64,000 nt of DNA from Solicola gregarius (lineage in GTDB: Bacteria > Actinomycetota > Actinomycetes > Propionibacteriales > Nocardioidaceae): positions 3,534,001-3,598,000 of the forward strand of contig NZ_CP094970.1 in assembly GCF_025790165.1 (NCBI RefSeq), in the 5' to 3' direction. Every line of letters begins with the position of its first letter. Positions within the stretch are counted from its first letter, which is position 1. This document shows, one piece after another, positions 1-64,000 of the stretch. The notes below the pieces were generated by a model. It was not told the DNA's origin. It did not search any database and saw only the letters and a list, made by a program, of their open reading frames with translations. The position numbers were made by a program, and so were the translations under genes.

Positions 1-320
1 GCCAGGCGGCGTCGGCGGCGGCGATCCTGCTCGCGGCCGGCACGCCCGGCAAGCGGATGGCGCTGCCGAACAGCCGGATCCTGATCCACCAGCCCTACAC
101 CGAGGGCACGTACGGCCAGAGCTCCGACCTCGAGATCCAGGCCAACGAGATCATCCGGATGCGCGAGCTGCTCGAGCAGATGATCGCCGACAACTCCGGC
201 AAGCCGGTCGAGGAGGTCAGCCGCGACGTCGAGCGCGACAAGATCCTGACGGCCGAGCAGGCGGTCGAGTACGGCCTGGTCGACCAGGTGCTCGGCACGC
301 TGAAGACGCCCGCGGTCTGA
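1..320 (+). CDS. clpP: ATP-dependent Clp protease proteolytic subunit, C-terminal part (cut by window start)
   Basis: Serine peptidase subunit that forms the barrel of the Clp protease and degrades proteins fed by ClpX or ClpC. The first whole codon is at 3-5, and about 105 residues are visible. The opening QAAS motif places the nucleophilic Ser codon at 12-14. The catalytic His lies in IHQP (87-89) and the catalytic Asp in ERDK (237-239), in the order and spacing of the family. The end GLVDQVLG is typical. clpX follows 178 bases downstream, so this is probably the second of two actinobacterial ClpP copies (ClpP2), but the paralogue cannot be assigned without the N-terminus. Confidence 0.95.
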   Translation, partial: QAASAAAILLAAGTPGKRMALPNSRILIHQPYTEGTYGQSSDLEIQANEIIRMRELLEQMIADNSGKPVEEVSRDVERDKILTAEQAVEYGLVDQVLGTLKTPAV

Positions 321-335
321 TCGAGAAGGCGTTCA

Positions 336-371
336 GCCCGCAGTGTCCGCGCTCTCGCGTACGCTGCGGGC
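336..371. terminator. Inverted repeat between clpP and clpX, possible terminator
   Basis: GCCCGCAG (336-343) is repeated inverted as CTGCGGGC (364-371), giving an 8-bp GC stem with a 20-nt loop just after the clpP stop. There is no T-tract, so a terminator role is only an inference. Confidence 0.35.
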
Positions 372-409
372 AGCACCTCCAGGGCGTGTACGGGACACGC
401 GCTAGAAAC

Positions 410-438
410 CTGACGTTTGACCCGGGAGCGGGTAACGT
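410..438 (+). promoter_or_regulatory. Candidate clpX promoter
   Basis: CTGACG (410-415) and TAACGT (433-438) are separated by exactly 17 bases. They resemble the housekeeping -35 (TTGACn) and the actinobacterial -10 (TAnnnT). The start codon of clpX lies about 60 bases downstream. This is read by eye, not mapped. Confidence 0.45.
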
Positions 439-498
439 CGAGCCAGAAGCCCCGCGCGCCACTCGTGCGCGGGAAATCGATCGGAAGGACGCGGCGAC

Positions 499-1776
499 GT
501 GGCACGCATCGGTGACGGCGGAGACCTGCTGAAGTGCTCGTTCTGTGGCAAGAGCCAGAAGCAGGTCAAGAAGCTGATCGCCGGGCCCGGCGTCTACATC
601 TGCGACGAATGCATCGACCTCTGCAACGAGATCATCGAAGAGGAGCTGTCCGAGGGCGCGGAGGCGGGCCTCGAGGAGCTGCCCAAGCCGCGCGAGATCT
701 ATGAGTTCCTGAACGGCTACGTGATCGGTCAGGATTCCGCGAAGAAGTCGCTCTCGGTCGCCGTCTACAACCACTACAAGCGGGTGCAGGCCGGTGTCGC
801 CGCCGGTCGTCACACCCGCGACGAAGGCGTCGAGCTGCAGAAGTCCAACATCTTGCTGATCGGCCCCACTGGCTGCGGCAAGACGTACCTCGCGCAGACG
901 CTCGCGCGGATGCTCAACGTGCCGTTCGCCATCGCCGACGCCACCGCGCTCACCGAGGCCGGGTACGTCGGTGAGGACGTCGAGAACATCCTGCTCAAGC
1001 TCATCCAGGCCGCCGACTACGACGTCAAGAAGGCCGAGAAGGGCATCATCTACATCGACGAGGTCGACAAGATCGCCCGCAAGAGCGAGAACCCGTCGAT
1101 CACCCGCGATGTCTCCGGCGAGGGCGTGCAGCAGGCGCTGCTGAAGATCCTGGAGGGCACGACCGCGTCGGTGCCTCCGCAGGGCGGCCGCAAGCACCCG
1201 CACCAGGAGTTCATCCAGATCGACACGACGAACGTCCTGTTCATCGTCGGCGGCGCGTTCGCAGGGCTCGAGCAGCTGATCGAGCAGCGCAGCGGCAAGA
1301 TGTCGCTCGGTTTCAACGTCGACGTCGAGGAGCTCGTGAAGACCGAGCCCGCCAAGATCTTCTCCCAGGTGATGCCCGAGGACCTCCTCAAGTTCGGGCT
1401 CATCCCGGAGTTCATCGGCCGCCTCCCGGTGATCGCCACGGTCGACCAGCTCGATCAGGAGGCGCTCGTCGAGATCCTCACCGAGCCGCGCAACGCGCTC
1501 ACCAAGCAGTACGCCAAGCTGTTCGAGATCGACAACGTCGAGCTGGAGTTCACCGAGGACGCCGTCGAGGCGATGGCCGACCTCGCGCTGCTGCGCGGCA
1601 CGGGTGCACGCGGGCTGCGGGCGATCATCGAAGAGGTGCTGCTGAACGTCATGTACGACGTGCCGAGCCGCGACGACGTCGCGAAGGTCGTCGTCACCCG
1701 CGAGACCGTCGAAGACAACGTCAACCCCACGCTCGTACATCATGAGCCCGCCGAGCGTCGCGAGAAGGCGTCCTAA
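499..1776 (+). CDS. clpX: ATP-dependent Clp protease ATP-binding subunit ClpX
   Basis: AAA+ unfoldase that recognises tagged proteins, unfolds them and threads them into ClpP. The 425-residue length is normal. Visible in order: N-terminal zinc finger with Cys13, Cys16, Cys35 and Cys38; Walker A GPTGCGKT (122-129); pore loop GYVGED; Walker [10 protein letters not shown]; the RKH loop in [10 protein letters not shown]; a sensor/arginine region in EFIGRLPV; and a C-terminal GARGLRAI sensor-2 stretch. The start is GTG at 499, preceded by GGAAGG and giving the family N-terminus [16 protein letters not shown]. It lies directly downstream of clpP, the usual actinobacterial order. Confidence 0.98.
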
Positions 1777-1781
1777 GGGTC

Positions 1782-2930
1782 GTGCCCTACGACGTGACAC
1801 TGCTCGGCGCGACTGGCTTCGCGGGCGGGCTGACGGCGAAGTATCTCGCTGCGCATGCACCCGACGACATCCGGTGGGCGATCGCCGGCCGCAACCCGGG
1901 CGCGTTGGAGTCGTTGCAGTCCGAGCTCGCGAAGGTCGGCAGCGCGCCCGACGTCGTACCCGTCGACATCTCCGACGCGGCATCGGTACGCTCCGCGGCC
2001 GAGCAGACCAGGGTCCTCGCCACGACGGTCGGCCCGTACGTGGAGCATGGCGAACCCGTCGTCGCCGCATGCGCGGAGGCGGGCACGACGTACTGCGACC
2101 TGACCGGCGAGTCGGAGTTCGTCGACCGGATGTGGCTGCGCTATGACGCCCTCGCCCGGCGTACGGGCGCCCGGCTGGTGCACGCCTGCGGGTACGACTC
2201 CGTGCCGCACGACCTCGGCGTGCTGTACACCGTCTCCCAGCTCCCCGACGACGTGCCGATCACCGTGCGCGGTTACGTGACCGCGTCCGCGGGCTTCTCC
2301 GGCGGTACGTACCACTCGGCGATCCGCGGCATGTCGCGCGTACGCCGGTCGGCCGGTCTGGGCGACGAGCGACGCAAGCGGGAGGCTCGGCCCGCCGACC
2401 GACGCGTACGCGCCCTCCCATCGCGACCCGCACGCGGTCCCGGTGGGCGCGGGTGGGCGTTGCCGATGCCGACGATCGACCCGGCCATCGTCCGTCGGTC
2501 TGCGCGGGCGCTGGACGCGTACGGGCCCGACTTCCGCTACGGGCAGTACGCGTTGTTCAAGCGGCTCGCCATGGCGGCGGGCACGACCGCGGGCCTCGGT
2601 GGGCTGCTCGTCGCGTCCCAGGTCCCGCCGCTACGCGACGCGTTGCTGCGTTTCAAGCAACCGGGCGACGGGCCGAGCGAGGAGCAGCGGTCGCGGTCAT
2701 GGTTCCGGATCCAGTTCGTCGCCGAGGCCGATGGCGTGTCGATCGAGACCCAGGTGTCGGGCGGCGATCCCGGCTACGACGAGACCGCACGCATCCTCGG
2801 TGAGTCGGCGCTGTGCCTCGCGCTCGACGATCTGCCCGAACGCTCCGGGCAGCTGACGACGGCGGTCGCGATGGGCGAGCACCTGCTGCGCCGCCTCGAC
2901 TTCGCCGAAACCCTCGACCCTGCTCGCTGA
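1782..2930 (+). CDS. Saccharopine dehydrogenase-like NAD(P)-binding reductase
   Basis: A 382-residue protein with an N-terminal Rossmann fold (VTLLGATGFAGGLTAKYL, residues 4-21) of the saccharopine dehydrogenase NADP-binding superfamily. This superfamily includes the mycobacterial trans-acting enoyl reductases; the substrate here is unknown. Family-typical stretches include CDLTGESEFVDRM, ACGYDSVPHDLGV and PMPTIDPAIV. The GTG start is only 5 bases after the clpX stop, so it is probably co-transcribed with clpX. The arginine-rich segment around residues 190-225 looked like a possible frameshift, but its reading frame aligns with what I recall of homologues, so I keep one intact gene. Confidence 0.8.
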   Translation: MPYDVTLLGATGFAGGLTAKYLAAHAPDDIRWAIAGRNPGALESLQSELAKVGSAPDVVPVDISDAASVRSAAEQTRVLATTVGPYVEHGEPVVAACAEAGTTYCDLTGESEFVDRMWLRYDALARRTGARLVHACGYDSVPHDLGVLYTVSQLPDDVPITVRGYVTASAGFSGGTYHSAIRGMSRVRRSAGLGDERRKREARPADRRVRALPSRPARGPGGRGWALPMPTIDPAIVRRSARALDAYGPDFRYGQYALFKRLAMAAGTTAGLGGLLVASQVPPLRDALLRFKQPGDGPSEEQRSRSWFRIQFVAEADGVSIETQVSGGDPGYDETARILGESALCLALDDLPERSGQLTTAVAMGEHLLRRLDFAETLDPAR

Positions 2931-2980
2931 GCAGGATTCCGTCCTCCGCGAGCCTGGGGTTGCGTACGCAGGGGCGCATG

Positions 2981-2986
2981 TATATT
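2981..2986 (+). promoter_or_regulatory. Candidate -10 element of the S8 protease gene
   Basis: TATATT is a strong -10 match in otherwise GC-rich sequence, with GGTTGC 17 bases upstream as a weak -35. The implied leader contains a small perfect hairpin (GCCGGAG/CTCCGGC, 3058-3074) and then the ribosome site AGAGGGG. Confidence 0.45.
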
Positions 2987-3098
2987 GCCGTGTGGCGCAT
3001 CCGCACGCGGGGGCACGAGCATGGCGTGGGTGCGATGGGGTAGTGACCGTTTCGCAAGCCGGAGGCGCTCCGGCCAAACGCCGAAGAGGGGCACCACC

Positions 3099-6069
3099 GT
3101 GTCACAGCGACGCGCCGGTACTCGTACGTCCCGCCATATCGTCGCCGTCGCGTCGGCGACGGCGCTGATCGCTGGCCTTGCCGGAGCGACGCCGCTCACG
3201 GCCGCCGCCTCCTCCGACCCCACCTTCGACGACGCCAACGGATTCCGTGCCGGCGACTACGTCGTCGTCATGGCAGGAGAGCCGGCGGCGGCGTACGCGG
3301 GTGGTGCCGACGGATACCGCCGGACCGCCGCGCGTGGCCGGCAGACGTACGACTCGTCGACCCGCGCCGCGGAGCGCTACACCGCCCACCTGCGCGACCG
3401 GCAGGACGAGGCGGTCGCGTCCGTCGGCGCCGACGCGTTCTACAACTACACGACCGCGCTCAACGGCTTCGCCGCAGAGCTGACCGCCGATCAGGCGGCC
3501 CAGCTCGCCCATCGCTCGGACGTGCTCGCCGTCGTCAAGGACGACATCCGCAAGCTCGACACCTGGCACACGCCCGACCTGCTCAAGCTGAGCGGATCGG
3601 GTGGTGTCTGGCGCCGGCTCGGGGGAGGGAGCGCGAAGGACGGAGCCGGCAAGGGCACGGTCATCGGGATCGTCGACAGCGGGGTCGACTCCGACAGCGC
3701 GTCGTTCGCCGCGACCGGCGGTCACGTCTCGGATCGGTGGAACGGCGTCTGCGCCGAGAGTGAGGACGACGACCCGGGCGCCGACTTCGAGTGCAACGAC
3801 AAGCTGATCGGCGGCCGCTACTTCCACGAGGGCTACGGCGAGGTGTACGACGGCGAGTTCCTCTCGCCCGAAGACCTCGGCGGCCACGGCAGCCACACGG
3901 CATCGACGGCGGCCGGCAACAGCGGCGTCGCGGCATCTTCCGGCGGCATCGACTTCGGCGAGATCTCCGGCATGGCGCCGGCCGCGAAGGTCGCGTCGTA
4001 CAAGGTGTGCTGGGAAGAAGAGGATCCCGAGGCCGGCGGGTGCACGGGCAGCGACTCCGTCGCGGCGGTCGACGCCGCGGTCAAGGACGGCGTCGACGCC
4101 ATCAACTACTCGATCTCGGGCGCGCTCGACAACCCGGTCGACCCGGTCGAGCTCGCGTTCATGTACGCCGCCGACGCCGGTGTATTCGTCTCGACCTCTG
4201 CCGGCAACAGCGGTCCGGACATCACGACCGTCGCGCATCCGAGCCCGTGGCTCACGACCGTCGCCAACGCCACGCACTACCTCTACGAGGGCACCCTCGA
4301 AGTTCGGCAACGGACACGCGTACGTCGGTGCCTCGGTCAGCACCCAGGACGTACCTGAGGCGCCGGTCGTGACGTCTCGATCGGCGAAGGCGTCCGATGC
4401 GAGCGACGAGGACGCGGCGCTCTGCCTGCCCGACACGCTCGATACGGCCGCGGCGGAGGGCAAGATCGTGGTCTGCGATCGAGGCGAGAACGCCCGCGTC
4501 GAGAAGAGCCAGGTCGTGGCCGATGCGGGCGGCGTCGGCGCCGTCATCACGAACGTGCCCGGCAGTGCCGACGACACCGTCGCCGACATGCACCCGATCC
4601 CGACGATCCACCTACGCGCGGAGTTCCGCGACGACGTGTACGCCGACGCGGCTCGCGACGGCGCGGCGGCCGCGATCCAGGCCCGCGTGAACAAGGGCAC
4701 GACGACCACGCCGCCGCCGGCGATCAACAGCGGCTCGAGCCGAGGGCCGTCGCTGGCCGCCGAAGGCGACCTGCTGAAGCCCGATATCGCCGCGCCGGGC
4801 ACCGACGTACTCGCGGCGGTTGCGCCGGAACGCAACAACGACGAGGACTTCGCGCTCTACACCGGCACGTCGATGTCGTCGCCGCACATCGCCGGGCTGG
4901 CGTTGCTGTTCAAGCAGAAGTACCCGGACTGGTCGCCGATGGAGATCAAGTCGGCGATGATGACCACCGCGCGGGACCTCAACGGCGACCGCAGCCCGTT
5001 CAGCCAGGGCGCCGGGTTCGTGACGCCGCGACGGTTCTTCGATCCCGGCCTCGTCCTCGACAGCGACTTCGACGACTGGACCGCGTACCTCGCCGGTCAG
5101 GGTGTCACGTACGCCGATGGCACACCGATCTCGGACACTAGGCGCAAGGCGTCCAATACCAATACGCCGTCGATCGCGATCAACAACTTCGCCGGTCGCG
5201 AGGCGGTCACCCGTACGGTCACGAACGTCGACGACTCCGCCTCGACGTACACCGTGGACACCCGTGGCCTGAAGGGCATCAAGGTCACGGCAACGCCGGC
5301 GTCGTTCACCATCGCACCCGGCGCGACGCAGCGCGTACGCCTGAAGTTCGAGCGTAGGAAGGCGGCGTTGGGCGCGTACGTGAGCGGCAACGTCGTGTTC
5401 GCGGACGGCTCACATCGGGTTCGGGTGCCCGTCGTCGCCAAGCCGTCTGCACTGCAGGCACCGGATTCGGTACGCGTCGCGACGAGCACGTTGGTCACGA
5501 CGGTCGCCGGCGTACGCGGCACGCTCGCGCCGCGGGTTCGTGGCCTCGTGCCGGCGCGTGACACCGCCGGCGAGGCGGAGAGCACCGAGCGGGGAGACTT
5601 CGACCCGAACGACGAGCGCAACTACGTGCAGACCATCACCGCAACCGAGGCCACGAAGGCGATGCGATTTGAGACGATCCCGGACTTTGCGGCCGACGAC
5701 CTGGACCTTTACGTGTACGGCCCCGACGGCAAGCCGGTCGCCGAGTCGGCCACCGGCGGGTCCGACGAGTCGGCGACCGTCGCCAAACCGAAGGCGGGCA
5801 AGTACTACGTGTTCGTGCAGGCGTGGTCGACGCACGGCGACGCGGCCAAGACGTCGTTCACGCTGCGCTCGTACAACGTCGGCTCTCAGGCGAACGGCAA
5901 CCTGGCGATCAGGCCGAAGAAGCAGCAGGTGGGCCTCGCCGAGACGAGTTCCTGGCGGTTGCGTGCGGCGAAGCTGGCCAAGGGCACCTCGTACCTCGGC
6001 GTGATCGACTGGCAGAAGGCCGGGGCGAGCGAGGCGCTCGCCAAGACGTACGTCACCGCCCAACGCTGA
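3099..6069 (+). pseudogene. Secreted S8 family serine peptidase (subtilase), frameshifted
   Basis: Exported subtilisin-type protease of about 989 residues once one extra base is removed. Start is GTG at 3099, with AGAGGGG 8 bases before it. Order: signal peptide (hydrophobic stretch ending near TPLTAAAS), inhibitor-like propeptide (GDYVVVMAGEP...), catalytic Asp in IGIVDSGVD (~3673), catalytic His in GHGSHTAST (~3888), a PA-type insert (GKIVVCDRGENA), catalytic Ser in GTSMSSPHIAG (codon 4870-4872), a fibronectin-III-like domain, and a C-terminal pre-peptidase-like domain (DLDLYVYGPDGK). The frame breaks at ...YEGTL/KFGNGHAYVG: base 4299 (G) is one too many between CTC and AAG. In this sequence translation stops at 4358, leaving the protein without its Ser. 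It may be a true mutation or a sequence error. Confidence 0.85.
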
Positions 6070-6162
6070 GGAGAGGATTCTGGCCCTGTGAGGAGAGAAA
6101 TCCGGCCCGGCAGCCGGGCCGGATTTCTCTCCTCACAGGGCCAGAATCCTCTCCTCAGCGTT
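6062..6162. terminator. Perfect 50-nt inverted repeat between convergent genes (element A, copy 1)
   Basis: Bases 6062-6111 are exactly complementary to 6113-6162, with a single A at the centre. Each arm holds two related units of the form TGAGGAGAGxATTCTGGCCC. The left arm contains the stop codon of the S8 protease, and the right arm overlaps the stop of valS. It can act as a bidirectional factor-independent terminator, although there is no T-tract. Related copies are at 15217-15316 and 42475-42602. Confidence 0.85.
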
Positions 6163-8731
6163 ACTGGGCGAGGGTGGCCTCGACCGCCAGGCTCTCCGCG
6201 GACTCGTCGGCCTCCGTCGTCAGCGTGCCTGTGACCCGACCCGCCGCGCGTACGTCGTCGAGGGTCCGGCCGAGCAGGTCGAGCCGCTCCTTCGGACCGC
6301 GTACGGTCACGGCGGTCACCTCGGTCTTCATGCCGACCTTCGCGTTCGACTTCGCGCCGCGCAGGCCGGCGAGCACCTCGCCGGCGGCCGCCAGCGCATC
6401 GGGGTTGTGGGGTACGACGGCCACGTCGTCCTCCGGATGCGGCCAGCGCGCACGGTGGATCGAGCCCCGCTGCCACCACGACCACACCTCTTCGGTGACG
6501 TACGGCAGGAACGGCGCGAGCAGCCGCAGCTGGACCGAGAGCGCGATCGCCAGCGCAGCCTTGGCGGAGGCCGTCTCCTCGTCGGACCCGCGACCGTACG
6601 CACGCTCCTTGACCAGCTCGAGGTAGTCGTCGCAGAAGGTCCAGAAGAACCGCTCCGCCGACTCCAGTGCCGCGGTGTAGTCATAGCGCTCGAGCGCGTC
6701 CGTCGCCTCCTCGACGATCTGGCGAAGCCGGCGCAGCATCGCGAGGTCGAGCGGTTCGGTGACCAGTCGTGGATCGGCGTCCTCTAATGTCGCGCCGATA
6801 CCGAACGTGTCGGTGGCGAGCACGAACCGGCTCGCATTGAGCACCTTCATCGCCAGTCGGCGCCCGACCTTCATCTGCTGCTCGTCGAACGGCGAGTCTG
6901 CGCCCGGCCGCGCCATCGCGGCACGCCAGCGCACGGCGTCGGAGCCGAACTTGTCGAGGATCTCGTTGGGCACGACCACGTTGCCCTTCGACTTGCTCAT
7001 CTTCTTGCGGTCGGGGTCGACGACGAAGCCCGAGATCGCGGCGTACGCCCAGGGCGCGCAGTCGTGCTCGAGGTGGGAGCGGACGACCGTCGAGAACAGC
7101 CAGGTACGGATGATGTCGTGCGCCTGTGGGCGCAGGTCCATCGGGAACGTACGCGCGAAGAGGTCCTCGTCGTGCACCCAGCCGCAGGCGATCTGCGGCG
7201 ACAGGGACGACGTCGCCCAGGTGTCGAGGATGTCCGGGTCGCCGACGAAGCCGCCGGGCTCGCCTCGCTGTGCCTCGTCGAAGCCCTTCGGAGCCTGCGA
7301 CGCGGGGTCGATCGGCAGCTCGGACTCGTCGGGCACGATCGGGTTGTCGTAGTCGAGCTCGCCCGCGTCGTCGAGGCGGAACCACACCGGGATCGCGACA
7401 CCGTAGAACCGCTGCCGGGATACCAGCCAGTCGCCGTTGAGGCCGTCGATCCAGTTGGTGTAGCGGTGCTTCATGTACTCCGGGACCCAGCCGATGTCGG
7501 AGCCGCGCGCGACGAGATGGCCGCGGAGCTCGGGGTCTCGGCCGCCGTTCTTGATGTACCACTGACGGGTCGAGACGATCTCGAGCGGCTTCTCGCCCCG
7601 CTCGTAGAAGTTGGCCATCCGCTCGGTGGGCTTGGGTTCGCCGTCGAGGTCACCGCTCTCGCGCAGCGCCGCGACCATCGCCTCGCGGGCCGAGAACACC
7701 GTCTTGCCGGCGAGCTCCTCGTACCGCGTGCGACCGGTCTCGCTCTCGATCCAGTCGGGGGTGTCGCGCAGCAGCCTGCCGTCACGACCGATGATCGTGC
7801 GGTTGGGCAGGTCGAGCTCTCGCCACCACTGCACGTCGGTGAGATCGCCGAACGTACAGCACATGGCGATGCCGGCGCCCTTGTCCATCTCGGCGGCGTG
7901 GTGGGCGACGACCGGGACCTCGACATCGAACAGTGGCGATCGCACCGTACTGCCGAGGATGCCCTGGTAGCGCTCGTCCTCCGGGTGCGCGATGAGCGCG
8001 ACACACGCGGCGACGAGCTCCGGACGCGTCGTCTCGACGTAGAGCGGGCCGTCGGCGCCGTGGTACGCGATGCGGTGGAAGGCGCCAGGGTATTCGCGCG
8101 CCTCGACCTCGGCCTGGGCGACGGCCGTCTGGAAGGTGACGTCCCACAGGGTCGGTGCGTCCTGCTGGTACGCCTCGTTACGCGACAGATTGCGCAGGAA
8201 CGCCCGCTGCGATGTCGCCCGGGCCGTGTCGCCGACGGTCGTGTACGTCTGGGACCAGTCGACCGAGAGCCCGAGCGTGCGCCAGAGGTCCTCGAAGACC
8301 TTCTCGTCCTCGATCACCAGCCGGTTGCACAGCTCGATGAAGTTGCGCCGGCTGATCGGGACCTGCCGCTTCGGGTCGGGCTTCTCCGGCGGCGTGAACT
8401 CGGGGTCGTACGCCAACGACGGGTCGCATCGCACGCCGTAGTAGTTCTGTACGCGGCGCTCGGTGGGGAGCCCGTTGTCGTCCCACCCCATCGGGTAGAA
8501 GACCTCGCGACCGCGCATCCGCTGGAACCGCGCGATCGCGTCGGTGTGGGTGTAGGAGAACACGTGCCCGACGTGCAGCGACCCGGACACCGTCGGTGGA
8601 GGGGTGTCGATCGAGTAGATCTCGGTACGCTGCTTGCTGCGATCGAACGCATACGTGCCCTGCTCGGCCCAGGCCTTCGACCACTTGGCCTCGAGGCCCT
8701 CAAGAGCGGGCTTTTCGGGAACACTCGTCAT
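6161..8731 (-). CDS. valS: Valine--tRNA ligase
   Basis: Class I aminoacyl-tRNA synthetase that charges tRNA-Val in the cytoplasm. The product is 856 residues. The class signature HIGH appears as HVGH (53-56) in [16 protein letters not shown], and KMSKS appears in [10 protein letters not shown] (~575). An editing domain lies between them and an anticodon-binding helical region follows. I chose ATG at 8731 ([14 protein letters not shown]) because it gives the family N-terminus. Longer readings upstream are low-complexity. In most actinobacteria valS runs in the same direction as folC; here it is inverted and separated from folC by a regulator gene. Confidence 0.97.
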
Positions 8732-8957
8732 AGCCCACCATCCTAGGGTTTCGCCCCCGGCGCGCGCAGTCCGGTTGTCTCTACGGAGCCGACGCGCGAG
8801 TTTTGCCACGCCGACACATGGAGGCGGTGATGGCGTGGGCCGACTCGCCGTGAGGCGGGGCGTGTCGGCGGACAAGCCACGCGTGTCAGCTCCGTTTGGT
8901 GTTCGCCGCCCGCGGTATATCGGTGGATTTGTCGGTGGGACCCGCGATGATAGGGGT

Positions 8958-11900
8958 GTGACTGATACCTCCGTCGGCGTACGCCCTCTCGTCGGCCGCA
9001 GCGGTGAGCTCACTCGGCTCGCCGGTCTCACGGGTGTTTCCGGCGGCGGCGCGCGCGGCGGAGCCGTTCTGCTGGCCGGCGACGCCGGCGTGGGCAAGAC
9101 CCGGCTCCTCGGCGAGCTCGTCGAGCGCGCCCGTGACGCCGACCGCTGCGTACTCGTCGGGCACTGCCTCGACTTCGGCGACAGCGCACTGCCGTACCTT
9201 CCGTTCACCGAGGTGTTCGGCGAGCTCGCCGCGAGCGAGCCCGAGGTGATCGCCGAGCTCGCCGAGGAGCTGCCCGCCGTACGCCGGCTGCTGCCGCATC
9301 AGCGGGTGATGACCGGCGAGCACGAGGACGTCACCCATCTCGACCGCAGCGAGCTGTTCGAGGCGGTCTATCGGGCGCTCGACCGCCTCGCCGCGGCGCG
9401 CCCCCTGCTGGTCGTGGTCGAAGACGTGCACTGGGCCGACTCGTCGACCCGCGAGCTGCTCACCTTCCTGTTCACGCGCACGTTCGCAGCGCCGGTCGCG
9501 ATCGTCGCGTCGTACCGCAGCGACGATCTGCACCGGCGCCATCCGCTCCGCCGGCTGGTCGCCGAATGGTCGCGCCTCGCCGGCGTCACCCGGTTCAACC
9601 TCACGGGTCTCGGCGACGCCGACGTGCGCTCGCTCGTCCGTACGCTGCACCCCGACCCGATGCCCGAGTCGGACGTCAACACCATCATCGCCAGAGCCGA
9701 GGGCAACGCGTTCTTCACCGAAGAGCTCGTCGGTGCCGCCGAGTTCGGCCGCGGCACGATGCCCGACGACCTTGCGGAGCTGATGCTGATCCGCCTCGAC
9801 CGCCTCGACGACGATGCGCGTACGGCGGTGCGCGCATCGGCCGGGGCGGGCAGGCGCGTCTCGTACGCCTTGCTCTCGCGGGTGACCGACCTGGAGCCCG
9901 AGCGGCTCGACGTCGCGCTTCGCCAGGCGGTCGAGCACAACGTGCTCGTGCAGGCGGGCGACGGATACGCGTTCCGGCATGCCCTGCTCGGCGAGGCCGT
10001 CTACGAAGACCTGCTTCCGGGCGAGCGCGTACGCCTGCACGCCCGGTACGCGGAGGCGCTGCGAAGCCGCGAGGTCGGCGGCACGGCGGCCGACCTCGCC
10101 CGCCACGCGCGAGCGGCCCACGACGTCGAGACCGCCCTGCGCGCCAGCATCGAGGCGGGCGACGACGCCATGTCGGTCGGTGGGCCGGAGGAGGCCGCTC
10201 AGCACTACGAGACCGCGCTCGAGCTCCTCGCGCACCTCGACGAGTCCACCCTCGACTCCGCGCTCGACGTCGACCCGGTCGACCTGACGGTCAAGGCGGG
10301 CGACGCGATCACGGTGGCCGGCAGCCCGCATCGCGCGGTCGGGGTCGTACGCGAGCAGCTGCTCCAACGCGACTCCACCCTCGAGGAGTCCGACCGCGTG
10401 CGCTTGCTCGTCGCGCTGGTGCGGGCGGCGTTCGTCAGCGAGACCGATGTCGACGTCCTGCCGTTGACCACCGAGGCGCTGTCCCTCGTGTCGACGGAGC
10501 CGACGCCGCTGCGGGCGCAGGTGCTCGGAGTCCATGCCCTCGCCAACGTCGAGCGTCAGCGCGATGACGAGGCGGTTCGCTGGGCCGAGGAGGCGATCCG
10601 GATCGGCAACGAGCTTGGCCTACCGCAGGTCGTTGCCGATGCTCGGACGACGATCGGACGACTCGATGCGCGCATCGGCGACCCCGAGAGCTCGAAGCGC
10701 ACGTTGCGCAGTGTGATCGAGCATGCCCGCGAGACCGACAACCTGGTCGGCGAGATGAAGGGGCTGCACCAGCTGGGCAGCGTGCACCATGAGGCGGGTG
10801 AGTTCGACGACGCGCTCGCCACGTACATCGCCGCGTACGAGACCGCGCGCGACGCGGGTCGGCCGTGGGCTCCGTACGGATTCGACGGGCGGGTGCTGGC
10901 GGCGCTCACGGCGTACATCGCGGGCGACTGGGACCACGTCAAGCGGATCACGGACGTGCGCGGCGAGTCGCCGCCACCGCTCGCCGAGGCGAATCTCGCG
11001 GCGATCGGCATGCTCGTGGCGGCGGGGCGCGGCCACGCCAAGGCGCTCGACCTCTCGCCGAGCATCCGGCCCTGGTGGTTCCGCGACGGCATGATCGCCG
11101 TGCAGTGCGGTGGTGCCGAGATCGACCTCCAAGGGGACCGCGGCGACGTCGATGCCGCGATCGAGACGTACGAGGACATCGCGAAGGCGGTCACCAGCCT
11201 GCAGTGGGTCTGGTTCCCCGCGCGGGTCCGGCTGAGCGCCCTCCTGCTCGGTCAGCTCGCGAACCACGCCTCCGGCATGCCGGAGGGCGAGCGGCAGAAG
11301 ACGGACAGTCGCATCGACCAGCTGATCGCCTCGGCCGACGACGTGATGCGCGAGTCGCGAGAGCGGCGGCGGCCGATGGGCCCCGAAGGTATGGCGTGGC
11401 ACGCGCGGGTGCAGGCCGAGGCGTTGCGACTGCGCTGGCTGCTCGGAGTCGACCCGCCAGCCGAGGACGAGCTCGTGGCGTCCTGGGAAGCCGCGGTCGC
11501 GTCGTTCGAGGAGTTCGGGCATGTCTTCGAGCTGGCCCGCTCGCGTACCCGGCTGGCGTCGGTGCTCCGTGCCGTCGGGCGGCGTACGGATGCCCGCCAG
11601 CTTGCCGACGCCGCCCGTGACGTCGCGACCGCGCTGCGGGCCGAACCGCTGCTCGTCGAGCTCCGCGCGATCGGGTCGACCGGACACCGCGGGCCGTCGA
11701 CAGACGTCACGCTGACGCCCCGCGAGCAGGAGATCCTCGCGCTCGTCGCGCAGGGCCGCAGCAATGCCGAGATCGGGCGTCAGCTCTACATCAGCGCCAA
11801 GACCGTGAGCGTGCACGTGTCGAACATCCTGTCCAAGCTCGGCGCGAGCAGCCGCACCGAGGCGGCGGCACTCGCGCGTACGCAGGGCCTACTGCCCTGA
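8958..11900 (+). CDS. LuxR family transcriptional regulator with AAA ATPase domain (LAL type)
   Basis: A 980-residue cytoplasmic regulator of the large ATP-binding LuxR (LAL) type. The N-terminal AAA domain has Walker A GDAGVGKT (about residues 41-48) and Walker [16 protein letters not shown] long helical, TPR-like middle follows. The C-terminal LuxR helix-turn-helix (~918-978) reads [35 protein letters not shown] and [13 protein letters not shown]. The GTG start at 8958 follows TAGGGG. It is divergent from valS across a 226-base spacer holding a CGCCGACAC/GTGTCGGCG dyad (8809-8817 and 8862-8870). Targets and inducer cannot be told from sequence. It interrupts the usual valS-folC neighbourhood. 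Confidence 0.9.
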
Positions 11901-11949
11901 CGGTCCCGCGCGCCCGCGACGCCGGCCGGCGCCTGCGATACTTGCGGCG

Positions 11950-13266
11950 ATGAGACCCACGTACGCCGACGTCGAGCACGCGTTGCTCGGCCGCTGGCCG
12001 GAGACCAAGCTCGAGCCCTCGCTCACCCGGATCCAGGCGCTGTGCGATCTGCTCGGTGATCCGCAACGCTCGTACCCGGTCATCCAGCTCACCGGTACGA
12101 ACGGCAAGACCTCGACGAGCCGGATGATCGACAGCCTGCTGCGGGCACTCGACCTGCGCACCGGCCGGTTCACCAGCCCGCATCTGGAGTCGATGCGCGA
12201 GCGGATCTGTATCGACGGTGAGCCGCTCAGCGAAGACCTGTTCGTCGACGCGTTCGCCGACGTCGCCGCGTACGCACAGGTGATCGACGACTCCTCCGAG
12301 CACCCGCTCTCGTTCTTCGAGATGATCGTCGCGATGGCGTACGCCGGGTTCGCGGATGCGCCCGTGGAGGTCGCCATCGTGGAGGTCGGCATGGGCGGCA
12401 CCTGGGACGCGACGAGCGTCGCCGACGCCCAGGTCGCCGTGGTGACGCCGATCGACGTCGACCACAGCCGGTATCTCGGTGACACTGCCGGCGAGATCGC
12501 CGTCGAGAAGGCCGGAATCATCAAGCCGCGTACGCACGCGGTGCTCGCCGACCAGACCGCCGAGGCGGCCGATGTGCTGCTGGAGCGCGTGGCCTCGGTC
12601 GGCGCAACGGTCGTGCGCGAGGGCGTCGACTTCGGCGTCACCGACCGGACGGTCGCGGTCGGCGGCCAGCTGTTGACCATCGCGGGCGTGGCGCGTACGT
12701 ACGACGAGATCTTCCTGCCCCTGCACGGCGCGTACCAGGCGCACAACGCCGCCTGTGCGGTCGCCGCGGTGGAGGGGTTCCTCGGGGGCAAGGAGCTCGA
12801 TCCGCAGCTCGTCCGCGAGGCGTTCGAGGCATCGACGTCTCCGGGCCGGCTCGAGGTGCTACGCCGTAGCCCGACGGTGCTGCTCGACGCCGCGCACAAT
12901 CCGCATGGTGTTCGGGCGACCGTCGAGGCCGTGCAGGAGTCGTTCGCGCTGAGCCCGTTGATCGGCGTCGTCGGCGTGATGGCCGACAAGGACGTCGACG
13001 AGATCCTCGATGTGCTCGAGCCCGCTCTGGCGCAGATCGTGTGCACGCAGAACACCACTGACCGGGCGATGCCGGCCACCGAGCTGGGCGATATCGCGGA
13101 GGGCATCTTCGGTGCCGATCGCGTGCAGGTGGTGCCTCGGCTCGACGATGCGATCGACCGGGGGGTCGAGCTGGCCGAGTTCGGCGGCGTACTCATCACC
13201 GGATCGGTCGTGACGGCCGGACAGGCGCGGCTGCTGCTCGGCGGCGGCACGGAGGATGTCGCCTGA
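11950..13266 (+). CDS. folC: Bifunctional folylpolyglutamate synthase/dihydrofolate synthase
   Basis: Mur-ligase-family enzyme that adds glutamate to dihydropteroate and folates using ATP. It has 438 residues. Visible: P-loop GTNGKTSTS (about 48-56), SPHLESMRERI folate-site region, the GMGGTWDATSV motif, the lysine region with EKAGIIKP (carbamylated in the family), and DAAHNPHG in the C-terminal domain. ATG at 11950 has no ribosome-binding site; instead GATACT (11937-11942) lies 7 bases before it, suggesting a leaderless transcript. The next gene overlaps it by one base. Confidence 0.96.
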   Translation: MRPTYADVEHALLGRWPETKLEPSLTRIQALCDLLGDPQRSYPVIQLTGTNGKTSTSRMIDSLLRALDLRTGRFTSPHLESMRERICIDGEPLSEDLFVDAFADVAAYAQVIDDSSEHPLSFFEMIVAMAYAGFADAPVEVAIVEVGMGGTWDATSVADAQVAVVTPIDVDHSRYLGDTAGEIAVEKAGIIKPRTHAVLADQTAEAADVLLERVASVGATVVREGVDFGVTDRTVAVGGQLLTIAGVARTYDEIFLPLHGAYQAHNAACAVAAVEGFLGGKELDPQLVREAFEASTSPGRLEVLRRSPTVLLDAAHNPHGVRATVEAVQESFALSPLIGVVGVMADKDVDEILDVLEPALAQIVCTQNTTDRAMPATELGDIAEGIFGADRVQVVPRLDDAIDRGVELAEFGGVLITGSVVTAGQARLLLGGGTEDVA

Positions 13267-13592
13267 TGCGAGGCATGTGTGCGGCGATGCTGTTCTTCGA
13301 GGCGATCGTTCTCGGCCTCGCGACGCCGGTGATGATCGCGGTCGAGGACGTCGACACCGGTGTCGCCCTCGCGGTCGGTCTCGGCCTGGCGGTGCTCGCG
13401 CTGCTGATCGCCGGCATGCTGCGCTGGCCGTGGGCGTACAACCTCGGGCATGCGCTGCAGGTGGCCGCCATCGCGCTCGGGGTGCTGGTCCCGATCATGT
13501 ACTTCGTCGGCGCGATGTTCGCGGCATTGTGGGCGGGCGCGTTCCTGCTGGGTCGCAAGATCGAAGCCGACAAGACCGCGAGAGCCGCGTAG
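13266..13592 (+). CDS. DUF4233 domain-containing membrane protein
   Basis: A 108-residue protein made mostly of three to four hydrophobic segments (AAMLFFEAIVLGLATPVMI, then ALAVGLGLAVLALLIAGML, then two more), ending in a short charged tail. The ATG overlaps the folC stop (TGATG), so the two are translationally coupled. DUF4233 genes lie between folC and ndk in many actinobacteria, which supports the call. The function is unknown. Confidence 0.85.
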   Translation: MRGMCAAMLFFEAIVLGLATPVMIAVEDVDTGVALAVGLGLAVLALLIAGMLRWPWAYNLGHALQVAAIALGVLVPIMYFVGAMFAALWAGAFLLGRKIEADKTARAA

Positions 13593-13617
13593 ACCCCACA
13601 AGAAAGCCGAGGAGCGG

Positions 13618-13636
13618 TTAGGTTAGGCTCGCCTTC
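13618..13636 (+). promoter_or_regulatory. IdeR/DtxR-type iron box over a leaderless promoter
   Basis: TTAGGTTAGGCTCGCCTTC matches the DtxR/IdeR consensus at 15 of 19 positions. It ends directly at the ATG of the siderophore-binding gene. TAGGCT (13624-13629) inside it is spaced 7 bases from the ATG and fits a -10 for a leaderless mRNA, so iron-loaded repressor would sit on the promoter itself. Confidence 0.75.
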
Positions 13637-14605
13637 ATGATTCGTTCTCGTGTTGTGCGTGGCCTCGCGCTCACCGTCGCCGGCGTCCTCGTTTCAGCCC
13701 TCACCGGATGTGGCTCCTCCGACTCCGACGCGTCCGGCTCCTCGGGACCGGCCGTCGAGATCGAGCACCAGTACGGCACGACCGAGATCGGCGACGCACC
13801 CGAGAGGATCGTTTCGCTCGACCAGCAGTGGACCGATGCGTTCCTCGCTCTCGGTGTGGAGCCGATCGGATACCGCGACGACCCACTGATGCCCGACAGC
13901 GGGCCACCGTGGTGGGACGACGAGCGCTCCGGCGAGCCGATCGCGGTCGAGCAGGGGATCCCGGTCGAGCAGATCGCGGCGCTCGAACCCGACCTGATCG
14001 TCGGCACGTACTCCATCACCGACCAGCAGACGTACGACCAGCTGTCCGCGATCGCTCCGACGATCGCCTCCGAGTCGGCGACCCAGGTGCAGAGCTGGTC
14101 GGAGGTCACCACGACGGCCGGCAAGATCCTCGACGAGCCAGAGAAGGCCGAGGACGTGGTCGCGTCGGTGGAATCCGACATCGAACGCACGGCGCACGAC
14201 CTGCCCGGGCTCGAGAACAAGACGTTCGTCCTCGCGCAGTACGTGGTCGGCGACGGGATGTACGTCGTGACCGACCCCGATGACGGCTCCAGCAAGCTGT
14301 TCGAGGACCTCGGCATGCAGCTCCTTCCCGCGGCCGTGTCGGAGGGCGAGAAGTCCGATCTGGCGCGTGCCCAGGTGAGTACGGAGCGCGTCGACCTGTT
14401 GGACGCCGACTTCCTGGCATTCCTGGTCAACGGCGGCGACGAGAGCGATCTCGACGACATACCGGGGTTCGACAAGCTGCCGTCGGTACGCGCCGGCTCG
14501 GCGGCGGTGCTCGACTACGGCACGGTCGTCGGCGTGAACACGCCGACCCCGCTGTCGATCCCGTACGTGCTCGACGAGCTCCATCCCTATCTAGGTCGCG
14601 TCTGA
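13637..14605 (+). CDS. Iron-siderophore ABC transporter substrate-binding lipoprotein
   Basis: A 322-residue class III periplasmic-binding-type protein (FepB/FecB/FhuD family) that presents ferric siderophore to a membrane permease. The N-terminus is a lipoprotein signal: basic start, hydrophobic core, lipobox LTGC with Cys25. Then come a Ser/Asp linker, the PERIVSLDQQWTDAFLALGV strand-helix and the LEPDLIVGTY segment. No permease or ATPase gene is adjacent, so it must work with partners elsewhere. The iron box overlapping its promoter predicts expression under iron starvation. Its last codons lie inside the left arm of the hairpin element at 14590-14761. Confidence 0.9.
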   Translation: MIRSRVVRGLALTVAGVLVSALTGCGSSDSDASGSSGPAVEIEHQYGTTEIGDAPERIVSLDQQWTDAFLALGVEPIGYRDDPLMPDSGPPWWDDERSGEPIAVEQGIPVEQIAALEPDLIVGTYSITDQQTYDQLSAIAPTIASESATQVQSWSEVTTTAGKILDEPEKAEDVVASVESDIERTAHDLPGLENKTFVLAQYVVGDGMYVVTDPDDGSSKLFEDLGMQLLPAAVSEGEKSDLARAQVSTERVDLLDADFLAFLVNGGDESDLDDIPGFDKLPSVRAGSAAVLDYGTVVGVNTPTPLSIPYVLDELHPYLGRV

Positions 14606-14761
14606 CGACTCCTCGCCGGCTCGCGTGCCTGCGCATCCCGACCGGCGGCGTTACGGATCGCTCGAGGGAGGACCGGCCCCATCGTCGCTCCCGTGCCTTG
14701 CCGGATCGGGCGCGCAGCCCCCGCTCCCTTGTCGACGCGGAATCGTCAGACGCGACCTAGA
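14590..14761. repeat. Hairpin element E, copy 1 (~172 bp)
   Basis: Outer arms 14590-14608 and 14743-14761 are perfectly complementary over 19 nt and begin/end with CTAG. Inside, GCGCATCCCGACCGGC and GCCGGATCGGGCGCGC extend the pairing with small bulges. The core between about 14609 and 14742 is clearly homologous to the reverse complement of 60961-61077 (shared blocks CGCATCCCGACCGGC, TCGCTCGAGGGAGG, GCCTTGCCGG). The left arm overlaps the final codons and the TGA of the upstream gene. No convincing coding potential. Confidence 0.75.
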
Positions 14762-14808
14762 GCAGGCCGCGAAGTGGTCGGCGCGGCGTACCGTCTAATC
14801 TTTCGGCC

Positions 14809-15216
14809 ATGTCAGAACGCACACTCGTCCTGCTCAAGCCCGACGCCGTACGCCGTGGACTCGTCGGCGAGCTCATCGGCCGCTACGAGACGAAGGGGTT
14901 GTCGATCATTGCGATGGATCTGCGCACGATCGACGGCGAACTCGCCGACCGGCACTATGCGGAGCACGTCGAGCGCGACTTCTACCCGCCACTTCGCGCG
15001 TTCGTGACCTCGGGCCCGATGCTCGCGATGGTGCTCGAGGGTGACGCGGCGATCGATGTCGTACGCACCCTCAACGGCGCGACCGACGGGCGCAAGGCGG
15101 CACCGGGTTCGATCCGCGGCGACCTCAGCCTGTCGAACCGCGAGAACCTCGTACACGGCTCCGACTCCGCCGACTCCGCCAAGCGCGAGATCGCCCTCTG
15201 GTTCCCCGACCTCTGA
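14809..15216 (+). CDS. ndk: Nucleoside diphosphate kinase
   Basis: Transfers the terminal phosphate between nucleoside triphosphates and diphosphates through a phospho-histidine. The 135-residue length is standard. Family signatures: ERTLVLLKPDAVRRG at the N-terminus and the active-site NLVHGSDS, with His116. ATG at 14809 has no clear ribosome-binding site, but TAATCT (14796-14801) ends 7 bases before it, so a leaderless mRNA is likely. Position after folC-DUF4233 is the usual one, apart from the inserted iron gene and hairpin. Confidence 0.98.
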   Translation: MSERTLVLLKPDAVRRGLVGELIGRYETKGLSIIAMDLRTIDGELADRHYAEHVERDFYPPLRAFVTSGPMLAMVLEGDAAIDVVRTLNGATDGRKAAPGSIRGDLSLSNRENLVHGSDSADSAKREIALWFPDL

Positions 15217-15316
15217 ACGGTGAGGAGAGGATTCTGGCCCGGTGAGGAGAGAATCCGAGCCGCCTGATCGGGTACGAGATTCTCTCCCCACCGGGCCAGA
15301 ACTCTCTCCTCACCGT
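15217..15316. terminator. Long inverted repeat between convergent genes (element A, copy 2)
   Basis: Arms 15217-15255 and 15278-15316 (39 nt, three mismatches) surround a 22-nt loop. Each arm contains two units GGTGAGGAGAG...ATTCTGGCCC, as in the repeat at 6062. It starts right after the ndk stop, and its last base is shared with the stop codon of the convergent gene. A bidirectional terminator role is inferred from position. Confidence 0.75.
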
Positions 15317-16953
15317 CAGTGGCCGCGGAAGGCCTCCTCGAGCCACCACGACGGCTGCTCGGTGGTGACCTTTGCGTCGATCAGCAGAGGTGAGGTACGC
15401 GGGCCCGCGAGCCAGTCGGCGACCGGGTCGAGATCGGCCGCCCGGCTGACGGTGAGCGCCTCGTACCCGTACCCGCGCGCGATCGCGGCGAGGTCGGTGT
15501 CGGGGAACCGCACCGTTTCGAGGTCGGCGCCCGACGGACCGAAGTGGTGTACCTCGGCGCCGTACGCCGCATCGTCGTACGCGATGACGACCATCGGCAG
15601 CCGGAGCCGTACGACCGTCTCGAGCTCCGCGGCCGACATCAGGAGACCGCCGTCGCCGACGGCGGCGACCGGCAACCGGTCGGGTTGTGCGAGTGCGGCG
15701 CCGATCGCGGTCGCCAGGCCGAGGCCGATCGACTGGTATGCCTGGGTGAAACAGAACCCGCGCTCGTCCGGCACCCGCAGGAACATGCTCGGATACCCCA
15801 TGAAGTTGCCCGAGTCGACTCCGACGACCCGCTCGGCCGGCAGCATTGCGTCGAGGGCCGCGGTGAGCGTACGCGGGTCGATCCGCTCGTCCGTGCCGCT
15901 GTCGTCGTACGCGGTGTGCAGCCAGTCGCCTCGCTCGGCGAGTGCGGCGCCGACGTCGTCGCTCCGGTAGCCGTCGCGCGGCGGGCCGGCCAGCTGCTCG
16001 CTCACGGTTGCGGCGGTCGCCGCGACGTCACCGACGACGCCGAGTCCGATCTCGCGGTGGGCGCCCAGCGCGTCGGGGTCGTCGTCGACCTGGACCAGGA
16101 ACGCGTCGTCGCCGATCAGCCGCCCGTGCCGGGTGGTCCACATGTTCAGCGCGGTACCCCAGCCGACCACCAGATCGGCGCCGGTGATCAGCTCGGCGGC
16201 GAGCGGCGACGCGAAGCCACCGGAGACGTCGAGTGCCCAAGGATGGTTGCGGAAAAGGCCCTTCGCGACGGCCGATGTCGCGAGAAGCGCGCCACACGCC
16301 TCTGCCAGCGACTCGAGGGCCGTACGCGCCGCGTCGCTGCGCGCGCCCCGACCCGCGATGAAGACCGGACGCTCCGCCCGCTGGAGCGCATCGGCGAGCC
16401 GGCGTACGTCCGCGGCGTCGGGCGCAACGGGCGCGGGCGCGGACGGTAGCGGAGGGGCAGGCCGGTCTGGTGCCGCCTCGGTTTGTACGCCGAGCGGCAG
16501 ATTGAGCAGCACGGTGCGTCGCTCGTGCAGCGCGGTGGCGACGGCGCGTACGGCCGTGTCTGCGGCCGTCGCGGCATCGTCGATGCGCATCGACCGCGCG
16601 CCGACCGCTGCGGCGAGCGCTGGCTGGTCGACGTAGAAGTTCGACCGGGGAGCCGTCGCCTCCGCCGCCACCACGACGAGCGGCGTGCGACTCTTCGCGG
16701 CCTCGGTGATGCCGGTCAGCGCATTCGTCAGACCGCAGCCCTGGTGGACGGTCACCGCCGCCACCTGGCCGCTCGTCCGGGCGTACGCGTCGGCCATCGT
16801 TGCGGCGCCGCCCTCGTGGCGCGCGGCAACGAAGGTCGCCCCGCCGGCCACGATCGCGTTCGTCACCGCGAAGTTGCCCGAGCCGACTACCCCGAACGCC
16901 TGCTCGACCCCTGCTGCGGCCAATGCCCGCCCGACGGCCTCGGCGACGTCCAT
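15316..16953 (-). CDS. Thiamine-diphosphate-dependent enzyme (acetolactate synthase/decarboxylase-like)
   Basis: A 545-residue ThDP enzyme of the acetolactate synthase/benzoylformate decarboxylase superfamily. The N-terminal PYR domain has the activating Glu in AARHEGGAATMADAYAR. The central domain has VFIAGRGARSDAA. The C-terminal PP domain has the cofactor motif GDGGLLMSAAELETVVRL ending near YDDAAYG. The substrate is probably a 2-oxo acid. Start ATG at 16953 overlaps the stop of the cyclase gene (TGATG), so the two are coupled. It is the last gene of the minus-strand operon. If the cyclase is an isatin hydrolase, this enzyme could act on the resulting aryl-glyoxylate; that is inference. 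Confidence 0.82.
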   Translation of the reverse strand: MDVAEAVGRALAAAGVEQAFGVVGSGNFAVTNAIVAGGATFVAARHEGGAATMADAYARTSGQVAAVTVHQGCGLTNALTGITEAAKSRTPLVVVAAEATAPRSNFYVDQPALAAAVGARSMRIDDAATAADTAVRAVATALHERRTVLLNLPLGVQTEAAPDRPAPPLPSAPAPVAPDAADVRRLADALQRAERPVFIAGRGARSDAARTALESLAEACGALLATSAVAKGLFRNHPWALDVSGGFASPLAAELITGADLVVGWGTALNMWTTRHGRLIGDDAFLVQVDDDPDALGAHREIGLGVVGDVAATAATVSEQLAGPPRDGYRSDDVGAALAERGDWLHTAYDDSGTDERIDPRTLTAALDAMLPAERVVGVDSGNFMGYPSMFLRVPDERGFCFTQAYQSIGLGLATAIGAALAQPDRLPVAAVGDGGLLMSAAELETVVRLRLPMVVIAYDDAAYGAEVHHFGPSGADLETVRFPDTDLAAIARGYGYEALTVSRAADLDPVADWLAGPRTSPLLIDAKVTTEQPSWWLEEAFRGH

Positions 16954-17726
16954 CAGCGTTCGACGAGTGCGACGACGCGGGCCGGGGAACCCGAGCCCGT
17001 CACGATCGGCAGCGGTCCGGCGATCACGATCGCGCCGGTCGCCGGTAGGTGCGCGAGGTTCTGCAGCTGCGTCAGCCCGTACTTGTCGTTGCCCATGAGC
17101 ATCGAGTGGCACGGGAACATCGGATCGAAGCCGGCCGCCGCTCCGGCGTCGGTACCCACCGTTTCGACGCCCATGCCGACGACCGGCGACTCGTCGGCGA
17201 CCCAGCGCGCCGCCTCGACCGACAGCCCGGGTGTGTGCGGACCGGACGCGTCGGCGTTCGTCATCTGCTCCTGGGAGTGTGCGCGAGCGTCCCAGCCCGT
17301 ACGCACGAGCAGCCAACCGCCGTCGGGCAGGTCTCCATGCTTGTCCTCCCAGGCGCGGATGTGGTCGAGCTCGACCAGGAAGTCGGGGTCGGCGGCGGCC
17401 TCCGCCGTGAAGTCGAGTACGGCCGCCGGACCGATCAGCCGCCGCACCGGAACGGACGCGACGTCATCGAGATCCTTGCCGCTCACCCAGTGGTTCGGTG
17501 CGTCGAAGTGGGTGCCGGTGTGCTCGCCGGTACGGAAGTTGTTCCAGTACCACGCCGGGCCCCGGTCGTCGTACCGACTGATCTCGTCGAGCTCGAAGTT
17601 GGCCGTCTGGCCGAACTCCGCGGGCAGTTCGAGTACGGGGGTCTGTGCCGACAGGGGAGCGGTGAGGTCGACCACCTCGACGGCTCCCGACTGAAGTGCG
17701 GCACTCAGATCGGACAGGACGGACAT
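16953..17726 (-). CDS. Cyclase family metal-dependent hydrolase (isatin hydrolase-like)
   Basis: A 257-residue protein of the KynB-type cyclase family, which hydrolyses cyclic amides or formamides with a bound metal. The metal motif HxGTHxDxPxH is intact as HTGTHFDAPNHW (69-80). The surrounding text, such as GEHTGTHFDAPNHW, VGTDAGAAAGFDPMFPCHSM and TGSGSPARVVAL, resembles isatin hydrolase more than arylformamidase, as far as I recall those sequences. It sits between an NhaC-type carrier gene and a ThDP enzyme gene with which it overlaps by one base. ATG at 17726 is preceded by AGGAGG (GTAGGAGGAAAC). Confidence 0.8.
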   Translation of the reverse strand: MSVLSDLSAALQSGAVEVVDLTAPLSAQTPVLELPAEFGQTANFELDEISRYDDRGPAWYWNNFRTGEHTGTHFDAPNHWVSGKDLDDVASVPVRRLIGPAAVLDFTAEAAADPDFLVELDHIRAWEDKHGDLPDGGWLLVRTGWDARAHSQEQMTNADASGPHTPGLSVEAARWVADESPVVGMGVETVGTDAGAAAGFDPMFPCHSMLMGNDKYGLTQLQNLAHLPATGAIVIAGPLPIVTGSGSPARVVALVER

Positions 17727-17791
17727 GTTTCCTCCTACGAGGCGGGGCCGACGGGCAGTCGGCCGGTGGACAGACTAGCGAGGGCGTACGG

Positions 17792-19255
17792 TCACAGCGA
17801 CTGTTCGGCGGACACGGGCACGGTGGGACGTTCCTTGACCTGGGCGCCGTCGGGACCCTCGAACGTACGCCCCCAACCGGTCGCCACCGAGAACACCATG
17901 ATCGCCGTGAGCAGCAGCGGGTAAAGGCATCCGATGAAGATCGACGCAGGCGCCAGGCCGGGCATCCCGTCGACCCCCTCGGTGAGATCGCTGCTGATGA
18001 ACAGGAACGCGCTGAGTGCGGGAAGCACACAGGCGATGCCCATCCCGAAGCAGTCCATCACGTTCGCCCGGCGGTACGGATGGAGCCCGACGCTGGAGCC
18101 GATGCGGTCGACGACCGGCCCGAACGTGACGATCGACGGACCGACGACGCCGGCGAACAGCATCGTCACGATCGACTGGCCGCCGCCGATCGCCACCTCT
18201 GCGCCGGCCGGCGTGCTGGCGAACTTCGACGCCGAGATCTTGCGGATGATCACCTCGAGGACGCCGGCGGCCTGGAGTACGCCGAGCATGCCGAAGACCA
18301 TCAGGCTCAGCCCGATGAGGGGAAGCATGTCCGCGACCCCGGCGATGAGGAACCCCTCCGCGACGCCATCATTCGCGGACATGATGTCGCCGGGCGACAA
18401 CAGGTCCGCGAGGAGCGCCGTGACCGTACCGCCGATCAGGCCGACCGTGATCGCGAGGTAGAGGTCGCGCTTCCAGAACGCAACGACGAACAGCGCCACG
18501 ATCGGGATCAGCATCACCAGGCCACGAGGCGATGCGTCCGCGGCGGTCTGCGCGTCACCCGAGCCACCGGAGAGGAAGACCGTGCCGATCAGCAAGTACA
18601 GGACGAGGCTGGCGACCGCCGCGGTGAGCGCGTACTTCGCCCGTGCCGCGACGACACCGCCGACGTCGGCGACACCCGAGCGGGTACGAAAGCGCTGCGT
18701 GGTCGCCGAGACGATCGACGTGTCGGAGATCGGCGCGAGATTGTCTCCGAACAGCGCCCCGGACAGGATCGCGCCGGCGAGCAGCGCCGGCTCGGCGTCC
18801 AGCGCGGCGCCGGCCGGGTAGAAGATCGGGAACGCCGTGAACATGGTGCCCAGGGAGGTGCCGGTCGACATCGACATCGCACATGCCGCCACGAACACGA
18901 TCGCCGGGAACGCCCCGCCGCCCACGCCGAGTTCCGAGGCCATCCAGACGAACCCCTCCGACACGCCGGTTGCCTCCACCAGGGAGGCGAGCGGGCCGAC
19001 GATGAACAGGATCAAGGTCACCGTGATGGCGATGGGCGTAGCGATGCCGCCGATCACGCTGTCCCAGAACTGCCCGTAGTCCTTCGCAAGGAGCGCTGCG
19101 AGCATCAGCCCGACGAGCGCAGACATCGTTAAGGCGTTCATATCGAACGCGTTGAGGAACACGAAGTGCACAGTGGCGCCGATGAGGAAGACCAAGGGCG
19201 CGATGAACGCGCCGCTGATGCCGATCCTGAACCTCAGCTCGGTGGTGGAACTCAT
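17792..19255 (-). CDS. NhaC family Na+/H+ antiporter-type membrane carrier
   Basis: A 487-residue integral membrane protein with about 11-12 hydrophobic segments. It has family-typical TGTSLGTMFTAFPIFYPA and GALFGDNLAPISDTSIVSA motifs of NhaC-type antiporters. Homologues exchange Na+ and protons, or organic substrates such as malate and lactate. Its place in a catabolic operon suggests it moves the substrate or an intermediate rather than serving pH homeostasis, but this is inference. The start ATG at 19255 is preceded by GGAG. A 136-base gap separates it from the upstream gene, so it may have its own promoter. Confidence 0.88.
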   Translation of the reverse strand: MSSTTELRFRIGISGAFIAPLVFLIGATVHFVFLNAFDMNALTMSALVGLMLAALLAKDYGQFWDSVIGGIATPIAITVTLILFIVGPLASLVEATGVSEGFVWMASELGVGGGAFPAIVFVAACAMSMSTGTSLGTMFTAFPIFYPAGAALDAEPALLAGAILSGALFGDNLAPISDTSIVSATTQRFRTRSGVADVGGVVAARAKYALTAAVASLVLYLLIGTVFLSGGSGDAQTAADASPRGLVMLIPIVALFVVAFWKRDLYLAITVGLIGGTVTALLADLLSPGDIMSANDGVAEGFLIAGVADMLPLIGLSLMVFGMLGVLQAAGVLEVIIRKISASKFASTPAGAEVAIGGGQSIVTMLFAGVVGPSIVTFGPVVDRIGSSVGLHPYRRANVMDCFGMGIACVLPALSAFLFISSDLTEGVDGMPGLAPASIFIGCLYPLLLTAIMVFSVATGWGRTFEGPDGAQVKERPTVPVSAEQSL

Positions 19256-19391
19256 ATCTGACTCCGTTGGTCGTGTGGATCCCCCGGGTTACGTCCCCTC
19301 AGGTGGTGCGTTCCTCCTACGTACGTGGGTGTGCGGCAGGTGCTCCGCCCGACACATTCGGTGGTCCAACAGGCTCGGTCGTCCAGGAGTC

Positions 19392-19757
19392 TCAGTTCTC
19401 CAGGAGAAACAGCCGGCGCCCGGCCCTTGCCTCGAAGCGGAAGTAGCGGTCCGCGCGCAGGTCGTCGACGGTCGTACGCGCGCGGTTGACGATGGCGACG
19501 AGGCGTTCCATCGACTCGACCTCGGCGAGGATGAAGAACGCGTACTGCAGCGAACCCGGCTGGCCGACCAGGAAGTAGTCGTCGTCGAACGACGCGATCA
19601 CCTCCAGCCCCATCGCGCGCCAGTCGTCCAGGAGAGCGCGCAAGGCCGGCAGTGCCTGCTCCTCGCGTTCCTGGTCGCTCGCCGCATACCACGTCTCGCG
19701 GCAGGCGCCGAAGAACATGACTCGTATCGGGTACTCGAGCGCGGGTGGGTCGTACAC
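19392..19757 (-). CDS. Conserved hypothetical protein (possibly IacB/darcynin-like)
   Basis: A 121-residue soluble protein. The GTG start at 19757 is preceded by GAGGAG, and the gene lies 10 bases after the PLP-enzyme gene. The fold looks like a small ferredoxin-like alpha/beta protein: VMFFGACRETWYA, a helix rich in Glu, VIASFDDDYFLVGQPGSLQY and YFRFEARAGRRLFLLEN. The DDD...VGQP pattern recalls small proteins of the IacB/darcynin type found near indole-acetate catabolism genes, but I am not certain of the family. Its function is unknown; operon position suggests a role in the same pathway. Confidence 0.6.
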   Translation of the reverse strand: MYDPPALEYPIRVMFFGACRETWYAASDQEREEQALPALRALLDDWRAMGLEVIASFDDDYFLVGQPGSLQYAFFILAEVESMERLVAIVNRARTTVDDLRADRYFRFEARAGRRLFLLEN

Positions 19758-19767
19758 GGTGGTCTCC

Positions 19768-20907
19768 TCAGCGGGACCGGCGGTAGTCGGAGATGGCCTG
19801 CAGCGCCGCCTCGATGTCGGACGTGTCGTTGTAGTAGTGCAGCGAGATGCGCAGTACGTCACCGCGCGGGCTGCACACGATCCGGCGAGCCTTCAGGTAC
19901 GCGCTCAGTGCATCAGGATCGTCGTCGCGCAGGGCGACCTGCGGCCCGCGACGCTCGTCGTCGGCCGGTGAGGCGAGCACCTCGCCCGAAGCCATCAGCT
20001 CGCTGCCGAGCTGGGAGCTCAGGTCGGTGACGTGTGCGCGTACCGCCTTGGCGTCGAGCCCCGCGAGCTGCCGCAGGCCGGCGACGGCGCCGTACGCCGA
20101 CGGAACGGACGGCGTACCGGCCTCGAACCGGCGGGCGTCGGTCGGGTAGTCGAGGTTGCGCGGGTCGAACTCGAATGGGTCGCGGCGCCCGAACCACCCC
20201 GTCGCCGGCGGGTCGACCGGATCGGTGAGCCCACCACGGACGTAGAGGAACGCGATGCCAGAGATGCCGAGCAGGTACTTGAGCGCTCCGCAGACGAGGT
20301 AGTCGCAGTCGAGCTCGGCAACGGATACCGGCTCGACTCCGAGCCCCTGGTACGCGTCGACGAAGACCTTCGCACCCGCTGCATGGGCAGCCTCGGCGGC
20401 GTCCTTGACCTCGAAGCGGAACCCGTTGCGGTACGAGACCAGGGGCACCGAGACCAGCCCGGTGTCGCCGTCGATCACGGCCGCGAAGTCGTCGGTGCCG
20501 ACCCGGCCATCGTGTTCGGCCGCGAACGTGACGTCGGCCCCGCGCTCGCGTTGGGCGAGCCAGACGTGGGCGACGGACGGGAACTCGAGGTCGGTCGTGA
20601 CGAGCCGCGGGCGGGTACTCCAGTCCTGCGTCGATGCCACCTGGTACGCGCCGGCCGACGCCGAGGGCAGCACGGCGATCTCTTCGGGCGACGCGCCGAT
20701 CAGGTGGGCGAACATCGTGCGTGCCCGCTCGACCTCGCCCATCCATAGATCCCACGGCGCACCGTACTCGCGGATGGTGTGCTGGAACTCGAACAGCGCG
20801 GAGCTGAGCTGGTCGGACAACGCGCCCTGGCTGCAGCTCGCGAGGTGCACGGTGTCCTCGAACGCGGGGAAGTGGCGTCGGAACTCGGCGGGACTCAGGT
20901 GATCCAT
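19768..20907 (-). CDS. Aminotransferase class V-fold PLP-dependent enzyme
   Basis: A 379-residue PLP enzyme of the cysteine desulfurase/kynureninase fold. The cofactor Lys is K210 in VCGALKYLLGISG, the ring-stacking Asp is D184 in KVFVDAYQGLG, and the phosphate-binding region contains LPSASAGAYQ. It could be an aminotransferase, a lyase or a kynureninase-like hydrolase; the exact reaction is not readable. It lies 20 bases after the XRE-cupin regulator and 10 bases before the small conserved gene, clearly in the same operon. ATG at 20907 has AAGGAC upstream. Confidence 0.85.
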   Translation of the reverse strand: MDHLSPAEFRRHFPAFEDTVHLASCSQGALSDQLSSALFEFQHTIREYGAPWDLWMGEVERARTMFAHLIGASPEEIAVLPSASAGAYQVASTQDWSTRPRLVTTDLEFPSVAHVWLAQRERGADVTFAAEHDGRVGTDDFAAVIDGDTGLVSVPLVSYRNGFRFEVKDAAEAAHAAGAKVFVDAYQGLGVEPVSVAELDCDYLVCGALKYLLGISGIAFLYVRGGLTDPVDPPATGWFGRRDPFEFDPRNLDYPTDARRFEAGTPSVPSAYGAVAGLRQLAGLDAKAVRAHVTDLSSQLGSELMASGEVLASPADDERRGPQVALRDDDPDALSAYLKARRIVCSPRGDVLRISLHYYNDTSDIEAALQAISDYRRSR

Positions 20908-20927
20908 CGGTTTCGTGTCCTTGTTCG

Positions 20928-21494
20928 TCAGTAGCTTGGTGGCGTGATCGCGAGCGTGAACCGGGTCGGCTCGGCCGTGTCATTGAGGTACCGATGCGGC
21001 AGGCGGGAGTCGAAGTAGCACGAGTCGCCGAGACCGAGCCGGTGCGTCTGGCCGCTCACCTCGACGACGAGCGAGCCGGCCGTCACCACGACGCATTCCT
21101 CGGACGGGTGCGCCCACGGTTCGTCCGAGGAGCTCGCGCCGGGCTGCAGTACGCCCTCGAGCACCTCGATCCGGCCCGAGCCGGGAGACAGCCGCGTGTA
21201 CGTCAGCCCGCCGTGCGGCGAACGGATCGTCATCCGGGCGTCGGCCCGGATGATCGCGACGTCGTCGGCTTCGGCCGCCGCGAAGAAGTCGAAGAGCGGC
21301 GTGTTCAGGACCTTGGCGATCACTCGAAGCGTCTGCAGGCTCGGATCGGTGATGCCGCGCTCGACCTGGCTGATCATGCCCGCCGACAGACCGGCGCGCG
21401 ACGCGAGCTCGCGTACGGACAGCCCCCGCTCCTCGCGGGTACGTCGGATCCGCTCACCGACGGCGGGGCCGGCGCCCGTTGCGTCGTCAGCCAT
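20928..21494 (-). CDS. XRE family transcriptional regulator with C-terminal cupin domain
   Basis: A 188-residue DNA-binding protein. The N-terminal helix-turn-helix (residues 13-70) reads RIRRTREERGLSVRELASRA, GLSAGMISQVERG, SLQTLRVIAKVL. A C-terminal cupin (about 110-185) carries HPSEECVVVTAGSLVVEV and DSCYFDSRLPHRYLN and would sense a small ligand. It is the first gene of the six-gene minus-strand operon and is probably its regulator. GGGAGG precedes ATG at 21494, and a perfect 13-bp dyad lies just upstream. Confidence 0.92.
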   Translation of the reverse strand: MADDATGAGPAVGERIRRTREERGLSVRELASRAGLSAGMISQVERGITDPSLQTLRVIAKVLNTPLFDFFAAAEADDVAIIRADARMTIRSPHGGLTYTRLSPGSGRIEVLEGVLQPGASSSDEPWAHPSEECVVVTAGSLVVEVSGQTHRLGLGDSCYFDSRLPHRYLNDTAEPTRFTLAITPPSY

Positions 21495-21509
21495 TGCGAC
21501 CTCCCTCGG

Positions 21510-21522
21510 TGAACGGCGTTCA
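21510..21522. promoter_or_regulatory. Candidate operator of the XRE-cupin regulator
   Basis: TGAACGGCGTTCA is a perfect palindrome 16 bases upstream of the regulator's start codon, followed at 21530 by another TGAACG half-site. Autoregulation of the operon is a reasonable inference. Confidence 0.5.
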
Positions 21523-21637
21523 GTGTGGATGAACGAGGGAAGCGTATGCGCGTACGTATCGCATTGTCAACGGTCGTCAAGAACGCGCAATGGGCGTATT
21601 GGGCGAGCGCGGCGCTTCGCCCGCAGTCGCTGCGTGC

Positions 21638-22453
21638 TCACCGACCCGAGTGGCCGGCGTCCCAGGACCGAACGAGCGCGAGGAAGTCGCCGGGGCGCTC
21701 CATCGACGGCAGGTGCGCGACGTCCGGCCAGTCGACGCGGCGCGCGCCCGATACGCCGGTGTGCACGCGATCCGCGGCCGCATGGATCGCGTCGAGGTCG
21801 AGCGCGCCGGTGAGCACCAGCGTGGGTGCGCGTACCTCCGCGAGGCGGTCGAGGGCCGGTGGGTCGAGCTCGCGTTCGTCGACGTCGTCCCAGTCGGCGG
21901 TCAGCTCGAAGGCCAGTCGCTGCATCCGGCGGACGAGCTCGCGCACCCGCGGGTCGACCCGGTCGCCGTCGCGATGAGGGCCGTCGACCCACCAGCGGAC
22001 ATTGGCATCGGCCGCGGCATCGACGTCATCACCCTCGAGCGCGGCGTCCTCGGCATCGATGAACTCCTGCAGGTCGGGCGTGACGTCCGGGATGAGTGAT
22101 CCGCCCGGCGCGCTGAGCAGCAGCGAGCGTACGAGCGCCGGGCGCGTCAGCGCGACCTCGACGGCGACTCCCGCACCGAACGAAGCGGCGACGATATCGC
22201 ATACGTCTATCTCTGCCTCGGCGAGGGTCTCGAGGACGTCGCCGACCGGGTCGAGGTCGCTCGTGGGGCGGGCCACGGACTCGCCGTACCCACGCAGGTC
22301 GAGTCGCAGGACATCGCGGTCCGCGGTGAGACCCGCCCACTGGGGGTCCCACATCCGCCGGTCGGCGATGCCTGCATGGATGAGTACGAGGGGGGTACTG
22401 CCGCGTGGCCCGGCGCGGTCGTACGCGATGCCGGTAGCGGTCGAGGTTGTCAT
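21638..22453 (-). CDS. Alpha/beta fold hydrolase
   Basis: A 271-residue single-domain alpha/beta hydrolase. The oxyanion strand is LVLIHAGIADRRMW, the nucleophile is Ser91 in AASFGAG (first Gly of GxSxG replaced by Ala), the acid region is TLVLTGALDLD, and the catalytic His is in DVAHLPSMERP. There is no signal peptide, so it should be cytoplasmic. The substrate is unknown. I chose ATG at 22453 (MTTSTATG); a GTG three codons upstream is also possible. It stands alone, divergent from a truncated sigma-factor fragment across a hairpin repeat. Confidence 0.85.
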   Translation of the reverse strand: MTTSTATGIAYDRAGPRGSTPLVLIHAGIADRRMWDPQWAGLTADRDVLRLDLRGYGESVARPTSDLDPVGDVLETLAEAEIDVCDIVAASFGAGVAVEVALTRPALVRSLLLSAPGGSLIPDVTPDLQEFIDAEDAALEGDDVDAAADANVRWWVDGPHRDGDRVDPRVRELVRRMQRLAFELTADWDDVDERELDPPALDRLAEVRAPTLVLTGALDLDAIHAAADRVHTGVSGARRVDWPDVAHLPSMERPGDFLALVRSWDAGHSGR

Positions 22454-22497
22454 TGCGCACAACCAACCATCAGGGCGTCCTCAAGACAACCCGATAT

Positions 22498-22563
22498 CCC
22501 GCCGAGGTACGTCGTCCTGCCAATAGGGACACCCGAATCGGCGGGACGACGTACCTCGGCGGG
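22498..22563. repeat. Inverted repeat element B, copy 1
   Basis: Arms 22498-22521 and 22540-22563 (24 nt, one mismatch) read CCCGCCGAGGTACGTCGTCC and complement. A further GACAACC/GGTTGTC pair lies outside at 22485-22491 and 22570-22576. The arm sequence is shared with 25433-25494, with a few changes. It lies between divergent genes, so it is not a simple terminator. Confidence 0.7.
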
Positions 22564-22567
22564 AGGG

Positions 22568-22864
22568 GTGGTTGTCAGCGGCGACGACTCCTGGCTGGCG
22601 ATGCCGCCCGCTCCACACGAGTACCACGGCACCGAGGCCATCGCCGAGTTCCTGCGGGTCAGCATCGCCGGGCGCGCCGACCGCCGGATCGAGCTCAGAC
22701 CGACCCGGGCGAACGGCCAACCCGCGTACACGTGCTACCTGGAGTCGCCGGACGGCACGGCGATGGACCCGTCCGGGGTCATCGTGCTCACCCTTGCGGC
22801 CGGCCGGATCCGGGGTATCACCCGATTCCTCGATCCCACGCTGCCGGTGATCTTCGCCGGCTGA
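22568..22864 (+). pseudogene. C-terminal SnoaL-like domain fragment of an ECF sigma factor (SigG/SigX5 type)
   Basis: About 98 residues reading AMPPAPHEYHGTEAIAEFL, LRPTRANGQPAYTCYL and GRIRGITRFLDPTLP. These match the C-terminal SnoaL-like domain carried by the large ECF sigma factors related to SigG/SigX5. The sigma-2 and sigma-4 regions are missing: homology begins within a few codons of the right arm of inverted repeat B, and no suitable sequence lies upstream. GTG at 22568 could still start a short free-standing protein. I read it as a remnant left after deletion or rearrangement at the repeat. Confidence 0.65.
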
Positions 22865-22879
22865 GCGACCCTGACCGCC

Positions 22880-23218
22880 TCAGCGCCGCTTCTTCGCGGG
22901 CAGCGAGCGGGCGTACGCGGCGCCGCGCTCTACCCACGGGGAGAGTTTCCCATCGTCGGTGAGGTGCTCGTGGCGTACTTCCAGCCACCCACGCATTCGT
23001 CGGCCGCCCATGACCGCAGCCTCCGCCGGGGTCGACGCGATCAGCGCTTCTGCATCGTCGGGGTCCACCCGAGCCAGGATGTCGTCCGGGCCGATCGCGA
23101 TCGCCATGTTGCCCCCGAGCAGGAACGCCAGTCCGCCGAACATCCGCTGCTCGGTCACGCCGTTCTCGCCGCCGAGCAGCGCTCGTACTCGGTCTGCGAG
23201 GTCCTCGTCGTACGCCAT
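22880..23218 (-). CDS. TfoX/Sxy family N-terminal domain protein
   Basis: A 112-residue protein equal to the TfoX N-terminal domain: MAYDEDLADRVRALL, EQRMFGGLAFLLGGNMAIAI and RMRGWLEVRHEHL. In Gram-negative bacteria TfoX regulates competence; short actinobacterial versions have no proven role. The last bases encode a basic tail (AKKRR). No ribosome-binding site is visible; TACTCT lies 7 bases before ATG at 23218, suggesting a leaderless transcript. Confidence 0.88.
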   Translation of the reverse strand: MAYDEDLADRVRALLGGENGVTEQRMFGGLAFLLGGNMAIAIGPDDILARVDPDDAEALIASTPAEAAVMGGRRMRGWLEVRHEHLTDDGKLSPWVERGAAYARSLPAKKRR

Positions 23219-23246
23219 GCGTCGGAGAGTACGCGGCGGCGGGGCA

Positions 23247-23948
23247 CTAGCCCACCAGATCGCCGCCCGAGCGCACCCAGCGGGCGAGGCCCCCCTCGAT
23301 CCGGGTCGCCTGGCGGCCGGCCTCGAGGAACCACCGCACGGCGCGCGCCGAGGCGAAGCAGTACGGCCCCTCGCAGTACGCGACGATGTCGGCGTCCTCG
23401 GGCAGCTCGTCGATGCGTCGGTGCAGGTCGCTCAGTGGCATCGAGATCGCGCCGGGCAGGTGCCCCCGTGCGTACTCGGCGGCCGGGCGTACGTCGATCA
23501 GGATCGTGGTGCCGTCGTTGATCCGCCGGTGCAGGTCGTCGACGTTCACCCGTTCCATGGATCCGGGGTACGTGTGCAGGCGGTCGAGCTCGACCCTCAG
23601 ACCCGACAGCCGCTCCTCGGCGAACGACTCGAACTGGTGCAGGAACATCGACACCGACGGATCTGCGAGCCGGTAGTGCACCCGTACGCCGTCGCGTCGG
23701 GTTGTGACGAGCTGGCTCGCCCGCAACTGCTGCAGCTGGGCCGAGGTGTTCTTCACGGGCAGGGTCGCCGCACTCGCCAGCTCCTCGACGGTGTGTTCGC
23801 CCTGCTCGAGCAGATCGAGCAGGCGGATGCGGATCGGGTTCGACAGGGCCTTGCCGAGACGGGCCAGCTGCTCGTAGACCTCGTCGTCCCAGTGCAGGTT
23901 GTCCGCGTCGAAGCCGGCCGGCTCATCGCCCTGCGCCGACTGGTTCAT
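23247..23948 (-). CDS. ArsR family regulator fused to a rhodanese domain
   Basis: A 233-residue fusion. The N-terminal ArsR-type winged helix (about 30-110) reads LGKALSNPIRIRLLDLLEQG, VEELASAATLPVKNTSAQL, RRDGVRVHYRLAD. The C-terminal rhodanese domain (about 130-230) reads TILIDVRPAAEYARGHLPGA, with active-site loop CEGPYC starting at Cys192. Such fusions sense reactive sulfur or metals through the rhodanese cysteine. ATG at 23948 has GGGAGGAA before it and lies 26 bases inside the 3' end of the MFS gene, so the two form an operon. It probably controls the pump gene upstream of it. Confidence 0.92.
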   Translation of the reverse strand: MNQSAQGDEPAGFDADNLHWDDEVYEQLARLGKALSNPIRIRLLDLLEQGEHTVEELASAATLPVKNTSAQLQQLRASQLVTTRRDGVRVHYRLADPSVSMFLHQFESFAEERLSGLRVELDRLHTYPGSMERVNVDDLHRRINDGTTILIDVRPAAEYARGHLPGAISMPLSDLHRRIDELPEDADIVAYCEGPYCFASARAVRWFLEAGRQATRIEGGLARWVRSGGDLVG

Positions 23949-25344
23949 GGCGATTCCTCCCAACCCGGATTGCATGGACGGCGATCACGACGCCGAGCGC
24001 CGCGAGGGCAGCGTAGCCGACTCCCAGGAGGCGGGCCGATCCCAGCGTTTCGGGGCCGCCGGCTGTGACGAGTACGCCCGCGAGCGCCGATCCGAACGTG
24101 TTGGAGATGAGTTGGACGGTGTTGATCCCCGCTGCCGCCTTCTGTGCCTCGGCGGGATTCGGGGTGCTTGCCATCGCGGCCGGTATCCACGCCCCGAAGG
24201 CCATGCCGATCCCTGATCCGGCGATGAAGAGTGCGACGAACCAGGCGCCGATCCGGACGGCTCCGGCGTCGTCGGCCTGCAGCGCGGCGTACGCGGCCAG
24301 GCCGACGGCGAGCGACAGGGGGCCGGCCACTCGAAGGGCGTCGACCGTACGCTCGCGGGTGATGCCGCTGGTCGCGATCTGCGAAGCGCTCCAGCCCCAC
24401 GACAGCGATGCGCCGAGCAGACCGGCAGCGAGGGGCGACAAGCCACCGAGGCGTTGACCGAACAAGGGCAGGAACGTCTCGGTCGTCGAACCGATGGCGA
24501 GGATCGCGAGGCTCAGGTAGATCCACATCAGCGGGCCGCGCCGGTAAGTGACCTCGGGCAGGATTCGTACGGACGCGCGGCGCTCCCGAGCGACGAATCC
24601 GAGAACGAACAACACCGCAACGACCATCAGCGCGCCACGGACGGCGCCCGAGTCCACGACGGACGACACGCTGATCGCGGTCGTCGCGAACGCCAGCAGG
24701 ACCAAGGCACCGACGGCGATCGGGTCACGCGAACCCGATGTGGCGGTCGCGGGAAGCGAGCGTTGTGCAAGCCAGGCGATCCCGACGGCCGCGAGCGCGA
24801 GCAGCACGAAGGCGAGCCGCCACTGTCCGAGCTCGGCGAACGCACCGCCGATGATCGGTCCGATGACGTTGCCGACTCCCCACATGGCCGACATCAGACC
24901 GAACGCCCGTTTCCACAGGCGTTCGGGCAGCGCCTGCCTCACCACCGCAAAGCCGAGCCCGGCGAGCAGGCCGCCGCCGAGTCCCTGCAGGGTCCGCCCG
25001 GCCAGCAGGATCGGCATCGTCGGTGCGGCCGCCGCCGCAACGCTTCCGGCGCCGAACAGCAGCAGTGCGAGGTGGTACGCGCGGCGTGCCCCACGGCCGC
25101 TGACCAGCCCGCTGACCAGCATCGAGCTGAACACCGCGGCGATCAGGAAGGTCGTCATCGCCCAGGCGTAGAACTGCCCGCCGCCGATGTCGTCGACGGC
25201 GTTCGGGAGCAGGCTGGTGGTCACGTACACGTTGGTGGAGAACAGCGCGACGCCGCCGGCGAAGACGGTCACGGCGGCGCGGTGCTGGCGGTTGAACAGT
25301 TCGGCCCACGATCCGGTGCGGTTGCCTGATTCATTGATTGACAT
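23923..25344 (-). CDS. MFS transporter (drug/metabolite exporter-like)
   Basis: A 473-residue membrane protein with about 14 hydrophobic segments, resembling the DHA2-type major facilitator family. It has VALFSTNVYVTTSLLPNAVD at TM1, a GRGARRAYHLALLLFGAGS loop 2-3 region, and LLAGRTLQGLGGGLLAGLGF for TM4. Substrate unknown. It is the first gene of a two-gene unit with the ArsR-rhodanese regulator. No good ribosome-binding site precedes ATG at 25344; a near-palindrome CTAAGGATCTTTAG lies 4-17 bases upstream. Confidence 0.88.
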   Translation of the reverse strand: MSINESGNRTGSWAELFNRQHRAAVTVFAGGVALFSTNVYVTTSLLPNAVDDIGGGQFYAWAMTTFLIAAVFSSMLVSGLVSGRGARRAYHLALLLFGAGSVAAAAAPTMPILLAGRTLQGLGGGLLAGLGFAVVRQALPERLWKRAFGLMSAMWGVGNVIGPIIGGAFAELGQWRLAFVLLALAAVGIAWLAQRSLPATATSGSRDPIAVGALVLLAFATTAISVSSVVDSGAVRGALMVVAVLFVLGFVARERRASVRILPEVTYRRGPLMWIYLSLAILAIGSTTETFLPLFGQRLGGLSPLAAGLLGASLSWGWSASQIATSGITRERTVDALRVAGPLSLAVGLAAYAALQADDAGAVRIGAWFVALFIAGSGIGMAFGAWIPAAMASTPNPAEAQKAAAGINTVQLISNTFGSALAGVLVTAGGPETLGSARLLGVGYAALAALGVVIAVHAIRVGRNRHEPVGAGR

Positions 25345-25347
25345 GAT

Positions 25348-25361
25348 CTAAGGATCTTTAG
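25348..25361. promoter_or_regulatory. Candidate ArsR-type operator upstream of the MFS gene
   Basis: CTAAGGATCTTTAG is symmetrical except for one base pair, and lies in one of the most AT-rich short stretches of the window. Its position over the start of the pump operon fits binding by the ArsR-rhodanese protein. Confidence 0.45.
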
Positions 25362-25432
25362 AATAAAGGTAATCGTCAAGCAGGAACTCTGTGACGCCCG
25401 TCACTCCGGTCCGCGTACGTCGCCGTACAGCT

Positions 25433-25494
25433 CGCCGAGGTACGGCTTCCCGCCAATGAGAGCGCTTCTATTGGCGGGAAGCCGTACCTCGGCG
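25433..25494. repeat. Inverted repeat element B, copy 2
   Basis: Arms 25433-25457 and 25470-25494 are perfectly complementary over 25 nt (CGCCGAGGTACGGCTTCCCG then CCAAT) with a 12-nt loop. It shares the CCGCCGAGGTACG core and the CCAAT end with the repeat at 22498-22563. It sits in the divergent spacer between the MFS gene and mreB. Confidence 0.75.
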
Positions 25495-25594
25495 GGATCG
25501 GCGGCGGGTACGTAGGCCCCACACGCAACATGCGTCACGCCCGCCGCGTGCGTGTCGCCCGAGATTCCGGGGGTACGCGGCTTAGCCTGACGGC

Positions 25595-26620
25595 ATGGCC
25601 AACAGTCTCATCGGACGGGACATGGCCGTGGACCTCGGTACCGCGAACACGCTCGTGTACGTCCGGGGCCGCGGTGTCATGCTCAACGAGCCGTCCGTCG
25701 TCGCGCTCAACGCGCAGACCCGCGAGCTGCTGGCGGTCGGCAGCGAGGCGCGCCGGATGCTCGGGCGTACCCCCGAGGCGATCACCGCCATCCGACCGCT
25801 CAAGGACGGCGTGATCGCCGACTTCGAGTCCACCGAGCAGATGCTGCGGATGTTCATCCGGCAGGTGCACCGGCGGCGCTACCTCGCCAAGCCGCGGCTC
25901 GTCGTGTGCGTGCCCAGCGGCATCACCTCGGTCGAGCAGCGCGCCGTCAAGGAGGCCGGGTACGAGGCCGGCGCCCGCCGCGTGTACATCGTCGAGGAGC
26001 CGATGGCGGCCGCGATCGGGGCCGGGCTGCCCGTACACGAGGCCACCGGCAACATGATCGTCGACGTCGGCGGCGGCACGACCGAGGTAGCGGTCATCTC
26101 GCTCGGCGGCATCGTGACGAGCATGTCGATCCGTACGGCCGGCGACGAGCTCGACCAGGCGATCATCTCGTGGTTCAAGAAGGAGTACTCGCTGATGGTC
26201 GGCGAGCGCACCGCAGAGGAGATCAAGGTCGCGGTCGGCTCGGCGTTCCCGTTGTCGGAGGAGCCCGAGGCGGAGATCCGCGGCCGCGACATGGTCAGCG
26301 GGCTGCCACGTACCGTCTCGGTCTCGAGTGCCGAGGTACGTCAGGCGATGGAGGAGTCGCTGCACGACATCATCGACGCCGTGCGTACGACCCTCGACAA
26401 GACGCCCCCCGAGCTCGCGGGCGACATCATGGACCGCGGGCTGGTGCTCACCGGCGGCGGCGCGCTGCTGCGCGGACTCGACGAGCGGCTACGACACGAG
26501 ACCGGGATGCCGGTCCACGTCGCCGACGATCCGCTCCACTCGGTCGCCATGGGCGCCGGCAAGTGCGTCGAGGAGTTCGAGGCGCTGCAGCAGGTTCTCG
26601 TCTCGGAGCCGCGGCGGTAG
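25595..26620 (+). CDS. mreB: Rod shape-determining protein MreB
   Basis: Actin-like ATPase that forms membrane-bound filaments and guides the elongation machinery. It has 341 residues. Phosphate 1 motif: AVDLGTANTLVYV; phosphate 2: MIVDVGGGTTEVAVISLGG; adenosine motif: LVLTGGGALLRGLDERL. It heads the mreBCD-mrdA-rodA operon, with mreC 2 bases after its stop. ATG at 25595 has no ribosome site; TAGCCT (25583-25588) lies 6 bases upstream, fitting a leaderless promoter. Confidence 0.97.
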   Translation: MANSLIGRDMAVDLGTANTLVYVRGRGVMLNEPSVVALNAQTRELLAVGSEARRMLGRTPEAITAIRPLKDGVIADFESTEQMLRMFIRQVHRRRYLAKPRLVVCVPSGITSVEQRAVKEAGYEAGARRVYIVEEPMAAAIGAGLPVHEATGNMIVDVGGGTTEVAVISLGGIVTSMSIRTAGDELDQAIISWFKKEYSLMVGERTAEEIKVAVGSAFPLSEEPEAEIRGRDMVSGLPRTVSVSSAEVRQAMEESLHDIIDAVRTTLDKTPPELAGDIMDRGLVLTGGGALLRGLDERLRHETGMPVHVADDPLHSVAMGAGKCVEEFEALQQVLVSEPRR

Positions 26621-26622
26621 CC

Positions 26623-27507
26623 ATGCGCAACCACAGAGACGACGAGCGCGCGCGGACGATCCTTGTGCTGCTCGTGCTCGCCTCGATCAGCGTGATCAGC
26701 ATCGACGCGGGTTCGGGGTCGGACTCCCCGGTCGATCCCGTTCGTACGGCGACCGGCTCCGTCGTGGGCCCCGTGCAGTCCGGGTTCTCCGCGGCGACCC
26801 GACCCATGCGCGATCTCGGCGACACCTTCACCTCCGACGAGACGCTGCGCGATGAGAACACCGCACTCGAGAAGGAGAATGCCGAGCTGCGGTCGCGTCT
26901 CCGCAGCGCGGGGGCCGACACCGCCCGGGCGAGTGAGCTCGAGCGGGTCAACCGGGTGGCGCGGGAGGCGGGGTTCGAGACCGTCAGCGCGAATGTCGTC
27001 GGCTACGAGTCGGCTCAGTCGTTCGGCCGTACCGTGACGATCGACGAGGGCACTGCGTCTGGCATCACCAACGACATGACCGTGCTGAACTCCGACGGAC
27101 TGGTAGGTCGGGTGGTCGACGCGTCGCCCAACAACGCCACCGTGCTGCTGATCATCGACTCCGACTCCGTTGTCGGCGGGCGTCTCGGTTCGTCGATGGA
27201 GCTCGGCTTCCTCACCGGCGACGGCGATCTGTCGGGCGATGCGCGGCTGTCGATGGATGCACTCGACGAGACCGCGAAACCCGAGAAGGGCGACTCCGTC
27301 GTCACCTGGGGCTCGCGCAAGGGCGTCCCGTACGTCGCGGGCGTGCCGATCGGCGAGGTGGCAGACGTCGACACCGATCCGCGCAACCAGTCGAGTACGG
27401 CGCGCGTCGAGCCGTATGTGGACTTCTCCGCACTCGACGTCGTGACGGTCGTCGTCGGCTCCGGAGCGAGCGACGACAAGACCGAGGCGGCAGGGGAGGA
27501 GAGGTAG
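26623..27507 (+). CDS. mreC: Rod shape-determining protein MreC
   Basis: Single-pass membrane protein whose extracytoplasmic part organises PBP2-RodA. It has 294 residues: a cytoplasmic start, a transmembrane helix (ARTILVLLVLASISVISID, ~10-28), a coiled coil (~75-110, NTALEKENAELRSRLRSAG), and the beta-rich MreC domain with VVDASPNNATVLLIIDSDS and PVGEV-like VPIGEVADVDTD. ATG at 26623 lies 2 bases after the mreB stop. The C-terminal tail is short and charged. Confidence 0.95.
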   Translation: MRNHRDDERARTILVLLVLASISVISIDAGSGSDSPVDPVRTATGSVVGPVQSGFSAATRPMRDLGDTFTSDETLRDENTALEKENAELRSRLRSAGADTARASELERVNRVAREAGFETVSANVVGYESAQSFGRTVTIDEGTASGITNDMTVLNSDGLVGRVVDASPNNATVLLIIDSDSVVGGRLGSSMELGFLTGDGDLSGDARLSMDALDETAKPEKGDSVVTWGSRKGVPYVAGVPIGEVADVDTDPRNQSSTARVEPYVDFSALDVVTVVVGSGASDDKTEAAGEER

Positions 27508-27510
27508 GTC

Positions 27511-28023
27511 GTGTCTCGCACCGCCGCCGCTCTCGCGCTGCTCGTGGCCGCGCTGACCCTGCAGGTCGGTCTGTTCCCGCAGCTGTCCATCGCCGGAGTC
27601 GTCCCGAACCTCGCGCTGCTCGTGGTGATCGGCGCGGCGATCGTACGCGGACCGCAGTACGCCGCGGTGCTGGGCTTCGCGGCCGGACTCATGGTCGATC
27701 TCGCACCGCCGTCCGACCACGTCGCGGGCCGCTGGGCGCTCGCGTTCGTGATCGCCGGTTACCTCGCGGGTCTCGTACGGCGGGATGCGCAGGAGTCTGC
27801 GGTTGCGGCGATCGCGACCGTCGCCGGCTGCTCGTTCGTCGCGACATCGCTGTTCGCGCTCAGCGGCCTACTGCTCGGCGACGACGGCGTGACCGTGGAG
27901 CGCGTCTTCACGGTCGTACCGCTCGGTGTGCTGTACGACGTGCTCCTCGCACCCGTCGTGCTGCCGCTTGTCATTGCGGCGTTCCGGCGACTCGACCCGC
28001 GTCCGATGGAGGCGGTGCGATGA
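27511..28023 (+). CDS. mreD: Rod shape-determining protein MreD
   Basis: A 170-residue integral membrane protein with five or six hydrophobic segments (AAALALLVAALTLQVGLFPQ, LALLVVIGAAIVRGP, AAVLGFAAGLMVDLAPPSD and others). It completes the MreBCD complex. GTG at 27511 follows GGGGAGGAGAGG at the mreC end; mrdA begins 40 bases after its stop. The motif GLMVDLAPP corresponds to the usual GllvDl-P of MreD proteins. Confidence 0.92.
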   Translation: MSRTAAALALLVAALTLQVGLFPQLSIAGVVPNLALLVVIGAAIVRGPQYAAVLGFAAGLMVDLAPPSDHVAGRWALAFVIAGYLAGLVRRDAQESAVAAIATVAGCSFVATSLFALSGLLLGDDGVTVERVFTVVPLGVLYDVLLAPVVLPLVIAAFRRLDPRPMEAVR

Positions 28024-28063
28024 GCGGCGAAGCGAGCGTGCGACCGAACGCGAGGGTCGACCG

Positions 28064-30171
28064 ATGAACAGCGTGCTGCGTGGGCGGCTCATCGTCGTGC
28101 ACGTGCTGGTGCTGTCGCTGTTCAGCACCCTGTTCGCGCGATTGTGGTACGTCCAGGTCGTGGGTGGCGAGGAGTACCAGGCCAAGGCCGCGAGCAATGC
28201 CGTGCGTGATGTCATCGAGCAGCCCCCGCGCGGTTTGATCGTCGACGACATGGGCCGCCCGATCGCGGCGAACCGCACGTCCTGGGTCGTCACGGTCGAC
28301 CGCGACCTCCTCGACGACGTGTCCGATGGCGAGCGCCGCGACGTACTCGAGCGGCTGGCGAAGCTCATCGACCTTTCGGCTAAGGAGATCGAGGAACGCA
28401 CCGCACTGTGCGGCACCGACGGCGCCCCGAAGCCGCCGCGCTGCTGGAACGGGTCACCGTACGAGCCGGTGCCGGTTGCGAAGGACGTTCCGCAGGGCAC
28501 CGCCGTCGCGATCCAGGAGCGGGCCGAGGAGTTTCCGGGCGTCGCTGCCGAGCAGCGAAGCGTGCGCGCGTACCCGAGTCCGTTCGGCATCAACGCCGCG
28601 CATGTACTCGGCTACCTCACACCGATCACCGGTGACGAGTACGACGACGCGCGCAACGACGATGTCGACAGCCTCAATGCGTCCTCGGTCGTCGGCCGTT
28701 CGGGGCTCGAAAGTACGCCTATGACAAGTACCTGCGGGGGATGCCCGGCACCGACGGCAAGACCGTCGATGCGATGGGCCGAGTCATCGGCGCCGACGAG
28801 GGCACACCCGCCAGGCCCGGCGACACGCTCGTCACGAGCCTCGATGCACGCGTACAGGCGGTCGTCGAACGCCAGCTGCACAAGGCGATCATGACCGCAC
28901 GGCGTACCCACGACGACATCACCGGGCGCAACTTCGAGGCATCGTCGGGCGCGATGATCGTCATGGACCCGAACGACGGTCGTGTCGTCGCGATGGCGAG
29001 CTACCCGACGTACGACCCGTCGGTCTGGGTCGACGGCATCGGTGACGACCAGCTCGACCACCTCTACTCGAAGAAGGCCGGCGAACCCTTGCTGTCGCGC
29101 CCGACCCAGGCCCAGCTGTCGCCGGGGTCGACGTGGAAGCCGTTCATGACCGCCGGCGCGCTCACCCACGGATTCAGCACCGACACCCGTCTCAACTGCT
29201 CGAACTCGTTCCAGGTCGGCAACCAGAACTTCGAGAACTACGAGTCTGAGGCGTACGGGATGATCGGGTTCGACAAGGCGCTCCAGGTGTCCTGCAACAC
29301 CTTCTTCTACCGAGTGGGCTACGAGCTGTGGTTGCGTGCCGGCGGCGAGTCCAAGGGTGCGGACGCCGATGCGGTGCTGGCCGACATGGCGCGCAAGTTC
29401 GGCATCGGCAAGGAGACTGGCATCGACCTGCCCGGCGAGGCCGACGGGCGCGTCGCCGACCCCGCCTGGAAGCAGGCGTACTACGAGGAGATGAAGGGCT
29501 ACTACTGCAAGCGCGACAAGCGCCTCAGCAAGACCGACCCGAACAGCTTCCAAGCGCTGTACGCGCACGAGTTCTGCCTCGAGGGCAACCAGTACCGCGC
29601 GGGTGATGCCGTCAACTTCGTGATCGGTCAGGGTGACACGATCCTGACGCCGATCCAGCTCACCGTTGCCTACTCAACGCTCGCCAACGGCGGCACGGTG
29701 TGGAAGCCGCGGGTCGGGAAGGCCGTTGTCGACCCGTCCGGCAGGCTGGTGCGCAAGATCAAGCCGGAGAAGGTGCGCGACGTACCCGTATCAGCGGCGA
29801 ACCTTCGCTACATCGACCGCGCGTTGCAGGGCACCGCGCGGGTCGGTACGTACGCATGGAAGCTGGAGGGCTTCCCGCTCGACAAGGTGCACATCCGCGC
29901 GAAGACCGGCACGGCCGAGGTGCATGGTCGCCAGACGACCGGCTGGCTCGCGACGTACGACAAGAACTACGTCGTGGTCTCCATGATCGAGCAGGGCGGC
30001 ACCGGCTCGGGGTCATCGGGCGACGCCGTGCGGCACGTGTGGGAGGCGCTCTACGGCGTCAAGGGCGCGAAGGTCGACGGCGATGATGCCGCGATTCCCG
30101 GCACCTCGGCGCCGACGAAGCTCCCGGAGTTCCAACCCGACGGGACGATCGTCGCGCCAAGGGGGCAGTGA
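28064..30171 (+). pseudogene. mrdA: Penicillin-binding protein 2 (peptidoglycan transpeptidase), frameshifted in this sequence
   Basis: Elongation-specific transpeptidase that crosslinks peptidoglycan with RodA. It would be 702 residues if one base is restored. Order: N-terminal membrane helix (IVVHVLVLSLFSTLFARLWY), PBP dimerisation domain with PPRGLIVDDMGRPIA, then transpeptidase domain with SPGSTWKPFM (Ser of SxxK), SCNTF (SxN) and AKTGTAEV (KTG). The frame breaks at SGLE/KYAYDKYLRGMPG: GAAAG at 28709-28713 would need one more A. In a normally essential gene this is most likely a sequence or assembly error in an A-run. rodA overlaps its stop (TGATG). Confidence 0.9.
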
Positions 30172-31378
30172 TGCACCGGTCGATGGCCGCCAAGAAGAAT
30201 CGTGACGACACGATCTGGTCGGGTCTCGACTGGGTGCTGATCGCCGCCGTCGCAGCTCTCACGGTCATCGGGGCACTGCTCGTGTGGTCGGCGACGTCCG
30301 GTCGCGATGAGCTCACCGGCGGCGACAGCACGACGTACCTCTCGAAGCAGGCGGTCAACATCGTCGTCGGTGCGGTGCTGGGTGGTCTGGTCGCGGCCAC
30401 CGACCACCGGTGGTTGCGGGTATGGGCGCCGGCGGTCTACCTCGGCTCCATCATCGGCCTGTTGCTGATCTACGTGCCGTCGATCGGGGCGACGATCAAC
30501 GGATCGCACTCCTGGCTGCTGATCGGCGGCCTGTCGATCCAGCCCGCGGAGTTCGCGAAGTTCGGCGTCATCGTCGGTATGGCGCTGGTGCTCGCCGAGC
30601 GTACGGAGGGCGGCAACCGCGACGGCGTACGCGCCTCGGATCTCGTCCCTGCTCTCGTGATCGCCGCCGTTCCTGCTGCGCTGATCCTCGCGCAGCCGGA
30701 CCTCGGCACGCTGATGGTGCTGATCGCCGTCGTGTTCGGCGTACTGGTCGTGGCGGGTACCCCGAAGCGCTGGCTCGCCGGGCTGCTCGTGGTCGCCGCA
30801 GGGGTGATCGGGGCGGCGATCGTCTCGGGGGTGCTTTCGAGCAGTACCAGCTCGAGCGGTTCTCGGCGTTCACCGATCCCACGCTCGATCCGAGGGGCGC
30901 CGGATACAACACGATGCAGGCGCGGATCGCGATCGGCAACGGCGGGATGTTCGGCCAGGGGCTGTTCCACGGCTCGCAGACGCAGTCGGGGTTCGTACCC
31001 GAACAGCACACGGACTTCGTGTTCACCGTCGCCGGTGAGGAGCTGGGCCTGGTCGGTGCCGGTGTGGTGATCGCGTTGTTCGCCATCATCTTGTGGCGCG
31101 GGCTGCGGATCGCCCGGAACGCACACGACTTCTTCGGCCAGCTCGCCGCGGTCGGCATCGTGGTGTGGTTCGGCTTCCAGTCGTTCCAGAACATCGGGAT
31201 GTGCCTCGGCATCATGCCGGTGACCGGCGTACCGCTGCCGTTCGTTTCGTCGGGCGGCACGTCACTGTTCGCGTCGATGATGGCGATCGGGCTGTTGCTG
31301 AACATCCACCGGCGTACCGAGCAGCGGCACGGGCTCGGCGTGATCGTACGGTCGCGGCTGCAGCGCTCCCGCTTCTGA
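30171..31378 (+). pseudogene. rodA: Rod shape-determining protein RodA (peptidoglycan glycosyltransferase), frameshifted in this sequence
   Basis: SEDS-family polymerase that builds glycan strands for elongation with PBP2. It would be 402 residues with one base restored and has about ten hydrophobic segments. Family marks: DWVLIAAVAALTVIGALLVW, IQPAEFAKFGVIVGMA, QPDLGTLMVLIAVVF, then after the break QYQLERFSAF, AIGNGGMFGQGLF and PEQHTDFVFTVAGEELGLVG. The frame breaks at SGVL/FEQYQ: the TTT run at 30835-30837 would need one more T. As for mrdA, an error in a short homopolymer is the simplest reading. ATG at 30171 overlaps the mrdA stop and follows AAGGGGG. Confidence 0.9.
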
Positions 31379-31392
31379 CCTCCGCCCCGCAT

Positions 31393-31475
31393 CGCCGAGT
31401 CGTCGGTCCCGCAGTGGTGAGTCGTCGGTCTTGACGTGCAGGATCGACGGCTCGGCGGTGCAACTTCGACGACTC
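31393..31475. terminator. Interleaved inverted repeat between rodA and a convergent gene (element C, copy 1)
   Basis: CGCCGAGTCGTCGGTC (31393-31408) pairs with 31442-31457 with two G-U pairs, and a second unit GAGTCGTCG (31419-31427) pairs with CGACGACTC (31467-31475). Because the units are alike, alternative pairings are possible. The right end contains the TGA of the convergent TetR gene. A bidirectional terminator is inferred. Confidence 0.6.
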
Positions 31476-32079
31476 AGCGGGAGATGAAGGTCGACTCGAA
31501 CACGATGGTCAGCCGTTCGGTCGTCTGCTCGGCCGACCATCCACAGTCGTCGAGCAGCGTTTCGATGACGTCGTTGGAGATGAGTGCGAGCAGCATGTCC
31601 GCGCCGGACTCGACGGTCCAGTGCTCCGACAGCGCGTCCTCCTCGGCGATGCGCGTCAGCAGCCGCGTACAGACGCGACGTCGGTCGCGAATCGCTGTTG
31701 CCCAGTGTGTCGCGGCACCCTCGTCGTACCTGACCGCGCGGTAGATGGCATCCGACACCGGCAGGATGCGGGGTACGAACGTCGCGAGGAACCGCGCGAA
31801 CTCGTGTAGTGCCGTTGCGGCATCAGGTGCGTCGTCGATCGGCGCCATCGCCGCCCCGATGTCCTCGACCTCGTTGACGTAGTCGAACAACGCGTTGACC
31901 AGCTCGGGCTGCGACGCGAAGTGCAGGTAGACCGCCCGGCGCGACACTCCCGCGCGGTCGGCGACCGACGCCATCGTCATCGACTCGGGTCCGGCCTCCT
32001 CGACCAACGTCCGGGCGGCGTCCAGCAGGGCGGTTCGGGTACGCCTGCCGCGCGCGTTGACCGGTTCGGCTCGAGACAT
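31474..32079 (-). CDS. TetR family transcriptional regulator
   Basis: A 201-residue repressor. The N-terminal helix-turn-helix (about 12-60) reads RTRTALLDAARTLVEEAG, MASVADRAGVSRRAVYLHF and a variable ligand domain follows. It is divergent from an MFS exporter gene with a shared 103-base spacer holding a dyad, the classic layout of a local repressor. ATG at 32079 is preceded by AGAAGG at 8 bases; a GTG three codons earlier is less well placed. Its stop lies inside repeat C. Confidence 0.92.
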   Translation of the reverse strand: MSRAEPVNARGRRTRTALLDAARTLVEEAGPESMTMASVADRAGVSRRAVYLHFASQPELVNALFDYVNEVEDIGAAMAPIDDAPDAATALHEFARFLATFVPRILPVSDAIYRAVRYDEGAATHWATAIRDRRRVCTRLLTRIAEEDALSEHWTVESGADMLLALISNDVIETLLDDCGWSAEQTTERLTIVFESTFISR

Positions 32080-32134
32080 CGAGAGCACCTTCTCATCGCT
32101 GTGCCGGCGAGTCCAGGAAATAACTTCACGATGT

Positions 32135-32157
32135 GTGCAGTTGTACGTAAACTACAC
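32135..32157. promoter_or_regulatory. Candidate TetR operator between divergent genes
   Basis: GTGCAGTT (32135-32142) and AACTACAC (32150-32157) are inverted with one mismatch around GTACGTA. This lies between the TetR gene and the MFS gene, in an AT-richer stretch than the flanks. Confidence 0.5.
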
Positions 32158-32182
32158 GAGTTGTGAACTTACTGGAGGGGTC

Positions 32183-33586
32183 GTGAACACGAGAGATACG
32201 CGCACCGAAGAGCCACCCAATCGCTGGTCGGTCGTCGTCGCGATGGGGCTCGTCATCTTCATGGCGACCCTCGACATGAGTGTCGTCAATGTGGCGCTGC
32301 CGGTGATCGAGGACGAATACGGCGTCGGTACCGAGGCGAGCCAATGGGTGATCCTCGGCTACCTGCTGCCGCTGATCGCCGTGACCCTGCCGAGCGGGCG
32401 CTATCTGGACCGCGCGGGTACGCGGGCGACGATGCTGCTCTCCGTCGGCGGGTTCGCGCTGAGCAGCGTCGCCGTCGGGTTGGCGCCGAGCCTCGGGCTC
32501 ATCATCGGGGCGCGCGCGGCGCAAGGCGCGTTCGCGGGAGTGCTGTTCGCGCTGCTTCCCGTCGTCGTCACCGGAGCCGTACGGCCGCAGGCTCGGGGCC
32601 GCGCGATGGCGGTCGCGATCACGCTCGGCCCGCTGGGCTCCGTTGCCGGCCCGGTCGTCGGAGGCGTCCTCGTCGACACCTGGGGATGGCCCTGGATCTT
32701 CTGGGTCAACCTGCCGGTCGCGCTCGCGGTCATGTACGTCGCGGCGACCCGCATGGATGCCGACGGCGGACTCAACAGCCCGGCCCGGTCGCTGTACGTC
32801 GAGACCGCGGTCGTCGGTTTCGCCGGCTCCGCGGTCCTGCTCGGGTTGACGTTCGCCGCCGACGGACAGCTCGCGTGGCTCGGACTCACGGTCGTCGCGG
32901 GCCCGGCGCTGTTCGCGTGGTACCGCATACCGGGCAGTCGTACGACGATCGGGGCACTGCGCCGAACGACGGTCGCGTACGCCCACCTCGGGCTCGCCGC
33001 GGCCGCGACAGCGAACGCCGCGCTGCTCTTCCTGATGCCGTTCTTCACCATGCGGGTGCTGGACATGAGCGCCGCGGAGACCGGGCTCGCCATTCTCGCG
33101 TTCCCGGCGGCGACCGCCGTTGTCGGTCCGCTCGCGGGAGTTCTCACCGACGGGTGGGGCGCGGCGCGTACGGCGGCCGTTGGTAGCGCGATTCTCGTCG
33201 CCGGGCTCGCATCGCTCGTCCCACTGTCGGCGAGCTGGTCGGCGGCGGACATCGCCTGGCGCCTCGCGGTGACCGGGGCCGGAATGGGCCTGTTCTTCGG
33301 GCCCAACATGACGCAGCTGATGGCGGCGGCGCCACCCGAGCTCGTCGGCACGGTCGGCGCGACCAGCAGCTTGGTCCGCGAGCTCGGGTTCTTGCTCGGT
33401 CCGACCCTCGTCACCGCCGCGTGGACGCTCGCGGGAGACGGGGCCGCCGGCCTTCGCGTCGCGGCGGTCGTACCGGCGGCGATCGGCGTCGGGGCGATCG
33501 GCGCCGCGGTGTTGCTGCTGCGACCCACCCGCTCGGCACAGGTTCCAGAAGAGGCAAGTCAGAAACCAATGGAGGAGATCCGATGA
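32183..33586 (+). CDS. MFS transporter, DHA2 family drug exporter-like
   Basis: A 467-residue exporter with 14 predicted membrane segments. It has DHA2-type marks: FMATLDMSVVNVALPVIED at TM1, WVILGYLLPLIAVTLPSGRY in TM2, GARAAQGAFAGVLFALLPVV in TM4 and GPLGSVAGPVVGGVLVDTWG in TM5 (motif C). GTG at 32183 has GGAGGGG before it. It overlaps wrbA by four bases (ATGA). The neighbouring TetR probably represses both. The substrate is unknown. Confidence 0.92.
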   Translation: MNTRDTRTEEPPNRWSVVVAMGLVIFMATLDMSVVNVALPVIEDEYGVGTEASQWVILGYLLPLIAVTLPSGRYLDRAGTRATMLLSVGGFALSSVAVGLAPSLGLIIGARAAQGAFAGVLFALLPVVVTGAVRPQARGRAMAVAITLGPLGSVAGPVVGGVLVDTWGWPWIFWVNLPVALAVMYVAATRMDADGGLNSPARSLYVETAVVGFAGSAVLLGLTFAADGQLAWLGLTVVAGPALFAWYRIPGSRTTIGALRRTTVAYAHLGLAAAATANAALLFLMPFFTMRVLDMSAAETGLAILAFPAATAVVGPLAGVLTDGWGAARTAAVGSAILVAGLASLVPLSASWSAADIAWRLAVTGAGMGLFFGPNMTQLMAAAPPELVGTVGATSSLVRELGFLLGPTLVTAAWTLAGDGAAGLRVAAVVPAAIGVGAIGAAVLLLRPTRSAQVPEEASQKPMEEIR

Positions 33587-34194
33587 CCGATGTCAACGCC
33601 ACGATCGTCTACTACAGCTCGACCGGAAGCGTGCATGCGCTCGCCGAGGCCGCTGCGGAGGGCGCCGAGAAGGCGGGCGCGCGCGTACGACTGCGCAAGG
33701 TCGCCGAGCTGGCACCCGCAGAGGCGATCGCCGAGCATGACCACTGGCAGGCGCACGTCGAGCGTACGAACGACGTCGCCGAGGTGCGCATCGAGGACGT
33801 CGAGTGGGCCGATGCCGTGCTGTTTGGTACGCCGACGCGGTACGGCATGGTCGCGAGCCAGCTGAAGCAGTTCATCGACTCGACGGGATCGTCGTGGCGC
33901 GAAGGGCGCCTCGCGGACAAGGTCTACGGTGCGTTCGTCTCGACGGCTACGGCGCACGGTGGTCACGAGAGCACCCTGCTGTCGCTGTACACCGTCTTCG
34001 CCCATTGGGGCGGCGTGATCGTGCCGCCGGGATACACCGACCCGATCCAGTTCGCGACCGGAAACCCGTACGGCGCCTCGCACCTGGCCGTCCAGGGCGC
34101 CGGCCCGGGCGAGGTCGAGCTGGACGCCGCCCGCTACCAGGCACGCCGCGCGGTCGAGACCGCCGCGGCCCTGCGCTCCGGCCGCCGAACCTGA
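33583..34194 (+). CDS. wrbA: NAD(P)H:quinone oxidoreductase, WrbA-type flavodoxin-fold protein
   Basis: A 203-residue flavoprotein of the WrbA family that reduces quinones by two electrons, avoiding semiquinone radicals. FMN phosphate loop: VYYSSTGSVHALAEAAAEGA; further WrbA marks are WADAVLFGTPTRYGMVASQL, STATAHGGHESTLLSLY and PPGYTDP. The ATG overlaps the MFS stop (ATGA) and follows GGAGGAG. Its coupling to an exporter under a TetR repressor suggests a response to quinone-like or redox-active compounds. Confidence 0.92.
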   Translation: MTDVNATIVYYSSTGSVHALAEAAAEGAEKAGARVRLRKVAELAPAEAIAEHDHWQAHVERTNDVAEVRIEDVEWADAVLFGTPTRYGMVASQLKQFIDSTGSSWREGRLADKVYGAFVSTATAHGGHESTLLSLYTVFAHWGGVIVPPGYTDPIQFATGNPYGASHLAVQGAGPGEVELDAARYQARRAVETAAALRSGRRT

Positions 34195-34206
34195 CCCCCG
34201 ATCACC

Positions 34207-34264
34207 GAGTCGTCGGTCCCGCACCGCCGACCCAGTCAGTCTTGCAGTGCAGGATCGACGACTC
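34207..34264. terminator. Inverted repeat between convergent genes (element C, copy 2)
   Basis: GAGTCGTCGGTCCCGCAC (34207-34224) pairs with 34247-34264 over 18 nt, with one G-U pair and one mismatch. The unit is the same as at 31393-31475. The right arm holds the TGA of the convergent MFS gene. Probable bidirectional terminator. Confidence 0.65.
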
Positions 34265-35486
34265 AGCGGAGGGGAGGGAGGGTGTCCTCGAACCAGCGCG
34301 GCCGGGCGAACGCCAGCCCGATCAGCATCAGCAACGATGCACCGGCGACAGCGACGAGCGGCGCCGTCCACGAGTCGGTCGCGTCATGCAGGAGTCCCAC
34401 GCCGAACGGGCCGATCGCGGCGAGCAGGTAGCCGACCGACTGCACGAACCCCGACAGTGCCGCGGTGCCCGCCGGTGTGTGCGTACGCAGGCCGATCATC
34501 GACAGCACCCACGGGAACGCGCCGCCACCGAGGCCGAGCAGCACAGCCCAGAGCCACGGCACCGTCTCGGCCGCGGCCATGACGCCGATCCAGCCGGCCG
34601 CGGAGAGCAGCGCGAAGCCGACCGGCAGCAGCGCCTGGTTGGGCAGCCGCCGCGACAGCTGCGGCAGCAGCAACGCGGTCGGGATGCCGAGGGCCTGCAC
34701 GAGACCGATCATGACGCCTGCCGTCGCCCGATGGAGCCCGGCGTCGGTGTACGCCTGCGCGAGCCAGCCGAGCACCACGTACGCATTGGACGACTGCACG
34801 CCGAAGAAGACGGCCATGGCCCAGGCCATCGGCGAGCGCGCGACGGCTCGGAACGGCACCTTCTTGCGCAGGGTGGTCGATGGATGCACGTCGTGGCCGA
34901 GCATGCCGAGCCACGGAAGCAAGCAGACCGCGGCCAGGATTCCCCACGCGAGCAGGCCGGCGCGCCAGCCGCCGGCGTTGTCGGCGATCGGGACGGTCAG
35001 TGCCGGCGGCAGTGCGGCGCCGACGAGCAGGGCGGAGGTGTAGACGGCGGTGATCGTGCCGACCCGGTCGGGGAAGTGGCGCTTGACGAGCGGCGGCAGG
35101 ATGACGTTTCCCGTCGCGGCGCCGGCGAGCGCGAGCGTCGTCGCCAGCATGAACGGCACGGTCGAGTCGACGAACGCGCGTACGACCATGCCGATGGTCA
35201 GCGCCGCGAGCGAGGCGGCCGCCGTGCGGTGCAGGCCGAGCGTACGCGCGATGGTGTTTGCGGTCGCGCCGAAGAGCGCGAAGCTCAGGACGGGCAGCGT
35301 TGTCAGCAACCCGGCGGTCGCGCCCGACATCGAGAGCGCGGGGATGATCGCGTCGAGTGACACGCCGACGCTGGAGACGACGCTCCGCAGGTTCAGAGCG
35401 AGCGCGATGAGGCAGACGAGGGCGAGAAGGCGATGCCCATGGCGCTCGCGACTCGCCGGGGAAGATGCCACGCTCTCATGGTGCAC
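34263..35486 (-). CDS. MFS transporter, CynX/NimT family
   Basis: About 407 residues with 12 hydrophobic segments, of the cyanate/nitroimidazole-type major facilitator group. Typical are LLALVCLIALALNLRSVVSS at TM1, LLTTLPVLSFALFGATANTI in TM2 and GNVILPPLVKRHFPDRVGTI in TM4. The start is uncertain: GTG at 35486 or GTG at 35471, neither with a strong ribosome site; longer forms add non-membrane, low-complexity sequence. The physiological substrate is not predictable. It is convergent with wrbA and divergent from rne. Confidence 0.88.
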   Translation of the reverse strand: MHHESVASSPASRERHGHRLLALVCLIALALNLRSVVSSVGVSLDAIIPALSMSGATAGLLTTLPVLSFALFGATANTIARTLGLHRTAAASLAALTIGMVVRAFVDSTVPFMLATTLALAGAATGNVILPPLVKRHFPDRVGTITAVYTSALLVGAALPPALTVPIADNAGGWRAGLLAWGILAAVCLLPWLGMLGHDVHPSTTLRKKVPFRAVARSPMAWAMAVFFGVQSSNAYVVLGWLAQAYTDAGLHRATAGVMIGLVQALGIPTALLLPQLSRRLPNQALLPVGFALLSAAGWIGVMAAAETVPWLWAVLLGLGGGAFPWVLSMIGLRTHTPAGTAALSGFVQSVGYLLAAIGPFGVGLLHDATDSWTAPLVAVAGASLLMLIGLAFARPRWFEDTLPPLR

Positions 35487-35542
35487 GATGCAACCAGTCG
35501 GCGGCGCCCCGGGCGCTGCGTTCGGGATCCGCCGTGCGCGTG

Positions 35543-35551
35543 TGCGATACT
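35543..35551 (+). promoter_or_regulatory. Candidate rne promoter (extended -10)
   Basis: TGCGATACT combines an extended TGn with GATACT. It implies a transcript start near 35557 and a 5' untranslated region of about 270 bases. Confidence 0.45.
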
Positions 35552-35827
35552 GATATCGGTCGTGAGGTATGGCGTACGCCGGGCCCCACGACTCGGCGAT
35601 GCCTTGGCCGAGTCGCAACGCTGCGGCTGGCTACGGCGGCGACGAGACTGCACCCGACCGCGACACATTGCCCCGCGAGAGCGTGGCGTGTCGACCGCGG
35701 CGGCGCACGTCGCCGAGTGACACCGTGGGTTTCGCCGCGAACGCAAGCTTGCGCTCGGCAGCCACCACGGCCGCGAGCGACCGACACGGTTCCCGTGAGG
35801 CGTACGCCCGGGAGCGAAGGAGAGCAG
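35552..35827 (+). promoter_or_regulatory. Long structured 5' untranslated region of rne
   Basis: The 341-base stretch from 35487 to 35827 holds no convincing gene. It contains a perfect 9-bp hairpin CGACTCGGC/GCCGAGTCG (35589-35597 and 35607-35615), the palindrome CGCAAGCTTGCG, and a wider GCCGAG/CTCGGC pair around it. Long leaders used for autoregulation are known for RNase E genes; that role here is inferred. Confidence 0.5.
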
Positions 35828-38548
35828 ATGCTCGACGAAGACAGCGGCTCGGCCGCATCCACCGGCACCACCACATCGGGAACGGCCGAGGCCCCGAAGC
35901 GCCGACGCGCCGTATCCCGGCCAGCGGGACCGCCGGCCGCGACGACGTTCTCTGCCGCTGAACCCCCGGCGGAGCCGAAGCGGACGACGAAGAAGAAGTC
36001 GACGAAGAAGGCGACGCCCACGGCCGAGGCCGATGGTGGCGCGGACGAGTCGAACGCCGCTTCCGTCAAGCCCGTCGATGCCCCTGAGGCCGACGCCACG
36101 GTTGGCGACGCGGCCGACGACACCGCGAAGAAGGCGACGGCGAAGAAGGCGACCTCGCGCAAGAGGCAGTCGAAGAAGCCGGCCGACGACGCAGACGACT
36201 CGGACATGTCGGTCGGCGCCACCGAGGTATCTCGAGCGACCACCGCCTCACCGTTCGCCGCTCCGCTGTTCCAGGCGCCCGACCCCGTGCGCGCGAGGTC
36301 GAAGCCCGCGCCCGAGCCCACCGAGGAACCCGCGGCCGCATCCGACCACGCAGACGACGACTCCGATGACGGATCCGACGACTCCGGGGGTACGCGCCGT
36401 CGCCGTCGCCGCGGAGGTCGTCGCCGGCGCCGAAGCGACGACGAGGCGCCCGAGGCCGGCGACCAGGACGACGACTCGTCGAAGGCGAAGTCGTCCGGCG
36501 AGCAAACCAAGAAGACCGACGACTCCGACGACTCCGACCACGGTGGCTCGTCCGACGACAAGTCCGATGATGGTTCGAGCCGTCGTCGACGCCGTCGGCG
36601 CCGGCGCGGTGAAGAGCCGGCGGCCGCCACCGACGACCCCGCGAACACCGTCACGAAGGTACGCGAGCGGCGTAGCGCCGAGGACGAGATCACCAGCGTC
36701 TCGGGCTCGACCCGGCTCGAGGCCAAGAAGCAGCGGCGTCGCGAGGGTCGCGAGGCCGGTCGACGCCGTGCACCGATCGTGACCGAGGCCGAGTTCCTCG
36801 CCCGGCGTGAGTCGGTCAAGCGCGAGATGGTGATCCGGCAGCGCCCCGACCTCTCGCAGATCGCGGTGCTCGAGGACGACGTTCTCGTGGAGCACTACGT
36901 CGCCGCGGCGTCCCAGTCGTCGATGATCGGCAACGTCTACCTCGGCCGGGTGCAGAACGTCCTGCCGAGCATGGAAGCCGCGTTCATCGACATCGGCAAG
37001 GGCCGCAACGGCGTGTTGTACGCGGGCGAGGTCGACTGGAAGGCGCTCGGCAACGGCAAGCCGCGCAAGATCGAGGAGGTCCTCAAGTCCGGCCAGACCG
37101 TTCTGGTCCAGGTCACCAAGGACCCGATCGGTCACAAGGGCGCTAGGTTGACCAGCCAGGTCAGCCTGGCCGGACGCTTCCTGGTGTACGTACCCGGCGG
37201 ACAGACGAACGGCATCTCCCGCAAGCTGCCCGACACCGAGCGCAACCGCTTGAAGGGTCTGCTCAAGGAGATCCTTCCCGAGGAGGCCGGCGTCATCATC
37301 CGCACGGCCGCCGAGGGCGCGACCGAGGAGCAGCTCCAGCGTGACGTATCGGCATTGACGGCGCGGTGGGACGACATCGAGCAGAAGGCCGAGAAGCAGA
37401 ACGGCCCGCAACTGCTGTACGGCGAGCCGGATCTGATGATCAAGGTCGTTCGCGACCTGTTCAACGAGGATTTCGCGAAGCTGACCGTCGAGGGCGACGA
37501 GGCCTGGGACATGGTCAACGGGTACGTGCAGCACGTCGCGCCCGATCTGTCCGACCGGCTCGAGCACTGGACCTCAGGCGACAAGGATTCCTTCGAGTCG
37601 TACCGCATCGACGAGCAGATCTCGAAGGCGGTCGATCGCAAGGTGTGGCTGCCGTCCGGTGGATCGCTGATCATCGACCGCACCGAGGCGATGACCGTCA
37701 TCGACGTCAACACCGGCAAGTTCACCGGCTCCGGCGGCAACCTCGAGGAGACGGTGACCAAGAACAACCTCGAGGCGGCCGAGGAGATCGTGCGGCAGCT
37801 GCGGCTGCGCGATATCGGCGGCATCATCGTGATCGACTTCATCGACATGGTGCTCGAGAACAACCGGGATCTTGTGTTGCGCCGCCTCGTCGAGTGCCTC
37901 GGCCGCGACCGTACGCGCCACCAGGTGGCGGAGGTGACCTCGCTCGGACTCGTGCAGATGACCCGAAAGCGCATCGGCACCGGCCTGGTAGAGGCATTCA
38001 GCGAGACCTGCGAGCACTGCAACGGCCGTGGTCTCATCATCCACAATGAGCCCGTCGAGCCGCGCAAGCGTTCCGACGACTCCCCGCGGGGTCGTCGTCG
38101 GGGTAAGGGGCGCGGCGGCGAGAAGTCTGACGGCGAGAAGTCTGACGGCGAGAAGTCCGGCGGCGACAAGTCCGGCGGCGAGAAGTCCGGCGGCGAGAAG
38201 TCCGGCGGCGAGAAGTCCGGCGGCGACAACGCCGACAGGCGCGGCAACGACGAACGCAAGCCGGCATCGAAGACCGGTAAGGGTGGCAACGACAAGCCCA
38301 AGGCGGAGTCGACGTCCGGCGAACAGCCGAAGGGCGGCGACGAGCCGAAGGCCGGCGAGCAGCCGACCAGCGGCGCCGACAAGCCGAAGTCCGGTGGCCG
38401 CAGGTCGCGGTCGCGTAAGGGCAGCTCGAACGGCGAGTCGAAGTCCGAGGAGACGCCAACCTCCGGCGATGTGTCGACATCCGGTGACGCGACCCCGACC
38501 GGTGATTCCGTCGCCGCCGGTGTCGCCGAGGCACCGACCGCGCACTGA
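35828..38548 (+). CDS. rne: Ribonuclease E/G
   Basis: Endoribonuclease that starts mRNA decay and processes rRNA. It has 906 residues. Residues 1-310 are a low-complexity extension rich in Lys, Asp, Ser and Arg. The catalytic core follows: S1 domain (~365-440, IGNVYLGRVQNVLPSMEAAF), RNase H-like and DNase I-like parts, catalytic Asp626 in VIDVNTG and Asp670/Asp673 in VIDFIDMVLENN, and a zinc-link CEHCNGRG (~727-734). The C-terminus is disordered and has eight 5-residue repeats. ATG at 35828 follows AAGGAGAG; longer readings lack conservation. rplU and rpmA follow, the standard actinobacterial order. Confidence 0.95.
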   Translation: MLDEDSGSAASTGTTTSGTAEAPKRRRAVSRPAGPPAATTFSAAEPPAEPKRTTKKKSTKKATPTAEADGGADESNAASVKPVDAPEADATVGDAADDTAKKATAKKATSRKRQSKKPADDADDSDMSVGATEVSRATTASPFAAPLFQAPDPVRARSKPAPEPTEEPAAASDHADDDSDDGSDDSGGTRRRRRRGGRRRRRSDDEAPEAGDQDDDSSKAKSSGEQTKKTDDSDDSDHGGSSDDKSDDGSSRRRRRRRRRGEEPAAATDDPANTVTKVRERRSAEDEITSVSGSTRLEAKKQRRREGREAGRRRAPIVTEAEFLARRESVKREMVIRQRPDLSQIAVLEDDVLVEHYVAAASQSSMIGNVYLGRVQNVLPSMEAAFIDIGKGRNGVLYAGEVDWKALGNGKPRKIEEVLKSGQTVLVQVTKDPIGHKGARLTSQVSLAGRFLVYVPGGQTNGISRKLPDTERNRLKGLLKEILPEEAGVIIRTAAEGATEEQLQRDVSALTARWDDIEQKAEKQNGPQLLYGEPDLMIKVVRDLFNEDFAKLTVEGDEAWDMVNGYVQHVAPDLSDRLEHWTSGDKDSFESYRIDEQISKAVDRKVWLPSGGSLIIDRTEAMTVIDVNTGKFTGSGGNLEETVTKNNLEAAEEIVRQLRLRDIGGIIVIDFIDMVLENNRDLVLRRLVECLGRDRTRHQVAEVTSLGLVQMTRKRIGTGLVEAFSETCEHCNGRGLIIHNEPVEPRKRSDDSPRGRRRGKGRGGEKSDGEKSDGEKSGGDKSGGEKSGGEKSGGEKSGGDNADRRGNDERKPASKTGKGGNDKPKAESTSGEQPKGGDEPKAGEQPTSGADKPKSGGRRSRSRKGSSNGESKSEETPTSGDVSTSGDATPTGDSVAAGVAEAPTAH
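38117..38236 (+). repeat. 15-bp tandem repeat within rne (eight units)
   Basis: Eight in-frame 15-bp units encode GEKSD, GEKSD, GEKSG, GDKSG, GEKSG, GEKSG, GEKSG and GDNAD at residues 764-803. Several units are identical at the DNA level (GGCGAGAAGTCCGGC), so the copy number may vary by slippage. Confidence 0.9.
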
Positions 38549-38561
38549 TGCGCTACCCGTT

Positions 38562-38591
38562 TTGACGTACGCAAGGGCACATCCGTAGAAT
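38562..38591 (+). promoter_or_regulatory. Promoter of rplU-rpmA
   Basis: TTGACG (38562-38567) and TAGAAT (38586-38591) are separated by 18 bases: one of the best sigma-70-type matches in the window. The predicted leader of about 75 bases contains the palindrome GTGCCATGGCAC and a GTCGGC/GCCGAC hairpin (38627-38644), a possible ribosomal-protein leader. Confidence 0.7.
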
Positions 38592-38673
38592 TGGTTCTCG
38601 GTGTGCCATGGCACGCCCCTGTTCTCGTCGGCTCCCGGGCCGACACCCGAATCATCACCCGAGGAAGTGAGTC

Positions 38674-38982
38674 GTGTTCGCGATCGTGCGCAGTGGCGGC
38701 GGCCAGCAGAAGGTCGCCGTCGGCGATGTCATCGAGATCGACAAGGTTGCGTCAGCCATCGGAGAGTCGGTTGAACTTCCCGCCGTACTCCTCGTCGACG
38801 GTGAGACCGTGACGTCCGACTCAACCTCGCTCGACAAGGCCAAGGTGACCGCCGAGGTGGTCGCCGCGACCAAGGGCCCGAAGATCAGCATCGTCAAGTA
38901 CAAGAACAAGACCGGTTACCGCAAGCGGCAGGGTCACCGTCAGCACTACACCCAGGTCAAGGTCACCGGCATCTCGGCCTGA
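38674..38982 (+). CDS. rplU: 50S ribosomal protein L21
   Basis: Large-subunit protein that binds 23S rRNA. It has 102 residues and the family text is clear: [17 protein letters not shown], then [19 protein letters not shown] and [17 protein letters not shown] at 38674 follows GAGGAAGTGAG. It precedes rpmA, as in most bacteria, and has its own promoter downstream of rne. Confidence 0.98.
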
Positions 38983-39023
38983 CATCGCGTTACCGATCAA
39001 CCGATAGCAAGCCGACGAAAGAG

Positions 39024-39058
39024 CGACCCGACCGAGATCTGCTTTCCGGTACGGGTCG
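39024..39058 (+). other. Hairpin between rplU and rpmA
   Basis: CGACCCGACCG (39024-39034) pairs with CGGT and CGGGTCG (39047-39058) with one bulge. There is no T-tract. It could tune rpmA expression or stabilise the transcript. Confidence 0.4.
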
Positions 39059-39091
39059 GTGACAATCGACTCAGCACGAAGGACTCAGCTC

Positions 39092-39349
39092 ATGGCACAC
39101 AAGAAGGGCGCCGCCTCCACCAAGAACGGCCGCGACTCCAACTCCCAGCGGCTCGGTGTGAAGCGATACGGCGGCCAGCAGGTCAACGCCGGCGAGATCA
39201 TCGTGCGCCAGCGCGGCACGCACTTCCATCCGGGCACGGGTGTCGGGCGCGGTGGTGACGACACGCTGTTCGCGCTGACGGCCGGCGCCGTCGAGTTCGG
39301 CAGCCGTCGTGGTCGCCGTGTGATCAACATCGTCCCGTCGGAGCAGTAG
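39092..39349 (+). CDS. rpmA: 50S ribosomal protein L27
   Basis: Large-subunit protein whose N-terminus reaches the peptidyl transferase centre. It has 85 residues: [20 protein letters not shown] at the start, then [20 protein letters not shown] and [18 protein letters not shown]. The N-terminus lacks the cleaved extension seen in Firmicutes. ATG at 39092 follows AAGGA. A strong terminator-like hairpin follows. Confidence 0.98.
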
Positions 39350-39374
39350 GCTTACCTACTTCTCCGATCACGTT

Positions 39375-39401
39375 GGGGTGGGCCGCGCGGCGGCTCGCCC
39401 C
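39375..39401 (+). terminator. Terminator hairpin after rpmA
   Basis: GGGGTGGGCCGC (39375-39386) pairs with GCGGCTCGCCCC (39390-39401) as a 12-bp stem with two G-U pairs and a 3-base loop, followed by TTCTGTCATTT. It probably separates rplU-rpmA from obgE. Confidence 0.65.
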
Positions 39402-39441
39402 TTCTGTCATTTCCGACCGCTGATCAGCCTCAGGAGCAGTC

Positions 39442-40911
39442 ATGGCCGTACCGACCTTCGTCGACACCGTGACGCTGCACGTCAGCGGCGGCGCGGGCGG
39501 CAGCGGCATCGCGTCCGTGCATCGAGAGAAGTTCAAGCCGCTCGGCGGACCCGACGGCGGCAACGGCGGGCACGGCGGCGACGTCCTGCTTCGCGTCGAC
39601 CCGGACGTGACGACGCTGATCGACTACCACCACGAGCCGCACCGGCGGGCCGAGCGCGGCGCGCACGGTCGGGGCGGCAACCGCAATGGCGCCGACGGCA
39701 GCTCTCTCGTGCTGGCGGTGCCCGACGGCACGGTCGTACGCGACGCGAGCGGTGAGGTGATCGCCGATCTGGTCGGGCCCGGCACCGAGCTCGTCGTCGC
39801 GGCCGCCGGACGCGGCGGTCTCGGCAATGCGGCGCTCGCCTCGTCGAAGCGCAAGGCGCCCGGCTTCGCGCTCAAGGGCGAGCCCGGCGAGGAGCGTACC
39901 GTCACCCTCGAGCTCAAGGTCGTCGCCGACATCGGCCTGGTCGGTTTCCCGAGCGCCGGCAAGTCGAGCCTGATCGCGGCTCTCTCGCGCGCCCGCCCGA
40001 AGATCGCGGACTACCCGTTCACGACGCTCGTACCGAACCTCGGCGTCGTGGTCGCGGGCTCCACGACGTTCACGGTCGCCGACGTACCCGGGCTGATCGA
40101 GGGCGCGAGCGAGGGCCGCGGGCTCGGCCACGACTTCCTCCGGCACATCGAGCGCTGCGCCGCGATCGTGCACGTCATCGACTGCGCGACGCCCGAGCCC
40201 GGACGCGACCCCGTCAGCGACCTCGACGTGATCGAAGCGGAGCTGTCGGCGTACGGCGGGCTCGACGACCGGCCACGGATGGTCGCGCTGAACAAGCTGG
40301 ACGTACCCGATGCTCGCGAGATCGCCGATCTCGTGCGCGCCGATCTCGGCGATCGCGGCTACGAGGTGTACGACGTCTCGGCCTCCAGCCACGAAGGGCT
40401 GTCGGGGCTCGCGCATGCGATGGCCGGCATCGTGCGGGTGAGCCGCGACTCGCGACCGGTGGCGGAGCCCACCCGGATCGTGCTTCGGCCGCCGAGCCAG
40501 GGCGGCGGCGACGACTTCACCGTCGAGCGGGTCGGCGAGCAGTGGTTCGTACGCGGAGAGAAGCCGGTGCGATGGGTGCATCAGACCGACTTCAGCAACG
40601 ACGAGGCCGTCGGCTTCCTGGCCGACCGATTGGCGCGGCTCGGGGTCGAGGAGCGGTTGCTGGCGCTGGGTGCAGAGCGCGGCGACGACGTCGTGATCGG
40701 GCCCGAGGGCGACGGCGTCGTGTTCGACTTCGACCCGCAGGTCGAGGCGGGTGCCGAGATGCTCGGTCGTCGGGGCGAAGACCACCGGCTCGACCAGCCC
40801 ACCCGGCGTACGACCAACGAGCGCCGTGAGGCCCTCGCCGCATCGCGCGCACAGGAGGCGCTCGCCCGCGCTGCCCGCGATGAGGAGGCGGCCGAGGAGC
40901 GCGACGACTGA
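39442..40911 (+). CDS. obgE: GTPase Obg (ObgE/CgtA)
   Basis: Ribosome-associated GTPase acting in 50S assembly and stress control. It has 489 residues. The N-terminal Obg domain is Gly-rich (residues 1-158; [18 protein letters not shown]). The G domain has G1 GFPSAGKSS (168-176), switch-[14 protein letters not shown]3 [10 protein letters not shown]4 NKLD and G5 [10 protein letters not shown]-terminal OCT domain follows (about 345-425), with a charged tail rich in Glu and Arg. ATG at 39442 follows AGGAG. proB begins on its stop. Confidence 0.97.
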
Positions 40912-42062
40912 TGCGCATCGTCGTCAAGGTCGGCTCTTCGTCGCTCAGTACGGCGGGCGACGGGATCGACACCGCTCGCGTGTCGGCGCTGGTCAACGCG
41001 CTCGCGGAGGCGCGGTCGCGCGGCGACGAGGTCGTGCTCGTCAGCTCGGGCGCGATCGCATCGGGGATCGCGCCGCTGGGCTTGGGGCAACGGCCACGTG
41101 ACCTCGCCGCGCAGCAGGCGGCCGCGAGTGTGGGGCAGGGGCTCCTGGTCGCGCACTACACCGAGCGCTTCGCCCGGCACGGGTATGTCGTCGGGCAGGT
41201 GTTGCTCACCCTCGACGACGTGACCCGGCGCAGCCACTACCGCAACGCCTATCGGACCTTCGCGAAGTTGCTCGAGCTCGGCGTCGTACCCATCGTCAAC
41301 GAGAACGACACGGTGGCCACCTCGGAGATCAGGTTCGGTGACAACGACCGGCTTGCGGCGCTCGTCGCACACCTGGTGCACGCCGACCTCCTGGTGCTGT
41401 TGTCGGACGTCAACGCGTTGTACGACGGCGACCCGCGCTCGGCCGACGCGACCCCGATCACCGACGTACGAGGCGAGGAGGACCTCGCCCGGGTCGAGCT
41501 GCGCCGGCCGAGCGGATCGCGGATCGGTACGGGCGGAATGGTCACGAAGGTCGAGGCGGCGCGCATCGCGACCGGTGCCGGTGTTCCGGTCGTGCTGACC
41601 GATGTCACCCACGCGGCCGAGGCCCTGACCGGCGGCGGGGCCGGCACCCGGTTCCACCCGACCGGGCGACGCCGCCCGACACGGTTGCTGTGGCTCGCCC
41701 ACGCGACGGAGGGCAAGGGCCGCATCACCGTCGACGCGGGCGCGGTACGTGCGCTGCGTGACCGCGGCGCGTCGCTGCTCCCGGCCGGAATCGTTGCGGT
41801 TGACGGCGACTTCGTCGCGGGTGACCCCGTCGACCTGGTGGCAACTGAGGGCGGGTTCGAAGGTCCGCAAGGGGGACTCGAGCGTCCGGGAGGAAGCGTC
41901 GTCGCAAGAGGAATCGTGAGCTACGACAGCGCGGAGATCCCGCGCCTGATCGGACGATCGACCAGGGAACTCGCCGCCGAGCTGGGGCCTGAGTACGAGC
42001 GCGAGGTCATGCACCGCGACGACCTGGTGCTCCTCGATGAGCCGGCGCAGGGCCGCAGGTAA
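40911..42062 (+). CDS. proB: Glutamate 5-kinase
   Basis: First enzyme of proline synthesis: phosphorylates glutamate with ATP. It has 383 residues. The amino-acid kinase domain shows VVKVGSSSLS, VLVSSGAIASG, PIVNENDTVA, FGDNDRLAALVA and GTGGMVTKVEAA. The C-terminal PUA domain (about 275-370) includes KGRITVDAGAVRALRDRGAS and VARGIVSYDS. ATG at 40911 overlaps the obgE stop by one base (TGATG). proA, the next enzyme of the pathway, lies 560 bases downstream, after a small gene and a repeat. Confidence 0.97.
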   Translation: MRIVVKVGSSSLSTAGDGIDTARVSALVNALAEARSRGDEVVLVSSGAIASGIAPLGLGQRPRDLAAQQAAASVGQGLLVAHYTERFARHGYVVGQVLLTLDDVTRRSHYRNAYRTFAKLLELGVVPIVNENDTVATSEIRFGDNDRLAALVAHLVHADLLVLLSDVNALYDGDPRSADATPITDVRGEEDLARVELRRPSGSRIGTGGMVTKVEAARIATGAGVPVVLTDVTHAAEALTGGGAGTRFHPTGRRRPTRLLWLAHATEGKGRITVDAGAVRALRDRGASLLPAGIVAVDGDFVAGDPVDLVATEGGFEGPQGGLERPGGSVVARGIVSYDSAEIPRLIGRSTRELAAELGPEYEREVMHRDDLVLLDEPAQGRR

Positions 42063-42113
42063 CGAATCGGACGCATCGCGTGCGGGCCCGCTTCCGTCGC
42101 TTAGGTTGGTGCC

Positions 42114-42473
42114 ATGGATAGTGGCCCCGAGCGGCTTTGGCATGTGACGGTGACGGTGTCGGGTACCCCGCATGAGGCGGATGTCGTACGCGATGCGATG
42201 AGCCGACTCGGCGAGCAGCACGCGTTCCTGCACTCGATGCGCTACGCGATGGACCGGGCCGAGATCGCGTACTGGGAGCAGGCGGCCGAGATGCTCGACG
42301 CCGCGGCGATGGCGATGCGCGTCTGGAACGAGCACCGCTCGAGCGCCGGGCTGCCTGCGTGGGAGGTTGTCGGCCTCGAGGTGCTGGAGCGCGAGACGTT
42401 CCAGACCCGAACACCTGGCAGCACCGGCCCCCCGGTCGGCCTCCACCGCCCGGTGCCAACCCCCTTCCCCTGA
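42114..42473 (+). CDS. Conserved actinobacterial hypothetical protein
   Basis: A 119-residue soluble protein: RLWHVTVTVSGTPHEADVV at the start, a central helix with AEIAYWEQAAEMLDAAAMAM, then WNEHRSSAGLPAWEVVGLEV, and a Pro-rich end. I recognise no domain. Genes of this kind seem common between proB and proA in related actinobacteria, but I cannot name the family. TAGGTT (42102-42107) lies 6 bases before ATG at 42114, suggesting leaderless expression. Repeat A begins at its stop. Confidence 0.75.
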   Translation: MDSGPERLWHVTVTVSGTPHEADVVRDAMSRLGEQHAFLHSMRYAMDRAEIAYWEQAAEMLDAAAMAMRVWNEHRSSAGLPAWEVVGLEVLERETFQTRTPGSTGPPVGLHRPVPTPFP

Positions 42474-42474
42474 A

Positions 42475-42602
42475 CGGTGAGGAGAGAGTTCTGGCCCTGT
42501 GAGGAGAGAATCGTGGTCCGGTGACGAGAGGGTTTCGGCCGCTGTTCGGCCGCCGCTCGGCCAGAACTCTCTCGCGATAGGGCCAGAACTCTCTCCTCAC
42601 CG
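42475..42602. repeat. Compound inverted repeat upstream of proA (element A, copy 3)
   Basis: Outer arms 42475-42498 and 42579-42602 pair perfectly over 24 nt (unit CGGTGAGGAGAGAGTTCTGG). Inside are further degenerate units: GTGAGGAGAGAATC, GTGACGAGAGGGTTTCGGCC and, inverted, GGCCAGAACTCTCTCGC. So this copy holds about three units on the left and two on the right. It lies between two genes of the same direction, just before the proA promoter. Confidence 0.75.
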
Positions 42603-42621
42603 GGCGGCATATCCTGGTGCG

Positions 42622-43875
42622 GTGGACGCACGTACGCACGTCGAGACGCGAGCCAGGGCCGCCAAAGCGGTCTCGGCCGACCTCGCCGTAGCGACCCGGG
42701 CGGCAAAGGACACCGCACTGCGCGCGATCGCCGACGCCCTGACGCAGCGGGCCGACGAGATCCTCACCGCGAACGCCCGCGACGTGGAGGCCGCCCGCGC
42801 GGAAGGTATACCCGAGCACATCATCGACCGGCTCCGGCTCGACGAGGAGCGGGTCGCCGCGATGGCCGACGGCGCCCGCAACGTCGCTGCGCTTCCCGAC
42901 CCGATCGGTGAGGTCGTACGCGGGTCGACGTTGCCGAACGGCCTGCGGTTGACGCAGGTACGCGTGCCGATGGGCGTGATCGCGATGATCTACGAGGCGC
43001 GCCCGAACGTCACGGTCGACGCCGCCGCGATCTGTCTCAAGGCCGGTAGCGCGGTGTTGCTCCGCGGTTCCTCCTCGGCGCGACAGTCGAACACCGCGAT
43101 CGTCGGCGTCCTGCGTACCGCGATCGAGAGCGCCGGCCTGCCCGCCGACCTGATCTGCCAGATCGACCCGACGGACCGAGAGACGACCGAGCAACTGCTG
43201 CGGGCCCGCGGCCTCGTCGACCTGGCGATCCCGCGCGGCGGCGCCGGGCTGATCCAGATGGTGGTCGAGCGCTCGACCGTCCCCGTGATCGAGACGGGGG
43301 TCGGCAACTGTCACGTGTACGTCGACGCCGACGCAGACCTCGACAAGGCCCTCGACATCCTGGTCAACGCCAAGACACACCGGACGAGCGTGTGCAACGC
43401 GGCAGAGTCGCTGCTCGTGCACAAGGCGGTCGCCGACGTGTTCGTGCCGCGCGCGATCGCCGCGCTCCGCGACGAGGGCGTCACCGTGCATGGCGACTCG
43501 GCGTTCCAGGCGGCCTCGGACGCCGTCGTGCCCGCAACCGGCGACGACTGGGCGCGCGAGTACCTCTCGCTCGACCTCTCCGCCGCCGTCGTGGGTTCGC
43601 TCGACGACGCGGTACGCCACATCCGTACGTACTCCTCCGGACACACCGAGGCGATCGTCACGGAGTCGATCGACGCTGCGCACCGGTTCTCGATGCTCGT
43701 CGACGCCGCGGCCGTCATGGTCAACGCGTCGACACGTTTCACCGACGGCGCGGAGTTCGGGTTCGGCGCCGAGATCGGCATCTCGACGCAGAAGCTGCAC
43801 GCCCGTGGTCCGATGGGCCTCCCCGAGATGACGACCACCACCTACGTCGTCACCGGGTCAGGTCACGTCCGCTGA
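42622..43875 (+). CDS. proA: Glutamate-5-semialdehyde dehydrogenase (gamma-glutamyl phosphate reductase)
   Basis: Reduces gamma-glutamyl phosphate with NADPH, second step of proline synthesis. It has 417 residues of the aldehyde dehydrogenase fold. Catalytic Cys258 is in [15 protein letters not shown]; also visible are [31 protein letters not shown] and [23 protein letters not shown] at 42622 is chosen because TATCCT (42610-42615) lies 6 bases upstream and the N-terminus then aligns with the family. Longer forms run into repeat A. Confidence 0.97.
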
Positions 43876-43923
43876 TCCACGCCCCCTATCGGCCCGGCCT
43901 CCTCGAGACGATAGATTGTGCCC

Positions 43924-44058
43924 ATGTCGATTCTCGCCGAAGCCGCCGAGCACGGCCCCGATGTGAACCCGTACGTCGTCGGCGTCGTCGTCCTCGCCAT
44001 CTTCGTCTTCCTGATGTTGGGTGTGCTGTCGTTCGGCAAGGGCCGCGAACACACCTGA
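43924..44058 (+). CDS. Small single-pass membrane protein, 44 residues
   Basis: A short gene encoding [20 protein letters not shown], then a hydrophobic helix ([17 protein letters not shown]) and the polar tail GKGREHT. TAGATT (43912-43917) lies 6 bases before the ATG, fitting a leaderless transcript. The stop overlaps the nadD start (TGATG). I recall similar small membrane ORFs at this place in other actinobacteria. Function unknown; coupling to nadD is clear. Confidence 0.75.
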
Positions 44059-44705
44059 TGAACCTGCCCCACGCCTCCGGGCAGCGCCCGCGGATCGGGG
44101 TCATGGGCGGTACGTTCGACCCGATCCATCACGGACACCTCGTCGCAGCGAGCGAGGTGCAGGCGTGGTTCGACCTCGACGAGGTCGTGTTCGTACCGAC
44201 CGGCGAGCCGTGGCAGAAGTCGTCCCGCAAGGTCTCGCCCGCGGAGGACCGCTACCTGATGACGGTCATCGCGACCGCCGCGAACCCGCGCTTCTCGGTC
44301 AGCCGGATCGACATCGAGCGCGGCGGGCCCACGTACACGATCGACACGTTGCGCGATCTCGAGGCCGAGTACGGCGACGCGGAGCTGTACTTCATCACCG
44401 GTGCCGACGCGCTGGCCGCGATCGTGACGTGGCGCGAGCCGGGGGAGCTGTTCGAGTTCGCGCATTTCGTCGGTTGCACGAGGCCCGGCCACCAGATCGA
44501 CGAGTCCACGTTGCAGGGGCTGCCCACCGACCGGGTGACGATCGTGGAGATCCCCGCGCTCGCCATCTCGTCGACCGACTGTCGCGCGCGCGTCGAGCGC
44601 GATGAGCCGGTGTGGTACCTCGTGCCCGACGGTGTCGTCCAGTACATCGGCAAGTACCGCCTCTACCGACCCGCACCGACGTCCGCCGACCAGGAGAGCG
44701 CATGA
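44058..44705 (+). CDS. nadD: Nicotinate-nucleotide adenylyltransferase
   Basis: Makes deamido-NAD from nicotinate mononucleotide and ATP. It has 215 residues. The nucleotidyltransferase signature [12 protein letters not shown] is near residue 16-27, and the C-terminal SSTDCRARV corresponds to the ISSTxiR motif. [15 protein letters not shown] is also typical. ATG at 44058 overlaps the stop of the small gene; a shorter start at 44103 would remove strand 1 residues and is less likely. Overlaps rsfS by four bases. Confidence 0.95.
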
Positions 44706-45064
44706 CGGCAACCGATCACGCCCTCGAGCTCGCACGTACGGCCGCGCGGGCCGCCGACGACCGGCTTGCCGAGAACATCATCGCGTTCGACGTCTCCGAC
44801 CAGCTCGTCATCACCGATGTGTTCCTGATCTGCTCGGCGAAGAACGACCGACAGGTGCGCGCGATCGTCGACGAGGTGGAGGAGCAGCTGCTCGCCGTCG
44901 GCGCCAAGCCGGTACGCCGCGAGGGGCAGCGCGAGGGGCGCTGGGTACTCCTCGACTTCGCCGATCTCGTCGTGCACGTCCAGCACGAGGAGGAGCGGGC
45001 ATTCTACTCGCTGGAGCGGTTGTGGAGCGACTGTCCCGCGATCGACCTCGGGGCGTCGGAGTAG
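44702..45064 (+). CDS. rsfS: Ribosomal silencing factor RsfS
   Basis: Binds L14 and blocks subunit joining during starvation. It has 120 residues. Family marks: [60 protein letters not shown] and [10 protein letters not shown]. The ATG overlaps the nadD stop (ATGA), and the next gene begins on its own stop: a tightly coupled trio with nadD and the phosphatase. Confidence 0.96.
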
Positions 45065-45711
45065 TGGGCCGCCAGCTGATCCTGTGGCGTCACGGGCGCA
45101 CCGCCTGGAACGCGACCGGCCGCGTGCAGGGGCAGACCGACATACCGCTCGACGAGGTCGGGATGTCGCAGGCGGCGTCGGCCGCCGCGCGGCTCGCGTC
45201 GTTGCGCCCCGACCGGATCGTCAGCTCGGACCTGTCGCGCGCGTACGTCACCGCGCAGGCGCTTGCGGCATTCGCAGACCTCGACGTCGAGGTCGACCAG
45301 CGGCTTCGCGAGATCAACTTCGGTGCGCGTGAGGGCCTGACGATGCCCGAGGCGAAGGCGGCGTTCCCCACCGAGATGCGCCGCTGGCTCGCGGGCGAGG
45401 ACATCGCGATGGAGGGTGCCGAGACGTACGCGCAGACGGCTCGTCGAGTGGCGGCGGCGATCCGCGATGCGGTCGACTCCATGGGTGACGAGTCGACCGT
45501 CGTGCTCGTCGCGCACGGCGCCGCGATCCGGGTCGGTACCTGCGAGTTCCTCGGCCTCCCGCAGGAGCACTGGCGCTCGCTCGGGGGCTTCAACAACTGC
45601 GCGTGGGCGGTGCTGCAGGACGGCCGGCACGGCTGGCGGATCGCCGAGTGGAACGCCGGCCAGCTTCCCGAGCCGGTTCTCTCCGACGAGACCCAGGACG
45701 CCAACGCCTAG
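45064..45711 (+). CDS. Histidine phosphatase family protein, GpgP-like
   Basis: A 215-residue phosphoglycerate-mutase-fold phosphatase with the phospho-acceptor motif in LILWRHGRTAWN (His10) and the second His in VVLVAHGAAIR. In mycobacteria the gene after nadD-rsfS encodes glucosyl-3-phosphoglycerate phosphatase (GpgP), and the local order is identical here, so GpgP activity is plausible but not proven. GTG at 45064 overlaps the rsfS stop. A hairpin follows. Confidence 0.9.
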   Translation: MGRQLILWRHGRTAWNATGRVQGQTDIPLDEVGMSQAASAAARLASLRPDRIVSSDLSRAYVTAQALAAFADLDVEVDQRLREINFGAREGLTMPEAKAAFPTEMRRWLAGEDIAMEGAETYAQTARRVAAAIRDAVDSMGDESTVVLVAHGAAIRVGTCEFLGLPQEHWRSLGGFNNCAWAVLQDGRHGWRIAEWNAGQLPEPVLSDETQDANA

Positions 45712-45716
45712 CCCCG

Positions 45717-45775
45717 GTGAGCACGACGTTCAGACAGGACACGCCCGGTGTGTCGCGCCCGAACGTCCGGCTCAC
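45717..45775 (+). terminator. Terminator-like hairpin after the phosphatase gene
   Basis: GTGAGC...GACGTTC (45717-45730) pairs with GAACGTC...GCTCAC (45761-45775), and an inner GACAC/GTGTC pair closes the loop. It lies 6 bases after the stop. Confidence 0.55.
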
Positions 45776-45819
45776 GGCGGGGGTGCCGGGGCGATTTCGT
45801 CTGCGGGCGACGTACGAGA

Positions 45820-45825
45820 TATAGT
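45820..45825 (+). promoter_or_regulatory. -10 element of the tRNA-Ala gene
   Basis: TATAGT lies 12 bases before the tRNA 5' end, which fits a start only a few bases upstream of the mature tRNA. No good -35 is visible. Confidence 0.5.
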
Positions 45826-45837
45826 CGACCCGCATCT

Positions 45838-45910
45838 GGGGCTATGGCGCAGTTGGTAGCGCGCCTCCATGGCATGGAGGAGGTCAGGGGTTCGAATCCC
45901 CTTAGCTCCA
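45838..45910 (+). tRNA. tRNA-Ala (anticodon GGC)
   Basis: A 73-base cloverleaf: acceptor GGGGCTA/TAGCTCC with one G-U pair, D arm with AGTTGGTAG, anticodon stem CCTCC/GGAGG around loop ATGGCAT (anticodon GGC), and T arm with GGTTCGAATCC. Discriminator base A at 45910. The CCA end is not encoded. Confidence 0.96.
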
Positions 45911-45917
45911 CGGTTTC

Positions 45918-45964
45918 AGACGTACGAGCCCGCTCCGCACTCCGCGGTGCGGGCTCGTACGTCT
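45918..45964 (+). terminator. Terminator hairpin after tRNA-Ala
   Basis: AGACGTACGAGCCCGC (45918-45933) and its exact complement (45949-45964) form a 16-bp stem with a 15-base loop, followed by CTTGCC. It starts 8 bases after the tRNA. Confidence 0.7.
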
Positions 45965-46040
45965 CTTGCCGTCCGTGGCCCTCCGCGTACCAGCCGCGGG
46001 CCGCGGCTGTGGCACGATGAGCCCGGCTGGAGGGATGCCG

Positions 46041-46991
46041 ATGACCGAGAAGCGTACGTCCACCACCGCGCTCGCCTCGTGGCGCGACACCGCCACGCGA
46101 CGCGCGATCACGGACTTCGTGGCGTCGGTCACCGCCGGGCCGAACGCCGTACCCGAGGAGGAGCGCGTTGCGGTCTTCGACAACGACGGCACGCTCTGGA
46201 CCGAGAAGCCGATGCAGGCGCAGCTGCACTACATCGCCGACGGTTGGCGTGCCGCCGCCGAGGCCGACCCGTCGCTCGCCGACCGCGAGCCCTACCGCTC
46301 GGTTGTCGCCGGTGACTTCGGCTGGCTCGGCAAGGCCATCGACAAGCACTACGAGGGTGACGACGGCGATCTCCAGGTGCTCGTCGGCGCGCTGGTCGGA
46401 CTCGTCGAGGACCTGAGCGTCGAGGCGTACGCCGAAGCGGTGGCGCACTTCTATCACACTGCGAAACACCCAACGCTCGGGCGCCCGTACGCCGATGTGG
46501 TGTACCAGCCGATGGTCGAGCTGCTGGGCTATCTCGAGGCCAACGGGTTCACCTGCTACATCGTCTCGGGCGGCGAGCGCGACTTCATGCGCCCGATGAC
46601 CGAGCACAACTACGGCATCCCGCCCGAGCGGGTCATCGGCTCGGCGTTCGGGCTGTCGTACGACGAGGAGACCGCTCGGGTGAAGTACGCCGCCTCGCTC
46701 TCCTTCTTCGACGACGGACCCGAGAAGCCCGTGCGGATCTGGAGCCGCATCGGCCGGCGTCCGATCCTCGCGTGCGGAAACTCCAACGGCGACATGCCGA
46801 TGCTCGACTTCGCCAGTCGCGGCGCCCGGCCCGGTTTGGCGCTGCTCGTCCATCACGACGACGACAGCGATCGCGGAGACGCCCCGTACGACAAGGGCGC
46901 CGAGCGGGCGCTCGCGTCGGCCGGCGACCGCGGCTACACGGTCGTGAGCGTACGAGACGACTGGTCGAGCGTCTTCCCGGCCGGGCACTAG
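46041..46991 (+). CDS. HAD family hydrolase
   Basis: A 316-residue haloacid-dehalogenase-fold phosphatase. Motif I is VAVFDNDGTLW (Asp47 and Asp49), motif II lies in TCYIVSGGERDFM, and motif IV is ACGNSNGDMPML. A cap with KHPTLGRPYADVVYQPM lies between motifs I and II. No signal peptide or lipobox is apparent, so a cytoplasmic phosphatase is most likely. ATG at 46041 has GGAGGG 6 bases upstream; ATG at 46035 is too close to it. SulP follows after 7 bases. Confidence 0.88.
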   Translation: MTEKRTSTTALASWRDTATRRAITDFVASVTAGPNAVPEEERVAVFDNDGTLWTEKPMQAQLHYIADGWRAAAEADPSLADREPYRSVVAGDFGWLGKAIDKHYEGDDGDLQVLVGALVGLVEDLSVEAYAEAVAHFYHTAKHPTLGRPYADVVYQPMVELLGYLEANGFTCYIVSGGERDFMRPMTEHNYGIPPERVIGSAFGLSYDEETARVKYAASLSFFDDGPEKPVRIWSRIGRRPILACGNSNGDMPMLDFASRGARPGLALLVHHDDDSDRGDAPYDKGAERALASAGDRGYTVVSVRDDWSSVFPAGH

Positions 46992-46998
46992 CCATCCG

Positions 46999-48633
46999 AT
47001 GAGTGGCCCCATCGGCTCACCGGAGCGAGCGCGGTGGTTCTTCCCGACGCTCGCGCACTACCGCCGGCGGTGGCTCGGGGCCGATGTCGTCGCGGGCCTG
47101 TCGGCCGGTGCCGTCGTCGTGCCGCAGGCCATGGCGTACGCGACGATCGCCTCCCTGCCGGTGCAGGTCGGCCTCTACACCTGCATGGTGCCGATGCTCG
47201 TGTACGCGATGCTCGGCGGGTCGCGCGCGATGAGCACCTCGACCACCTCGACGATCGCGACGCTGACCGCGACGACCCTCGTGTCCACGGGTGTCGCCGC
47301 CGGTTCCGACGACGCGCTCGGCTCGCTGATCACGCTCACGCTGTTATGCGGGCTCTTCCTGCTGATCCTGCGGCTGCTCAGGCTCGGGTCGATCGTGGAG
47401 AGCATCAGCACGGCCACCGTCCTCGGCGTTCAGGTGGGTGTCGGCGCGACCGTCGCCGTGGGGCAGCTGGGGACGCTCCTCGGCGTCGACGCCGACCCCA
47501 GCGGCCACGGGTTCGTGCGCTCCCTGGCGTCCACGATCGGCGAGTTGTCCGCGGTCAACGGGCCGACGGTGGCTCTGTCGGTGGGGTCCATCGCGACGCT
47601 GCTGCTGCTCAATCGCTTCGCGCCCAAGGTGCCGGGTGCGCTCCTTGTCGTGTGCGGTGGCATCCTGCTCTCCGCGTTCACCGGTCTGCAGGACGCGGGT
47701 GTGAAGCGCATCGACCAGGTCCCGCAGGGGCTGCCAACGCCCGACCTGCCGCGACTCGAGGACATCGAGCTGCTCGTCCCCGGTGCGCTCGCGATCGCCC
47801 TGATGGCGTTCCTCGAGTCGATCGCGGTCTCGCGCGGCATCCGCGACGTACGTGACCCGCAGATCGACAGCAACCGCGAGCTGCTCGCGGTCTCGACGGC
47901 GAACATCGCCGGCTCCTTCTTCACGACGCTGCCCGCCGCGGGTGGATTCTCACAGAGCGCGGTGAACAAGGGTGCGGGTGCGAGGAGCCAGCTTGCCCAG
48001 CTGGTGACCGTCGTGCTCGCGGTGCTCGTCGCCCTGCTGCTCGGCCCCGTCCTGTCGGAGCTGCCGCAGGCGACACTGGCCTCGCTCGTGTTCGTTGCCG
48101 TCGTCGGGCTGATCAAGCTCGGCGACCTGTTCCGGCTGGCGCGAATCAGCCCGGTCGACTTCTGGGTGGCGTCCGCCACGGCGCTGATCGGCGTCACCGC
48201 CGGGCTGCTGCCCGCCGTCGCGACGGGTGTCGTCATCACTTTGGGCCTCGTACTGCGCGAGCTGAACACGCCGCGGCTGTCGCTCGAGACCAGGCGCGGT
48301 GATGCGATCGCCGTACGAATCCGGCAGGGTTTGTACACCGCGAACGTCTCGGCGTACATGCGTGCCGTAGTCGACCTCGTCGCCGTGCAGGATCCGCCCG
48401 TGACGGCTGTCGTTCTCGACCTGCGACGGATGGAGGCGACGACGATCACCGTGCTCGACGCGTTGAGCGACCTCGACCGCGAGCTGGCCGCGGGTGACAC
48501 CACGCTGTACGTCGCCGCGGTACCGGCCGGCGGGCGGCGGGTCGCCGAACGCGTGCGGTGGTACCAGGACCTGCAGGAGCAGGGTCGCGTGCACGCGACG
48601 GTCGACGAGGCCCTCGCCGTCGCGGCTCCCTGA
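46999..48633 (+). CDS. SulP family inorganic anion transporter with STAS domain
   Basis: A 544-residue carrier of the sulfate permease family. About 12-14 hydrophobic segments include GADVVAGLSAGAVVVPQAMA, AYATIASLPVQVGLYTCMVP and SRAMSTSTTSTIATLTATTL. A C-terminal STAS domain (~430-540) has VTAVVLDLRRMEATTITVLD. Members move sulfate, bicarbonate or other anions. An arylsulfatase gene is its convergent neighbour, which favours sulfate, by inference. A strong terminator follows. Confidence 0.9.
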   Translation: MSGPIGSPERARWFFPTLAHYRRRWLGADVVAGLSAGAVVVPQAMAYATIASLPVQVGLYTCMVPMLVYAMLGGSRAMSTSTTSTIATLTATTLVSTGVAAGSDDALGSLITLTLLCGLFLLILRLLRLGSIVESISTATVLGVQVGVGATVAVGQLGTLLGVDADPSGHGFVRSLASTIGELSAVNGPTVALSVGSIATLLLLNRFAPKVPGALLVVCGGILLSAFTGLQDAGVKRIDQVPQGLPTPDLPRLEDIELLVPGALAIALMAFLESIAVSRGIRDVRDPQIDSNRELLAVSTANIAGSFFTTLPAAGGFSQSAVNKGAGARSQLAQLVTVVLAVLVALLLGPVLSELPQATLASLVFVAVVGLIKLGDLFRLARISPVDFWVASATALIGVTAGLLPAVATGVVITLGLVLRELNTPRLSLETRRGDAIAVRIRQGLYTANVSAYMRAVVDLVAVQDPPVTAVVLDLRRMEATTITVLDALSDLDRELAAGDTTLYVAAVPAGGRRVAERVRWYQDLQEQGRVHATVDEALAVAAP

Positions 48634-48651
48634 GTAGGTCGTACGCACGAA

Positions 48652-48676
48652 GGGCCGTTCCCGCTGGGAACGGCCC
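48652..48676 (+). terminator. Terminator between SulP and arylsulfatase genes
   Basis: GGGCCGTTCCC (48652-48662), loop GCT and GGGAACGGCCC (48666-48676) form a perfect 11-bp stem between two convergent genes. It is likely to act in both directions. Confidence 0.8.
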
Positions 48677-48693
48677 ATCGCGGCTACTTCCTG

Positions 48694-51024
48694 TCAGTCG
48701 CGAGACAGCGCGGCCATGGCCTCGGTCTCGAGGTCGAGGTACTGCTCACCGCTCACGTCCACCGCAACCCCGAGCAGCTTGCCGCCGCTGAACGGGAACG
48801 GGTTCGTGTACTGCCGGCTGACCGTGTCGGCGCTGTCGAACCCGACGCAGAGTCCGTCGCCGCAAAGGGTGAACTTGCCCACCTGTGCTCGCATCGGCCC
48901 CTCGGCGACCACCTGGTCGTCGACGTAGAGCTTGGTGGTGCCGACCGACTCCCTGTGCTCACCCGCACCCTCGCGGGTGAACTCCATGCCGAGCGCGTGC
49001 GGACCCGGGGTCAGCTTCTCGGAGACGAAGGTCTGCTCCGGTGGGATGCCGAGGAAGTTGTATACGTAGTGCAGCTTCCCGTCCTTGATGAACAGCGCGT
49101 GCCCTCCGAAGCGAGAACCGTGGGCGAAGAGCACCCCTTGCGCGTCCCCGCCGAGGTCGGCGTCCGCGATGATCTTGTACGACCGGCCGCGTACGTTGAC
49201 CGCCACCCCCTCCGGGACGGCACTCGTGCCCGGGTAATAGATGTACCGGTCACGCGCTGGCTCCGACGACGGGCGATCGATGGTCAGCTGGTCCATCGCG
49301 GTCCGGTCGTCCAACGGCAGCGCGTTGTTGACGTCGGCCTCCTCGAACCAGGCGGCGATCAGCTCCTGGACCTTCTCGGGGTACTGGTCGGCGAGGTTCT
49401 TCGACTCCGAGCGGTCCTCATCGACGTGGTAGAGCTCCCACTCGTCCTCGTCGAAGTGGCCCTTGCCGGTGATCGGCGGGTGGGTGGCCGCGACCTTCCA
49501 GCCGTCCTGCCATAGGCCGCGGGTACCGATCATGCTGTAGAACTGGCGCTTCTTCTGCGTCGGCGCGTCCGCGCTGTCGAAGCTGTACCGCATCGACACC
49601 CCGGCCAGCGGGGCCTGCTCGACCCCGCGGTAGACGTCGGGCATCTCCGCGCCCGCGAGGTCAAGGATGGTCGGCACGATGTCGGTGACGTGGTGGTACT
49701 GGTGCCGGATCTCGCCCTTGGCCTTGATCCCCTTCGGCCAGTGGATGACCAGCGGGTCACAGGTGCCGCCGGAGTATTGGCTGTAGCGCTTGAACATCTG
49801 GAAAGGTGTGCTGAACGCCGCCGCCCAGCCCGTCGGGTAGTGGTTGTACGCCTCCGGGCCGCCCAGGTCGTCCAGCCGCGTCATATTCTCGGCAAGGTCG
49901 TCGGGGTAGTTGTTGAAGAACTTGTTCTCGTTCACGGAACCGTGCGTCGATCCCTCGCCGGAGGCGCCGTTGTCGGCGCAGTAGAAGACGATGGTGTTGT
50001 CGAGCTGGCCCGTCTCCTCCAGGTAGTCGATGATCCGGCCGACCTGGGCGTCGGTGTACTCGCTGAAGCCCGCGAACACCTCGGCCATCCGGGCGAACAG
50101 CTTCTTCTCATCGTCGCCGAGCTCGTCCCACGGCTTGACGTAGTCGGCCGGGTTGGCGTCCTCCTCGGCCATCGGGTTGAACGGCGTCAGCTCGGTGCCC
50201 TCGGGCATGATGCCCTTCTCGACCATCCGGGCCAGGACCCACTCGCGGTAGGCGTCGTACCCGTCGTCGAACCTGCCCTTGTACTTCTCGATGTACTCCT
50301 GCGGCGCGTGGTGCGGAGCGTGGTTCGCACCTGGGCAGAACCACATGTACCAGGGCTTCGAGGGGTTGGACGCCTGCTGGTCGCGGATCATCTTGATCCC
50401 ACGGTCGGCGAGGTCCTTGGACAGGTGGTAGCCCTCTTCGGGCGTGTACGGCTGCTCGATGAAGTGGTTGTCCTCGCACAGGTCGGGATACCACTGATTG
50501 GTCTCGCCGCCGAGGAAGCCGTAGAACCGGTCGAAGCCCATCTGCAGCGGCCACTGCTTGCGGCTGCCGCCGGCGGAGTTGTCCTGCTCGGGGACGTTGT
50601 GGTCCTTACCGAGCCAGTACGTACTGTAACCGTTGTCCTGCAGGATGTGCCCGACGGTGGCGCAGTCGTCGGGGATGCGCCCGGAGTTACCCGGGAAGCC
50701 GTTCGTGGACTCCATCAGCGACGCGATCCCGTTGCGGGTGTGGTTGCGGCCGGTCAGGAGGCAGGAACGGGTGGGGGAACAGAGTGCGGTTGTGTGCCAC
50801 TGGGTGTACGTCAGCCCGTTGTCGGCCAGCCGCTGCATCGTCGGCATGTTGATCCGGCCGCCGTACGGCGACCAGGACGCCATGCCGGTGTCGTCGTACA
50901 ACACGACGAGCACGTTCGGTGCGCCCTCCGTCGCGCCCTTGAGCACGTACGGGTCCCAGTCCGGAACCGAGTCGCGGACATCGAGGTTGATGGTCCCTTT
51001 GAAGTCTGCGTTGCCTTCCGCCAT
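48694..51024 (-). CDS. Arylsulfatase (sulfatase family)
   Basis: Hydrolyses sulfate esters using a formylglycine made from an active-site Cys. It has 776 residues. Signature CSPTRSCLLTG has Cys82; metal Asp44-Asp45 are in VLYDDTGMASW; later ligands lie in FYCADNGASGEGSTHG and HWPKGIKAKGE. A C-terminal region (about 630-770) has a beta-sandwich character. No export signal is seen, so the enzyme may be cytoplasmic or leave by a non-Sec route. ATG at 51024 follows GGAGGCAGGG. A formylglycine-generating enzyme gene is not present in the window. Confidence 0.94.
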   Translation of the reverse strand: MAEGNADFKGTINLDVRDSVPDWDPYVLKGATEGAPNVLVVLYDDTGMASWSPYGGRINMPTMQRLADNGLTYTQWHTTALCSPTRSCLLTGRNHTRNGIASLMESTNGFPGNSGRIPDDCATVGHILQDNGYSTYWLGKDHNVPEQDNSAGGSRKQWPLQMGFDRFYGFLGGETNQWYPDLCEDNHFIEQPYTPEEGYHLSKDLADRGIKMIRDQQASNPSKPWYMWFCPGANHAPHHAPQEYIEKYKGRFDDGYDAYREWVLARMVEKGIMPEGTELTPFNPMAEEDANPADYVKPWDELGDDEKKLFARMAEVFAGFSEYTDAQVGRIIDYLEETGQLDNTIVFYCADNGASGEGSTHGSVNENKFFNNYPDDLAENMTRLDDLGGPEAYNHYPTGWAAAFSTPFQMFKRYSQYSGGTCDPLVIHWPKGIKAKGEIRHQYHHVTDIVPTILDLAGAEMPDVYRGVEQAPLAGVSMRYSFDSADAPTQKKRQFYSMIGTRGLWQDGWKVAATHPPITGKGHFDEDEWELYHVDEDRSESKNLADQYPEKVQELIAAWFEEADVNNALPLDDRTAMDQLTIDRPSSEPARDRYIYYPGTSAVPEGVAVNVRGRSYKIIADADLGGDAQGVLFAHGSRFGGHALFIKDGKLHYVYNFLGIPPEQTFVSEKLTPGPHALGMEFTREGAGEHRESVGTTKLYVDDQVVAEGPMRAQVGKFTLCGDGLCVGFDSADTVSRQYTNPFPFSGGKLLGVAVDVSGEQYLDLETEAMAALSRD

Positions 51025-51170
51025 GAAACCCTGCCTCCGTTGAGTGGACGAAATGCGTCGTGATCGCGCGGCCAACCTATCTCGGGTGTGGGGGAACCGC
51101 GACCGAACGACGGGCCGTCGCCGACTCGCACGCGGGCGGAGCATCGGCTCTGTGTTCTAGGCTCGCGTCC

Positions 51171-52157
51171 ATGACGGATGACGCGATCTCCTGGTTGCTC
51201 GACTCCGATCCGGCGCTGCGCTGGCAGGTGGAGCGCGACCTGCTGAGCGAACCGCCCGGGGTCTGGGAGGCGACTCGGGCACGAGTCGCGACGGAAGGCT
51301 TCGGCGCGCGACTCCTGGCGCTGCAGGATGCCGACGGCCAATGGGCCGGCGGCGCGTACTTCCCGGCGGCCGACTCCGCGGGTGCCGCCGGGGTGGACGA
51401 CGACGGTCAGCCCTGGACGGCCACGACCTGGTCGCTCAATGCGCTGCGGGAGTGGGGTCTCGACTCGGCCGTGCTGCGCGAGCGGCGCACGGCGGAGCTG
51501 CTGGACCGGAACTGTCGCTGGGAGTACGACAATCTGCCGTACTGGGGCGGCGAGGTCGACTGCTGCATCAACGGCTACACGCTTGCGAACGGCCTTTGGT
51601 TGGGCGCCGATGTCGACGGACTCGTCGACTGGTTCCTCGAGCATCAGCTGGCCGACGGCGGCTGGAACTGCGCGTGGGAGGACGGGTCGACCCGGTCGTC
51701 GTTCCACTCGACGCTGAACGCGCTGGGTGGTCTGCTCGCGTACGACCTCGCGACCGGAGGTACCGACGTGTCGCGCGGCGCCCGACGCGCGGGCGAGGGG
51801 TACTTGCTGCAGCGTGACCTGATGCGCCGACTCGAGACCGGCGAGATCGTCGGGCCGTGGGTCGGCCACTTCACGTACCCGTTCCGCTGGGTCTACAGCG
51901 CGCTCAACGCCGCCGACTACTTCCGCCGGGCCACATCGTTCGATGGGGTTTCGCCCGACCCGCGGATGGCCGAGGCGATCGAACTCGTCCGGGCCGCCAG
52001 GCAACCGGACGGCACCTGGCTGCAGGGCGAGCCGCACGCCGGGCGTGCGTGGTTCGAGGTCGACGCTCCGACGGGCGAACCGTCGCCATGGTTGACGCTG
52101 TACGGCACGCGCGTACTGGACTGGTGGGACCAGCAGTTCGCCGACGCGGGCGGGTAG
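51171..52157 (+). CDS. Squalene cyclase-like/terpenoid cyclase-fold protein
   Basis: A 328-residue protein with the repeats of the prenyltransferase/squalene oxidase alpha-alpha barrel: QDADGQWAGGAYFP, HQLADGGWNCAWEDGS and AARQPDGTWLQGEP are QW-like motifs. The DxDD motif of squalene-hopene cyclases is not evident and the protein is half their length, so it is probably not a hopanoid cyclase. It looks soluble; function unknown. TAGGCT (51158-51163) is 7 bases before ATG at 51171: a leaderless start. Confidence 0.75.
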   Translation: MTDDAISWLLDSDPALRWQVERDLLSEPPGVWEATRARVATEGFGARLLALQDADGQWAGGAYFPAADSAGAAGVDDDGQPWTATTWSLNALREWGLDSAVLRERRTAELLDRNCRWEYDNLPYWGGEVDCCINGYTLANGLWLGADVDGLVDWFLEHQLADGGWNCAWEDGSTRSSFHSTLNALGGLLAYDLATGGTDVSRGARRAGEGYLLQRDLMRRLETGEIVGPWVGHFTYPFRWVYSALNAADYFRRATSFDGVSPDPRMAEAIELVRAARQPDGTWLQGEPHAGRAWFEVDAPTGEPSPWLTLYGTRVLDWWDQQFADAGG

Positions 52158-52282
52158 TGCAGCTTGACGACGACGGCGGTCGGTGACGGTCGGGCGCGTG
52201 GTCGACCCCATCCCGCGCGCTCGTCCTACTACGCCTTGTCGTAGTCTTGGGCGCAGTACGCCGCCGTCTCGAGAGGTACCGC

Positions 52283-52627
52283 ATGACCAGCTCCGCTCCC
52301 GGCCGGACCGACCGCGCCATCGCCTGGTTCCGCGTCGTAGCGATCGCCGAGGCGATCTCGTGGGCGGGACTGCTCACCGGGATGCTGTTCAAGTACGCGC
52401 TGACCGAGAACGAGATCGGCGTGCAGATCTTCGGCCCCATCCATGGCGCGATCTTCATCGGGTACGTCGTCATGACCATCACCGTCGGCCTGCGCTGCCG
52501 TTGGAGCAAGCCGGTCATCCTGCTCGGCCTGGCGGCGAGCATCCCGCCGTTCGCGACGTACGCCTTCGAGGTCTGGGCCGACCGGTCGGGCCGGCTGCGT
52601 GCGCCCGCGCCCACACGCGTCGGATGA
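52283..52627 (+). CDS. DUF3817 domain-containing membrane protein
   Basis: A 114-residue protein with three hydrophobic helices. The DUF3817 pattern FRVVAIAEAISWAGLLTGM, FKYALTENEIGVQIFGPIHG and AIFIGYVVMTITVGL is clear. Function unknown. ATG at 52283 follows GAGAGG. An ACTACG/CGTAGT hairpin (52228-52245) lies in the upstream spacer. Confidence 0.88.
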   Translation: MTSSAPGRTDRAIAWFRVVAIAEAISWAGLLTGMLFKYALTENEIGVQIFGPIHGAIFIGYVVMTITVGLRCRWSKPVILLGLAASIPPFATYAFEVWADRSGRLRAPAPTRVG

Positions 52628-52631
52628 CGGC

Positions 52632-53060
52632 TCAGAGGCCGAGCGCCGGCCCCTCCATCGCGGGGCAGGTGTCCATGACGACGTCGAGGCCGGCAGACTG
52701 CGCGCGGTCGGCAGCCGACTCGTCGATGACACCGAGCTGCAGCCAGACCGCGCCGATGCCGAGCCGCTCTCGCTCGGCGATCGCGTCGTCGACGACATCA
52801 CCGACGCGTGAGCTGTTGACGAAGCAGTCGACGACATCGATCGGCCCCGGGACATCGGCGAGCCGCACGTACCCGCGTTCGCCCTCCCATGACTCACCGC
52901 GTGGGTTGACCGGCACGATCCGCATCCCCAGCCGGTCGCGGACGAACGCAGCGACTCCGTACGCGACCCGTTCGGTGTTCGCGGACAGTCCGACGACGGC
53001 CCAGGTCGCGGGTGTCGTGAGCAGCCGGCGGATGGTAGCCGGATGGTTCGCGTGTGTCAT
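52632..53060 (-). CDS. CoA-binding domain protein (YccU-like)
   Basis: A 142-residue Rossmann-like CoA-binding protein. Typical are TWAVVGLSANTERVAYGVAA, IVPVNPRGESWEGERGY and IDVVDCFVNSSRVGDVVDDA, ending with VVMDTCPAME. The family binds CoA; its cellular role is unclear. ATG at 53060 follows GAGGG. It is convergent with the DUF3817 gene (4 bases between the stops). Confidence 0.9.
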   Translation of the reverse strand: MTHANHPATIRRLLTTPATWAVVGLSANTERVAYGVAAFVRDRLGMRIVPVNPRGESWEGERGYVRLADVPGPIDVVDCFVNSSRVGDVVDDAIAERERLGIGAVWLQLGVIDESAADRAQSAGLDVVMDTCPAMEGPALGL

Positions 53061-53136
53061 GTATCAACCCTCACACGTACGACTCGCGCACCGAACGCCG
53101 GTTCGCGCGTCGGCTGTTCGATAGGGGAGCCCGAGA

Positions 53137-53562
53137 ATGGAAACGCCCATGGCGATCGCCACCGCGGTCACCTTCGTCTGGCTCGGCATGGTCCTCGCCA
53201 TCTCCTTCCTGGAGACGCCGCTGAAGTTCCGCGCCCCGGGCGTCACGATCCCGATCGGTCTCGGCATTGGCAGGCTGGTGTTCCGCGCCCTCAACGCGGC
53301 GGAGACTGCGTTCGCGCTGGTGTTGGCCATCGCGCTCGTGGCAGCGGAGCCGAGCGCGGCCGTAGTGGTTCCCGCGTCGGTAGTCGTGCTGATCCTGGTC
53401 GCGCAACTCGCGCTCGTACGGCCGCGTCTCACCAAGCGATCGGATCGAGTTCTGGCGGGCGAGGACGCGCCACGCTCGCACGCGCATCACGCATTCATCG
53501 GCCTCGAGTCGGCCAAGGTGATCGCGCTCGTCGTTACGGGCGTCGCGTTGTTGTCGGCCTGA
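53137..53562 (+). CDS. Conserved membrane protein of unknown function
   Basis: A 141-residue protein with four hydrophobic segments: TAVTFVWLGMVLAISFLETP, ALNAAETAFALVLAIALVAA, VVVPASVVVLILVAQLALV and SAKVIALVVTGVALLSA. The LETPLKFRAPGVTIPIGLGI stretch is distinctive and I believe conserved in proteobacteria and actinobacteria, but I cannot name a function. ATG at 53137 follows AGGGGAG; ATG at 53149 is an alternative. Confidence 0.75.
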   Translation: METPMAIATAVTFVWLGMVLAISFLETPLKFRAPGVTIPIGLGIGRLVFRALNAAETAFALVLAIALVAAEPSAAVVVPASVVVLILVAQLALVRPRLTKRSDRVLAGEDAPRSHAHHAFIGLESAKVIALVVTGVALLSA

Positions 53563-53705
53563 GCGCACGCGGTAATCCGCTGGCCACGCGGCATCGGATC
53601 GTCGATGATCGACGTATGTCCGATATGTCGGCCTCCTGAGCGGTGTGCATCCGGCCGGGCCTGACCGGGTCCGGTCTACGATCGTGCCGGCAGGGAGTCG
53701 AGACA

Positions 53706-54542
53706 TTGAACGCCACCTACGAACCGAGCGTCACCGAGATCGCGTGCGACGAGTCCGGATGGGCGGGTGAGAACCTGCTCGACGGAAACACCGACGTGTT
53801 CGCACACGCCAGCGTACGCATGGCACCCGAGCGCGCCGCGGGTCTCGTCGACGAGGTGCGTCGGCGGATCCAGTCACCCGCCACCGAGTACAAGGCTGGG
53901 CATCTGCTTCGCGCCAAGCACCGCGATGTCCTGGAGTGGTTCCTGAGCCGGGAAGGGCCGCTCACCGGGTGGGCGAGCGTCTATCTCGTCGACAAGGTCT
54001 ACCTGGTCGTACGCACGCTCGTCGAGCTGTTGGCCCGGCGCGGGTACGGCACGATCGACGACCCGCACGACGTCGCCCGGACGCTCTACCGCGACGGCGA
54101 AGGCGTGCTCGGATCTCGACAATGGGCGCGGCTGCTGGCCGACGCGCAGGCGCTGATCCGGGTGCCCGGACGCGACATCCATCCCGTCGAACCCGTGCTC
54201 GACCCGTTGCCGGACGCGATCGTCCGCGCGGGGCTTCGCTGGAGTCACGACGGCTCGGTGTCGATCGTGCACGACCGGCAGAGCACCCTCACCCACGCGC
54301 GCCTCGCGCACGTCATGCACGATCCCGACGTCGCCGGTCGGATCGCGTCGATCCGGCTCGTTGCCGCACATTCGGACGCCCGCGTGCAGGTCGCCGACTT
54401 CCTCGCCGGAACGGCCAGATCGATCGCGTCCGACGAGCTCAACGGGCGCGGCGACGATGTCCTCAGCACCCTCCTGCGTCCGTACGTCGACCGGGCGTCG
54501 ATCTGGGCCGACGGACGCAGCTGGTCGCGGATCACGACGTAG
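53706..54542 (+). CDS. DUF3800-like protein
   Basis: A 278-residue protein with the DUF3800 outline: an acidic start ACDESGWAGENLLDGNTD, then FAHASVRM, a central LVDKVYLVVRTLVELLARR, and a C-terminal RLVAAHSDARVQVADFLAGT with GTARSIASDEL. DUF3800 proteins have an RNase H-like fold and often lie in defence or mobile regions; no such neighbours are obvious here. TTG at 53706 is used because GGGAG lies 8 bases before it. The 3' end overlaps the convergent DinB gene by 11 bases. Confidence 0.7.
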   Translation: MNATYEPSVTEIACDESGWAGENLLDGNTDVFAHASVRMAPERAAGLVDEVRRRIQSPATEYKAGHLLRAKHRDVLEWFLSREGPLTGWASVYLVDKVYLVVRTLVELLARRGYGTIDDPHDVARTLYRDGEGVLGSRQWARLLADAQALIRVPGRDIHPVEPVLDPLPDAIVRAGLRWSHDGSVSIVHDRQSTLTHARLAHVMHDPDVAGRIASIRLVAAHSDARVQVADFLAGTARSIASDELNGRGDDVLSTLLRPYVDRASIWADGRSWSRITT

Positions 54543-55062
54543 CGGCAGCAACCCGCTCGATATCGCCCACGTGGTGGACGCCCTCGTGCGCTGCGTGTCG
54601 GACGAACCACAGCGCCGTACGTCGCTCGCCGGGAAGTCGTGATGCCGTCCGAACCCAGCCGTCGGTGCGGACGCGGGCGACCTCGTCGAGGAACCCGTCG
54701 ACGTCGAGCCGGATCTCGGTGAGCACCGGGAGCAGATCGAGCTCGTTGTGTCGAAAGCGGCGTGTACGAAGGTCGTTGAGCATCGGCTCGAGTGCCGGAT
54801 CGGCTTCGGTTCGTACGCGATGAAGCCGGATCGTCGAGCTGACGTAGACGTCGCGCAGATGGCACACGTACTCGAGCACCGACCAGGTCTGCGGTTCCGG
54901 ACGCCGTCGGGGATCGGCGGCGCGCAGTGCCGCAGAGCGTGCCCGGCCGGGCACGCCCCCGATGATCTCGGCGGCCCCTTCGGCGTCCAGCGCGCCGTAC
55001 GAGAACCCGCACTCCGTGCACTCGTGGTCTTCATCCGGCAGCGGGATCATCGAGCGGTTCAT
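54532..55062 (-). CDS. DinB family protein
   Basis: A 176-residue four-helix-bundle protein. Metal-type His residues appear in EYVCHLRDVYVSS and VRHAAHEGVHHVGDIE, as in DinB/YfiT thiol-transferase-like proteins. An N-terminal HECTECGFSYG adds a CxxC pair, perhaps a small zinc site, typical of the actinobacterial subgroup. Function unproven. ATG at 55062 follows AGGAGG at 8 bases. Confidence 0.82.
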   Translation of the reverse strand: MNRSMIPLPDEDHECTECGFSYGALDAEGAAEIIGGVPGRARSAALRAADPRRRPEPQTWSVLEYVCHLRDVYVSSTIRLHRVRTEADPALEPMLNDLRTRRFRHNELDLLPVLTEIRLDVDGFLDEVARVRTDGWVRTASRLPGERRTALWFVRHAAHEGVHHVGDIERVAAATS

Positions 55063-55148
55063 GGGCCAATCCTCCTGTGCACCGATGAGTTCTCGGGCGG
55101 CGCCGCGTCTGACCGGCAAGCGTCGTCGACCGCACCGAGAGAATAGTC

Positions 55149-55310
55149 ATGACCAACGCAGCATCGCGCCGGTCGCGGCGAAGCGGCTGCCCGGCGTCGT
55201 CGCGCCCGCTTTGGCGCTTCGAGCACGCCGTGCTCGTAGCGGCACCCGACCGGCCCCGGGGGGCGGTCGGGCACCACTACGTCATCGCCGAATTGTTTGG
55301 GAGACTCTGA
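55149..55310 (+). CDS. Possible small ORF, 53 residues
   Basis: An open frame MTNAASRRSRRSGCPASSRP... ending ...HHYVIAELFGRL, two bases upstream of the HhH-GPD gene. There is no clear ribosome-binding site. The DNA is rich in inverted repeats (CGAGCACG/CGTGCTCG at 55220-55236; CCCGACCG/CGGTCGGG at 55245-55271), so it may instead be an untranslated structured leader. Low confidence. Confidence 0.2.
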   Translation: MTNAASRRSRRSGCPASSRPLWRFEHAVLVAAPDRPRGAVGHHYVIAELFGRL

Positions 55311-55312
55311 TC

Positions 55313-55888
55313 ATGCCTCTTCACCTCACCGGCGCTCCCGACGCCGACCGCCTGCTCGACGAGAATCCGCTCGCGTTGCTGATCGGGATGCTGCTCGACC
55401 AGCAGTACCCGATGGAGGCGGCGTTCTCGGGGCCGCAGAAGCTGGTCGGCAGGATCGGCGGCTTCGACGCCGAACGCATCGCGTCGTACGACCCCGAGGA
55501 GTTCGCCGCGCTCTGCAGTACGCCACCCGCCGTCCACCGCTACCCGGGTGCGATGGCCAAGCGAATCCAGGCGGTGTGCCGGCTCGTCGTCGAGGAGTAC
55601 GACGGTGACGCCGCGGGCATCTGGACGGCCGGTGACCCGGACGCGAAGACGGTGCTCAAGCGGCTGAAGGCCCTTCCCGGCTTCGGTGACCAGAAGGCCA
55701 GGATCTTCGTCGCCCTGCTCGGCAAGCAGCGTGGCGTCCGCCCGATCGGCTGGCAGGAGGCGGCCGGGGCGTACGCCGACGAGGGCTCCCGCCGCTCGAT
55801 CGCGGACGTGACCGACGAGCAGACCCTGCATGAGGTGCGCGCTTTCAAGAAGGAGCAGAAGGCGGCGGCGAAGGCCGCCAAGTCCTGA
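55313..55888 (+). CDS. HhH-GPD-type base excision repair family protein
   Basis: A 191-residue protein of the uncharacterised actinobacterial HhH-GPD family. Marks: DENPLALLIGMLLDQQYPME near the start, a helix-hairpin-helix in LKALPGFGDQKARIFVALL, and a Lys/Ala-rich C-terminus. It is presumed to bind damaged DNA. I do not see the classic catalytic Asp with certainty, so the enzymatic role is open. ATG at 55313. A long hairpin follows the stop. Confidence 0.88.
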   Translation: MPLHLTGAPDADRLLDENPLALLIGMLLDQQYPMEAAFSGPQKLVGRIGGFDAERIASYDPEEFAALCSTPPAVHRYPGAMAKRIQAVCRLVVEEYDGDAAGIWTAGDPDAKTVLKRLKALPGFGDQKARIFVALLGKQRGVRPIGWQEAAGAYADEGSRRSIADVTDEQTLHEVRAFKKEQKAAAKAAKS

Positions 55889-55893
55889 CGTCC

Positions 55894-55956
55894 CGGAGTT
55901 CGCGGACTTTTCGGTCTGCGCGAGCCGCCACAACACCGAAAAGTCCGCGAACTCCG
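55894..55956. terminator. Inverted repeat between convergent genes (element D)
   Basis: Arms 55894-55915 and 55935-55956 pair perfectly over 22 nt (CGGAGTTCGCGGACTTTTCG then GT) with a 19-base loop. It lies 5 bases after one stop and 9 bases before the other, in the position of a bidirectional terminator. Its sequence differs from repeats A, B and C. Confidence 0.75.
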
Positions 55957-55965
55957 TCCGAACGA

Positions 55966-56415
55966 TCAGCGGGTTGCCGGCTTGCGCAGCCACAGCATCG
56001 TCAGAGCGACGATGCCGGCGATGCACGGCAGCCACATCGCGGATGCGAGGTAGCTCGGCATCGGCACGTACGACATCGACGCCGACGCCACGAGGGCGAG
56101 TGCGAGCACGGTTGTCGCCACCCACCGGGTGTGCCTCCATCCGCGTCGAGTGGCGACGGCGAGCCATGACCAGCAGGCGATCCCGAGTCCCGCGAGTACG
56201 TAGAGCGCCGCGGCGGTGGCGCCGGCCTCGGTGTCGACCTCGCCAGCCGTGTAGTCCGGGTACTCCTTCCACATCTCGTCGGTGATGCCGCCGACCGTGG
56301 CCTGGTCGACGACCGTGAGGCCGGCGAGCAATGCGCTCAGCGCGAGCCCGACGTACATGGTGGTGGTCGCCCGTCGGGTCGAGTCCGCCGTGGGCGCGAT
56401 GGACGTGGTCTGCAT
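55966..56415 (-). CDS. Small membrane protein of unknown function
   Basis: A 149-residue protein with four hydrophobic segments: TTTMYVGLALSALLAGLTVV, ATAAALYVLAGLGIACWSWL, TTVLALALVASASMSYVPMP and AMWLPCIAGIVALTMLW. No domain recognised. ATG at 56415 follows GAGGGGAT. It is divergent from a TetR gene, with a dyad between them, so it is probably controlled by that regulator. Confidence 0.75.
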   Translation of the reverse strand: MQTTSIAPTADSTRRATTTMYVGLALSALLAGLTVVDQATVGGITDEMWKEYPDYTAGEVDTEAGATAAALYVLAGLGIACWSWLAVATRRGWRHTRWVATTVLALALVASASMSYVPMPSYLASAMWLPCIAGIVALTMLWLRKPATR

Positions 56416-56468
56416 GGTGATCCCCTCGAGTTGGTAGCGTCGGCGTGGTGAGCCCTTAGACTTAGAAC

Positions 56469-56487
56469 TTGAAACATTGTGTCTCAA
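56469..56487. promoter_or_regulatory. Candidate TetR operator
   Basis: TTGAAACA (56469-56476) and TGTCTCAA (56480-56487) are inverted with one mismatch around TTG, in an AT-rich spacer between the divergent small membrane gene and TetR gene. Confidence 0.6.
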
Positions 56488-56504
56488 AGGAGCGTATTGC
56501 TCAA

Positions 56505-57380
56505 ATGGAAAACCCCAGCGCGCGGCCGGGCCCGACCAGGCGGCGCCGCCGACTGTCCGACCAGGAGACCGAGCAGCGGATGCTCGACGCCGCACTCAAG
56601 ACCGTCAACCGGCTCGGCCTGACCGTCAGCCTCGAACACATCAGCCTCGAGGACGTGATCCGCGAGGCCGGCGTCTCGCGGAGCGCGGTGTATCGGCGCT
56701 GGCCGTACAAGGACCTGTTCTTCAGCGATCTGCTGCGGGCGCTCGCACGGGCAGCGGCGCCGGCGCAGGTGCCCGACGCTCGGCCGGCGTTGGGCCACGT
56801 ACGTGCCGTCGTTCAGGATCGTGGTGACCTGCTGCGGACGCCGGAGGGTCGGCATGCGCTCGCCGTGGAGATGCTGCGCATCGGCAACCTCACGGACCTC
56901 GCCGCGATGGCTGAGTCGACCGCATGGCGTACGTACGTGGCCCTGCACGCCACGTACCTCAGCCTCGACGACGGTGAGCTTCGCGACGAGATCGGCGAGA
57001 GCCTCGCGGAGTCCGAGCGCGTGCTGGTACGTCGTACCACCGAGAACTTCGGAACCTACCTGGATCTGTTGGGCTACCGCATCCGGCCGGAGCTGGACGC
57101 CGACGCCGAGACGGTGGTCGCCGTGACCATGCCGCTCGTCCGGGGAGCGATCATCATGGCGCCGGCGGCTCCGCAGATCACGGCGCGGAAGGTGCACGCG
57201 AACCCGTTCGGTGCGGGCGCAGAGGCGGAGTGGTCGCCGGTCGCCGTCGCGATGACGAGCATCGCGCTCACGTACATCGAGCCCGATCCGGCGGTCGAGT
57301 GGGACGACGCTCGGGTCGACGAGGTGCGGCGAGCGTTCGAGGCCGCGGACGGGGTTGGCGTGGACGAGTCGCTGGAATAG
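56505..57380 (+). CDS. TetR family transcriptional regulator
   Basis: A 291-residue regulator. The helix-turn-helix region (about 25-70) reads RMLDAALKTVNRLGLTVSLE and LEDVIREAGVSRSAVYRRWP. The C-terminal domain is longer than usual and ends in an acidic stretch. ATG at 56505 is used; AAGGAG lies 12 bases upstream, slightly far. It precedes a flavin monooxygenase gene by 58 bases and is divergent from a membrane gene; it may regulate both. Confidence 0.9.
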   Translation: MENPSARPGPTRRRRRLSDQETEQRMLDAALKTVNRLGLTVSLEHISLEDVIREAGVSRSAVYRRWPYKDLFFSDLLRALARAAAPAQVPDARPALGHVRAVVQDRGDLLRTPEGRHALAVEMLRIGNLTDLAAMAESTAWRTYVALHATYLSLDDGELRDEIGESLAESERVLVRRTTENFGTYLDLLGYRIRPELDADAETVVAVTMPLVRGAIIMAPAAPQITARKVHANPFGAGAEAEWSPVAVAMTSIALTYIEPDPAVEWDDARVDEVRRAFEAADGVGVDESLE

Positions 57381-57438
57381 ACTCGGCAGTGCAGTGGTTG
57401 AAGGTTCAACAGAGACCACGAACGCGGAGGCGAGAACC

Positions 57439-58539
57439 ATGCAGATCGGCATCTTCAGCGTCGGCGACCTGACGGTGGACCCGACGAACGGCCGTGAACC
57501 GACCGAACACGAGCGGATCAAGGCCATGGTCACGATCGCGAAGAAGGCCGAGGAGGTCGGCCTCGATGTCTTCGCGACCGGCGAACACCACAACCCGCCG
57601 TTCGTCGCGCCCGCGAACCCGACCGTGCTGCTCGCGCACATCGCCGCGCAGACCGAGCGGCTCATCCTGTCGACGTCGACGACGCTCATCACCACCAACG
57701 ACCCCGTGCGTCTGGCCGAGGACTACGCGTACCTGCAGCACCTCGCCGACGGTCGCGTCGACCTGATGATGGGGCGGGGCAACACCGCGCCCGTGTACCC
57801 GTGGTTCGGCAAGGACATCGCACAGGGCCTGAGCCTGGCGATCGAGAACTACCACCTCCTGCACAAGCTCTGGCGCGAGACCGACGTCGACTGGGAGGGC
57901 CGGTTCCGTACGCCGCTCACGGCGTTCACGTCGACGCCGCGGCCGCTCGACGACGTGCCGCCGTTCGTGTGGCACGGCTCGATCCGCAGTCCGGAGATCG
58001 CCGAGCAGGCCGCCTTCTACGGAGACGGGTTCTTCGCGAACAACATCTTCTGGCCGAAGGAGCACTACATCCGCCTGATCAACCTGTACCGCGAGCGCTT
58101 CGCGCACTACGGGCACGGCACGCCGGAGCAGGCGATCGTCGGGCTCGGCGGCCAGGTGTTCATGCGGAAGAACTCGCAAGATGCCGTCGATGAGTTCCGG
58201 CCGTACTTCGACAACGCGCCGGTGTACGGGCACGGGCCGTCGCTCGAGGACTTCACGGCGCAGACCCCGTTGACGGTCGGCAGCCCGCAGGAGGTCATCG
58301 AGAAGACGCTGACGTTCCGCGAGTTCTTCGGCGACTACCAGCGCCAGCTGTTCCTGATGGACCATGCGGGACTGCCGCTGAAGACCGTGCTCGAGCAGCT
58401 CGACCTGCTCGGCGAGGAGGTCGTACCGGTGCTGCGCGAGGAGTTCGCGAAGCGTACGCCGGCAGGAGTGCCCGACGCCCCGACACACGCCGGCCTGCTG
58501 GCGGCACGGGACGCTGAGCAGAAGGAGGCAACGGTATGA
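57439..58539 (+). CDS. LLM class flavin-dependent oxidoreductase (CE1758 type)
   Basis: A 366-residue luciferase-like TIM-barrel monooxygenase using reduced FMN. Marks: DVFATGEHHNPPFVAPANPT, RVDLMMGRGNTAPVYPWFGK and PPFVWHGSIRSPEIAEQAAF. This reads like the CE1758 subfamily, whose genes are paired with a dedicated FMN reductase, and exactly such a gene follows with a four-base overlap. Substrate unknown. ATG at 57439 follows GGAGG at 8 bases. Confidence 0.92.
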   Translation: MQIGIFSVGDLTVDPTNGREPTEHERIKAMVTIAKKAEEVGLDVFATGEHHNPPFVAPANPTVLLAHIAAQTERLILSTSTTLITTNDPVRLAEDYAYLQHLADGRVDLMMGRGNTAPVYPWFGKDIAQGLSLAIENYHLLHKLWRETDVDWEGRFRTPLTAFTSTPRPLDDVPPFVWHGSIRSPEIAEQAAFYGDGFFANNIFWPKEHYIRLINLYRERFAHYGHGTPEQAIVGLGGQVFMRKNSQDAVDEFRPYFDNAPVYGHGPSLEDFTAQTPLTVGSPQEVIEKTLTFREFFGDYQRQLFLMDHAGLPLKTVLEQLDLLGEEVVPVLREEFAKRTPAGVPDAPTHAGLLAARDAEQKEATV

Positions 58540-59162
58540 CCGGCACGAACCCGAAGATCGTCGTCATCTCGGCCGGGCTCGGCCAGCCGTCGACGACGCG
58601 GATGCTCGCCGATCGTCTTGCGGAGGCGGCGAAGCGGCGCCTCCGCGAGCTCGGCGCCGGCGCGAGCGTCGACACCTACGAGCTGCGCGGCCTCGCGCAC
58701 CAGGTCACCGATGCGATGCTGACCGGCTTCGCCGGCCCCGACCTGCAGACGGTGTTGACCGCGGTCGAAGACGCGGACGCGCTGATCGTCGTGACCCCGA
58801 CCTTCCAAGGCTCGTACGGTGGCCTGTTCAAGTCGTTCATGGACGTCGTCGATGCGGAGGCCCTGATCGGCACGCCCGTCGTCGTGGCCGCCACCGGCGG
58901 CTCGGCGCGCCACTCGTTGGTGCTCGACCACGCGTTGCGGCCGCTGTTCACGTACCTGCAGGCGCTCGTCGTGCCGACCGGGGTGTTCGCGGGCCCGGGT
59001 GACTGGGGCGACGCCGGCGACGGGTCTCGCGGGCTCGCGGAGCGAGTCGACCAGTCGGCCGGCGAGCTCGCCAGCCTGCTCGCGGGCGCCGGCACCGGCC
59101 GCCGCCGCGAGGACGAGTTCGACATGGACACCGACTCGATGCTGGCCGCCTCGCGTCCGTAG
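58536..59162 (+). CDS. NAD(P)H-dependent FMN reductase (CE1759 type)
   Basis: A 208-residue flavodoxin-like reductase: IVVISAGLGQPSTTRMLADR carries the phosphate loop, ADALIVVTPTFQGSYGGLFK the FMN contact, and GTPVVVAATGGSARHSLVLD follows. It supplies reduced FMN to the upstream monooxygenase. The ATG overlaps the preceding stop (ATGA) and follows AAGGAGG. Ends with an acidic tail. Confidence 0.92.
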   Translation: MTGTNPKIVVISAGLGQPSTTRMLADRLAEAAKRRLRELGAGASVDTYELRGLAHQVTDAMLTGFAGPDLQTVLTAVEDADALIVVTPTFQGSYGGLFKSFMDVVDAEALIGTPVVVAATGGSARHSLVLDHALRPLFTYLQALVVPTGVFAGPGDWGDAGDGSRGLAERVDQSAGELASLLAGAGTGRRREDEFDMDTDSMLAASRP

Positions 59163-59229
59163 AGGCTCAGAACCAGCAGTCGCGTACGATCGGCGCGACC
59201 TAACTGCGATTGCTGAGTCTGGAGGACCG

Positions 59230-59553
59230 ATGGCGCGGTCACGTACCGACCACCTCGACGTTCTGGCACCACCCGATGTCGCCCTACGCGCCCTGCACGA
59301 GGCGATCGCCTCGATCGCCAAGCCCGAAACGGTTCGGGTGGACGGCTGGGTGGTGACCGGCCGGGTCGGCGTCAGCGCGCGCTCGTGGGGCGATCTGCTG
59401 ACGGGCACCATCCTGACCGGCCCGGGCGGCACCCGGGTGACGGTCGAGAGCAAGGCCCGGTTGCCGACCCAGCTCGTCGACATGGGCAAGCACCGCAAGA
59501 ACGTCGATGCGGTGCTGACGCGGCTGAGTGGCCTGACCGGTCCGCCACACTGA
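59230..59553 (+). CDS. Conserved hypothetical protein
   Basis: A 107-residue protein: DHLDVLAPPDVALRALHEAI, then DGWVVTGRVGVSARSWGDLL and TRVTVESKARLPTQLVDMGK. The pattern of alternating hydrophobic residues suggests a small beta-rich domain such as a cell-surface or lipid-handling fold, but I recognise no family. ATG at 59230 follows GGAGGA closely. It is convergent with the damaged toxin-antitoxin pair. Confidence 0.7.
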   Translation: MARSRTDHLDVLAPPDVALRALHEAIASIAKPETVRVDGWVVTGRVGVSARSWGDLLTGTILTGPGGTRVTVESKARLPTQLVDMGKHRKNVDAVLTRLSGLTGPPH

Positions 59554-59556
59554 CCC

Positions 59557-59937
59557 TCAGCCACTCCGATCGAGTACGAACCCGGCGATCTGTCGCTGAT
59601 CCTCGGCGTACGACTTCAAGGCGAGCGGGACAGCGGACCCGACGATCGTGTGTACGTACTCATGCACGATCGCGTTGCGTAGGCCGACCGACGGTTTCAG
59701 CGTCTCAGCGAGGTCCGTCGTCAGTGCGCCTGCCTCGGCGGCGAGGTCGAAGCTCTCGCGGTAGTCGCCCGGTGACCGCCGGAGAGCCACGGCCGCGACG
59801 TGGGAGTTGACGTCCACTGCGAGATCGACGATGCGTGACAACAGGCGCTCGACCGCAGCGCCGACCAGCGGATCACTTGTCAACCGTGCAGCGTCGACGT
59901 CGCCGGCGGATTCGAGCGCCGCAAGGGTGTCAGCCAT
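59557..59937 (-). CDS. HepT-like ribonuclease domain toxin (HEPN), N-terminus uncertain
   Basis: A HEPN-family protein of 126 residues from ATG at 59937. The nuclease motif RX4HXY is present as RNAIVHEY. Upstream in the same frame lies DADVVRNKLSA, which looks like the family N-terminus but has no start codon. A full gene would begin at the ATG at 59970-59972, overlapping the antitoxin stop (ATGA), if one base were added just after it. So the intact form is probably 138 residues, and either the sequence has a one-base loss or the toxin uses a late start. Confidence 0.75.
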   Translation of the reverse strand: MADTLAALESAGDVDAARLTSDPLVGAAVERLLSRIVDLAVDVNSHVAAVALRRSPGDYRESFDLAAEAGALTTDLAETLKPSVGLRNAIVHEYVHTIVGSAVPLALKSYAEDQRQIAGFVLDRSG

Positions 59938-59968
59938 CGCCGACAGCTTGTTTCGGACGACGTCCGCG

Positions 59969-60377
59969 TCATCGGCCCGCCATCAGCTCGAGATCGCGAC
60001 GGCGCAGGTATCGCGACTCCATCTCGGTCGTGAGCGCCGCGATCTGGGCAAGTGTGAAGGTGCTCGGCGCGGCCTCGTCGAGGAGGACGCTCTGCGGGCC
60101 GAGCGCGCGGGCCTTGGCGACGTCACCGGCGCGCGATGTCCATCAGGTCGACGCCGTCGTAGCGTGTCGCGTCGATGAACGCATTGATGATCGAGACGAT
60201 GTCCGTGCGCACACCTTGACGGGTTCGAAACGCCAGATCGAGATCGCGCGGTGGCGACAGCGTCGTGTCGCGTACTGCATTCCCGTGTGCCGCCAGTAGC
60301 TCTATGCCCAAACGGTCGCAGAGCGCGCCGAGTGACCCGTCGTCCGCCATCGTGCGGAGCCGGGGCCAACGCGTCAC
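59969..60377 (-). pseudogene. MNT-type nucleotidyltransferase antitoxin, frameshifted
   Basis: Partner of HepT: minimal nucleotidyltransferases of this type AMPylate the toxin. N-terminal part: LCDRLGIELLAAHGNAVRDT and PPRDLDLAF, resembling GSxxxG and DxD of the family (Gly-Asn instead of Gly-Ser). The first frame stops at 60123 in DLMDIARR. A second frame continues GDVAKARALGPQSVLLDEAA to ESRYLRRRDLELMAGR, with stop at 59969. Restoring a lost GC pair in the GCGCGC run near 60127-60135 joins them as DLMDIARAGDVAKARALG. So the antitoxin is broken here, by mutation or by sequence error. Confidence 0.75.
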
Positions 60378-60470
60378 CCGGGGTCTGGGCCATCGCGTCT
60401 ACGATACGGCGCGCGGTGTCGGCGCACCGCCGACGCCACGCCGCGTTGGACGTGCTGCAGAATCGCCGGC

Positions 60471-60938
60471 ATGGACATCATCAGAGTCACGCCCATCGGC
60501 ACGGTCGTCGGAGGCCGTACCGAGCCGATCGACGACAACTGGGGCGATGTGCGGTCTGTCGTCCGCATCGATTCGGAGCAGTTCGGGGAGGACACCCTCG
60601 CCGGGCTCGGCGACTTCTCGCACCTCGAGGTGGTCTACCGGTTCGATCGCGCCGACCCTGCCAAGATCACCACCGGTGCGCGCCATCCGCGAAACCGAGA
60701 GGACTGGCCGAAGGTGGGCATCTTCGCCCAGCGAGGCAAGAACCGACCGAATCTCCTCGGGGTCTCGCGATGTCGCATCATCGCGATCGACGGCCACGAC
60801 ATCCACGTCCGCGAGCTGGACGCGATCGACGGCACGCCCGTGCTGGACGTCAAGCCGTACCTGCACGAGTTCGCACCGATCGGCGACGTACGCCAACCCG
60901 TGTGGGCGACCGAGCTGATGCGCTCGTACTACGACTAG
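60471..60938 (+). CDS. tRNA (N6-threonylcarbamoyladenosine(37)-N6)-methyltransferase TrmO-like
   Basis: A 155-residue protein of the TrmO (TsaA/YaeB) beta-barrel family, which uses SAM to methylate t6A37 of tRNA. Marks: VTPIGTVVGGRTEPIDDNWG at the start, LGDFSHLEVVYRFDR, ARHPRNREDWPKVGIFAQRG and KNRPNLLGVSRCRI. It is shorter than E. coli TrmO, which has a C-terminal extension. CAGAAT (60458-60463) lies 7 bases before the ATG, again a leaderless layout. Its TAG stop is part of hairpin element E. Confidence 0.9.
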   Translation: MDIIRVTPIGTVVGGRTEPIDDNWGDVRSVVRIDSEQFGEDTLAGLGDFSHLEVVYRFDRADPAKITTGARHPRNREDWPKVGIFAQRGKNRPNLLGVSRCRIIAIDGHDIHVRELDAIDGTPVLDVKPYLHEFAPIGDVRQPVWATELMRSYYD

Positions 60939-61103
60939 ATGAGTGGGTCCGAATGGTGCCGGTGAAGCGAGCGGCGCATCCGCGCCCGACCCGGCAAGGC
61001 GCAGGAGCGATGATGGAGCTGGCCCTCCCTCGAGCGACTGCAACGCAGCCGGTCGGGATGCGGGGCGCCGCGAGTCAGGCAGCATTCGGACTCACTCATC
61101 TAG
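60935..61103. repeat. Hairpin element E, copy 2 (~169 bp)
   Basis: Arms 60935-60960 and 61078-61103 pair over 26 nt with one G-U pair and one mismatch, and both ends are CTAG. The core (60961-61077) is homologous, in reverse orientation, to the core of 14590-14761, with long shared blocks. The arms of the two copies are unrelated in sequence, yet each is self-complementary. It lies between convergent genes and contains the TrmO stop codon. Confidence 0.75.
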
Positions 61104-61122
61104 GCCCGGGCCCGCTCGCGCT

Positions 61123-63075
61123 TCACCAGATCGAGACGCGCTGCTCCGGGTCGAGCCAGAGTGCGTCATCCGCAGTCACCTCGAACGCGTCGTAGAACGC
61201 GCCGATGTTGCGGACGACCTCGTTGCAGCGGAACTCCGGCGGCGCATGCGGGTCGATCGTCAGCCGACGGACGACCTCCTCGGGCCGTACCTTGCTCTGC
61301 CAGGCCTGCGCCCACGACAGGAAGAACCGCTGGGCCGCGCTCATGCCGTCGACCTCGGGTGGCTCGACGCCGACCTGTGCGATCCGAAACGCCTTGTACG
61401 CGATGGACAGACCGCCGAGGTCGCCGATGTTCTCGCCGATGGTGAGCGATCCGTTGACCGTACGGTCGGGCGCGTCGGCCGGTGTCAGCACGTCGTACTG
61501 GTCGACCAGTCGCGTCGTACGCTCCTCGAAGGCCGCGCGGTCGTCGTCGGTCCACCAGTTCGCGAGGCGGCCGTCGCCGTCGTAGTGCGAGCCCTGGTCG
61601 TCGAAGCCGTGCCCGATCTCGTGTCCGATGACCGCACCGATGGCACCGTAGTTGACCGCGTCGTCAGCGTCGGGATAGAAGAACGGCGGCTGCAGGATCG
61701 CGGCCGGGAACACGATCTCGTTCATCGTCGGGTTGTAGTACGCGTTGACCGTCTGCGGCGTCATGAACCACTCGTTGCGGTCGACCGGCTTCGCCAGCTT
61801 CGCGAGCTCGTACTCGGTCTGGAACGTCGATACGCGGCGTACGTTGCCCCACAGATGGTCGCGCTCGACGGTCAACGACCCGTAGTCACGCCACTCCAGC
61901 GGATGACCGACCTTCGGGGTGAACGAGTCGAGCTTCGCGAGGGCCTTCTTGCGGGTGTCTTCGCCCATCCAGTCCAGCCCGTTGATCGACTCGCGGTACG
62001 CCTCGATGAGGTTGCCGATCAGCTCGTCCATCCGGGCGCGTGCCGACGGCGGGTAGTGCCGGTCGACGTAGATCTTGCCGACCGCCTCGCCCATCGACAT
62101 CTCGACCAGGCCGACACCGCGCTTCCAGCGGTCGCGCAGCTGCGCGGTGCCGCTGAGCGTACGACCGTAGAAGTCGAAGTTCTCCTCGACGAACGAGGTC
62201 GGGAGGAACGGCGCGGCCGCATGCACGATGTTCCAGCGGGCCCAGTCGCGCCATTCGTCGAGCCGGTCGTCGCGGAGCAGGGCGGCGAACTCGGTGAAAT
62301 ACGTTGGCTGCGAGACGACGACCTGCTCGATCACGGACGCGTCGAACTCCGAGCCGTCGAGCCAGCCGCCCCAGTCGAAGCCGGGCGACAGGGCGTCAAG
62401 GCCGGCCCGATCCATCGGGTTGTACGTACGCTGCGCGTCCCGGCACGCGACGCGATCCCAGTGCGACCCGGCGAGATCGGTCTCGAGTCGCATCACCCGC
62501 TCGGCGCGCCCGGCCGCGTCGTCGAGCCCGGCGAGCTCGAGCATCGCGGCGACGTGGCGCACGTACGCCGTGCGTACGTCGGCGAACTGCTCGTCGGTGT
62601 AGTACGACTCGTCGGGCAGGCCGAGGCCGCCCTGGACGAGGTGGAGTACGTTGCGCTCCGGGTCGTGGGCGTCGGGAGCGACGTACAGGCCGAACGCACC
62701 GCCGACGCCGATCTGCTCGAAGGCGCCGAGGCGGTGGACCAGTGCCGCCACACTGGTGACCGAGTCGACGTCGGCGAGGTCGGACGCGATGGGAGTCCGC
62801 CCCGATGCCTCGATCGCCTCCTCGTCCATGAAGCTCGCGTACAGGTCGCCGATCTTGCGCAGCTCGCTGCCGTCGGGCGCCTCGGATGCCCGAGCCTCGT
62901 CGAGGATCTCGCGTACGGCCAGCTCCGCCTCGTCACGCAGATCGCTGAACGAACCTGCGACCGGGCGGTCCGGCGGGATCTCCGTGCGGTCCAGCCAGCG
63001 CCCGTTGACGTGCCGGAAGAGGTCGTCGGCCGGGCGCACCCCGGAGTCGAGCTCGCTGATGTCGATTCCATTCAC
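61123..63075 (-). CDS. M13 family metallopeptidase (neprilysin-like)
   Basis: Zinc endopeptidase of about 650 residues. Zinc site HEIGH (about 484-488) is in AVIGHEIGHGFDDQGSHYDG, with the third ligand Glu in GENIGDLGG. VNAYYNPTMNEIVFPAAIL, the substrate-binding NAYY region, lies before it. The N-terminus PADDLFRHVNGRWL is typical. No signal peptide or membrane anchor is seen, so it is likely cytoplasmic. The start is GTG at 63075 or 63084; 63075 has TAGCGT 7 bases upstream, the leaderless spacing. Confidence 0.93.
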   Translation of the reverse strand: MNGIDISELDSGVRPADDLFRHVNGRWLDRTEIPPDRPVAGSFSDLRDEAELAVREILDEARASEAPDGSELRKIGDLYASFMDEEAIEASGRTPIASDLADVDSVTSVAALVHRLGAFEQIGVGGAFGLYVAPDAHDPERNVLHLVQGGLGLPDESYYTDEQFADVRTAYVRHVAAMLELAGLDDAAGRAERVMRLETDLAGSHWDRVACRDAQRTYNPMDRAGLDALSPGFDWGGWLDGSEFDASVIEQVVVSQPTYFTEFAALLRDDRLDEWRDWARWNIVHAAAPFLPTSFVEENFDFYGRTLSGTAQLRDRWKRGVGLVEMSMGEAVGKIYVDRHYPPSARARMDELIGNLIEAYRESINGLDWMGEDTRKKALAKLDSFTPKVGHPLEWRDYGSLTVERDHLWGNVRRVSTFQTEYELAKLAKPVDRNEWFMTPQTVNAYYNPTMNEIVFPAAILQPPFFYPDADDAVNYGAIGAVIGHEIGHGFDDQGSHYDGDGRLANWWTDDDRAAFEERTTRLVDQYDVLTPADAPDRTVNGSLTIGENIGDLGGLSIAYKAFRIAQVGVEPPEVDGMSAAQRFFLSWAQAWQSKVRPEEVVRRLTIDPHAPPEFRCNEVVRNIGAFYDAFEVTADDALWLDPEQRVSIW

Positions 63076-63184
63076 GGCAGCCACGCTACGGCAGACCGCC
63101 AACCCCGATCACCGAGACGTCGGAGAACGTGATCTGTGGGTCACATCGGTGGACGGCCGCTTGACCGCGATCGGGAGGGAAGAG

Positions 63185-63203
63185 TTAGGGTTGCCTCATC
63201 TAA
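63185..63203 (+). promoter_or_regulatory. IdeR/DtxR-type iron box
   Basis: TTAGGGTTGCCTCATCTAA matches the DtxR/IdeR consensus at 15 of 19 positions, including both outer TTAGG/CTAA ends. It lies 23 bases before the start of the siderophore-interacting gene. Confidence 0.75.
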
Positions 63204-63226
63204 CACCGTTCACGCGAGGAGCACGC

Positions 63227-64000
63227 ATGCCCGGCAGTCGTCGGAGGAATCCGCTCGAGTTCGAGGTAGTCGACGCGAGCTGGGTGACGCGCTCCATGCG
63301 CCGGGTCGTGCTCACGAGCGACGAGTTCGACACCTTCCTCGCCCGTGACGGCGGGTTCACCGATCGCTACGTCAAGCTGGTCTTCCTCGACTCCGAGACG
63401 ACGTACCCGCGACCGCTCGATATGGAGAGCGTCCGCGAGACGCTTCCGCGCGAGGTGTGGCCGGTGCTGCGTACCTACACCGTCCGCTGGATCGACCGCG
63501 CCGCGCGGACCATCGCGATCGACTTCGTCGTGCATGGCGATGTCGGCCTCGCAGGCCCGTGGGCGGCCGGCGCGGCGGCAGGCGATCGGATCCATCTCAA
63601 CGGCCCCGGTGGCGCGTACGCCCCGGCAGCCGAGGCCGACTGGCATCTGGTGGCCGGCGACGATGCCGCCCTCCCGGCGGTGGTGGCCGCGCTCGAAGCG
63701 ATGCCCGACGGCGCACGGGTACGCGCGTTCGTCGAGGTCGACGGGCCCGAGGACGAGCAGCCCGTCACGTCGGCGGCCGATCTGGACCTGACCTGGCTGC
63801 ACCGCAACGGCGCCGCGCCGGGGAGCACGACATTGATCCCCGATGCGGTCAAGCAGCTGGCGTGGCCGGCCGGACGCGCTCAGGTGTTCATCCATGGCGA
63901 GTCGGGACTGCTGAAGGCGCTTCGTTCCCAGCTGCTCGACGAGCGCGGGGTTGCGAAGGACGATCTGTCGTTCTCGGGCTACTGGCGACGCGGTACGAAC
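63227..64000 (+). CDS. Siderophore-interacting protein (ferric-siderophore reductase), cut by window end
   Basis: FAD-containing reductase of the SIP/ViuB family that releases iron from ferric siderophores in the cytoplasm. 258 residues are visible. FAD-binding motif RTYTVRWID is followed by FVVHGDVGLAGPWAAGAAAG, NAD(P)H-site AGDDAALPAVVAALEAMP and the C-terminal SGYWRRG. ATG at 63227 follows CGAGGAG. The iron box upstream predicts induction by iron limitation, matching the binding-protein gene at 13637. Confidence 0.93.
   Translation, partial: MPGSRRRNPLEFEVVDASWVTRSMRRVVLTSDEFDTFLARDGGFTDRYVKLVFLDSETTYPRPLDMESVRETLPREVWPVLRTYTVRWIDRAARTIAIDFVVHGDVGLAGPWAAGAAAGDRIHLNGPGGAYAPAAEADWHLVAGDDAALPAVVAALEAMPDGARVRAFVEVDGPEDEQPVTSAADLDLTWLHRNGAAPGSTTLIPDAVKQLAWPAGRAQVFIHGESGLLKALRSQLLDERGVAKDDLSFSGYWRRGTN

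Follow-up and report, generated by a model that had tools for sequence, protein, structure and literature searches.

Described systems of gene-end repeats

REP-like repeats, most familiar from Proteobacteria, are associated with RAYT transposases. The MIRU repeats of Mycobacterium are actinobacterial intergenic tandem repeats that overlap the stop or start codons of neighboring genes. MIRUs are longer, direct tandem repeats located within operons.

REPs with GTAG or CGTC tags are short dispersed palindromes located downstream of genes in convergent or unidirectional gaps, and the ends of GTAG REPs often provide the TAG stop codon of the flanking genes (Di Nocera et al., 2013; PMC3733652). The word Actinobacteria is missing from the main text of that paper. 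For REPINs, two inverted repeats forming one hairpin are the apparent replicating unit, and REPIN families are thought to co-evolve with the mobilizing protein (PLoS Genet 2011; PMC3116915).

In this study, two palindromes, herein referred to as C-type, were analyzed in a window of 64,000 nucleotides from Solicola gregarius (positions 3534001-3598000 of the 4.92 Mb one-contig genome). Both are probably members of a dispersed, non-coding family of REP/REPIN-like palindromes. A literature search revealed no account of such repeats in Nocardioidaceae.

Two C-type palindromes in the analyzed window

The C-type palindromes occupy positions 31393-31479 and 34203-34268, each inside a convergent gap. 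Locus 1 lies between an FtsW-like gene (plus strand, stop at 31378) and a TetR gene (minus strand), and locus 2 between a WrbA-like gene (plus strand, stop at 34194) and an MFS gene (minus strand); these gene names were read from sequence features, without a database search. An earlier note on this DNA had described inverted repeats at both loci, with a right arm containing the stop codon of the convergent gene. The inverted repeats are real, and the ends of the open reading frames confirm that the TetR gene at one locus and the MFS gene at the other terminate with the TGA of CGCTGAGTCGTCG in the right arm. The following features were found at the two loci:

31393..31479, unstranded: C-type element of locus 1, with 22-bp units in heads-out order (two forward, two reversed); no array at this site in the congener G001
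31393..31414, plus: locus 1 unit 1, CGCCGAGTCGTCGGTCCCGCAG
31415..31436, plus: locus 1 unit 2, TGGTGAGTCGTCGGTCTTGACG, 22 bp after unit 1
31436..31457, minus: locus 1 unit 3, reversed, CGCCGAGCCGTCGATCCTGCAC
31458..31479, minus: locus 1 unit 4, reversed, CGCTGAGTCGTCGAAGTTGCAC, with the TGA that ends the TetR gene
31474..31476, minus: TetR stop codon TGA, inside the arm (ORF 31474-32088)
34203..34268, unstranded: C-type element of locus 2, a forward and a reversed unit separated by a degenerate center of 22 bp; diverged C-type array in the same gap of G001
34203..34224, plus: locus 2 forward unit, CACCGAGTCGTCGGTCCCGCAC
34247..34268, minus: locus 2 reversed unit, CGCTGAGTCGTCGATCCTGCAC, with the TGA that ends the MFS gene
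34263..34265, minus: MFS stop codon TGA, inside the arm (ORF 34263-35618)

The 19-nt unit TGAGTCGTCGRTCCTGCAC has five matches in the window at up to three mismatches, all of them at the two C loci, against 0.09 expected. The short core GAGTCGTCG is unspecific, with 14 matches in the window against 5.1 expected; nine of these are outside the C loci and several are intragenic. A 13-mer with one mismatch yielded 97 matches in the genome, mostly in apparently coding sequence, and the whole-genome pattern GAGTCGTCGRTCC with one mismatch was dropped, as it returned chiefly coding noise. A mobile cassette comprising the TetR-MFS-WrbA block between the two C elements was ruled out, as the same gene order is found in G001. 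The orthologous MFS and TetR loci of other genera carry no C array and have different neighbors; thus, they provide no outgroup for locus 1.

Anatomy of the 22-bp units and arrays

The repeats were analyzed in 1.18 Mb of the S. gregarius genome and in 1.20 Mb of G001, the sole congener compared, that is, in about a quarter of each genome, with genes called by our own script. A motif-free search for tandem periods located period 22 chiefly in convergent gaps (8 of 11 occurrences in S. gregarius and 6 of 7 in G001), against a share of these gaps of about 2-4% of the sequence. The units differ in their tails. Tail type A (CGSTGAGGAGAG..TYCYGGCC) was found only in S. gregarius, with 125 units there and 0-1 in G001. 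Tail type X (CGCTGACACGYGAGAA..ACCC) is practically restricted to G001, with 26 units there and none in S. gregarius. Tail type C is present in both species. An array at positions 945020-945070 of G001 joins a C-type and an X-type unit at a spacing of exactly 22 bp.

Neighboring units on the same strand are spaced by exactly 22 bp in 81 of 82 cases (69 of 70 in S. gregarius, 12 of 12 in G001). Like the GTAG/CGTC REPs, the repeats form several sequence families per genome, have species-specific variants and are often paired in opposite orientation. Unlike these REPs, they have CGSTGA as their fixed end, with no GTAG or CGTC tag, and their units are joined head to tail at exactly 22 bp and paired with reversed units.

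All 28 mixed-orientation A arrays are arranged heads-out, which gives an inverted-repeat hairpin as in REPINs; this palindromic arrangement between convergent genes distinguishes the 22-bp elements from MIRUs. The base preceding the unit is A at 56 of the 69 outermost A units and C at all 67 internal units, and the array length equals 97 + 22k bp within 3 bp for 25 of 28 arrays. The contrast in the preceding base, the heads-out order and these lengths indicate that the A element has ends of its own and changes in length by whole units. Its termini are ACGSTGAGG...CCTCASCGT. At matches to the tail alone, the heads are mostly CGGTGA and CGCTGA, and the outer end in the A family is (A)CGSTGA. Short length, lack of coding sequence, inverted-repeat ends, many copies and presence or absence between relatives are also features of MITEs. 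In contrast to MITEs, no target-site duplication was found at the 28 arrays. Among the genes between neighboring arrays in the sampled 1.18 Mb, no candidate for a parent insertion sequence was identified. A search of Rfam 15 gave no match above the gathering score.

Besides the C loci, three A-type elements were located in the window:

6064..6160, unstranded: A-type element, two plus two units, perfect palindrome; the plus-strand gene ends with the TGA at 6067-6069; G001 carries an X-type array at this junction
15218..15315, unstranded: A-type element; a unit begins 1 nt (left) and 0 nt (right) past the two stops
42475..42602, unstranded: A-type element in a tandem gap, unit 1 nt past the stop; absent in G001

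A stop codon within the arm had also been proposed for two other repeats, A and E. For A, the GGAGAG repeat, this holds at 6067-6069 and at further gene ends. The GGTACG hairpins at 22485-22576 and 25421-25506, which may or may not be the repeat previously called E, both lack a TGA in the arm, and one of them is located in a divergent gap. This hairpin family (CGCCGAGGTACG...CGTACCTCGGCG) has more copies near genome positions 3431918 and 3641001.

In the 384 kb around the window, where all convergent gaps were inspected, long convergent gaps are commonly occupied by hairpin repeats. Family B hairpins (GGGCATGACGTTCG...CGAACGTCATGCCC and variants) were found in many other convergent gaps, e.g., near 3374683, 3609679, and 3644390, and a similar hairpin follows the MFS gene in another genus (L039). 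Two junctions near genome positions 3420800 and 3514565 have repeats with the unit GATCTGGGCGTCCCCGGTCGCAAC in S. gregarius and another hairpin family (GTATCTATCACGCATAGCTCCAA) in G001. At 48636-48692 of the window, a convergent gap contains an inverted repeat with GGGCCGTTCCCGCTGGGAACGGCCC, outside the repeat families examined.

Position of the units relative to stop codons

At up to three mismatches, the A units in the 1.18 Mb of S. gregarius are intergenic in 123 of 125 cases and the C units in 12 of 13. The units are concentrated in convergent gaps and in the 3' gaps of tandem genes; no A, C, or X unit was found at this threshold in divergent gaps (40 kb for the A units). A position downstream of genes, in gaps between convergent or tandem genes, is shared with the GTAG/CGTC REPs.

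In total, 82 array-bearing gene ends were compared in the two species. The TGA of the first downstream unit is the stop codon of the gene at 36 of them, while a uniform distribution predicts about 2. The end of the repeat thus supplies the stop as in GTAG REPs, the codon being TGA here and TAG there. At a further 14 ends, the unit begins directly past the stop (+6), and at 11 it begins one base later (+7). The stop is TAA at 9 of the 14 ends of the +6 class, compared with approximately 4.5% of all genes, an excess that would follow from the outer AA of the element forming part of the stop.

The C-termini encoded at array-bearing ends were compared with those of array-less orthologs. They are mostly unchanged, and in the comparison with G001 this holds both with and without an array; for example, ...KREIALWFPDL* and ...RAAYRQAHPRA* are alike in S. 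gregarius and G001. Judged by these alignments, replacement of C-terminal codons by the repeat is not the general rule. In a few genes, the difference suggests that the last codon and the stop came with the element (...PIQIQR* in S. gregarius versus ...PIQISQ* in G001). The check proposed in the earlier note, an alignment with orthologs that lack the repeat, has a mixed outcome.

The TetR gene of G001 ends in CGC TGA without any array, and the two stops at this junction are one base apart (TGACTCA). The TetR stop therefore does not stem from the repeat in any simple manner. Among array-less orthologs of the ends at which the TGA of a unit is the stop, a CGSTGA end was counted by hand in 8 of 16, compared with 10.7% of all genes. 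This enrichment possibly reflects a target preference, which would agree with the fixed target around TGA proposed earlier, or a trace of lost arrays, which would look the same.

Comparison with the congener

Presence of arrays differs between the congeners at locus 1 and at other sites with A arrays. No array was found at locus 1 of G001. The junction there is also compatible with a deletion between two GAC triplets, a point against the element reading, and the difference may be either a gain or a loss. At locus 2, the corresponding gap of G001 contains a C array that has diverged, and the MFS stop falls within its arm. The earlier proposal that such elements insert or evolve at gene ends is partly supported, by the position at gene ends and the register on stops.

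Of 93 orthologous convergent junctions, 8 have 22-bp arrays in S. gregarius and G001 alike, whereas about 2 such sites would be expected by chance (Fisher p 5e-5). The S. gregarius junctions 2991773 and 3074587 have E hairpins instead of A arrays and were excluded, which strengthens this result. The tails at the 8 shared sites are A versus X at four sites, A versus C at one, C versus X at one and of the same family at two. Such swapped tails are compatible with conversion of old elements and equally with re-insertion. They also differ from what is described for REPINs, as do arms growing in 22-bp steps and the absence of RAYT.

Distribution in other genomes

The pattern CGSTGAS-N15-CGSTGAS occurs 57 times in S. 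gregarius against 2 for the reversed pattern, and 38 against 3 times in G001. It is also strongly over-represented in several further genomes of the family, and the tail differs from genome to genome; outside S. gregarius and G001, the CGSTGA head is a consequence of the search pattern. Nocardioides- and Aeromicrobium-like genomes contain period-22 arrays whose tails are again different. One array and its flank (G136, L185) match Aeromicrobium sp. 9AM (L210), a match that places the array-bearing relatives, by inference, in Nocardioidaceae. Most of the array loci that were read in other genomes are located at gene ends.

The tails agree beyond shuffles across genomes, with G at position 10, T at 15, G at 19, and C at 22; the unit versions of different genomes are therefore probably related by descent. 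In named genomes, a tail-agnostic scan for three CGCTGA heads at 22 bp confirmed the relatives in Aeromicrobium and Nocardioides. As a TGA is required by the pattern, the scan also catches tandem duplications from many phyla that span stop codons and are unrelated to the repeats. Single stop-spanning duplications of this kind were observed in Janibacter, Sphaerisporangium, Rubrivivax, and an alphaproteobacterium (L258, L224, L252, L254).

Possible explanations for the gene-end arrays

REP/REPIN-like dispersed palindromes without a RAYT transposase are the most likely explanation. The element is a pair of arms, heads out, each arm consisting of one to five tandem 22-bp units, and each unit of a fixed head, CGSTGA(G/C), and a lineage-specific tail of 15-16 nt. 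Since the outer end is formed by the head and its TGA, an arriving element could provide a stop: on landing at or just before a stop codon, its own TGA would become the stop of the gene, and on landing just past the stop, the old one would be kept. Elements would be gained, lost and lengthened in 22-bp steps, with copies kept alike within a species and tails changing between species. The element may spread as a unit via a putative factor acting in trans on the units, and binding by this factor might be reflected in the constant 22 bp, about two helical turns. An effect on termination or RNA stability, if any, would be secondary.

Three negative results count against a mobile element. The RAYT domain (Y1_Tnp, PF01797) was found in none of 11 array-rich genomes, while positive controls were found; RAYT was therefore rejected as the mobilizer, and the repeats differ in this from the GTAG/CGTC REPs. 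No transposase-like or mobilizer-like gene is located between neighboring arrays in the 1.18 Mb sampled. Inspection of the flanks of 28 arrays revealed no direct repeat, i.e., no target-site duplication.

Alternatively, the arrays could be bidirectional terminators or 3' RNA-stability hairpins, selected between convergent genes and kept alike through conversion, which we consider unlikely. Equally unlikely, in our estimate, is the associated account of the stops, by which the stop lies in the arm simply because the hairpin starts at the gene end. The hairpins are strong on both strands, with z from -2.6 to -6.6 at the two C loci and -18 in the case of the 6064 A element. Also in favor of this role, the units cluster strongly in convergent gaps and are absent from divergent ones. 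Conversion is in line with the arms of one A element being more alike than arms across loci (15.0 versus 13.97 of 16; 0 of 20000 permutations). The GC-rich hairpin is shared with intrinsic terminators, but no T-run follows the stems (none in a T-run scan). Termination without a U-run is known in actinobacteria. Orthologous junctions are, however, often array-less: the G001 gap is shorter than 45 bp at five sites with an array in S. gregarius, and 78 of 178 convergent gaps are this short. Furthermore, selection for termination leaves the exact 22-bp period, the fixed A/T termini and the species-wide copies unexplained. A terminator function of the arrays, judged by their sequences, is possible.

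Less probable still is a role of the arrays as clustered binding sites of a DNA-binding protein that works at gene ends, such as a roadblock, a nucleoid factor or a factor in replication-transcription conflict. Tails would then co-evolve with the protein, and the 22-bp period would hold the sites on one face of the helix. A period that stays at 22 and sites that are retained despite changing tails agree with this, but there is no candidate protein, many sites have a single unit or none, and the palindromic anatomy with fixed ends is better explained by an element. A purely mutational origin, by slippage and templated quasi-palindrome correction at gene ends with neither element nor function, agrees with private variants common to the arms of one locus and with the single stop-spanning duplications of many phyla, but is very improbable, as such a process cannot account for near-identical copies by the dozen at sites unrelated to one another, nor for the strict 22-bp period or the fixed outer bases.

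Implications for Nocardioidaceae

Many stop codons of these genomes fall within repeats, which should be considered in annotation. Beyond a REP/REPIN-like family as such, we tentatively propose, as a possibility less likely than the family itself, a RAYT-less repeat system of Nocardioidaceae in which gene-end sites and the 22-bp anatomy outlast the divergence of species, while the sequence of the unit is exchanged genome-wide. If this is true, an unknown, fast-diverging factor would read the 22-bp unit and drive copying or conversion, and CGSTGA stop codons would be the anchor. REP-like habits combined with a strict 22-bp module and without RAYT suggest either a second route of spreading or a selected role at gene ends, a question that sequence exchange at conserved sites in two congeners makes accessible to comparative genomics and Term-seq.
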